Part shown: in pieces, positions 1 through 35,031 of the stretch
How positions within the stretch are numbered: position 1 is the first letter of the stretch
Layout of the letters: the number at the start of each line of letters is the position of its first letter
IMG/VR virus record: IMGVR_UViG_3300014050_000075
Span: 1-35,031 of that record
Origin: a virus
Strand: one strand, 5' to 3'
DNA length: 35,031 bases
Program-made: the position numbers and the translations under genes
The notes under the pieces: generated by a model
Databases searched by the model: none
Seen by the model: the letters and a program-made list of their open reading frames with translations, nothing else
Told to the model about the DNA's origin: nothing

Positions 1-380
1 TGTTTGGATGGGTATTTTTGGTATAAAAATTCGTGGGCGGGCGTGAATTGTATATACGTAGGATTGTGGAGTGTGATGTCACACGCCTGCTTTAATGGAA
101 AATAATGTAAAAATTCCTTTTTGTCTTTTACATATATTTTTTTTGCATTTTTTATTAGCAGGAATACTTTATCTTCAAATAGTTGTTCTTCTACTTCGGT
201 GTGGAAGATAGGTATTAAAAATCCTTTATGGTGATTTATAGGACGAATGTAAATACAACAAATTGAATTTTGAGCAGGGTGAGTGAATGGTGAGTAGGGT
301 ATTATCTCAACGAATATTTCGTCTAAATTCCTACTGCTAAATTGCTCTAGTTGTTGTTTATTTTCTATTAGCCAAAACAC
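1..380 (-). CDS. Unidentified protein, N-terminal part (cut by window edge)
   Basis: An open frame of 126 codons runs from a GTG at 380-378 off the left edge. The protein begins (M)FWLIENKQQLEQF and contains the stretch KKIYVKDKKEFLHYFPLK. GTG is chosen because an in-frame TAA lies just upstream and no ATG precedes it. It begins 12 bases after the stop of the preceding gene, so it is probably co-transcribed. The mix of short strands and Lys/Glu-rich helices without Ser/Gly repeats differs from the structural genes around it, so it may start a non-structural module. It vaguely recalls N-terminal parts of phage replication enzymes, but no catalytic motif is visible and I do not assign a function. 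Confidence 0.6.
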   Translation of the reverse strand, partial: MFWLIENKQQLEQFSSRNLDEIFVEIIPYSPFTHPAQNSICCIYIRPINHHKGFLIPIFHTEVEEQLFEDKVFLLIKNAKKIYVKDKKEFLHYFPLKQACDITLHNPTYIQFTPAHEFLYQKYPSK

Positions 381-392
381 TTAAGTATAACT

Positions 393-983
393 TTATTGAT
401 AGTACTTAAGATAATCATGTTTTAGGTAATCTCCAAATTTAAATAATTGAAATCGTTGAGAAATTAATTCTGTAACGTTTTTATTAGTTTTATATGTTTG
501 TTGTTTATCTCCTGTTAATTGCCAAGGAACTTCAAATGGAGTATATAATTGCCACAAATATTCCGAATTTTGTTTAATTAGATTAGTATATGTATCTTTA
601 TTAATTTCAATATAGATTAGTTCGTTTGATTTTTTGCAAAAATATCTTGTAAATTTACCTAGTTTATAATCGGATTCTGTGGGGAGAACAGGATTATAAG
701 TAGGTAAAAGGTATGATTCTTTAGTTAAAGAACGAATGTCTGTATATTCTGAAGGGATAATGTTACTAATTTGAATGTTAGATTTTAGGGCAGTAGGAGT
801 TGGGGAAGATTTAATAATAGGAACAACAAAAGCATCTTCAGGAGTTTTCCCGCTAAAAGTTTGTCCTGTAGAAAGTTTATAATAAAACCCAATATATGGC
901 TCTCCTGTAGAAAATATTATGTATTCTCCCCCATTTGTATATAGATTAGTTGTTATTTGGGATTTTGGATAATATTTGGGCAT
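393..983 (-). CDS. Hypothetical protein after the hub gene, possible minor baseplate component
   Basis: A 196-aa protein starting MPKYYPKSQITTNLYTNGG, rich in Tyr, Thr, Asn and Lys, with no signal peptide, membrane segment or catalytic motif that I recognise. The N-terminal half has alternating polar/aromatic residues (EYIIFSTGEPYIGFYYKL) suggesting beta structure; the C-terminal half is helical and basic. It starts 10 bases after the hub-lysin gene and is followed by a GTG-started gene 12 bases on, so it sits at the end of the baseplate operon. Position suggests a small virion or baseplate protein; the sequence itself does not prove this. The upstream region is A/T-rich without a Shine-Dalgarno motif. 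Confidence 0.7.
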   Translation of the reverse strand: MPKYYPKSQITTNLYTNGGEYIIFSTGEPYIGFYYKLSTGQTFSGKTPEDAFVVPIIKSSPTPTALKSNIQISNIIPSEYTDIRSLTKESYLLPTYNPVLPTESDYKLGKFTRYFCKKSNELIYIEINKDTYTNLIKQNSEYLWQLYTPFEVPWQLTGDKQQTYKTNKNVTELISQRFQLFKFGDYLKHDYLKYYQ

Positions 984-993
984 ATTTTTTTAC

Positions 994-3900
994 TTAAAAT
1001 GTACCTGATGCCCCTCTCTTTCTCCCTCCAGCTAATACAAGATTTCCTAATTTTATTATGTCTTCTAATTTATCGCTGTATGCAATTTTAGATACTGGGT
1101 CTAGGTATGTATCAGATTGATTTGGGATAGGTTTATTTGTAAGAGGATCTATTTGAGATTTTATGGGATTAGTAGTATTGTCTTTAGGAACTTGGCCTAT
1201 GATGTTAGGATTTTCAAATATAACAGCTTTTCTTCCTATTAAATTTAAAAAGGCTTCTAAAGCATATTGTTGTCTATATAGTAAAGTACCATCACCTGGT
1301 ATTTCATATGAATCAAATATTATTTTAGTTGCATCTAATATAATATTATATAAATCCGAAGGAAGGTCTCCATATGTGTATGTTTTAGTTTCGCCTGAAA
1401 CTAGTTTTTGTATGTATGGAAGTGCTTTTTCTTCTAAAGGTTTTAATTGTGTTAATACAAATTTATCTTTTCGATATCCCCCAGATTCGCCATTTAATTC
1501 GTTAAATATAAAAGCTATTTGATTTAAAGGGTTTGTTTGAAAATCTGAGTATTTTGTTGATATAGCTTGTTTTCTAGGACCTAACCATTGAACTAGGCCA
1601 GTTGCCCCTATTGAATTTGTAATGCCCCAATTAAAATTAGATTCTTGGGTTATATTACCCATTATAGCAGCAGTAGCTATAGGTCCTAATCCAGTTCCCC
1701 CAAAAATATCTGTAGAAGGTAATAAACCAGATTCACGTAATCTATTTAAACTGGATTGATAAGCACTTGCTTGTGTATTAAATTTTGCTTTATTTAAAGG
1801 ATTATTTGAAAGTAAATTAAAATTTTTAGTTATTCCTCTAAGATAAGCAGCAAACATAAAATAATATAAATAGCTTTCATTAGATCCTAGTTTACCCCTT
1901 ATATCTTTACCTCGTTGGGTTATAACAGCTCTAACTTCTACAGATTGTTCATATGCTTCTACTTGTTCTGGGATAGATAAACCATCAAAAGTAGTTTCCC
2001 ATACATTATTTTGTATGTTATGGGTTATACCTCTAATTAAAAATCTTAATACATCAGGGTATTTTTTAGGTAAAAATTTTGTATCTATAGAAAATTGTTG
2101 ATATATTTTTGGTCCTGATATACCCTCGCATGTTAAATTTAAATTAAGTGGAATAAATCCTAGACCTGTAGTTACAGAACCTGAAGCTTGAGTATTTTGT
2201 TGGTTTATATAGTCAATAAAAGTTTTCATTACTTTTTTATCAGATTCATAACTATTATCATCTCCTTGTGTTCTTATAGTTCTATCTAAATAATCGTTTA
2301 CTATTATTAAGTATTGATTTCTTAAGTCGCTAATATCTGTTTCTTGTAATTTACTTGAACTTGAAATATTAGACTTATAAAAATCAGTTTTTACAGGTAT
2401 AATTCTGTCTGTTAAACCTTTATTCCATTTAGATAATAAAGTAGCATCTTCTCCTACAACCGCCCCATTTGCTTGAGCTCCTACAGTTACTATAGTAGCA
2501 AAATCATTAGTTAATTCAGTTTTAATGCTAAATTTTTTTACAAAAGTTCCTAAACTACCACCATTAGGACCTATACCGTAAGGATTAAAATAAGTTGGTT
2601 TATTTGCATATAAATCGGCAGTTTTGCCATAGTTTCTAATTAAATCCCTTAATTTATCTGCTTCAGGAAGGGGGGTTTGGTCTATAAAATAAAGTCTATC
2701 TTCATCTAATACAGGTTCTATTTTATTATAATCTCCTAAAGAATTATTTATTCCATCACATATATTTTTTAAAAAAGTAAATATACTTAAATCACCTGTT
2801 TCTTGGTCTGTACTAGTTTCTATAGTTTCTAGTATAAAATCAAAATTAATATATACATTCATTAATAATCCAGCATAATTTATACCTGTATAAATAGAGG
2901 ACGCAGGATAGGGGGCACATCCTGGAAATAAAATTGCATCTTTATTTTTACTATTAGTACCATACTGTATTCCACCTACAATACACTTGTTAGGAAATGT
3001 AGATATTTGATTAGGAGTTCTAAATACTAAATTAGTGTTAGTGTCATAATCTATTGTTACAATAGGCCTTCCGGACTCATCATATAAAAGTAATTCATCT
3101 TCCATATATTTAAGAAAAGCTCCAAAGCGATAATAAAAATTTGATTTATTACCTACTGATATTGGACCTTCTACTCCATATGGTTTTATATCAGCTACAT
3201 CTTGATTATCTGTAACTACATCATTGATAACTCCATTAGCAGGAGTCCATACTAAAGGTATATTAAATTTAGTTTCGGTAACTACAGTAGTATTAGTACC
3301 CCCTGCACCTAACCCCCCCATCATTACTGATGATTCGAGTTTAGAAAAAGCAGTAGCATTGAGTTTACTCCATAAATGTTTTCCTATATCGTGTTTATAG
3401 TATTTACTAGGCCAATAATTATCCTTAGTATTAGTTGCGTTGTCCTTGCTAAATAATCTAGGAGAAAAAATATTTGTTTTAAGAGATTCAACTACATCAC
3501 CTATAGATATTAATTTTAAAGTTATATCATATGTTCCGTCATTTCCAAATTCCCATGAAAAATTAGCTACTTTAGCTAACATAGCATCATAATTGCCATT
3601 TGAAAAACCACGTTTTTTTTCTATTTTCTCTAAAAAATCCCAATAAGCACTACCAGTTCCATATACTCTATAAGATTTATTATTAGGGTCATTATAATTA
3701 ATATCTGTGGTTTTAGGTTTAGGGCCATTATACTCTAAAAATTCCCAAGCTAATGTATTACTAGGATTAGATTGATAATCCCCTGCATTATCATAATAAT
3801 TTGACCACCCCCACTCTAATAACATAGTATAACCTATTCTTAAATAAATAGCATCTAATAAATTTAATTGTTCTTTATTATAAGCTTTTATTTGAACTGT

Positions 3901-4323
3901 GGCTTCTCGTAATGATCCACGATTTTTGGGTTTAACTTGAGCAGATATAATACCCGGCATAGGACGTTTTCCAAAATCATCTCCTCCTAGTCCATATGCC
4001 GCATTGTTAAGTAATGAATCTATTGATGAAATGCCCCTCAATTGAACAATACTTTCTTTTTTGTCTTTAGTTATATGTGGGGTAGTACCACCAAACAAGA
4101 CTAAATCACTAGCTAATCTATTTTTACTGAGGTCTCCAAGAGATAGTTCCCTATATTTTTCTTGATCTATATCAATAGATGATACTAATTTTAACCAAGC
4201 AGTTTTTCCATTCATATATGCTAAATCCTCAGAAGTTCTATCTCTTTTAGCATATATTTTTTGGCGTTGTTTTACTTGATCATCAGTATATTTAAAAAAA
4301 TGTTCTCCAACTACATTAGCCAT
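994..4323 (-). CDS. Baseplate hub protein with C-terminal tail lysozyme (gp27/gp5-like role)
   Basis: A 1109-aa protein. Residues 1 to about 785 look like a baseplate hub: a long beta-rich region ending in a segment around 750-780 (IRGITHNIQNNVWETTFDGL) that matches the usual end of contractile-tail hub domains. After a helical linker, residues about 870-1030 resemble phage tail lysozymes (Phage_lysozyme2-type): GPIATAAIMGNITQESNF, then a GATGLVQW segment. Glu894 in the QES motif is the likely catalytic acid. The tail after 1030 is Asn/Pro-rich. In T4 the hub (gp27) and lysozyme (gp5) are separate proteins; here they appear fused. The enzyme would cut host peptidoglycan during tube penetration. 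The gene starts 3 bases after the LysM gene. The lysozyme call is firmer than the hub call. Confidence 0.8.
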   Translation of the reverse strand: MANVVGEHFFKYTDDQVKQRQKIYAKRDRTSEDLAYMNGKTAWLKLVSSIDIDQEKYRELSLGDLSKNRLASDLVLFGGTTPHITKDKKESIVQLRGISSIDSLLNNAAYGLGGDDFGKRPMPGIISAQVKPKNRGSLREATVQIKAYNKEQLNLLDAIYLRIGYTMLLEWGWSNYYDNAGDYQSNPSNTLAWEFLEYNGPKPKTTDINYNDPNNKSYRVYGTGSAYWDFLEKIEKKRGFSNGNYDAMLAKVANFSWEFGNDGTYDITLKLISIGDVVESLKTNIFSPRLFSKDNATNTKDNYWPSKYYKHDIGKHLWSKLNATAFSKLESSVMMGGLGAGGTNTTVVTETKFNIPLVWTPANGVINDVVTDNQDVADIKPYGVEGPISVGNKSNFYYRFGAFLKYMEDELLLYDESGRPIVTIDYDTNTNLVFRTPNQISTFPNKCIVGGIQYGTNSKNKDAILFPGCAPYPASSIYTGINYAGLLMNVYINFDFILETIETSTDQETGDLSIFTFLKNICDGINNSLGDYNKIEPVLDEDRLYFIDQTPLPEADKLRDLIRNYGKTADLYANKPTYFNPYGIGPNGGSLGTFVKKFSIKTELTNDFATIVTVGAQANGAVVGEDATLLSKWNKGLTDRIIPVKTDFYKSNISSSSKLQETDISDLRNQYLIIVNDYLDRTIRTQGDDNSYESDKKVMKTFIDYINQQNTQASGSVTTGLGFIPLNLNLTCEGISGPKIYQQFSIDTKFLPKKYPDVLRFLIRGITHNIQNNVWETTFDGLSIPEQVEAYEQSVEVRAVITQRGKDIRGKLGSNESYLYYFMFAAYLRGITKNFNLLSNNPLNKAKFNTQASAYQSSLNRLRESGLLPSTDIFGGTGLGPIATAAIMGNITQESNFNWGITNSIGATGLVQWLGPRKQAISTKYSDFQTNPLNQIAFIFNELNGESGGYRKDKFVLTQLKPLEEKALPYIQKLVSGETKTYTYGDLPSDLYNIILDATKIIFDSYEIPGDGTLLYRQQYALEAFLNLIGRKAVIFENPNIIGQVPKDNTTNPIKSQIDPLTNKPIPNQSDTYLDPVSKIAYSDKLEDIIKLGNLVLAGGRKRGASGTF

Positions 4324-4326
4324 AAC

Positions 4327-4629
4327 TTATAATGAATTTATTGTTTCATAATTAAATAGGATTTCGCCTACATTTGAAGGAATCCTTAATTGAGTTCCTA
4401 CAGGTATAAATAAAGTATTAAAGCTTAAATTTGGGTTTGCTATTGCTATTATCCACCATAAACTAGAATCTCTATAATATTGTTGTGATAAAGTATCAAA
4501 TCTATCTCCTTCTGTTGTGAAAACGTAAATATCGTTTTCGGTTCTAGGAATTTCAGGATAACGAGTACTCGCATAATATTGCTTACCTGTATCGGTTTTT
4601 AAAATAGGAGTATTTTGATAACGATTCAT
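4327..4629 (-). CDS. LysM-domain baseplate protein (gp53/XkdP-like)
   Basis: A 100-aa protein in which residues about 30-90 form a LysM-like fold: YVFTTEGDRFDTLSQQYYRD, then SSLWWIIAIANPN and a closing LFIPVGTQLRIPSN. The 'D-x-L-S/A-x-x-Y-Y, WWIIAIAN, PVGTQLRIP' pattern is typical of the short LysM proteins encoded between tape measure and hub genes in contractile-tailed phages, and T4 baseplate wedge protein gp53 also contains a LysM domain. In virions these proteins are structural and link the hub to the tube or wedges. The gene lies 9 bases after the initiator-like gene and 3 bases before the hub gene, consistent with a baseplate operon. Whether it corresponds to wedge gp53 or to the hub-side LysM proteins cannot be decided here. 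Confidence 0.8.
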   Translation of the reverse strand: MNRYQNTPILKTDTGKQYYASTRYPEIPRTENDIYVFTTEGDRFDTLSQQYYRDSSLWWIIAIANPNLSFNTLFIPVGTQLRIPSNVGEILFNYETINSL

Positions 4630-4638
4630 ATTAAAAAA

Positions 4639-6345
4639 TTATACATCATACATATAAACAAATCGTGGGGTACTACGTTGTTCTTCTTTATATTGAGCTA
4701 AATAATTTGGAATAGGAGTATAACCCATAGTTACTTTAATCATGTGAGGTAATTGAGGTGCATTAAATTCTCCTTTATCATCTATACCAATTTCCCAAGT
4801 AGTATCAGTAGATATATCATAAGTTAAACTATTAATAAAACCTGGGAGTTTTTTGATGTAGCTTCCTATTGTTAATTCGATTAATACTCCTTTCATATAC
4901 CCATATTGTGAGTATTCAGCAGTAGTTGCACTAGCTAAATAGTTTAATTTATCGTACATCCCATTTAATTCTTGTCGTGATAATGCTACTATACTCCACC
5001 CTAAAGTAAGTTTACGATCAAATCCTTCATATGTATAAAAACTATCAGCTCTACCGGGGTATTTGAATGAGGTCCAACTAGGATTGTAACTATCTGATAT
5101 GTTATCTAAATATGCTCTAAATTGAATGGACTTATTACCAGCATTTAAAAATCCTATGTTAAATTTACATAAATCCTTAAAAACAGTTCCATCCATTCCT
5201 TCACTAATTCCTTCACTTGTAATTGTATCTATTACCTTTGATACTGATTCTCCATTTAATATTTTTCCGTTCGTATAACTTTTTTTATTTCCCTTTTTCC
5301 CAGCAGAATCCATCCCAATATAACTAGGTGAGTCTATATTTTTTGTAGCATAAGGGGGGGCAGTTGACATTATATATTCTGCATTCGTTTGTTTTAATAA
5401 ATCTGTTCTAAAATCTTGTAAACTTGGAGAATCAAAATTAGTTTTAGATTGAGCAGATTGGGATATTATTTGGGTTTGGTCAAAAGTATGAGTATTTTGT
5501 GGAAAAGGATAAGATTTTAATTTAAAAGAACCAGATTGATAAGCATATCTATTATCATCAAAATTTGTAGTATTAAGTATTTCATCAATTGAAGTATTAC
5601 TTCTTTGAGAAAAAATATTACTTGTTGGGGTAAATTTAGAAGCACTTTGTATTAAATTAAAATTTAAAGCAATCTCTTGTTTGGGTGTCCAAGTCTCCTT
5701 CCCCTTAATATTTTTAGTATTGTTTTTTCCAGTTCTTTGATCAGCAAATTTGATATCTGTTTTACCTACACCTAATATTGAACCAGGACCCCCATTATAA
5801 CTTATTATATTAGGGTTTGGGTTTTTTTCAGTTATATGTGTTTCGTATAAATTATATAATCTATTCTCTTTATAATTATCATTTTGATTAGAACTTTTAA
5901 CTTTATCTAAATATAAATTAGGAGTATAGGATAATCCTATTCCCTCAAATGGATTTAATCCTTGTTTATTTAAATGCCCCCCAAATGCTACAACACCCGC
6001 TTGTGCTAATGTAGATAAAGGAGTATAAATTCCTTCATTTAATAATTTAGGGGCTTGTGGAGTGCCACCTTGAGCTGGAACAGCAGTACGAGATAATAAA
6101 TTTTGTTTAGCTGTAAATAATGTTCCATTTAGTAAAGGTTGAGAAAACCATTTACTTAATCTTTTAACATCTATAGCTGATTTTTCAATAATTTCAGTTA
6201 AATTTGTTTTAGAAGAAGGAGATTGAAAAGGTTCAGGAATTTTAGATTCAATATAAGGTTGTTTACTATTCCCACCCCCAGGCATATCCCCTCCATATTT
6301 TAAGGATCTTAACTTAGTTTTATTTAATGAATCTATTAGAGCCAT
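4639..6345 (-). CDS. Putative tail tube initiator / baseplate cap protein (gp48/gp54-like)
   Basis: A 568-aa protein. The first about 330 residues are low-complexity, Asn/Ser/Gln/Pro-rich and probably extended. The C-terminal 180 residues look like a tube-type fold: a strand segment NKSIQFRAYLDNISDSYNPS, a conserved-looking GRADSFYTYEGFDRKLTLGW, a helix SRQELNGMYDKLNYLAS, then IKKLPGFINSLTYDIST and TTWEIG before a closing HMIKVTMGYTPI. That pattern (strand, helix, 'GfI-sLtY---tTWEi---', last strand) is seen in tail-tube-like initiators on the baseplate. T4 genes 48 and 54 also lie after the tape measure gene. TAA and TAG stop codons separate it from the preceding ORF by three bases. The role is inferred from fold pattern and position. 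Confidence 0.5.
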   Translation of the reverse strand: MALIDSLNKTKLRSLKYGGDMPGGGNSKQPYIESKIPEPFQSPSSKTNLTEIIEKSAIDVKRLSKWFSQPLLNGTLFTAKQNLLSRTAVPAQGGTPQAPKLLNEGIYTPLSTLAQAGVVAFGGHLNKQGLNPFEGIGLSYTPNLYLDKVKSSNQNDNYKENRLYNLYETHITEKNPNPNIISYNGGPGSILGVGKTDIKFADQRTGKNNTKNIKGKETWTPKQEIALNFNLIQSASKFTPTSNIFSQRSNTSIDEILNTTNFDDNRYAYQSGSFKLKSYPFPQNTHTFDQTQIISQSAQSKTNFDSPSLQDFRTDLLKQTNAEYIMSTAPPYATKNIDSPSYIGMDSAGKKGNKKSYTNGKILNGESVSKVIDTITSEGISEGMDGTVFKDLCKFNIGFLNAGNKSIQFRAYLDNISDSYNPSWTSFKYPGRADSFYTYEGFDRKLTLGWSIVALSRQELNGMYDKLNYLASATTAEYSQYGYMKGVLIELTIGSYIKKLPGFINSLTYDISTDTTWEIGIDDKGEFNAPQLPHMIKVTMGYTPIPNYLAQYKEEQRSTPRFVYMYDV

Positions 6346-6348
6346 CTA

Positions 6349-6666
6349 TTATCTACCTGGAGGGGGGGTTAGATCTATTACTCTACTGTTAATGCCTGTT
6401 TCTGGGGGATTATTAGAATATGAATTTGATGGGGTTTTACCATTTAAATCTAATGAAGAGGGTTGTGGTAAAATATTATTAAATCCATCATTGTAAGCTT
6501 GATAAGCAGTATTTACTACTTGCTGATTCACCCCATTTATAGAATAAGAATCATGTAATTTAGATTGTTTTGTAGCTCCGGGATTTGATGGTTGTCCGGG
6601 TGTAACATTTGGGTATGCTAATGGTGTTCCGTTACCATCTTGATACATGTCTAATATTGATGCCAT
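6349..6666 (-). CDS. Small Pro/Asn-rich hypothetical protein in the baseplate operon
   Basis: A 105-aa protein, MASILDMYQDGNGTPLAYPN at the start and ending LTPPPGR, with many Pro, Asn, Ser and Gly and little predicted secondary structure except one short helix around VVNTAYQAYNDGFNNI. No domain recognised. It opens a transcription unit: the late-promoter-like motif lies 17 bases before its ATG, and three bases after its stop the initiator-like gene begins in the same frame. The first 20 residues resemble leader segments of phage baseplate proteins, so it may be an accessory or linker protein of the tube-baseplate junction. It contains a C7 run near its stop (6362-6368), but because both genes share a frame, slippage there would not join them. 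Confidence 0.65.
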   Translation of the reverse strand: MASILDMYQDGNGTPLAYPNVTPGQPSNPGATKQSKLHDSYSINGVNQQVVNTAYQAYNDGFNNILPQPSSLDLNGKTPSNSYSNNPPETGINSRVIDLTPPPGR

Positions 6667-6683
6667 AATTTTATTGGTTTAAA

Positions 6684-6698
6684 TTTATTATAAATATG
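6684..6698 (-). promoter_or_regulatory. Late-promoter-like motif before the baseplate operon
   Basis: On the coding strand this reads CATATTTATAATAAA, one of the five exact copies of ATATTTATAATAAA found in intergenic gaps of this window. It lies 17 bases before the ATG at 6666 and contains a TATAAT hexamer without a visible -35 box. Phage late-promoter function is inferred from recurrence. Confidence 0.55.
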
Positions 6699-6702
6699 TA
6701 AA

Positions 6703-9054
6703 TTATTGAATTTGTCTACGTGATATATTTCTAGCTGTTTCAAATTGTGTTCCGTCGTATGAATTATTTATTGTTATTAAAATAGGTTGGGGTTGAGGAG
6801 TAGAAGGTGACATATTAATTGTTCCTTGGGGGGTACTTACAACATCATTACCCTTAAATAATTTAGTTCCGGCTATAACTGTATCTTTATCGTTTAATGC
6901 TATTACGCCTTCTGGAGCTAGAAGAGTGCGTTTGCCGTAACCTGGAGAAATCATGTCGTTTGCTTTATTATATGCTTGATACAGTCCTGCTATACTTGCA
7001 ATTGCCAATCTTGCTCCTATAAAAGGGCCAGCAGGGCCTAATCCCATAATACCCGAAAATATCCCTGAATATATAGAACCAATTGCGGTTCTTATAGATT
7101 TAATACTTAAGACAGCCATAAGTCCTATTACAGTTTTTAAAATAGGTCCTAATCCATTTAACTTTTTATCTATAAAGCTTACTATATCTCCTATAACTTT
7201 AAAAGCAGAAGTTATTGGAAGTAATAGAAAATTTATAGCGGGCATTACAGTTGAAGCTAATGTTATTAAAGGAGATACTATTTGTAATATAGGTTCAGCT
7301 AATGAAACAAATATTTCTTGAAGTTTTTCAACTGATTTATTAAAACGTTCTTGAATAGATTGTGATCTAAGTTGAGCAGCTAGTTTATCATCTCCTAATT
7401 TTAAAGCTATTTGATCGTCTGATAGTCCTTCTTTTTTAAGTCTATTGTATGCTTCTAAAGCGGTTTTATCTCCTTCTCCAATTGCAGCTAATGCTTCTCT
7501 TTCTATTAATGATTTTGCTAAATCCTCTCTAGTCATGCCTACAGCTTTGGCTAATGCTTCTTGCTGTAGAACATTCATATTTGTAAAATCTGCTGCACTT
7601 CCTATTTGTTTAGCTATTTCTTCAGCAGCTCCTGCTAGGTCATTATTTAAAGCTAATAATCTAGCTCTTTCTAAATATAAATCTTTACCTACTAATAATT
7701 CAGCAGAAAGTTCAGCTTCTATAGAAGATTCAAATTGTAACAATGAGCTTGCAATTTGTTCTACTTTTTCTAAAGTAGTACCTAATGCTTTAGCTTGTAA
7801 ATTTGCTTCAGCAATTTTACCAGGTTGCATGCCTAATGATAAAGTAGTAGCAGCTGATGTTTTAGCTACTGCTTCTACAATTTCTTTTTCATTTAAAGCT
7901 AATTTATTTATAGCATTAAATGCTACTGCTTGCCCTAATATCTCAGCAGTATTTTCTGATAAATCTGTACCAGTTGCTACTGTTATTTTGGATAATTCGG
8001 ATGCTGCTTCTGCTGTGTATCCTGCTACTTCGGTTAATCTAGTGTAATCTTTTAACAGCTCGCCATTTAGCATGGTAGCAGTACCAAATTGCTTATTAAG
8101 TTCTATAAGCGCTTTTTGTAATGATGCAGTATTTACATTTATATCAGCACTTAAATTAGCTATAGTATTTAATTCATTGCGCAAAGACGCGGCTTCAGCG
8201 TATGATATACCAAATGATTTAGCGAGTTCACCTGTAGATTTATCTGCAGCTTTAGTAGCTTCATATAATTTTTGGGCTGCGTTTTGTAAAAGTTCTATGG
8301 GGTTAAGAGATGCTTTTAAATTTGTAGATATTATACCTGTAAAAGTTTTTATAGCATTAAATTCTTCACCTGCTGATTCGGCTTCTTGTGCTAATCTTTG
8401 AGTTTCTTTCCAAGCATCTTCAAAACCTAAATCCGGAATCCCCATATCTTTAATTAAAGAATCTAGTGCTTTAACAGTTACAGCACGAATCCCTAATTCT
8501 TTATTTATTTTATTGTTTAATATTAAAGCTTCTTCATATTCTCCATTTATATATTGGGCATTTTTAATTTGTTCTTCTAATTCCTTTTTTCTATTTATAG
8601 CTTGTTGAATAGCTTGTTGACTAGTAAATAATCCTTGTCTTTTTTGTATTTCTATTCTTTTTATTTCTTCATTTAAACGATTAATAGATTGTATATTTTG
8701 ATCTTTAAATATTAAATAATTTTTATAATTAAAATCAGATTCTCCTCTTTTTATTCTTAATAAATTTTCAGCTTGATTTTCTAAAGGTTTTATTGCTGAT
8801 CTATGTAATGCTAAAATAGGCAACATAGATTGCATTGTATTTACTATTTGTTTAAAGGATTGATCTAAATAATTAACATCACCTGAGATTTGTCGTATTT
8901 GGTCGTTAACTAAATTTAAAGCATTATTAAATAAATTAACATCCGCACTAATAGCATTAAAATTAAATAGATTTTGAGGAGATCCTGTAAGTTGTTCTAA
9001 TCGAGAAATTGCATCTCGTAAATCTTGCATTTGTTGAGAGGTAGGAACAGCCAT
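6703..9054 (-). CDS. Tail tape measure protein (gp29-like role)
   Basis: A 783-aa protein. Residues 1-170 are heptad-like coiled coil (repeated LNEEIKRIEIQK-type helices); 180-580 are Ala-rich helices; two hydrophobic stretches at about 588-630 and 635-695 include FLLLPITSAFKVIGDIVSFI and a Gly-rich IFSGIMGLGPAGPFIG segment, typical of the membrane-active part of tape measures. The end has the common motif APEGVIALNDKDTVIAGT, then a Pro/Gln linker. It determines tail length as a scaffold inside the tube and is ejected into the host envelope. At about 1.5 angstrom per residue the tail would be near 115 nm, longer than T4. It follows the chaperone-like ORF pair and precedes baseplate genes, the standard position. 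No Shine-Dalgarno precedes the ATG. Confidence 0.9.
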   Translation of the reverse strand: MAVPTSQQMQDLRDAISRLEQLTGSPQNLFNFNAISADVNLFNNALNLVNDQIRQISGDVNYLDQSFKQIVNTMQSMLPILALHRSAIKPLENQAENLLRIKRGESDFNYKNYLIFKDQNIQSINRLNEEIKRIEIQKRQGLFTSQQAIQQAINRKKELEEQIKNAQYINGEYEEALILNNKINKELGIRAVTVKALDSLIKDMGIPDLGFEDAWKETQRLAQEAESAGEEFNAIKTFTGIISTNLKASLNPIELLQNAAQKLYEATKAADKSTGELAKSFGISYAEAASLRNELNTIANLSADINVNTASLQKALIELNKQFGTATMLNGELLKDYTRLTEVAGYTAEAASELSKITVATGTDLSENTAEILGQAVAFNAINKLALNEKEIVEAVAKTSAATTLSLGMQPGKIAEANLQAKALGTTLEKVEQIASSLLQFESSIEAELSAELLVGKDLYLERARLLALNNDLAGAAEEIAKQIGSAADFTNMNVLQQEALAKAVGMTREDLAKSLIEREALAAIGEGDKTALEAYNRLKKEGLSDDQIALKLGDDKLAAQLRSQSIQERFNKSVEKLQEIFVSLAEPILQIVSPLITLASTVMPAINFLLLPITSAFKVIGDIVSFIDKKLNGLGPILKTVIGLMAVLSIKSIRTAIGSIYSGIFSGIMGLGPAGPFIGARLAIASIAGLYQAYNKANDMISPGYGKRTLLAPEGVIALNDKDTVIAGTKLFKGNDVVSTPQGTINMSPSTPQPQPILITINNSYDGTQFETARNISRRQIQ

Positions 9055-9072
9055 TTATATTCAAATATTATG

Positions 9073-9086
9073 TTTATTATAAATAT
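9073..9086 (-). promoter_or_regulatory. Late-promoter-like motif before the tape measure gene
   Basis: The coding strand reads ATATTTATAATAAA, exact consensus. It begins directly after the T-tract of the terminator at 9087-9114, so termination and re-initiation sites abut. The ATG of the tape measure gene is 18 bases downstream. Confidence 0.55.
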
Positions 9087-9114
9087 AAAAAAGCATCACT
9101 TTCGCGATGCTTTT
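9087..9114 (-). terminator. Rho-independent terminator overlapping the end of the chaperone ORF
   Basis: On the minus strand GCATCGC-GAAA-GTGATGC forms a 7-bp stem (one G-U pair) closed by a GNRA-type GAAA tetraloop, followed by six T. The 5' arm and loop encode the last residues (KASRK) of the 9096 ORF, and its TGA lies in the 3' arm. Confidence 0.8.
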
Positions 9115-9449
9115 GTACTATGAGTAGGTTTATATTGTTTGCTAGCAGCGGCAAATTCAGAAACATTAACTTTCCCATCTGCACTTACAACTTGAGTTGA
9201 ATTACCTTGATTTGCTTTGTTTATAGCTTCACTTTCGTCGCTATACCACTTTTCTATTTTATGGAATGTAAATTTACGTAACCATATAGGCATATTATAT
9301 ATAGTATAGTAATCATATCCTCCCTTCCCATGAAATACTATTTCGTGTATTTGAGAGAATAGATTTACTCTAACTTGAGGAGCTACCTCAGGCGTCAGGC
9401 CAAAAAAAGTTAAGATTAATTGGGATAGCGACCTCCTCACCGCTATCAT
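9096..9449 (-). CDS. Tail assembly chaperone-like ORF, probably expressed by frameshift from the gp26-like gene
   Basis: An open frame of 117 codons overlapping the 3' end of the gp26-like gene by 62 bases in another frame. The part after the overlap (101 aa) reads like a real protein: PQVRVNLFSQIHEIVFHGKG, YDYYTIYNMPIWLRKFTFHK, then a polar Ser/Lys-rich tail. Residues 1-16 are simply the alternate reading of the overlap. Its position between gp26-like and tape measure genes, with an out-of-frame overlap containing a T7 run (minus strand; A7 at 9402-9408), matches the G/G-T chaperone arrangement of many tailed phages. +1 or -2 slippage would make a fusion of about 340 residues. No good independent start is evident: the AGGAGG at 9432-9437 has no canonical start codon at a useful distance. 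An internal terminator hairpin covers its stop. Confidence 0.7.
   Translation of the reverse strand: MIAVRRSLSQLILTFFGLTPEVAPQVRVNLFSQIHEIVFHGKGGYDYYTIYNMPIWLRKFTFHKIEKWYSDESEAINKANQGNSTQVVSADGKVNVSEFAAASKQYKPTHSTKASRK
9376..9410 (-). promoter_or_regulatory. Candidate programmed frameshift site (T7 run plus short hairpin)
   Basis: In the gp26-like frame the minus strand reads AAC TTT TTT TGG CCT GAC GCC TGA. A -1 slip meets TGA after two codons (TTG GCC TGA), but a +1 or -2 slip on the T run enters the 117-codon frame (GGC CTG ACG CCT GAG). TTT codons re-pair perfectly in either direction. A weak hairpin TGAGG-TAGCT-CCTCA starts 11 bases after the run. Function is inferred. Confidence 0.5.
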
Positions 9450-10119
9450 CTGTAAAGTTTAAATTAACATCAGGTTGAACCTGTTTAATATATTCTCTTA
9501 ATGCTCTAGAATCACGAGCTAATAAATAATTATCTACAAAATCTCTAATAGTTTTTGTCTCTCTATCACCATTAACAGAAGTAATTAAATATTTTAATCT
9601 AGTAGTAAGTTCAGGAGAAGCATTTTTGTTAACTTTTTTAATACCTTTAATTTCAGCATCAATTTTTTTATCATCAGCTGAAGTTAATATTTTAAATGTT
9701 AATTTTGTTCCTGAACTTGGTAATGTATAGTTAAATTCATTTTCACCTGGGGTGATTAGTGATTCATCAAAATATTTATTATCTAATGTAGATAAATCTA
9801 CTGTATATTCTTTACCCCCATAATTAAAGGTATATTCGCTACCATATCCTAAAATACGAGAAGCTACAAGTAGTGCATTTTTATCTCCTACAATTAAATC
9901 ATTATAGTTAATTTTGGATACAATAAGAGATTGTAATAATTTGTCTAATACAGTGCCGTCTTGAATATATGATTGATTAGTAAGAATATCTTCTTCTTTA
10001 GCGGTCATATATTTCATTTCAACTTTACCGCTTGATAAAGGATTATCTTTAGGATATATTAGTCCTTTAGATGGCAATTCAACTACTTCAGTGGGGAAAC
10101 TAGGTTTTTCGTCTGTCAT
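9388..10119 (-). CDS. T4 gp26-like baseplate hub / tail assembly protein
   Basis: A 243-aa protein with the features of the T4 baseplate hub protein gp26 family (T4_baseplate type): PTEVVELPSKGLIYP near the start, then KVEMKYMTAKEEDILTNQSY, a VLDKLLQSLIVSKI helix, DLIVGDKNALLVASRILGYG and a strand-rich middle. T4 gp26 is 208 aa, so this is slightly longer. In T4 it is needed for hub assembly; by genomic position it also matches the first ('G') member of tail assembly chaperone pairs. The last codons NLNFFWPDA overlap the next ORF in another frame. The gene follows the membrane/coiled-coil gene after 65 bases that contain one arm of an inverted repeat and a late-promoter-like motif. Confidence 0.8.
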   Translation of the reverse strand: MTDEKPSFPTEVVELPSKGLIYPKDNPLSSGKVEMKYMTAKEEDILTNQSYIQDGTVLDKLLQSLIVSKINYNDLIVGDKNALLVASRILGYGSEYTFNYGGKEYTVDLSTLDNKYFDESLITPGENEFNYTLPSSGTKLTFKILTSADDKKIDAEIKGIKKVNKNASPELTTRLKYLITSVNGDRETKTIRDFVDNYLLARDSRALREYIKQVQPDVNLNFTDDSGEEVAIPINLNFFWPDA

Positions 10120-10142
10120 AATTCTTATTTAAATAACTTGTG

Positions 10143-10155
10143 TGATTATAAATAT
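10143..10155 (-). promoter_or_regulatory. Late-promoter-like motif before the gp26-like gene
   Basis: Coding strand ATATTTATAATCA, a close variant of ATATTTATAATAAA, 23 bases before the ATG at 10119. It overlaps by four bases the left inverted-repeat arm at 10152-10175. Confidence 0.45.
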
Positions 10156-10175
10156 TATAGGGGAAAGTTCTTTAA
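10152..10175. repeat. Inverted repeat, left arm
   Basis: This 24-base segment (plus strand begins ATATTATAGGGGAAAG and ends TTCTTTAA) is the reverse complement of 10476-10498 except for one extra G. The two arms enclose the 87-aa membrane gene. Confidence 0.8.
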
Positions 10176-10184
10176 TTGGATTCT

Positions 10185-10448
10185 TTATCCTTTTATAACT
10201 TGTTTTGGGGTTAATCTATTTTCTAGTTTATCTAATCGAGAATCGAGTTGTCGATAAACTTCTTGAAATTGTTGGTCTGTGTTTTGATGCACATCATCAA
10301 TTCTTCGATGTACATTGTTAAATTCATTTTCGCAATCTCTTGCTTGTTCTTTTAATGTGTTTATTGTTTTAATTACAATAAATGCAGCTATAACCTCGGC
10401 TACCACCAAGACTACAACCATACCTAGTACAAAATAAAATGTTGTCAT
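10185..10448 (-). CDS. Small single-pass membrane protein with coiled coil, flanked by inverted repeats
   Basis: An 87-aa protein. Residues 4-29 form one hydrophobic helix (VLGMVVVLVVAEVIAAFIVI); there is no lipobox or cleavage site, so it is probably an anchored N-terminus. Residues 30-80 are a charged heptad-like helix (VHRRIDDVHQ, EVYRQLDSRLDKLENRL). The architecture is like small phage membrane proteins such as spanin-like, holin-associated or superinfection proteins, but no family is recognised. It lies alone between the terminator after the tail tube gene and the gp26-like gene, a position where tail genes are usually continuous. Both flanks carry matching inverted arms, so it may be an inserted single-gene cassette. 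The ATG at 10448 is the only reasonable start; no Shine-Dalgarno precedes it. Confidence 0.75.
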   Translation of the reverse strand: MTTFYFVLGMVVVLVVAEVIAAFIVIKTINTLKEQARDCENEFNNVHRRIDDVHQNTDQQFQEVYRQLDSRLDKLENRLTPKQVIKG

Positions 10449-10475
10449 ATTTTTTAATTTAAATTGTTGAATATA

Positions 10476-10498
10476 TTAAAGAACTTTCCCTATAATAT
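10476..10498. repeat. Inverted repeat, right arm
   Basis: This 23-base segment matches the reverse complement of 10152-10175 with one single-base gap (23 of 24 positions). It lies 27 bases before the start of the membrane gene and just downstream (in transcription sense) of the tail tube terminator. Confidence 0.8.
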
Positions 10499-10510
10499 GC
10501 TTATAATATA

Positions 10511-10541
10511 AAAAAAGAGCTTGGGGTTGCCAAGCTCTTCT
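10511..10541 (-). terminator. Rho-independent terminator after the tail tube gene
   Basis: On the minus strand AAGAGCTTGG and CCAAGCTCTT form a 10-bp stem around a short CAAC-type loop, followed by a run of T. It lies 21 bases after the tail tube stop, so it would end the sheath-tube transcript and insulate the highly expressed tail genes from downstream genes. Confidence 0.9.
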
Positions 10542-10562
10542 TGAAAAATATGTAAGCGTTTT

Positions 10563-11051
10563 TTAGAAGTTCAATACACAATAATCCATCCCTACTGTTA
10601 AAGTAATATTTTGAACTGCAGTATCATTATCAAAATTATAATCACCAAAATTAGCGGATTTAACAAATGCACCTTTAATAATCCATTCAGATACAATGTC
10701 ACCTACAGGGCCTATAATGTCTAATGTTAAATCTTTTTTATAAAAATCAGAATATCCATCTCTACCTGTTACTGATTCGTGGTGTAGGCGAACCCATTCC
10801 ATTACAGCTTGTGCCCCAGATGGGGTAATAGGATCGAATAAAGTCATTTGAATATCACCCCACTTAAGTTTACCTTTAATTTTGCGATAAACGTTAATGT
10901 GGTTTAATACTAGTTCGCCTTGTTCAAAATTAACGCCATTTACTGCTTTTATAATATAGGCGGGAATGCCGTCTATATACATTAAAAAGCGGTTTTGAAC
11001 TTTAGGTTCAAAGGATGTGAAAAATATTTCGTTAGGGTTTAATACTGCCAT
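10563..11051 (-). CDS. Tail tube protein (T4 gp19-like)
   Basis: A 162-aa protein, the same length class as T4 gp19 (163 aa). It shows the family pattern: an N-terminal NRFLMYIDGIPAYIIKAVNG, a strand pair with VLNHINVYRKIKGKLKWGDI, the phrase MTLFDPITPSGAQAVMEWVR followed by a helix, then DIIGPVGDIVSEWIIKGAFV and a closing strand with ITLTVGMDYCVLNF. Hexameric rings of this protein stack to form the inner tube through which DNA passes. It follows the sheath gene by 39 bases that include a perfect copy of the late-promoter-like motif and is followed by a strong terminator, as expected for an abundant product that may need its own promoter. Confidence 0.95.
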   Translation of the reverse strand: MAVLNPNEIFFTSFEPKVQNRFLMYIDGIPAYIIKAVNGVNFEQGELVLNHINVYRKIKGKLKWGDIQMTLFDPITPSGAQAVMEWVRLHHESVTGRDGYSDFYKKDLTLDIIGPVGDIVSEWIIKGAFVKSANFGDYNFDNDTAVQNITLTVGMDYCVLNF

Positions 11052-11061
11052 GTTATATTAT

Positions 11062-11075
11062 TTTATTATAAATAT
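11062..11075 (-). promoter_or_regulatory. Late-promoter-like motif before the tail tube gene
   Basis: Exact ATATTTATAATAAA on the coding strand, 10 bases before the tube ATG at 11051. It would allow tube transcription independent of the sheath message. Confidence 0.55.
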
Positions 11076-11090
11076 TCCGTTTTTAAAAAT

Positions 11091-13199
11091 TTACGCAGGG
11101 AATGTAGCACCTGTTGGAGTAATGTTAAAGTCAAGATAAATAAATTCAGCAGTTTTGGTTGGTTGTAAATAAATAGCACCCATTAACATATTTCTATCTA
11201 CTACATCAGGTGTATTATTTGAATCGTCCATTACTACTTTAAATGCATACAAACCTTGACGTTGTTGTACTGATTCGAGATATGGGTTAACTTGACTTAA
11301 GAATTGGTTTCTTGTGGCAATTGTATTTTGTTCAAATACTAAGTTTAATGACACTTGAGAAATGTAAGACTTAAGAGCAATTAATAATCTACGAACATTT
11401 ACACGATCAAGAGCAGATGCTTTAGTTTGTAATGTTTTCTGTCCGTATACTACAACACCTGTTCCTGGGAAGGTTGCAATTGGGTTAACTTTAGCTGAAT
11501 ATAATGTGTCTCTATCTGTTTGGGATAATTTACGTTCAGCTCTAATTACAGTTCCTAATCCACCTCTATTGATACCTGCGGGAGCAAACCAAGGCTCAGC
11601 TATATTATCATTGTAGGCATATACACCACCAATCATAGTTGATGCTGGAACCCAAACGTTTTGTCCTAAATCAGGATCTACTGTTTGAACCCAAGGCCAA
11701 TATGAAGCCGCATATGAAGTATTTCTAGAAGCTGCTTGACCTGTAGTTGCAACTATTGTGCTGTTATAAGGTACTAAATCAAGTACATAAATATTGTCTC
11801 CTCTATTCTGTGTATTAGAGATAATACTAGTTACTTGGGAAGTATGTGAAGAATTTATTAAACCAGGAGTTAATAATATATTAAATCTATAATCATCTTG
11901 ATTAGCTAATAAATTAATTATATTTGTATAACTAGCACCTACTAATCCTTGTGTATTAGTACCTATAGTTTCATATAAGTTAACAGTAGAACTAATAGTT
12001 CCACCTGCACCACCAAATGATCCACTAGAATTAGTTGGAATTGAAGCAGTAAACGCAGGTTTAGCTATACCATTATTATCTAAATAATAAGGAGTAGGAG
12101 CAGATACAGAATCAACATATACATACCTAGAAGCATTTGGATAACTACCTATAGTTTGAATATAAGTATTAGTAATATCTAATTGTTGATATTGGTCTCC
12201 TATAATTTTAGATACATAATTAGGTTGAGTTGGATCAAGTGATAATCCTGTCCAAGTTTCTAATACAATAGGATTAGTAACCGAAATATCATCTCCTCTT
12301 CTAATTACTAAATCAAATGTACCTGATGAAGTATTAGAATTAAGTACTTGCCATCTTAAATTATCTATAGAACCACTAGGTAATGAACCTGATGTTTCTG
12401 TACTAGTACTATTCATAATAGTACCTTCAGAAATAGTTTTTAAAGTAAATGCATTTGTACCTATAGCGGCTGTAGCTCCCGAAAAAGTAATTTGGGTTGT
12501 ATGTAATGCAGTATCGTTGCTAGAGCCTGTACTAAATATAGCACCATTCCAAGCGGCTGAAGCACTAAATATAAGAACAGTAGTAGTAGCGGCGGTCGAA
12601 CCAGTAGCTGCAAAAAATCCAGCTTGTCCTACATTAGTAGCTGCATTAATTTTTTGAGTTAAGTTAAAAATACTTTGAGATTGGTGAGAACCACTTGCAA
12701 AATAGTAGAATTGTTCAGTAGTATTTATATCATCTGTCCAAGTACCACTAGCTGTAGGAATAAAGAAATAATTAGTACCCCCATTATTTATTCTAAAAAC
12801 AGGTGAACCATTAAACCCACTATTACTAGCACTGTAAGCAAAACTAGAAGAAACTCCTGCAGTTGCTGGGGTTCCGTTTGCAATAGTACTACTAGTAGCA
12901 GAAGTCCATGCTGAGGATTGGCTTACTACTCTTGTTACTAATAAGGATGTACCTCCATTATTAAAATAATTGTAAGCAGCAATTGATGTTAGATAACTAA
13001 CATTTCTGCCACCACTTACAAATGTAGTACCAAATTTATTTTGGTATTCTGAATATGAAGTTACAAGAGTAGGTATTTCAACAGGACCTTTAACAGTAGG
13101 TCCTACAAGTGCTGCACCTACCGTTACAGGTCCCGCGGTTATTTGTGATTGGTCGTTTTCTCTTGCTAAAACGCCTGGGGAAATTAAAGTTTCTGCCAT
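11091..13199 (-). CDS. Contractile tail sheath protein (T4 gp18-like)
   Basis: A 702-aa protein (T4 gp18: 659 aa). The N-terminus has the sheath signature: LISPGVLARENDQSQ, then AALVGPTVKGPVEIPTLVTS, YQNKFG and a YLTSIAAYNYFNNGGTSLLV segment. The C-terminal 200 residues carry the polymerisation domain: AERKLSQTDRDTLYSAKVNP, VVVYGQKTLQTKASALDRVN, RRLLIALKSYISQVSLNLVF and a C-terminal strand ending TPTGATFPA. Between residues about 100 and 420 lies a long Ser/Thr/Gly-rich region, probably the outward-facing variable domains. The sheath contracts to push the tube through the host envelope. It is followed directly by the tube gene as in T4. A variant late-promoter-like motif precedes it. Confidence 0.93.
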   Translation of the reverse strand: MAETLISPGVLARENDQSQITAGPVTVGAALVGPTVKGPVEIPTLVTSYSEYQNKFGTTFVSGGRNVSYLTSIAAYNYFNNGGTSLLVTRVVSQSSAWTSATSSTIANGTPATAGVSSSFAYSASNSGFNGSPVFRINNGGTNYFFIPTASGTWTDDINTTEQFYYFASGSHQSQSIFNLTQKINAATNVGQAGFFAATGSTAATTTVLIFSASAAWNGAIFSTGSSNDTALHTTQITFSGATAAIGTNAFTLKTISEGTIMNSTSTETSGSLPSGSIDNLRWQVLNSNTSSGTFDLVIRRGDDISVTNPIVLETWTGLSLDPTQPNYVSKIIGDQYQQLDITNTYIQTIGSYPNASRYVYVDSVSAPTPYYLDNNGIAKPAFTASIPTNSSGSFGGAGGTISSTVNLYETIGTNTQGLVGASYTNIINLLANQDDYRFNILLTPGLINSSHTSQVTSIISNTQNRGDNIYVLDLVPYNSTIVATTGQAASRNTSYAASYWPWVQTVDPDLGQNVWVPASTMIGGVYAYNDNIAEPWFAPAGINRGGLGTVIRAERKLSQTDRDTLYSAKVNPIATFPGTGVVVYGQKTLQTKASALDRVNVRRLLIALKSYISQVSLNLVFEQNTIATRNQFLSQVNPYLESVQQRQGLYAFKVVMDDSNNTPDVVDRNMLMGAIYLQPTKTAEFIYLDFNITPTGATFPA

Positions 13200-13220
13200 A
13201 GTATGTTTAGGTTGTATTTT

Positions 13221-13234
13221 TGATTATACATATG
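13221..13234 (-). promoter_or_regulatory. Late-promoter-like motif variant before the sheath gene
   Basis: Coding strand CATATGTATAATCA, matching the consensus except for G in place of T at the fifth position of ATATTTATAAT. It is 21 bases before the sheath ATG. Confidence 0.45.
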
Positions 13235-13251
13235 GGAAAACTTATTAAAAG

Positions 13252-13509
13252 CTAGGATTTAATAAATTCTCCTGTTTCTAAATTGATAGAACCATTTCCA
13301 TACTTTGTATCGAGCATATCACCAAACCTGATTTCTTCTTGTTTTAATTCGTTTAGTTTAGCAATTAGATCGGTTTTTTGTAGGGTTAATAACTGAATCC
13401 TGTATTCTATTTCACCAAATTGAGATGATAAATTAGCTCCGGCTTGTCTGATGATTTTAATTTGGTCTAATTCTTCAGCAGTTAAATAGAGTTTTTCGAT
13501 GTTTTCCAT
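13252..13509 (-). CDS. Small coiled-coil hypothetical protein
   Basis: An 85-aa protein starting MENIEKLYLTAEELDQIKII. Residues 10-70 form a strongly helical, heptad-patterned region (IQLLTLQKTDLIAKLNELKQ) that is probably a coiled coil; the end is YGNGSINLETGEFIKS. No membrane segment or catalytic motif. Small helical proteins of this type are common beside structural genes in environmental T4-like phages, but I do not recognise a characterised family. It lies between the fibre block and the sheath gene, with 52 bases to the sheath start, and has its own upstream motif copy, so it may be expressed on its own. A role as an assembly helper is possible but unproven. Confidence 0.7.
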   Translation of the reverse strand: MENIEKLYLTAEELDQIKIIRQAGANLSSQFGEIEYRIQLLTLQKTDLIAKLNELKQEEIRFGDMLDTKYGNGSINLETGEFIKS

Positions 13510-13534
13510 AAATTTAATTAATTTTTAGTTTGTT

Positions 13535-13546
13535 GGTTATACATAT
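13535..13546 (-). promoter_or_regulatory. Late-promoter-like motif variant before the 85-aa gene
   Basis: Coding strand ATATGTATAACC, sharing the ATATGTATAA core with the copy before the sheath gene. It lies 25 bases before the ATG at 13509. Confidence 0.35.
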
Positions 13547-13564
13547 TACAGATAGTAATAAAAA

Positions 13565-13726
13565 TTATTTTTGCTTATGTGTTTTTAATTTTTCTTTTGC
13601 TTCTTCGTTAGTTAGTAATTTACCACCCCCTGCCATCTTTTGAAATTCTTCCATAGTAATTTTGATAATGGGTTTACCACTATCTTTGATTTGTTGGAGG
13701 AGTTCGGGTGTAGGTTTAAGGAACAT
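13565..13726 (-). CDS. Very small hypothetical protein (53 aa) after the fibre block
   Basis: An open frame of 53 codons from ATG at 13726-13724 to TAA at 13565-13567. The protein begins MFLKPTPELLQQIKDSGKPI and ends NEEAKEKLKTHKQK; it contains KITMEEFQKMAGGGKLL. It starts one base after the stop of the 880-aa fibre gene (TAA-T-ATG), a spacing typical of translational coupling in this window. Composition is Lys/Glu-rich and helical, unlike the overlapping reading frame at 13612-13800, which is a shadow. No family recognised; a fibre assembly helper would fit the location but is only a guess. Confidence 0.65.
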   Translation of the reverse strand: MFLKPTPELLQQIKDSGKPIIKITMEEFQKMAGGGKLLTNEEAKEKLKTHKQK

Positions 13727-13727
13727 A

Positions 13728-16370
13728 TTATGCAGGTAAGTAACATGGGATAAGAACTATAGCACCACCAGGATTTCCTCCTAATTTTATTTCCATCCAA
13801 TAATCAGGTTCTGCTAAATAATTGTCATTACCAACAATACCATAACCATTTTTAGCGGTTGATAATGTTGTTAGTGGTGGTGAATTTGAATACTGGTCTG
13901 CAGTTATTTGAATATATTTACTACTAGCCGGGTCTGAGTATAAATCTATCCATTCTCCCGGGTTGGTTTGAATACCTATGTTAGTAGGTTCAACTGTAAT
14001 TTTATTTGAGTTATTAGTTCTTATAGCAAAATTATGACTACTATAAGTACCCACCATACCACCATTACTATCAGCTCCCATAAAGGTTACAATACTACTT
14101 GTAGTTTGAGTTGCGGTAATATATGCCCCCGTTCTATCAACAGCGTGTATTTGTCCAAGTCCTGATGCAAATCCTACACTTCCTGTTCCAAATTTGGCCG
14201 AACCACTTACATCGAGTCGGAATGCGGGTGATGTTGTGCCTATACCCACATTACCACTACCAGTAACAAACAATATGTTTGCTTGGGAAGGTGAACCCAC
14301 ATGAAGTAATCTATCTGCTGCTGCTCCACTAACATATAATTTTGCAGATGGATTAGTTAGGCCTACACCCACATTACCACTTGAGCTAATGTGCATTCTA
14401 ACTGTACCATTTGTCTCAAATTGTAGGTTTTGATTATCGTTTGTGCCTAAAACAGCAGTTGCGCCAAATGAATTACCATCTTGAACAAATGCGTTTGTGC
14501 CTGTTGGGGTTATGAATGAAGCCGTTAGTGCATTTGTTGCCCAAGAGGATGTTCCAATAAAACTTGGCGCTGTAATGTTTCCAGTAGAACTTATGCTAGA
14601 ACTTACTATTACAGATTGAACTGTTGTTCCGGTTGGTCCTATAGTAATTATATCACCACCAATTGGTGATGATTGGGAAATAAAACTATTTACAAAAGAA
14701 GTTCCATTCCATCTTGTTAAATACCCGGCAGTTAAAGAAGATGCTCCAGCTACCGATACTGTTGCGGCACCACTCCCATTATAGGTAAATGATGTTATAC
14801 CTGTTCCTTGAGTTAAATTATTTGTTACTCTCGAAGCAGTTTGGGCGTTTACTGCGTTTGAAGCACTTTGTGCCCAACTTGATGTTATATTATAAGTGCC
14901 TGTTGGTAAGAATGATGCGGTTAGTGCGTTTTGGGCCCAAGAGGATGTTCCAAATAAAGAGCCTGTAAATGAAGTTGCAGTTACACCACCTGCTACTTCT
15001 AAACGATTTGTAGGGGAACTTGTTCCAATACCCACATTACCACTACCACTTGCTAACACCATTATGTCAGTCCAAGTAATATTATTACCAGTAGTTCCTG
15101 CTCCCGCATATCTAAATCTCATTTGGTTATTACCACCCATATCTATTGCCCAGGCAGTATCATTACCTGCGTATCTCCAAGCTGCTGATTGAGATGGAAT
15201 TGCATTATACATTATTTGTGGATATGCGGTTGATGAAGCACCAACATAAATTCTTCCAGGTAAAATAGCATGAACTCCATTAAAGCTACTTCCGGCTGCA
15301 TCTAATGAAGCACTTCCGTTACCTACTGTTGATATTTGTAGTTTTGCTGTTGGGGATGTTGTCCCAATACCCACATTACCTGCGGAAGTAATACGCATAT
15401 ATTCGGTGGTATTAGTTTGAAAAGCCAAATCATATGCCCCAGTATTACCCAATGTTACTAACCCATTTACAGACTTAATTTGAAAATTATCTTGATATGT
15501 ATAAGTACCCAATGAAAGTAAATATGGTGTGAATGCATCGGAAAAAGCTTTAAATCTAAAACCAGATGTAGCGCCATTGGATACAGACGCGTCCAATATT
15601 GATGTGGGAGAAGCAGTACCTATACCTACACTACTATTATCTAACACCACCAAACTTGCAGATGCGTTACTATTTTCTATTCTTAATGCGGTTGTTGCGG
15701 ATGTTGCGCCTGAACCACGAACTTGTAGCATTGATGTTGCTAATGTACCATCTACACCTGATCTAATGCTGACTCCATTTTGGGTAGCAGATAATATTGA
15801 AGAACCAGCACCATATAAAATTGTGGAATTACCACCACCGGATTTCATTGCCATTATAATATTACTGCCATATCTAAGATAAGAAGGTGCATTATCAGAA
15901 AAAGTTAAACTATTGGAATCCGTCAAAAATCTAATAAAACTATTAGAATTTTGAAAAATTTGAGCAGAACCACTTACATCCAACCTATAAGCAGGAGTAG
16001 ATGTTCCAATACCCACATTTCCACTACCACTTATAACTAATATACTTGAATCGGTTGGTGAGCTAACTCTTAATAGTGAATCACTGTTTGCCCCACTTAT
16101 ATGTAATTCGGCTTGGGGTAACGCTGTACCCATACCTGTTCTACTACCAGAAACAATAATGGCTTCTTGATTGTAAGTTCCCATTTTAATGGTATTATCA
16201 GAAAATACCTCCATAATAGGGATACCTGATATATCATTTACTGAAAATAGAGAGCCAGATAAAGAATCGGTTACTGAAAAAAGTTCACCTTGTGAACCAA
16301 ATATATCGAGTATAGTTGAGCCCGATCCTTGTACTATGAGCCCTTTGCGGACTTTAAATTCATTTGCCAT
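13728..16370 (-). CDS. Tail fibre / receptor-binding protein with GIGT repeats (880 aa)
   Basis: An 880-aa Ser/Gly/Thr/Asn-rich protein. The N-terminus MANEFKVRKGLIVQGSGSTI leads into LFSVNDISGIPIMEVFSDN, a common anchor-like start of environmental phage fibres. It then carries several copies of a SGNVGIGTSSPxxxLxVSG motif (for example near residues 115, 250, 330, 450 and 680), alternating with sequence like GSLFGTSSWAQNALTASF. The repeats probably form a trimeric beta-fibre. Residues about 640-680 carry the NSFGATAVLGTNDNQNLQFE cassette shared with other fibres in the block. The C-terminal 60 residues (GNDNYLAEPDYWMEIKLGGN, ending IPCYLPA) look like a compact tip. I see no Peptidase_S74 chaperone. 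The gene opens with a perfect late-promoter-like motif and ends one base before a 53-aa gene. Confidence 0.75.
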   Translation of the reverse strand: MANEFKVRKGLIVQGSGSTILDIFGSQGELFSVTDSLSGSLFSVNDISGIPIMEVFSDNTIKMGTYNQEAIIVSGSRTGMGTALPQAELHISGANSDSLLRVSSPTDSSILVISGSGNVGIGTSTPAYRLDVSGSAQIFQNSNSFIRFLTDSNSLTFSDNAPSYLRYGSNIIMAMKSGGGNSTILYGAGSSILSATQNGVSIRSGVDGTLATSMLQVRGSGATSATTALRIENSNASASLVVLDNSSVGIGTASPTSILDASVSNGATSGFRFKAFSDAFTPYLLSLGTYTYQDNFQIKSVNGLVTLGNTGAYDLAFQTNTTEYMRITSAGNVGIGTTSPTAKLQISTVGNGSASLDAAGSSFNGVHAILPGRIYVGASSTAYPQIMYNAIPSQSAAWRYAGNDTAWAIDMGGNNQMRFRYAGAGTTGNNITWTDIMVLASGSGNVGIGTSSPTNRLEVAGGVTATSFTGSLFGTSSWAQNALTASFLPTGTYNITSSWAQSASNAVNAQTASRVTNNLTQGTGITSFTYNGSGAATVSVAGASSLTAGYLTRWNGTSFVNSFISQSSPIGGDIITIGPTGTTVQSVIVSSSISSTGNITAPSFIGTSSWATNALTASFITPTGTNAFVQDGNSFGATAVLGTNDNQNLQFETNGTVRMHISSSGNVGVGLTNPSAKLYVSGAAADRLLHVGSPSQANILFVTGSGNVGIGTTSPAFRLDVSGSAKFGTGSVGFASGLGQIHAVDRTGAYITATQTTSSIVTFMGADSNGGMVGTYSSHNFAIRTNNSNKITVEPTNIGIQTNPGEWIDLYSDPASSKYIQITADQYSNSPPLTTLSTAKNGYGIVGNDNYLAEPDYWMEIKLGGNPGGAIVLIPCYLPA

Positions 16371-16405
16371 AATTGTTTCCTTTTTTCATTTTCCAAAAGG
16401 GATAC

Positions 16406-16419
16406 TTTATTATAAATAT
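16406..16419 (-). promoter_or_regulatory. Late-promoter-like motif before the 880-aa fibre gene
   Basis: Exact ATATTTATAATAAA on the coding strand, in a 63-base gap. It is 35 bases before the ATG at 16370, the longest spacing among the perfect copies. Confidence 0.5.
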
Positions 16420-16433
16420 ATTAAAGATTTGTT

Positions 16434-17987
16434 CTATATCCCAAAACGACTTCTAAAGGAATTAAAATTTTGTTGGATTTGGGAATCGGTTAAAGTTGTA
16501 TTATACATTTGAACAACGGGAATGCTGCCGCTAAAAGGGAACCCATCACTTCTTTTTCCAATAGTATTTATTGTAATAGAATTAGAATCTCCGGTTGAAC
16601 CTGTTCCTAATAATCCCCCATTTAAATAAACAAAATAGCTTGAACCACTTCTGTTTACATGAACATTATTAGTATTATTGTCTCTAGACCAAGATACTGC
16701 TGTAAAACTATTATTTCCATTGTATAACAAAAAGGTTTGTTGTGTAGCAGAATATCTAAAACCTACCGTACTTCCTCCTAAAAGATATTGAGTATCACTC
16801 ACCCTATTAAAATTAGCCCATATTGAAAAACTACTACTAGAACTTAAAGTTATAGGATCTGTTATAGTAATAAAACTTGAACTATTAAAAAATAAAGAAC
16901 CACTATTTGTAAATGAAGCGCTAATTACATTAGTTGTAGAGCCGCTTACTAAGTTAAGAAGAGAACCGCTAACGCTTCTGGTTCCAATAACAAAAGGTGA
17001 AGGTAATTGTGAGCTAGATATTTGTTCTATCATTGGGGCTGTCCAAAATGTAGTAAGCACAGTATCTGTATTCCTTGCAACAGATTGAGAAGGAGGAAAG
17101 GTAATTTTCCAATATTTTTGATCAGTCACCCAATTATAATACCCCAATAGGTTGGGTCTAATATTTACGGTATAGTTACCTGGGGGGCCATTGATTCTAA
17201 GTAGATAGTAATATGTAAATGGTACTTCTGATTGGAGTTTTATAGTAGAAGGCCAACTTAATTTAGTAAAATTAGTATCTATACCTTGATTTAAAATAGA
17301 GGCACTAGCTTGTGCTGTTGTTCCTCCACTACCAGTTATAGCAGCTGACCCAGTTCCCACAAAAGCATATAACCCGCCAAAATCTGTAATTAGATTGCTT
17401 GCTATATTGTACGGTACTATTACATCTTGTGGGGAACCTGTAGTAGTAAATTCAGCTGATGTTGTTGTAAAGGTATTGGTTCTAGGTATATAACCATTAG
17501 TGTTAGTGAAATATTCAGTATATAATCTAGTCCATTCTCCTTCAGTGTATCTAGAATTTGCAGTATTATTAGAACCCCAACCTGATATGTTAGAGTATGT
17601 ATTAATAAAACCTTGAGTTGAAGATTGGTCTAAAGCTTCACTTGTTTTAAAATAAATAGAAGCTATATATCTAGTAGAGGCTGATATATTAGTACCCATA
17701 TTGTGAAAAAACCCAAATCCGTCTGTACTACTTAATCTTGAAACTAAGTTAGCTGTAGTACCTCTAAATGTAACCCTGTACACCGGACTTCCTTTGTAAA
17801 ATTCTCCTGTGGTTGCTATGGTAGTAGTAAAACCGGGGTTGTTATATACACCGGCACCACCTATAACCGTTGTGATAGGGATAGTATTTGTTGAGGGCTG
17901 TCCCAAAAAACTTTTTTCTACATTACTGGTATCGTAATATAGTACTAAATTATCTATGAGAGGGTTAGATCCACCAAAAGTTGCCAT
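16434..17987 (-). CDS. LamG/concanavalin-like adhesin (517 aa)
   Basis: A 517-aa protein. The first 30 residues (NPLIDNLVLYYDTSNVEKSF) resemble the start of phage LamG-type proteins. Residues about 30-330 form a beta-rich region with aromatic residues (PVYRVTFRG, GEWTRLYTEYFT) that may be a carbohydrate-binding module. Residues about 350-517 are a LamG/concanavalin-like jelly roll: SSSSFSIWANFNRVSDTQYL, VHVNRSGSSYFVYLNGGLLG, and the typical end PVVQMYNTTLTDSQIQQNFN followed by SFRSRFGI. Likely role is binding host-surface glycans. It starts 3 bases after the 242-aa LamG gene and ends a co-transcribed run before the next promoter-like motif. Confidence 0.7.
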   Translation of the reverse strand: MATFGGSNPLIDNLVLYYDTSNVEKSFLGQPSTNTIPITTVIGGAGVYNNPGFTTTIATTGEFYKGSPVYRVTFRGTTANLVSRLSSTDGFGFFHNMGTNISASTRYIASIYFKTSEALDQSSTQGFINTYSNISGWGSNNTANSRYTEGEWTRLYTEYFTNTNGYIPRTNTFTTTSAEFTTTGSPQDVIVPYNIASNLITDFGGLYAFVGTGSAAITGSGGTTAQASASILNQGIDTNFTKLSWPSTIKLQSEVPFTYYYLLRINGPPGNYTVNIRPNLLGYYNWVTDQKYWKITFPPSQSVARNTDTVLTTFWTAPMIEQISSSQLPSPFVIGTRSVSGSLLNLVSGSTTNVISASFTNSGSLFFNSSSFITITDPITLSSSSSFSIWANFNRVSDTQYLLGGSTVGFRYSATQQTFLLYNGNNSFTAVSWSRDNNTNNVHVNRSGSSYFVYLNGGLLGTGSTGDSNSITINTIGKRSDGFPFSGSIPVVQMYNTTLTDSQIQQNFNSFRSRFGI

Positions 17988-17990
17988 AAT

Positions 17991-18719
17991 CTATAATCCA
18001 AATCTTCCTTTAATTGCCGAATAATTTTGAGTAATTTCAGTAGCAGTTAGTGCTTTATTATAAACTTTTATAGGTCCTATGCTTCCTGAAAAGTAATAAT
18101 TGGAATTATTGTTATCTCGCCCTACAGCTAATTGATTAGTGGGCCAGGGTGATGTGCCATTCCAAGGGGCGGCTCCTGATGCTTGTAGAGCACCATCAAC
18201 ATACAATGAACTAGATATTCCGTTATTAATAAATGCTACATAATGCCATTGGTTATCAAAATAATTTTTTGAAGTATCGGTTATAGAAACAGCAGAGCTT
18301 GTTGTAGAACTTACACCAAATCTAATAGCACCTAATGGAGAATTTAATAAGTAACATCTTATCCCATAAGTAAATCCAAATATTCCACCCAATGCTTGGC
18401 CTGAGCCTAAACTAGGGCTTTTAAACCATGTTTCTAAAGTAAATTGAGGTATAGGCCAAAAGCCTGCCGTAGATGGGTTAGATGTTACTAATATTATACT
18501 GCCTGTTCCATTAAAATTAAGTACCCCTAAGCTTTCCGATGAATATTGGGGTACAGTAACTGTTGAGTTTTGGTTGGTAAGTGTAGCGGTTGTAACTATA
18601 TTACCCCTACTTAAATTAGTGTATGTTGTGGAGCCGCTTACATATGATGTAGGATTAGCCGCATCAAAACACATTGTTAAATTACCTTTAACTATTCCTG
18701 GCCCTCTATAAAATGACAT
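17991..18719 (-). CDS. LamG-type adhesin (242 aa)
   Basis: A 242-aa protein that is essentially one LamG/concanavalin-like domain: GNLTMCFDAANPTSYVSGST near the start, a core with FTLETWFKSPSLGSGQALGG, then NQWHYVAFINNGISSSLYVD and the end GPIKVYNKALTATEITQNYS followed by AIKGRFGL. The 'W-h-h-V-a-f---g---lYVdG' and 'i-vYnkaLt--Ei-qny-a-kgRFG' patterns are characteristic. These domains bind glycans; here it would be a small tail or capsid adhesin. It lies 4 bases after the 586-aa gene and 3 bases before the 517-aa LamG protein, whose final residues match closely, suggesting duplication. Confidence 0.78.
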   Translation of the reverse strand: MSFYRGPGIVKGNLTMCFDAANPTSYVSGSTTYTNLSRGNIVTTATLTNQNSTVTVPQYSSESLGVLNFNGTGSIILVTSNPSTAGFWPIPQFTLETWFKSPSLGSGQALGGIFGFTYGIRCYLLNSPLGAIRFGVSSTTSSAVSITDTSKNYFDNQWHYVAFINNGISSSLYVDGALQASGAAPWNGTSPWPTNQLAVGRDNNNSNYYFSGSIGPIKVYNKALTATEITQNYSAIKGRFGL

Positions 18720-18723
18720 AATA

Positions 18724-20484
18724 TTATAATAACCTTGCTAATGCTTTCATTGACCAATTATCATTAGATGAGCTAGCAAATAAACCAATATTTGCACCAC
18801 TCATGCTAACTAGTAAATTGACTCCATTTGTATTTCCAATATCGTTTGTTGATGTATCGGCGTATTCTACACTAGTCCCTTGCCATACCGAAAATACAGT
18901 TCCTGCCCTTGCGTTTGAACCACTTGTTAAAACATAATCAAAAAATGCGGCTTGATATGAACTTGTTGCAACCGTTATTATAGTTCTAAATGAACCACTG
19001 TCTATGTCTGTATTGGCGTTGTATGTATATAATGAGCCTGAAAGAATTGTACTGCCATTTATATGCAGTGAAGCTGAGGGAGTTGTTATGCCTATCCCTA
19101 CATTACCGCTTGAGCTAATAGTTACTCTAACCGAACCACTTGTTTCAAATTGTAGGTTTTGATTATCGTTTGTACCTAGGAGTGCAGTTGTACCAAATGA
19201 ATTACCACCTTGAACAAATGCGTTTGTACTTGCAGTATTTACAAATGAAGCAGTAAGTGCATTTACTGCCCAACTCGATGTTCCGAATAATGAGCCGGTA
19301 TACGATGAAGCAGATACGTTGCCTTGAATCTGTAAAGTGGCTAAAGTAGGAGTTATTGTGCCTATACCTACGTTACCCGAAGATGATATAAATAATCGTG
19401 TAGAATTGTTGGTTTCTAATTGTAAATTATTAGCATCGGTTGTACCAATAGTCATTGTAGTTCCTAATGTATTACCATTGTTGAGTATTATTGCATTTGA
19501 ACCATAATATAATAGCCCAAGTGGATTGGTCCATAAATAAGTTACACCTGGTGAATTTGCATTATTAGAGAGTTCAAAATTAATACCGAATCTGTTAATA
19601 CCAATTTTAGCTAGATCTCCGTTCGTATATGCTACTCTGTCCGTATCTACTACGTAAAACGATGAAGTAGAGTTTATCCCGTTAAATGTATCGTCGTATA
19701 TTATAATATTTGAACCTCCTACCCTAGTACTACCTGTAATATTACCTTGAAAAGTTGTATTTCCAAATATTGAAAGTCCAGGGTTTATTGATCTATCCCA
19801 ATTTGAACTGGTTGATTGTACATCTATTTTTACTGCTCTGTGTGGGGCACCTATACCTCCATACACCTCTAATAAATTACCTCTGTTACTAGGTGTATCA
19901 GCTGTGCCTCCACCCACTACAAATAAATGGTCAGGACTATTTAATGGAAAATTAAAATGACCTATTGTGACTTGACCTGATGAGGATGCAACAGTTCCAA
20001 TACCCATTGCAACTGTAGCAGTTCCTCTTGCCCACGAACCCGAACCTGCTGCAAAAGAAGCAGTGCCGTCTGCATCGGTTTCTACACCTACACTGAAAGC
20101 AGCATACCCGCTTGCAGTTGTATTAAACCCAGCAGCGTGAGCTGCAAAACCAGAAGCTAAAGTACCTACACCTTCTACAAATGAACCCGTATTGGTTGCT
20201 ATGTTATTTATACCAAAAGTAGCGGCTCCTGGAGCTGAAGCAGTCGGGTTTATACCTGATAGTATGGAATTAACTTCAAGTCGTTGAGGGGATTCTCCTA
20301 TAATTTCTGAGTTTATAGAAGTTATCTTTATTGTAGAAGTATTATCCGATCCTGTAAATGCTGTTAATTGTATAAAATTAGATCCAGAAATAGTATCTGA
20401 GATTTCTCGGGGTATATTTAAACCTATTTTATCAAATAGATAAACAGTTCCAGGGAATAATGATTCAAATATAGTAGCACTCAT
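18724..20484 (-). CDS. Fibre protein with YadA-like head repeats (586 aa)
   Basis: A 586-aa protein. Residues about 90-175 have repeated 'AsG-a-A-G' units (GVGTLASGFAAHAAGFNTTA, SGYAAFSVGVETDADGTASF, AAGSGSWARGTATVAMGIGT) that match the left-handed beta-roll head repeats of YadA-type trimeric adhesins. Two GIGT fibre motifs follow at about 370 and 463, and the shared NSFGTTALLGTNDNQNLQFE cassette sits at about 425-450. The C-terminal 90 residues (YQAAFFDYVLTSGSNARAGT, NGVNLLVSMSGANIGL) form a different beta-rich tip. Its ATG overlaps the stop of the 1765-aa gene (ATGA), so translation is probably coupled. Likely a trimeric receptor-binding fibre. Confidence 0.75.
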   Translation of the reverse strand: MSATIFESLFPGTVYLFDKIGLNIPREISDTISGSNFIQLTAFTGSDNTSTIKITSINSEIIGESPQRLEVNSILSGINPTASAPGAATFGINNIATNTGSFVEGVGTLASGFAAHAAGFNTTASGYAAFSVGVETDADGTASFAAGSGSWARGTATVAMGIGTVASSSGQVTIGHFNFPLNSPDHLFVVGGGTADTPSNRGNLLEVYGGIGAPHRAVKIDVQSTSSNWDRSINPGLSIFGNTTFQGNITGSTRVGGSNIIIYDDTFNGINSTSSFYVVDTDRVAYTNGDLAKIGINRFGINFELSNNANSPGVTYLWTNPLGLLYYGSNAIILNNGNTLGTTMTIGTTDANNLQLETNNSTRLFISSSGNVGIGTITPTLATLQIQGNVSASSYTGSLFGTSSWAVNALTASFVNTASTNAFVQGGNSFGTTALLGTNDNQNLQFETSGSVRVTISSSGNVGIGITTPSASLHINGSTILSGSLYTYNANTDIDSGSFRTIITVATSSYQAAFFDYVLTSGSNARAGTVFSVWQGTSVEYADTSTNDIGNTNGVNLLVSMSGANIGLFASSSNDNWSMKALARLL

Positions 20485-23400
20485 GATATATTAATATTTG
20501 CGGGGGTAGAAGGTGTAACTTGTGAAATTGACCCTTGTTGGGATCTTGCTGTAAACTGTCGAGTAGTATTTATTGTTAAATTACTTACTACAGTAGATAA
20601 ACCCATCCAATATGGAATCCTAGTACCAACAGTATCGGTAAAATGTTGTATTTGTAAACTTATAAGTACGTACTTACCTTGATAATCTTCAGGTATAGTT
20701 AAAACGCCTGATTTATACCCTGGCACTGTATCTGTTGCACTTCCAGTATAGTAAGAGGTTACAGTTCGAGATAAATATGTAGAACTACCTGTAACTTGCC
20801 AAAATGAATTAGACCCGGAAATTATAGATGGACTTCCGGCTCCAGGAGATTCTGCTAAAACTTCTCCATTACTCCAGTACTTAAAAAATAAATCTCCGGT
20901 TCCGCTTGAGCCCGCTCCTGCTCCAGCACTAGCTGATTGTATTAATAAACGCACTCTATGAAATCTAGTACCCGGAGGAGAATAAGCTGTATAACTGCTT
21001 CCAGATTGCGAACCTACAGACTGTCCTAACATCCTAAATGAAATTAAAAAACAATTTTCTCCTTGTAGAAGCTGGGCAGGGTATTGGCTCAAAGTTTGCC
21101 AACCTTGATCACTACTGGTTGCTATAAGTATAGGCTTAGCCGGGTTAGCTTGTCCACTAAAACTATTACCTGCATTTATACCCTGATGTGTTACATAAGC
21201 TTGTGCTTGCACTGCCCCTGGGGTAAAACTAACACCCCATTGAGAGACTCCGGGTTGAGCTATACCATTACCTGTAAACCCAATAGCTAACATATTAGTA
21301 TAAGGAGAGCCTGCAAATCTACTTTTGTAAAGAGTACATCCTGCTCCTGGAAAAGAATCACTGGCGCTCCAATAAGTTACAATTGACATATATTGATGTT
21401 CGTCACTGATAATCTGTCTGGCGACATTTCTAGCATCTATAATACCTGTAGATGTATCAAAATGAGTATAGATATTTCCGTCTGATTGTAATCTACGTAA
21501 TAAGACTTCTGAGCCTGTTATTTCCCCTGTTGCTTTTAGGGAGATATAAGGGGAGGTAAATGATCCTGAGGTAAATGAACCTGTAGATTCAATCTTATCT
21601 GAGGTTGTGTTAAACCCGCCGATTAAGCCCGCAGATGCAGTTATTGTACCGTTTGCTTTAACGTTAAAATTGGATGCAGATATAAAAAAGTCATTACCTA
21701 TAGCTGAACCGCTTAGGAGAAATCCAGTCCCCGATATAGCATCAGAAGAAAGAGTAAACCCTCCTATCTTACCGCCTGTAAATAAAACGTTTGAGCCGGT
21801 TACTTGACCATTGGCTTTAACATTAAAGTTAGAAGCTGAAATAAAGAATCCGTCGCCTGTTGCTGATCCGCTTAAGAAAAACCCACTGCCCGTAATTGCA
21901 TCTTGCGTAATACCGAATCCGCCTATTCTACCTGCATTTGCAGTAATAGTACCGGTCATAGTTACATTCCCACCGGTTAAGTGGAAATTTGAGCTACTTA
22001 TCTCTACTGTATCGCCTTTAAGTATGGCGTTTGAAGCGCTTATTGTTAAAGTATTGCTTATAAACGATATTCTATGCCCTGAAGCGCTTCCTATTAAAGT
22101 TTCGCCTGAACCTGATAAAAATATTCCACTGCCTGTTAGCAGATTTGTAACAGTACCTAAACGTATAAAATTTATATTTGAATTTAATTCTACACTGCTT
22201 TTAGTAATAGCTGTTGATGTTATATCCCACCCTCCAATAGCACCTGTATTTGCAGTAATAGTACCTGATAGGGTAGCGTTTGATGCAGTTATAGTGCCAT
22301 CAGCTTTAACGTTAAAATTAGATGAAGATATAAAAAAGTCGTTACCTGTAGCTGATCCACTTAAAAAGAATCCTGTACCTGATATGGCATCGTTAGTAAT
22401 TGTAAATCCTCCTATTTTACCAGCAGTAGCGTTAATAGTACCTTCTAAGTAAGCTGAGCCTGATGCCCATAATCCATAGCCCGATAGTTGCCCAAATAAG
22501 GGGCTTGTTATCCCATCTAGTTTCCCCATTCTAACCTTAGTAGTGTTAGCGCTGTTAAATCCATCGTGGCTAGTTACACCATCTTTAACATCTACAAAAG
22601 GAGCATTATTATCATCAGCTGTTAAATAAACAGTACCTTGCCTATTAGTATCTACAGTACTTCCTAATCTAACAAACTCCATTCCACCAGTGGGTGCAGT
22701 TATAGATGCAGTTCCAGCACCGTAAATACCTATACCGTATGATGAAGTGCCGTAAGTACCATTAAATGAAGCTGTAAGTGCTTGTGTACTAGGGACACCA
22801 GCTACTACTAAATTACATTGGTATATTGTACTTGCGGTTATGTTAAATCTTTGGGCTCTTATTATGTCTCCTACTTTGAAACTATGACCATATTGACTAC
22901 CGGTATCAAATGTTAAGTAGTATGTGTTGTTTCCTAAATCAGTAACTGTTTCTACTTTTCCTGTATTTGAAACAAATATAGATCCGTTTGTAGCACGAAT
23001 TTGAGAAATTAACAATTCGTATACTTTCATAGTACCGCGAACTGTTAAATCGTCTACTTCAAAAGAATATTTGGGACTTATAGAATCGAGTTTCCATCCG
23101 CTTCCTGCGAATCCGGAAAAGAAAGTAGGGGAATTTAGATCATTTGCAAAAGTAGATACCCCGGTTACGCTTAAGGTAGTTCCAATAGTTGCAGAATTAG
23201 CAACACGTAGATCGGAGCCTGATACCCAACTTGATGCAGAAATATTTGAAGCGGTTAAAGCTCCTATTAAAGTAGTAGCACCTGTCACCCGTAAAGTAGT
23301 CCCTACTGTTGCAGAATTAGCAACACGTAAATCAGAACCCGATATCCAACTTGATGCAGAAATATTTGAAGCAGTTAAAGCTCCTACTAAAGTAGTAGCA

Positions 23401-25778
23401 CCTGTTACATTTAAGGTACCGCCTACGGCGGTATCACTAGTAGTACGTAGAGTTGAAGATGAAATATTACTTGATGCGGATATTATAGAAGCAGTTAAAG
23501 CTCCCGTTAAGGTAGTTGCACCTGTTACACTCAAAGTGCCGCCTACTGTAACATTACTTGTAGCAGTTACAGTAGTCCCTAATAACCCTGCAGATGAGCT
23601 GATAGCTCCTGAGGCAGTGATGGTAGTGGTGGTTATACCGCTATTTGCAGTTAGTCTACCAGTAATCGTCGAAGTACCTCCGATATTCTCGTTTCCGGTT
23701 ACGTGTAAAGTTGAGCTTGAGATATTACCGGAAGCAGAAATATTTGAAGCGGTTAAAGCTCCTCTTATTATTGTATTTCCACTTACATCTAATAAAGCCG
23801 CAGGCGATGTTGTACCTATGCCTATATTACCATTACCACTTATATAAAGATGATTAGTATTAAATGCCGATGTGCCATCTCCTAATATAGTAAATCGTGG
23901 AGTTGGAGTTGAATCAACTATACTTAGTATAGTTGTAGCTGAAGTAGTACCAGCTCCCTTAATAGATACCGTGCCATCACCTGCAATTCTCATTCTTTCG
24001 GTAACAGCTGCTAGTGTATTATTAGTACGGAAAATAAGTGCTGAAGAACCTGTAGTTCCTGAATCTATATAAAATTGCCCTCCAAAATTAAGTGAATCAT
24101 TATTGTAAAATTGTATTGCTGCTCCACCGGGTTCGTTGGATAATGAGCTTGAGGCTATAATTCGGATACCTTTAGCACTCCCGCTAGCTAATCTAATATC
24201 AACAGGTTCATTCGGACTATTGCCATCTGTATCTAAAAATATAGCAGGGGTAATACCTCCTAATGATGTTCCTCTAATATGTAAAGGACCTTGAGGAGTT
24301 GTTGTGCCTATACCTACATTACCACTACTACTAATAGTCATTCTCACAGAACCACTAGTTTCGAATTGTAAGCTTTGAGAATCGTTAGTACCTAAAAGTG
24401 CTGTAGTACCGAATGAGTTACCTCCTTGTAAAAAAGCACCATTTAAAAAAGAAGCTGTTAAAGCTTGAGAAGCACTAATTGCCCAACTTGATGTTATTTG
24501 ATATGTTCCAACAGGTAGGAATGAGGCTGTTTGAGCATTAATAGCATTTGATGCACTTTGAGCCCATGAAGATGTTATTTGGTATGTTCCTACGGGTAAA
24601 AACGAGGCTGTATCCGCCCTAGAAGCACTTATTGATCTAAGAGCATTTGATGCGCTTTGTGCCCATGAAGATGTTCCAAATAGCGAACCCGTGATACCGT
24701 TTGATGCGGATATTATAGATGCAGTTATAGTATTAGCAGTGAGTCCGTAAGAAGAATTCACAGTTACAGGTCCAGTAAGGTTTATAGTTCCTATTAAAGT
24801 TTGAGTATCGCTCTGATTATCCCCTAAAGTATTTGATCCTGATGATATAATTGTTGCTTGGTATATTATACCTCCATCAAAGCTTGCAGATCCTCTTACT
24901 ATAATATCATTTAAAAATTCTGTTGTTCCTTGTACTTTTAATGCGGGGGCATTATAAGTATTTTGGGTTACCTTAAAATAAGAGTCTTCGGATATTTGAA
25001 TAAAACCCCCTACTCCGGTTGCACCGTTATTAGTTATGGAATACCCAAATCCAAATGGGACTGAGGATGATACTACTAGTCTATACAGTGAACTAGTAGT
25101 TGGTGATAAATCAGTAGTTTGTAGAATAAGTGGGTTAGTAGAGTTTACAGGTACTGGAACCGATGTAAGATAATTCCAATTTATACTACCTGATTTTAAG
25201 TTAGTCCAACTACTACCTGCATTAACTGATTTTTGAATTATAAAAGTATGACCTATGTACCCAAAATACGCACTCCCACTTCCCCCTCCTGGTATGTTTG
25301 TAGTTGTATGTATGTAAGCTTCTAAATTAAGTGTAGTTCCCCCTAAATTACCTAAACTACCTGTAGGTTTGTATATTGAACCAGTAACTACTGTTCCTAC
25401 GAGAGGTACTGTAGCGTTTCCGTGATTAAAACTTGCTGAGATGCCTAATACGGAGGGAGTTGTAAATATAACAGAGGCGGTTCCTGATTGAGACAAAGCA
25501 GTAGCATAGATATTAGTTCCTGAACTGCTTATTTCAAAAAGTCTGCCCGGTAAAAAATATGGGGGAGAAAATACGGAACCTGACCACTGCGAAAATGGTA
25601 TTGTATTGGTAGTTAAGCTATAATCCCCTCCTGTTTGTAAGTATTCATCTGAAGCTATTAAAGAAGCACCCGTACCTATATCAATATTAGGTGTATTTAT
25701 AGAGTCTATGGAGGCATTTTCCATAGAGACATTATCAGTAAATACTTTAGTAAATTTTCCTGGGAGATTTAATGCCAT
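20481..25778 (-). CDS. Giant modular tail fibre protein (1765 aa)
   Basis: The largest gene in the window. The start MALNLPGKFTKVFTDNVSME is followed by a beta-rich N-terminal region. Residues about 350-640 hold FGTSSWAQSASNA and GIGT-type repeats. Residues about 713-872 are tandem 40-aa units (VTGATTLVGALTASNISASS type), exactly 120 bp each. About 925-1080 is a domain (LISQIRATNGSIFVSNTGKV) shared with the next paralogue. About 1115-1410 carries repeats of IGGFTIxxDAISGTGFFLSG alternating with NDFFISASNFNVKANG. The last 300 residues are a distinct tip ending TPSTPANINIS. No Peptidase_S74 is visible. It probably forms a long trimeric fibre. A promoter-like motif precedes it, and its stop overlaps the next start. 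Confidence 0.78.
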   Translation of the reverse strand: MALNLPGKFTKVFTDNVSMENASIDSINTPNIDIGTGASLIASDEYLQTGGDYSLTTNTIPFSQWSGSVFSPPYFLPGRLFEISSSGTNIYATALSQSGTASVIFTTPSVLGISASFNHGNATVPLVGTVVTGSIYKPTGSLGNLGGTTLNLEAYIHTTTNIPGGGSGSAYFGYIGHTFIIQKSVNAGSSWTNLKSGSINWNYLTSVPVPVNSTNPLILQTTDLSPTTSSLYRLVVSSSVPFGFGYSITNNGATGVGGFIQISEDSYFKVTQNTYNAPALKVQGTTEFLNDIIVRGSASFDGGIIYQATIISSGSNTLGDNQSDTQTLIGTINLTGPVTVNSSYGLTANTITASIISASNGITGSLFGTSSWAQSASNALRSISASRADTASFLPVGTYQITSSWAQSASNAINAQTASFLPVGTYQITSSWAISASQALTASFLNGAFLQGGNSFGTTALLGTNDSQSLQFETSGSVRMTISSSGNVGIGTTTPQGPLHIRGTSLGGITPAIFLDTDGNSPNEPVDIRLASGSAKGIRIIASSSLSNEPGGAAIQFYNNDSLNFGGQFYIDSGTTGSSALIFRTNNTLAAVTERMRIAGDGTVSIKGAGTTSATTILSIVDSTPTPRFTILGDGTSAFNTNHLYISGNGNIGIGTTSPAALLDVSGNTIIRGALTASNISASGNISSSTLHVTGNENIGGTSTITGRLTANSGITTTTITASGAISSSAGLLGTTVTATSNVTVGGTLSVTGATTLTGALTASIISASSNISSSTLRTTSDTAVGGTLNVTGATTLVGALTASNISASSWISGSDLRVANSATVGTTLRVTGATTLIGALTASNISASSWVSGSDLRVANSATIGTTLSVTGVSTFANDLNSPTFFSGFAGSGWKLDSISPKYSFEVDDLTVRGTMKVYELLISQIRATNGSIFVSNTGKVETVTDLGNNTYYLTFDTGSQYGHSFKVGDIIRAQRFNITASTIYQCNLVVAGVPSTQALTASFNGTYGTSSYGIGIYGAGTASITAPTGGMEFVRLGSTVDTNRQGTVYLTADDNNAPFVDVKDGVTSHDGFNSANTTKVRMGKLDGITSPLFGQLSGYGLWASGSAYLEGTINATAGKIGGFTITNDAISGTGFFLSGSATGNDFFISSSNFNVKADGTITASNATLSGTITANTGAIGGWDITSTAITKSSVELNSNINFIRLGTVTNLLTGSGIFLSGSGETLIGSASGHRISFISNTLTISASNAILKGDTVEISSSNFHLTGGNVTMTGTITANAGRIGGFGITQDAITGSGFFLSGSATGDGFFISASNFNVKANGQVTGSNVLFTGGKIGGFTLSSDAISGTGFLLSGSAIGNDFFISASNFNVKANGTITASAGLIGGFNTTSDKIESTGSFTSGSFTSPYISLKATGEITGSEVLLRRLQSDGNIYTHFDTSTGIIDARNVARQIISDEHQYMSIVTYWSASDSFPGAGCTLYKSRFAGSPYTNMLAIGFTGNGIAQPGVSQWGVSFTPGAVQAQAYVTHQGINAGNSFSGQANPAKPILIATSSDQGWQTLSQYPAQLLQGENCFLISFRMLGQSVGSQSGSSYTAYSPPGTRFHRVRLLIQSASAGAGAGSSGTGDLFFKYWSNGEVLAESPGAGSPSIISGSNSFWQVTGSSTYLSRTVTSYYTGSATDTVPGYKSGVLTIPEDYQGKYVLISLQIQHFTDTVGTRIPYWMGLSTVVSNLTINTTRQFTARSQQGSISQVTPSTPANINIS
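21560..22430 (-). repeat. IGGF / FFISASNFNVKANG protein repeats in the giant fibre
   Basis: Four or more diverged copies of a roughly 50-aa unit (IGGFxIxxDAISGTGFFLSG then FFISASNFNVKANGxIT) are encoded here, interrupted by one longer unit ending KGDTVEISSSNFHL. Spacing varies, so the copies are modules and not a strict tandem array. Confidence 0.65.
23161..23640 (-). repeat. Tandem 120-bp repeats in the 1765-aa fibre gene
   Basis: Units at 23161-23280, 23281-23400, 23401-23520 and a more diverged 23521-23640 have exactly the same length (40 codons). The first two are very similar (A type, with GCAGAATTAGCAACACG), the third is a B type (GTATCACTAGTAGTACG). Each of the first three ends near AAAGTAGTAGCA or a close variant. 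Confidence 0.85.
23734..23832. repeat. 99-bp dispersed direct repeat, copy 1
   Basis: From GCAGAAATATTTGAAGCGG to CCTATATTACCA, this is identical to 28039-28137 except for one T/C difference (98 of 99). It encodes the STIIRGALTAS region in both large fibre genes. Confidence 0.85.
24426..24495. repeat. 70-bp dispersed direct repeat, copy 1
   Basis: From TTGTAAAAAAGCACC to AACTTGATGTT, matching 28170-28239 with no difference that I could find. It encodes the SSWAISASQALTASFLNGAF segment. Confidence 0.8.
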
Positions 25779-25786
25779 TAACTTTA

Positions 25787-25801
25787 TTTATTTATAAATA
25801 T
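25787..25801 (-). promoter_or_regulatory. Late-promoter-like motif before the giant fibre gene
   Basis: Coding strand ATATTTATAAATAAA, differing from the consensus by one inserted A. It is 8 bases before the ATG at 25778 within a 36-base gap, close for a promoter whose transcript must include the start codon. Confidence 0.4.
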
Positions 25802-25814
25802 TAGTAAAATATAA

Positions 25815-28800
25815 CTACGATCCAGGGGAGTAGGGGGTAAATAACGAGTTTATACTTGAACTTGCTGCAAACTGCCTAGTCGATACTACACTAAAACCTG
25901 TAACTTGGGTTTGAGTAGTACTTCCTTGATTACCCCCGGATTGTAATATTTTTAAATTTATACGACAATATTTTCCATTAAATTGAGAAGGTATATTAAC
26001 AATACTTTGCTGGTTTGTATCTGAAAGTATTTTACCTACAGTAGAAGAAGCTGAAGTACTGGTTTGAGTAAAACTTGTAGCCGGGATAAGATCTGTTTCA
26101 GTTCCCCAGCTATTATAATTACCACTACTTGAAATAGATGAACCTGTAGATGATGTTTGAATACTTACTCCAGCTCCATGTAAAATAGTTGCTGTATTTA
26201 ATGCATTTCCAAATTTCCCTTCTAGTGAATAATTTATCACTAAAGTAGTTTCCCCTGAGAGTAGTCGGCATGGAAAAGAGGCTATTATTGGAGGATTAGA
26301 GGTACCCGTAGAAGTAGGTCCTAGATAGGCATAAGTTTCATCACTTGTTATCAATTGTCTACCGACATTTCTAGCATCAATTAAACCAGCTACTGTATCT
26401 AATAGTATATATAACGAACCACTTATTACTCTGTGTATTAAAACATCTGAACCTGTTATTTGCCCGTTCGCTTTTAGGGAAATATAAGGAGAAGTAAATG
26501 ATCCTGAGGTAAGTGAGCCTGTTGATTTAATTTCAGTAGGAGTAATCTCGAAGCCACCTATACTGCCTGAAGTTGCTGTTATATTTCCAGATAATCTAAC
26601 ATTAGAAGCAGTTATATTTCCGTTTATTAAGTGGAAATTCGAACCGCTTATCTCTACTGTATCGCCTTTTAATATAGCGTTTGAAGCACTAAGGGTTAGA
26701 TTATTTCCTATAAATGAAATTCTATGACCTGTAGGATTCCCTATGACAGCATCTCCTGACCCGCTTAACAGTATACCGGTACCCGACGTTAGGTTCGAAG
26801 CTATTGTTCCTGCTCTAAAAAAAGTACCGGATGAATTTAATTCTAAACCGCTTTTAGTAATAGCTGATGTGTTTATGGTCCAACCTGCTATATTTCCAAA
26901 AGTTGCATTTATACCGCCTTCTAAGTAAGCTGAACCCGATGCCCAGAACCCGTATAGAGAATTATTACCGGACGCTGTTAACGGTCCAAAGATTGGGGAT
27001 GTTATACCATTTAATTTACCCATCCTTACTTTAACCCCACCACTACCGGATGCGTTATTCCATTCACTATGTGATTTTATACCGTCAACTACATCTATAA
27101 AAGGAGCATATGAATCATCAGCTGTTAAGTAGATTGTACCCTGTCTATTTAAACTTTCGCTATTACCTAATCTAACAAAATCCATACCGCCTGATGGAGG
27201 AGTACTACCTGCTATCAAAGAAGCGGTTAATGAATTTAAATTAGTTACATTTCGAACAGTTAGATCTGATTGGTATACTAAGTTTCCTGCAATACTTTGG
27301 GTGACCCCTGTACCTGTTAATGCTGCTCTATTAACACGTTGTGCACGAATTATATCACCTCTTGCAAACCCATGACCTACGTCTCCGCTTGCTGTGTCAA
27401 AAGTTAGAAAGTAATCAGTTCCTGATATAAATGATGCAGAAACTACTTTTCCTACACTAGATACGAATAGTGAACCGTTAGTTGCTCTAATTTGGTTTAT
27501 AACAAGTTCAAACACTCTTAACTGTCCTCTAACTGTTAAGTTATCTAAGTCTAAAGATGAGGTTTGATTTGATGAATAATCTAGTCTCCAGCCTCGACCA
27601 GCCCATCCCGACACAAAACTAGGAGATGTTATAAATCCTACATTTGAAGTTACAGTTTGTGCAGATGATGACCCTAAAGTTGTACTGCCGCTTATTATTA
27701 AATTATTTTGCAAGGTAGTAACACCTGTTACCCCTAGTGTACCTCCTATTGTTGCAGTATTAGCAACACGTAAATCAGAACCCGATATCCAACTTGATGC
27801 GGATATTATAGAAGCAGTTAAAGCTCCTACTAAAGTAGTAGCACCTGTTACATTTAAGGTACCGCCTACAGCAGTATCACCAGTAGTACGTAAAGTTGAA
27901 GATGAAATATTACTTGATGCAGAAATAATAGATGCTGTTAAAGCTCCTACTAAAGTAGTAGCACCTGTTACCCCTAGTGTACCTCCTATTGTAGCAGTAT
28001 TAGCTACACGTAAATCAGAACCCGATATCCAACTTGATGCAGAAATATTTGAAGCGGTTAAAGCTCCTCTTATTATTGTACTTCCACTTACATCTAATAA
28101 AGCCGCAGGCGATGTTGTACCTATGCCTATATTACCACTACTACTAACAGTCATTCTTATTGAACCACTTTGTAAAAAAGCACCATTTAAAAAAGAAGCT
28201 GTTAAAGCTTGAGAAGCACTAATTGCCCAACTTGATGTTCCAAATAGCGAACCTGTGATACCGTTTGATGCGGATATTATAGATGCGGTTATTTGATTTA
28301 CTACTATTGATTGGATCGCTCTACTTGATGAACCTATAACAGTAGTATTATTTGCAAAAGGAATTAAATTAGAATTTAATAAACCGTCGCCAATAGTTAG
28401 TAGACCCTGCACAATTACTGTATCTGTGCTAGAGCCCCCTAGACTTATTTGATCTCCATTTCCACTTCCTAAATTAACACTACCTTCAAAATCAGTTTGT
28501 GAGCTATTTCCTCCAATCCGTAATATACCTGCTAACCCTCTTAAAAAATTAAAATCTGTTGAAGTAGTTGTGATATCACCGCCATTTACTGCTAAGTCTC
28601 CACCTATTGAAGCACTGTTAATAATACTTAAATTAGAGCCTGATATCCATCCGGAAGCAGAGATATTAGATGAGGTTATAGAAGTAGCAGTTATACCACC
28701 TACTACTTGAAGGGTATTTGTGGGTGATGTTGTGCCTATACCTATATTACTACTACTTTGGTAAATTGATGAAGTAGCTATTGTAGATGCATTAGTCCAT

Positions 28801-29315
28801 AGGGGCACATAATTTGCAGTACCTGTTCCTATTACATTTCCTCCACCTCCGGCTGCTACTATAGAAGATGTATCAAATATTGTAACATTTCCATTACTAT
28901 CTACTCCTAATACCCTAGTTTGAATAGTATTTGAAAGTTCAGTTCTAAAAGTCCCACTTATATGTAATGTTGAAGAAGGTGTTGTAGTTCCAATACCTAT
29001 ATTTCCACTTGAACTTACATATAAAAATGTAGATGAACCGCTTTGTATCCTAAAAGTATTTGCTCCTATATTTACAGATGCGGTTATACTACCCGTGGTA
29101 ATTCTATCTCCTAAAGCTGTACCTCCCCCGCTTCCCGATACTCCTGTAGTTAGTGATAATCTATTATCTTCTCCTACAGTTAAAACATACCCCTCCCATC
29201 CCTGCTCAACTACAGGTAATTCTCCTTTGTTTATACCAAATGGCCCATCAAAGTATGCTTGACCTTTGTCGGTTGTATCTAATCTATTATTACCCGATTT
29301 TCTATTTTCAGCCAT
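25815..29315 (-). CDS. Large modular tail fibre protein (1166 aa)
   Basis: A 1166-aa paralogue of the 1765-aa fibre. It begins MAENRKSGNNRLDTTDKGQA with a distinctive region (PVVEQGWEGYVLTVGEDNRL). GIGT motifs occur near residues 108, 192 and 395. Residues about 411-530 are three tandem 40-aa units in A-B-A order. About 575-700 is the shared domain with LVINQIRATNGSLFVSSVGK. About 805-965 has KGDTVEISGSNFHL and IGGFEI units, then SFTSPYISLKANGQITGSDV and the IDARNVGRQLITSDETYAYL region. It lacks most of the IGGF copies of its neighbour and a 23-residue cassette near 380. The final 200 residues are a separate tip. It opens the fibre block 53 bases after the gp15-like gene. Confidence 0.78.
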   Translation of the reverse strand: MAENRKSGNNRLDTTDKGQAYFDGPFGINKGELPVVEQGWEGYVLTVGEDNRLSLTTGVSGSGGGTALGDRITTGSITASVNIGANTFRIQSGSSTFLYVSSSGNIGIGTTTPSSTLHISGTFRTELSNTIQTRVLGVDSNGNVTIFDTSSIVAAGGGGNVIGTGTANYVPLWTNASTIATSSIYQSSSNIGIGTTSPTNTLQVVGGITATSITSSNISASGWISGSNLSIINSASIGGDLAVNGGDITTTSTDFNFLRGLAGILRIGGNSSQTDFEGSVNLGSGNGDQISLGGSSTDTVIVQGLLTIGDGLLNSNLIPFANNTTVIGSSSRAIQSIVVNQITASIISASNGITGSLFGTSSWAISASQALTASFLNGAFLQSGSIRMTVSSSGNIGIGTTSPAALLDVSGSTIIRGALTASNISASSWISGSDLRVANTATIGGTLGVTGATTLVGALTASIISASSNISSSTLRTTGDTAVGGTLNVTGATTLVGALTASIISASSWISGSDLRVANTATIGGTLGVTGVTTLQNNLIISGSTTLGSSSAQTVTSNVGFITSPSFVSGWAGRGWRLDYSSNQTSSLDLDNLTVRGQLRVFELVINQIRATNGSLFVSSVGKVVSASFISGTDYFLTFDTASGDVGHGFARGDIIRAQRVNRAALTGTGVTQSIAGNLVYQSDLTVRNVTNLNSLTASLIAGSTPPSGGMDFVRLGNSESLNRQGTIYLTADDSYAPFIDVVDGIKSHSEWNNASGSGGVKVRMGKLNGITSPIFGPLTASGNNSLYGFWASGSAYLEGGINATFGNIAGWTINTSAITKSGLELNSSGTFFRAGTIASNLTSGTGILLSGSGDAVIGNPTGHRISFIGNNLTLSASNAILKGDTVEISGSNFHLINGNITASNVRLSGNITATSGSIGGFEITPTEIKSTGSLTSGSFTSPYISLKANGQITGSDVLIHRVISGSLYILLDTVAGLIDARNVGRQLITSDETYAYLGPTSTGTSNPPIIASFPCRLLSGETTLVINYSLEGKFGNALNTATILHGAGVSIQTSSTGSSISSSGNYNSWGTETDLIPATSFTQTSTSASSTVGKILSDTNQQSIVNIPSQFNGKYCRINLKILQSGGNQGSTTQTQVTGFSVVSTRQFAASSSINSLFTPYSPGS
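27724..28083 (-). repeat. Tandem 120-bp repeats in the 1166-aa fibre gene
   Basis: Three units of exactly 120 bp at 27724, 27844 and 27964. First and third are A type (AGCAACACGTAAATCAGAAC or a near match); the middle is B type (CAGTAGTACGTAAAGTTGAA). The same A and B types occur in the neighbouring gene at 23161-23520. Confidence 0.85.
28039..28137. repeat. 99-bp dispersed direct repeat, copy 2
   Basis: Partner of 23734-23832; one substitution in 99 bases. The near identity at DNA level between genes 4 kb apart implies recent duplication or gene conversion. Confidence 0.85.
28170..28239. repeat. 70-bp dispersed direct repeat, copy 2
   Basis: Partner of 24426-24495. Its right-hand neighbour sequence continues into a different module (GTTCCAAATAGCGAAC), so the repeat marks a module boundary. 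Confidence 0.8.
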
Positions 29316-29328
29316 TGTAATTTATATA

Positions 29329-29339
29329 CCTATAAATAT
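29329..29339 (-). promoter_or_regulatory. Late-promoter-like motif, divergent copy, before the 1166-aa fibre gene
   Basis: Coding strand ATATTTATAGG, preceded by TATAA; only the ATATTTATA core fits. It lies 13 bases before the ATG at 29315. Confidence 0.35.
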
Positions 29340-29368
29340 TTATAGTTAATACAACTAATTAAAAAATA

Positions 29369-30217
29369 TTATGGATTTATATTATTAACTATTTCTTCTG
29401 AAATAGAAATTTTAGTTTTTCCAAAAAATTTATTGATAGCTGTATTATTTTTCTGAATTAGATCGGGTATAATTTGCCCATTCAAGGTTATATTAAAATT
29501 AGCTTTAACTGTTCTATTGTTGTTACTAATTAATTCGGTAGGGGTATTTATTGTATCAATACGAGCTTGAAATTTATAACGTTCAGGATCTCCCCAATAT
29601 GAATCCGAAGCATAGTTAATAGCTTCTACTATTCCATTTAATTGTTCTACATAATAAGTTGAAATTATACAGCTATAAGTTATTTTTACATAATCAGGTA
29701 TTACAATTGCATGATATTCTTTTTGGGGTGTTCTATTATTTAATACATTAAAATTATCATAAGCATTCCTAGATGAATATTTTTTTTCAAAAACCTGATA
29801 GTTATTAGGATTATTAGCATCTAACTTATTACCTATAGTTCTAACTTTTTCAACACTATTTCGTTTAAAAATAATTAAAGGCATCATTGTAGCCCCATTT
29901 TTATCTTTGTAGTAGCCATCTTTTTGAACTGATTTCCAACGTTCAGGAGAACCATATATTACAGGAACCTCAAGACGTTGTCCATTTTGTATTACAAAGG
30001 GTTTAATAACATTTTGTAAATAATACAATACAGCTTCATCTATATCTTTAATACCAATAGTAAAGGGCTTTACAGTGTCTCCTCTCCACGATACTTTTGT
30101 TCCTCTATTATTAGTAGAAGTAGCATTATTAGGATTACCTCGTTGAATATCATACGGAACTTGTTGTTCTATAGATATTTCTCTTTGGGTTTTTGGACGT
30201 GGTTTTTGGTTTGCCAT
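29369..30217 (-). CDS. Tail terminator / sheath stabiliser protein (T4 gp15-like)
   Basis: A 282-aa protein (T4 gp15: 272 aa). After a polar N-terminus it shows the gp15-type pattern: AVLYYLQNVIKPFVIQNGQR, then LEVPVIYGSPERWKSVQKDG, MMPLIIFKRNSVEKV, then AIVIPDYVKITYSCIISTYY followed by VEQLNGIVEAINYASDSYWG, and a late strand TVKANFNITLNGQIIPD. T4 gp15 has the same order (IRVPITYAS; then the KMIYELSIFTRYEDDMFQIV segment). It would cap the tube and sheath and present the head-binding surface. Its start overlaps the preceding stop by one base (TAATG), showing tight coupling to the gp14-like gene. The order 13-14-15 agrees with T4. Confidence 0.75.
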   Translation of the reverse strand: MANQKPRPKTQREISIEQQVPYDIQRGNPNNATSTNNRGTKVSWRGDTVKPFTIGIKDIDEAVLYYLQNVIKPFVIQNGQRLEVPVIYGSPERWKSVQKDGYYKDKNGATMMPLIIFKRNSVEKVRTIGNKLDANNPNNYQVFEKKYSSRNAYDNFNVLNNRTPQKEYHAIVIPDYVKITYSCIISTYYVEQLNGIVEAINYASDSYWGDPERYKFQARIDTINTPTELISNNNRTVKANFNITLNGQIIPDLIQKNNTAINKFFGKTKISISEEIVNNINP

Positions 30218-30726
30218 TATGTTCTTTCTTTAGATAATCCTACTCTATCTGCTGGTATATAGTGAGTATTACAAACAATTGATACATTATATCCAAAATC
30301 TGCTAAGTTTGGTTCTAGAGGATTTGGAGGATTTGGATAATCTGGGTTTTTACCTACAAAATATTGCATTTCATTAGTAGCATGTATCTCATAATATACT
30401 TCTTCATAAAATATTATATCACCAATTTGAGGTAATACATTAGCTTCTACTAAATCATCTCTTAAAAATTTAAATGTAGGAGCCCATTCCCAAGTTACAC
30501 CTTCTTCATTTGTAGGTTGTCCTTGATCAGGTAAATCAATTAAACAATATAATAAAAAAGGACCATTGTAAAATTTTTCACTAGCTGCTTCCCCATACAT
30601 ATTAAATACTGTTTCTTCGAGTCTTATTTGATATAAAGCACACTGTTGTGAAATAATATTTCGCATTAGTTCACGATTAACGTGTCTAAACATTGAAATA
30701 TCGCGAGAACCTCCAAATAGTGCCAT
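30217..30726 (-). CDS. Neck protein (T4 gp14-like)
   Basis: A 169-aa protein with the gp14-family look: ALFGGSRDISMFRHVNRELM, then IISQQCALYQIRLEETVFNM, YGEAASEKFYNGPFLLYCLI, FKFLRDDLVEANVLPQIGDI, a YFVGKNPDYPNPPNPLEPN loop and FGYNVSIVCNTHYIPADRVG near the end. T4 gp14 is 256 aa, so this is shorter, but similar short forms occur in T4-like environmental phages. It forms part of the neck that joins head and tail and gates DNA. It begins 2 bases after the gp13-like gene and overlaps the gp15-like gene by one base, so the three are probably translated as a coupled set. Confidence 0.82.
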   Translation of the reverse strand: MALFGGSRDISMFRHVNRELMRNIISQQCALYQIRLEETVFNMYGEAASEKFYNGPFLLYCLIDLPDQGQPTNEEGVTWEWAPTFKFLRDDLVEANVLPQIGDIIFYEEVYYEIHATNEMQYFVGKNPDYPNPPNPLEPNLADFGYNVSIVCNTHYIPADRVGLSKERT

Positions 30727-30728
30727 AA

Positions 30729-31880
30729 TTAACCTATATAAATTGTCATTGGAACCTTATTTAATTCACTTTGTGCGTGATCAGATTCGTTTTTTCTTCT
30801 TTCAAGTAATTTTTCACGAGAAGTTTCATCAAAATATCCTCTTAACCTTTCTATTAAAGCATCTTTAGTAGTTTGGGCTGAGGTTAATAAAGAATCTCCA
30901 TTCAATTGTACGTCTGCTCCAGGGATTGGAATTTGAGAATATTTGTTTCTAACATATCCTAGCATTTCTTTAGCTAATGCTAAAGTATATTCAAATATCC
31001 ATGAACGTCCTATTGAATTTATTTGAGTATATGTAGGATTATTAAATTTAGCATTAGCTAAATTAGAAATAGTTCCACTATTTACTATAGAATTAGATAA
31101 ACGTTCACTTTTTAATACATATTGAAACCAATATCGAGTTCCAGTATCTCCATCAGTGGGCATTGGGTATATTCTTAGTTTATTATTGTGAATTTCAAAG
31201 CTATAAGCAGATAATAGAATATCGCGTCCCATTTCTGCTTGTTGTAAAGCACCAATATTAAACGATAAAGGCGTGACAAGATAGTTATAGCCGTATCCCG
31301 TAAATCCAGGAGCACCTCCTAAAGCATTTAAATATCCTGTTGCTAATCCTATAGCTCCCCCATAAAAATAAGTACTTGAAGGTGGGGTTCCTTCATAAAA
31401 TACTCGTTTAATTTCTAAATTACTTGAACTAATTCCATTTTGGGCAGCCCACTCATTTAAATCATAATCTTGAACACTTCCTGTTAAAATAACAGAACCA
31501 CTATACCAATTTAGGTTACCACCTGAACCCGCTTCTGTGCCGTATTGTTCAGAAATACGAATAATATTACTCATGTTAGGAGTAATAACAGCATTATTTA
31601 ATACTGAAGAGGTAGATGCTCCTTCTAATGATAAATAATTGTCTCGTAATTTATATGCTGATAATTCATTGCCATAAACTGTAGTAGCTTGTTCAAAAGC
31701 AGTATAAAAGTTTATATCCTGTAATTCAACATTTTCAATAGGATATCCTAAACGTAAAGCACAAAACTTAGCTACTTTATCAGCATCTACTTGAAATTGA
31801 TAATCATTATCATAAAAGCCAAATGGGGTTACTCCAGGAAAAAATGAGGAGGAACCAGGCCAAATAGGAATGTTTGCCAT
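30729..31880 (-). CDS. Neck protein (T4 gp13-like)
   Basis: A 383-aa protein (T4 gp13: 309 aa). The family-like opening segment is DADKVAKFCALRLGYPIENV then ELQDINFYTAFEQATTVYGN, a helical N-terminal unit common in gp13-type connectors. The middle (residues 130-215) is Gly/Tyr-rich and may be an inserted loop. The C-terminal half returns to typical sequence: HNNKLRIYPMPTDGDTGTRY, SWIFEYTLALAKEMLGYVRN, KYSQIPIPGADVQLNGDSLL and a terminal helix with ETSREKLLERRKNESD. It sits at the head-tail joining region. It has a terminator immediately upstream and a perfect late-promoter-like motif 6 bases before its ATG, so it opens the neck operon. Confidence 0.82.
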   Translation of the reverse strand: MANIPIWPGSSSFFPGVTPFGFYDNDYQFQVDADKVAKFCALRLGYPIENVELQDINFYTAFEQATTVYGNELSAYKLRDNYLSLEGASTSSVLNNAVITPNMSNIIRISEQYGTEAGSGGNLNWYSGSVILTGSVQDYDLNEWAAQNGISSSNLEIKRVFYEGTPPSSTYFYGGAIGLATGYLNALGGAPGFTGYGYNYLVTPLSFNIGALQQAEMGRDILLSAYSFEIHNNKLRIYPMPTDGDTGTRYWFQYVLKSERLSNSIVNSGTISNLANAKFNNPTYTQINSIGRSWIFEYTLALAKEMLGYVRNKYSQIPIPGADVQLNGDSLLTSAQTTKDALIERLRGYFDETSREKLLERRKNESDHAQSELNKVPMTIYIG

Positions 31881-31886
31881 TGAGTT

Positions 31887-31900
31887 TTTATTATAAATAT
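31887..31900 (-). promoter_or_regulatory. Late-promoter-like motif before the neck operon
   Basis: Exact ATATTTATAATAAA on the coding strand, 6 bases before the ATG at 31880. It lies directly after the terminator T-tract, as at the tape measure gene. Confidence 0.5.
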
Positions 31901-31904
31901 GAAG

Positions 31905-31924
31905 AAAAAAACCTCAATTTGAGG
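31905..31924 (-). terminator. Short rho-independent terminator before the neck operon
   Basis: Minus strand CCTCA-AAT-TGAGG forms a 5-bp stem with a 3-base loop, followed by seven T. It lies 6 bases after the stop of the 116-aa gene. The stem is short, so termination may be partial. Confidence 0.65.
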
Positions 31925-31930
31925 CTTTAA

Positions 31931-32281
31931 TTATTCTTCAGATGCAGGTATATCTCCTTCTCTAGGTATTCCTACAATTTCAAATGTAGATGTCGGATAG
32001 GAAGCTTGTAAAGAAGCCATTACTTGTTCCGTTATATACAACAGGTATTTATTTACTACGCCATTCCCGTTATTGTTAGATTGAGGTGTTGTATTATCAA
32101 TATAAAACGGTATACAATTAATATACTGTACGCCATTGGTATACGCTTCTTGTGAAGGGTACATAAAACAGTCTACAGGAGTTTGGTTACCGGCTATTGG
32201 TAAATGCAGTACTAAACGGAAATAAGGGCTTGTATATGTTCCGTAGTTGTATTCGAGGGGGGATGTTGCTTGTATTGCCAT
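31931..32281 (-). CDS. Hypothetical protein (116 aa) before the neck genes
   Basis: A 116-aa protein starting MAIQATSPLEYNYGTYTSPY, beta-rich with aromatic residues (YFRLVLHLPIAG, GVQYINCIPFYIDN) and an acidic end (GIPREGDIPASEE). It looks like a compact globular structural protein, not an enzyme; no family recognised. It starts 16 bases after the 64-aa gene and is followed by a terminator, so it closes the transcript that begins further upstream with the collagen-repeat fibre. It could be a small virion or fibre-attachment protein; the context does not decide this. Confidence 0.7.
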   Translation of the reverse strand: MAIQATSPLEYNYGTYTSPYFRLVLHLPIAGNQTPVDCFMYPSQEAYTNGVQYINCIPFYIDNTTPQSNNNGNGVVNKYLLYITEQVMASLQASYPTSTFEIVGIPREGDIPASEE

Positions 32282-32297
32282 TGTGTTTTATTTTTGA

Positions 32298-32492
32298 TTA
32301 AGTTGTCAGTAATTGATATATAACATCATTTATGATATTTTCATCCGTTGTTTCAAGTTTATCTTTTAGTATATTATATAATTCGTGGTAATTTGATTCA
32401 CTCCTCACATACATTATGTCATTTGCTTCTATAAATAGTTTAAGCATTCCAACTAATTGTCCAATTTGATTATCTTGTAAAAATTGTGTCAT
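32298..32492 (-). CDS. Small helical hypothetical protein (64 aa)
   Basis: A 64-aa protein, MTQFLQDNQIGQLVGMLKLF at the start, all-helical in appearance and acidic near the end (KDKLETTDENIINDVIYQLL). No motif recognised. It starts 11 bases after the 796-aa fibre gene and 16 bases before the 116-aa gene, so it is part of the same transcript. Real coding is supported by its spacing and by a normal start context lacking Shine-Dalgarno, as elsewhere in the window. Possibly an assembly factor for the fibre upstream. Confidence 0.6.
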   Translation of the reverse strand: MTQFLQDNQIGQLVGMLKLFIEANDIMYVRSESNYHELYNILKDKLETTDENIINDVIYQLLTT

Positions 32493-32503
32493 ATTATTTT
32501 ATT

Positions 32504-34894
32504 TTAATATAAAGCGTTCCAAGTTGTTCCATCCCAAAAGAAGGGCTTAGGAGGTACAGAAGCAGATACCATAAAGGTTCCTGTAGGAATATTTGTTGTA
32601 GGTAGAGGATCGTGAGGAGTTATAGTTAACATAGGAGGTAATCCCAATGATGAGCTAATATGAACTGAAGCAGAAGGTGTTGTAATACCAACCCCAATAC
32701 TTCCAGTAATATTAACTACGCTACGTTGTGTGCCACCAAATTCCCAAGTTTGTAATAGTTTACTTCCTGTACCTGCTGTTGTATGAGTAGCATTTAATCT
32801 TAATACAGTATAACCACCCCCACCAGTAGTACTTTGGTTAGCGTTAAAGGTTATAGACATTGGGTTTTGGTTAACTGTACCAGTACCGCCCATTGTGACA
32901 TTAAACATATCAGAATTACCTGTACTTCCTCTATTAACTGAGGATACACTACCAAATGCCCAAGCAGTTCCATTACCGGCAAATCTTACTGAGCCACCAT
33001 TTACTGTTCCTGTTCCTTGAATATCCCAATCAACTCCTGAGCTTGGTGCTACTCCAGTTCCAGCAAACCATACTACGCTACCGCTTCTAACATTTAATAT
33101 ATTTTGTGAACCACTTGTTACTCTAAGAAAATCATTACCATCTGAACCTGATATATGAAGGCGAGCTAAAGGATTTGTTGTTCCTAATCCTAAACTACCA
33201 CTACCAGTTAATCTTAATTTTTCAGTTAAGTTATTACTAGCACCAGCAGCTATAGGGCCAAAAGTAGAAATGGTTATAGGATATCCTTGTCCGCTAATTT
33301 GTCCTAAATCAGATATTCTACTATTTCCACTTCCAAAATCAATATATCGTGTGCTATCTAATGCTATATTACCACCTCCTACACTAAATAATTCTCTTGG
33401 GGTTGTAGTTCCTACACCAACTCTACCACTTGAACTTATATTTAAGTGTTGATTACCAGTACCACCCGCACCTAATGAAAATAAAGACTGACTTAATCCT
33501 GTGGTTATTTGAGTTGTTCCTCCATTAAACGGAGTTCTTAATGTTATTGCATAATTAGTATCATCTCGTGGTATAAAATTCCATTGAGCGGTTTCACCCG
33601 CACTAGTATCTAAAAGCCATTCTGCATTTGGTGCGTTTACTCTATGAAATAAATTGTGTTGCCTTCCCGCAGATAAGCTAGAAGAAGCAAAAAGTATGCC
33701 TACTCTATTATTAGTATCTACTGATGTTAGTAATAATGGAACATTTGTATTTGATGAGCCGGATGCATCTACATGAAGTCTGCGTTGGGGGGATGTTGTG
33801 CCTATACCTACATTACTACTTGCTGATACAAATAATCTTGTAGTTCCATTTGGTTTTATTTCTACGGGTTTTGTAGTATCATTAGTTTCTAATGCAAGTC
33901 CAGCTGCTCCTTGTGCAAATACTCTAAGAGCACCACCTTCTGCAGCTATATAACCTCCTCCAGCATATTGAATTCTTACTTCTCCAGCACCACTACTTCT
34001 TAAATCTAAATTACCACCAGATACACCATCCCTAATTCTAAGTTGCGGGTTAGATGCATTTACTATTTCAAGAGGTTGTGTTGGTGTTCCTGTTCCTATT
34101 CCTACTCTACCCGAACCTGTTACGAATAGTATATTATTAGTTGAAGGTGAATCTATTTCAAATAGAGCTTGATTATTTGCGCCACTTATATGAACTCTAG
34201 CAGTAGGGGTAAAACTACCACCAAATGAAGCACTATTTGTGTTAGCTAAATTAGTTGATGTTAAACTTGGTGTTGATATAGTGCCTGTGTTAGTAAGTGT
34301 ATTATTACTAATAGTTGAGGCATTAACGGTTCCTGTTAATGTTAATCCCTGCTGTGCCCTAATTTCTAAATCACTATCAGTTCTAATAAATAATTTACTT
34401 GGATTATTTAACAAATCCTCACCAAAGAATGCTGTTTTACTGCCATCACTAGTTCCTACATGAACTTGGTTCCAAGTGCGGGTTGATTCTCCTAAAGTTT
34501 GACCAAAAGAATTATCATTTGGAGATAAATTAGTAGTAACAAATCCATTAACTGTTAGGTTTACTGTATCTACTGTATTACCACTACTAACATTACCTGC
34601 AACACTTAAATCACTCCCATTAAATGTTAAATTAGCTTCTCCATTTATTGTTTCACCACCTGTAGCAGTTAATACTCTATTATTTATATTACCTACGATA
34701 GCTAGAGCTGCACCCGGATCGCCTTTATCTCCCTTAGGTCCCAGGGCAGCAACCTGTATAGTAGTGGTTACAGGTTGTGTTACAGTAACTTCTGTATTAC
34801 AGACTTCGCTAACAATTGTAAGTTGGTTATCGTTAGTCTGTATTTCAACAGTATTAGTTGGTGAATCTATTACGATCTGATTAGGTATAGCCAT
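32504..34894 (-). CDS. Tail fibre protein with collagen-like segment (796 aa)
   Basis: A 796-aa protein. Residues 1-50 are a Thr/Val-rich beta region (NTVEIQTNDNQLTIVSEVCN). Residues 52-61 are a short collagen-like run GPKGDKGDPG, a common hinge in trimeric fibres. Then GNINNRVLTATGGETINGEA and GSDLSVAGNVSSGNTVD lead into several SGxVGIGTxxP motifs (about 254, 363, 488, 565 and 735). The C-terminus LTITPHDPLPTTNIPTGTFM then VPPKPFFWDGTTWNALY is a compact tip ending in aromatic residues, common in environmental phage fibres. It overlaps the preceding gene's stop (TAATG). It is separated from the main fibre block by the neck genes, so two fibre loci exist. Confidence 0.75.
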   Translation of the reverse strand: MAIPNQIVIDSPTNTVEIQTNDNQLTIVSEVCNTEVTVTQPVTTTIQVAALGPKGDKGDPGAALAIVGNINNRVLTATGGETINGEANLTFNGSDLSVAGNVSSGNTVDTVNLTVNGFVTTNLSPNDNSFGQTLGESTRTWNQVHVGTSDGSKTAFFGEDLLNNPSKLFIRTDSDLEIRAQQGLTLTGTVNASTISNNTLTNTGTISTPSLTSTNLANTNSASFGGSFTPTARVHISGANNQALFEIDSPSTNNILFVTGSGRVGIGTGTPTQPLEIVNASNPQLRIRDGVSGGNLDLRSSGAGEVRIQYAGGGYIAAEGGALRVFAQGAAGLALETNDTTKPVEIKPNGTTRLFVSASSNVGIGTTSPQRRLHVDASGSSNTNVPLLLTSVDTNNRVGILFASSSLSAGRQHNLFHRVNAPNAEWLLDTSAGETAQWNFIPRDDTNYAITLRTPFNGGTTQITTGLSQSLFSLGAGGTGNQHLNISSSGRVGVGTTTPRELFSVGGGNIALDSTRYIDFGSGNSRISDLGQISGQGYPITISTFGPIAAGASNNLTEKLRLTGSGSLGLGTTNPLARLHISGSDGNDFLRVTSGSQNILNVRSGSVVWFAGTGVAPSSGVDWDIQGTGTVNGGSVRFAGNGTAWAFGSVSSVNRGSTGNSDMFNVTMGGTGTVNQNPMSITFNANQSTTGGGGYTVLRLNATHTTAGTGSKLLQTWEFGGTQRSVVNITGSIGVGITTPSASVHISSSLGLPPMLTITPHDPLPTTNIPTGTFMVSASVPPKPFFWDGTTWNALY

Positions 34895-35031
34895 TATTGG
34901 GTTACTTGTCTATTTAATTGTACTTGTCCCTCTAATAATCTTGTTCTAATACTTCCCGAGGTTATTTCTAAATCGTAGTATGCGGTATCGGTAAATGTTA
35001 AGGCATCCGTAGCAGCCCCCCCTGCATATAT
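34894..35031 (-). CDS. C-terminal end of an upstream phage structural protein (cut by window edge)
   Basis: The last 45 codons of a gene that enters from the right edge. The readable end is DTAYYDLEITSGSIRTRLLE then GQVQLNRQVTQ and TAA. The 'YYDLEI-SG---RLLEGqV-l---VT' phrase is typical of the C-terminal beta domain of small phage structural proteins encoded next to fibres, but the full gene is not visible. The TAA shares its final base with the ATG of the fibre gene (TAATG), so the two are translationally coupled. Confidence 0.7.
   Translation of the reverse strand: MYAGGAATDALTFTDTAYYDLEITSGSIRTRLLEGQVQLNRQVTQ

Follow-up and report, generated by a model that had tools for sequence, protein, structure and literature searches.

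A gp26-like gene on the minus strand of a viral DNA ends inside a second open reading frame (ORF2) that lies in another frame, which raises the question of how the second frame is translated: from a start of its own, or joined to the first. The window analysed, that is, the whole stretch of DNA, is a viral record of 35,031 bases with 34% GC. Its minus-strand order is sheath, tube, an 87-aa ORF, the gp26-like gene, ORF2 and tape measure (Table 1). The placement of the tube and tape measure genes around the tail assembly chaperone (TAC) gene is shared with immuto and Mel-JY01, and in the window a single small ORF separates the tube gene from TAC-N. We put the probability at about 0.86 that the two ORFs are one tail assembly chaperone gene, expressed via a ribosomal +1 frameshift. 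In the sequences, this reading is carried by the frame, the conservation, the coding pattern of the +1 frame, the absence of start codons in many relatives and the loss of the site where ORF2 is separate.

Table 1. Features of the tail gene region, in order along the minus strand
Feature	Position	Strand	Match or remark
Sheath gene	11091-13199	minus	
Tail tube protein gene, upstream of TAC-N	10563-11051	minus	PHROG_4542, 2.1e-22
TAC-N, gp26-like tail assembly chaperone, short form, 243 aa, 0 frame	9388-10119	minus	
ATG, mechanical beginning of ORF2, probably no start	9447-9449	minus	not conserved
ORF2, 117 aa	9096-9449	minus	
Shine-Dalgarno-like GAGGAGG, 23 nt before the T run	9432-9438	minus	
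Slippery run TTTTTTT (0 frame TTT TTT T)	9402-9408	minus	
Near-invariant core TTTTTTTGGCCTGAC	9394-9408	minus	identical in 87/93 non-redundant loci; codon usage contrast
TAC-C, putative +1-frame extension GLTPEVAP..., 101 aa past the shift	9096-9401	minus	
0-frame stop TGA, end of the short form	9388-9390	minus	
Tape measure protein gene, downstream of ORF2	6703-9054	minus	PHROG_167, 1.7e-4

The overlapping frames and their predicted products

The preliminary description had the two genes overlapping by 62 nt in different frames, and the coordinates confirm this. The AAC TTT TTT TGG that it placed in the overlap is there as well, the coding strand from 9411 to 9388 reading AAC TTT TTT TGG CCT GAC GCC TGA. 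Translation bears out that a -1 slip is soon stopped (CTT TTT TTG GCC TGA) and that +1 or -2 enters ORF2. Skipping one T yields a clean fusion, ...NLN FF GLTPEVAP..., of 340 aa, in agreement with the roughly 340 residues anticipated. The extent of ORF2 stands as first described; the ATG at 9449 does not stand as its start, since it is not conserved. A T7 run by itself is not above chance in a window of 34% GC, which has ten exact T7 runs, five per strand; TTTTTTTGGCCTGA occurs in it once. The 3' part of the core TTTTTTTGGCCTGAC reads W-P-D in frame 0 and G-L-T in +1.

In a +1 frameshift at this site, most ribosomes would terminate at the TGA at 9390-9388 and give the 243-aa TAC-N. In a minority, the P-site tRNA-Phe would rest on TTT with TGG waiting in the A site and would slip forward by one base (TTT_T to TTT); these ribosomes would continue with GGC CTG ACG... 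to a 340-aa TAC-NC. If the parallel with lambda gpG/gpGT holds, TAC-N may serve as a coat for the tape measure protein, and TAC-NC may recruit tube subunits. Family, gene order and precedent all point to such a chaperone role.

TAC-N matches the baseplate hub family PHROG_150 at 2e-7 and Pfam T4_baseplate (PF12322) at 0.0022, the latter with 18.1 bits, under the cut-off of 24.5. The structures of TAC-N and TAC-C were predicted as separate halves. In BFVD, the AF2 model of TAC-N (pLDDT 91.8) finds SP-15 (2.7e-17) and gp26 of Aeromonas phage 25 (6.1e-4), and by PHROG_150 and this predicted fold TAC-N is assigned to the T4 gp26 family. HK97 2ob9 had the highest probability among the Foldseek matches listed for TAC-N, 0.41, with a weak E of 0.96. 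For TAC-C the quality of the model is moderate (pLDDT 76.7), and a structural search with it gave no significant match; a sequence search of the PDB gave no relative.

Two further features of the surroundings can be described. An inverted repeat (10145-10176 and 10475-10507; 16 nt perfect, 33 nt at 91%) encloses the 87-aa membrane/coiled-coil ORF (10185-10448) that separates the tube gene from TAC-N. Immuto is without this ORF at the corresponding place, and ORF and repeat may together form a cassette that is mobile or was inserted recently. A strong terminator-like hairpin at 9089-9114 (minus strand), between the TAC and tape measure genes, would uncouple their expression.

Conservation of the site among relatives

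Scans with both proteins gave 159 places containing both parts (158 loci and the window), which were clustered at 85% into 93 non-redundant representatives. The core TTTTTTTGGCCTGAC is exact in 87 of these, and ORF2 lies in the +1 frame in 92. The preliminary description had proposed an alignment of homologues and named the lack of a conserved T run as an argument against a frameshift; both the run and the overlap proved to be conserved. The search itself did not depend on the run in most cases, 83 of the 93 representatives having been found via peptides away from it, and 78 of those 83 have the identical 15-mer. Codon choice at the site is TTT in 98%, CCT in 99% and GAC in 98%; outside the site, the same genes use TTT for 82% of Phe, CCT for 41% of Pro and GAC for 18% of Asp. 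TGG CCT GAC is fixed by dual coding, as W-P-D and G-L-T, which does not account for the T run. Core conservation in the relatives is, by these counts, far above chance.

Other scans gave a similar pattern. When viral contigs were scanned for TTTTTTTGGCCTGA, 76 of the 80 matches listed were at the end of TAC-N; in 74 of these 76 the +1 frame matches the TAC-C profile, and in the other two TAC-C is divergent. The proteins of immuto, Mel-JY01 and LR756508 were used for deeper scans with peptides chosen outside the site, and these gave 95 representatives, 93 of them open in +1; a query with the SP-15 protein returned only SP-15 itself. Pooling gives 188 site rows from two partly overlapping sets, 184 of them with an overlapping ORF2. 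The arrangement is kept in the complete isolate genomes of immuto, Mel-JY01, SP-15, LIS04, RM378 and GXN1. Past the 0-frame stop, substitutions between close relatives number 1251, 627 and 3034 at positions 1, 2 and 3 of the +1 frame (the pairs are not independent), and this third-position excess matches the pattern upstream in frame 0. The sequences support TAC-C as coding in +1. Conservation in nearly 200 loci gives strong support to the proposal that a +1 frameshift at the T run connects the gp26-like protein with the ORF that follows.

In two loci (L393 and L424) TAC-C is divergent (FFGLTSDYRAWWEEELFVCRKHIGWSYEDLM...) and appears intermediate between the extensions of the +1 clade and those of a -1 group of T4-type phages. 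Public annotations of immuto and SP-15 contain only the last 36 and 39 codons of the extension, as a hypothetical protein, and that of LIS04 leaves the region blank (L162:5851-5961, L164:4809-4928 and L165:4708-4939).

The relatives of the window genes are found in Flavobacterium phages and in contigs binned with Flavobacteriales, Winogradskyella, Saprospiraceae and Sphingobacteriales, so the hosts of the window's clade are likely Bacteroidota. Other hosts in the group are Firmicutes for SP-15, LIS04 and GXN1 and a cyanobacterium for Mel-JY01. A contig from a Woesearchaeota MAG (L185) has a TAC gene with TTTTTTTGGCCTGAG; it is probably a misbinned phage contig, the alternative being a wider host range.

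Alternatives to the proposed ribosomal +1 shift

The dominant site among the 188 pooled rows is TTT TTT TGG, and the variants are TTT CTT TGG, TTC TTT TGG, CTT TTT TGG, TTT CTA TGG, TTT TTT TAC, TTT CTT TAC and TTT TTT TTC. Named phages have TTT TTT CAC (SP-15), TTT TTT AGT (LIS04), TTC TTT CGT (GXN1) and TTT TTT TGG (RM378). All of these are compatible with a +1 slip of a P-site tRNA-Phe or tRNA-Leu (TTT_T, TTT_C, CTT_T).

The preliminary description left the choice between +1 and -2 open, and the variants favour the former. A Mu-like -2 ribosomal shift on the T7 run would give a fusion with an additional Phe. The commonest site, TTT TTT T, lets the P-site tRNA re-pair either one base forward or two bases back, and Mu does use -2 (PMC5009743). 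However, no -2 re-pairing is possible at TTC TTT TGG (L348, L351, L353, L354) or TTT CTA TGG (L197, L219), nor at TTC TTT CGT in GXN1 or TTT CTA TTC in LR756508, and all of them keep the frame. We therefore consider -2 unlikely in general, though it may occur at individual T7 sites, and infer that the direction is +1.

RNA polymerase slippage on the run, also raised at the outset, would produce mixed mRNAs that join the frames. Although most members have the 7-nt homopolymer on which a polymerase could slip, the longest T run is 3-4 in about 24 site rows from relatives (of the types TTT CTT TGG, TTT CTA TGG, TTC TTT TGG and TTT CTT TAC), and the +1 frame is kept in them. Such sites do not fit transcriptional slippage, which moreover gives no obvious role to the GGCCT constraint or the upstream GGAGG, and we regard it as very unlikely. 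Because the broken-run variants keep the frame, a ribosomal +1 shift is preferred over both -2 and a transcriptional event.

It is scarcely probable that ORF2 is a separate gene that overlaps incidentally and is translated from its own start via re-initiation or coupling. The window does have the ATG at 9449 with GGAGG close by, and in four loci (L046, L158, L358, L363) ORF2 stands apart and has an ATG to itself. However, 28 of the 93 representatives have no ATG, GTG or TTG between the +1-frame stop and the run, and in many start-less loci the next ATG is 36 codons inside the conserved domain. A +1 stop lies six codons or fewer upstream in 24 of 91 loci, with no ATG, GTG or TTG after it, so separate initiation fails there; CTG, ATT, ATC and ATA are also missing between stop and run in 21 of these 24. 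A conserved separate start, which the preliminary description would have counted against a frameshift, was sought across the 93 loci and not found. None of the four loci with a separate ORF2 retains the slippery site intact; they have three tree placements inside the +1 clade and carry TTC TTC TGG CCT, TTC TTC TGG CCC, TTC TTG TAT CCT and TTC CTT TGG CCA (L046, L158, L358, L363). L363, the weakest of these four controls, retains a CTT_T able to slip. The loss ties the site to the overlap: in this comparison of sequences, the site stays intact where the overlap depends on it and degenerates otherwise.

The separate loci differ in their arrangement. L046 has a GIY-YIG endonuclease ORF (L046:3786-4412; PF01541, 1.2e-5) between TAC-N and TAC-C, and its downstream part, with its own ATG and a decayed slippery site, has a beginning (MKPTEIKIPLGLNMFG) that resembles the end of TAC-N. 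Stand-alone TAC-C genes without TAC-N are present at L358:2223-2543, L363:2223 onward and L158:3007-3324, and constitute a further arrangement besides the frameshift fusion and the two genes of T4.

Finally, a homopolymer error of assembly or sequencing that splits a single gene, a concern of the preliminary description, has a negligible probability: homopolymers are prone to errors, but nearly 200 assemblies and six complete isolate genomes agree on the arrangement, non-homopolymer variants included, and the 0 frame invariably stops shortly after the site.

The upstream GGAGG and known frameshift systems

The conserved signal extends beyond the T run first described and comprises TTTTTTTGGCCT and an upstream GGAGG element. 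Of 91 representatives, 68 have GGAGG at -45..-15, in most cases at a distance of 23 or 26 nt from the run; elsewhere in gp26 it occurs 26 times in 59,958 nt. GAG makes up 75% of Glu codons in the last 20 positions vs 13% elsewhere. The element is common in the immuto group (23/32) and weaker in that of Mel-JY01 (13/55). We rejected it as a ribosome-binding site of ORF2, as it is kept in 20 of the 24 loci in which stops block +1 initiation. Shine-Dalgarno elements act at a distance of about 3 nt in prfB and about 10 nt in dnaX; the 23-26 nt found here exceeds both, and we know of no stimulator with this spacing. Bacteroidota ribosomes make little use of Shine-Dalgarno sequences. GGAGG may nonetheless be a helper of the shift.

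RNAalifold found no consensus RNA structure over 91 loci, and single-sequence folding at the site was little different from control stretches. A hairpin in the window, GATAGCG...CGCTATC (9447-9424), was discarded as a conserved element because relatives do not share it. Pairing of GGAGG with CCTC across the site is not shared either, CCTC or CTCC occurring downstream in 19/68 loci with GGAGG and 7/23 without. We suggest only tentatively, and at less than even odds, that the site represents a new class of +1 signal, with UUU_U/C or CUU_U in the P site, a sense codon (mostly Trp) waiting and help from a GGAGG 23-26 nt upstream, used in Bacteroidota hosts and spread through a whole phage clade.

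The chaperones of T4-like phages are, according to Vladimirov, Gautam and Davidson, reportedly gp26 and gp51. In the seven T4-type relatives examined (P-SSM5, S13, phiAS5, LG08, RL38J1, Cygsa01 and VmeM-32) it is the -1 frame that carries the extension, which in six cases comes after a TTT TTN site. T4-type chaperones share with the window clade the gp26 family and a shift at the FF motif ending TAC-N; their extension, however, is in the -1 frame, whereas that of the window clade is in +1 (92/93 loci). T4 itself has two genes. In a 44-row tree the -1 and T4 rows stand opposite all +1 rows across a 100/100 branch, several branches being long. The direct profile match between TAC-C and the T4-type extension is weak (5%), and the TAC-C of distant +1 members matches the -1 set at 86%. 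According to papers that cite it (PMC12846349 and PMC10885494), the work of Vladimirov, Gautam and Davidson (2022, Virology 566:9) identified the tail assembly chaperones of T4-like phages; the former paper mentions polyT -1 sites in T4-like TAC-N genes, and the latter some T4-like phages with a short and a long gene in place of a frameshift. The earlier suggestion of a gp26-family protein in the 'G' role is thus not new.

More distant systems share single traits with the window clade. Lambda gpG/gpGT and its relatives, reportedly the subject of Xu, Hendrix and Duda in 2004, also have a short and a frameshift-extended chaperone from overlapping ORFs between the tube and tape measure genes; lambda slips -1 whereas the window clade would slip +1, and the likeness is one of gene arrangement. 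RF2 (prfB) and influenza PA-X, too, involve re-pairing by one base in the forward direction at a P-site NUU codon (CUU_U, UUU_C). In RF2 the A site holds a stop codon and a Shine-Dalgarno precedes the site by about 3 nt, whereas the window clade usually has TGG in the A site and GGAGG at 23-26 nt. The PA-X site is UUU_CGU, and the putative site TTC TTT CGT of Streptococcus phage GXN1 (L168, about 4700) contains UUU_CGU. In other phages, tail genes with -1, with -2 and with +1 shifts have each been documented (PMC5009743). Mu and haloarchaeal HSTV-2 share a tail chaperone shift into the +1 reading frame, but that of Mu is -2 and the +1 of HSTV-2 is a single archaeal virus case (PMC5009743). SPP1 gp17.1* is likewise a +1 shift in a phage tail gene, but it occurs in the tube protein at CCC_UAA, and the chaperone shift of SPP1 is -1 at UUUUUUC (PMC6316719).

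The kind of event is known from the tail genes of other phages, and the window clade presents a variant of it; the +1 direction, the near-invariant core and the upstream GGAGG appear to be new. From the sequences, one gene appears to give short and long forms of a presumed tail-building protein in a large T4-related group, mostly Bacteroidota viruses. The 14-mer TTTTTTTGGCCTGA would be an almost diagnostic marker for annotating this gene, which current pipelines miss or shorten, and the conserved GGAGG with its odd spacing poses a testable question about the stimulation of +1 shifts. Elsewhere, -1 dominates tail-chaperone frameshifting. If our reading is true, +1 would be the rule in a large and abundant phage clade. 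A single protein family would then include a reversal of shift direction at homologous positions, and so provide a natural experiment on the determinants of slippage direction.
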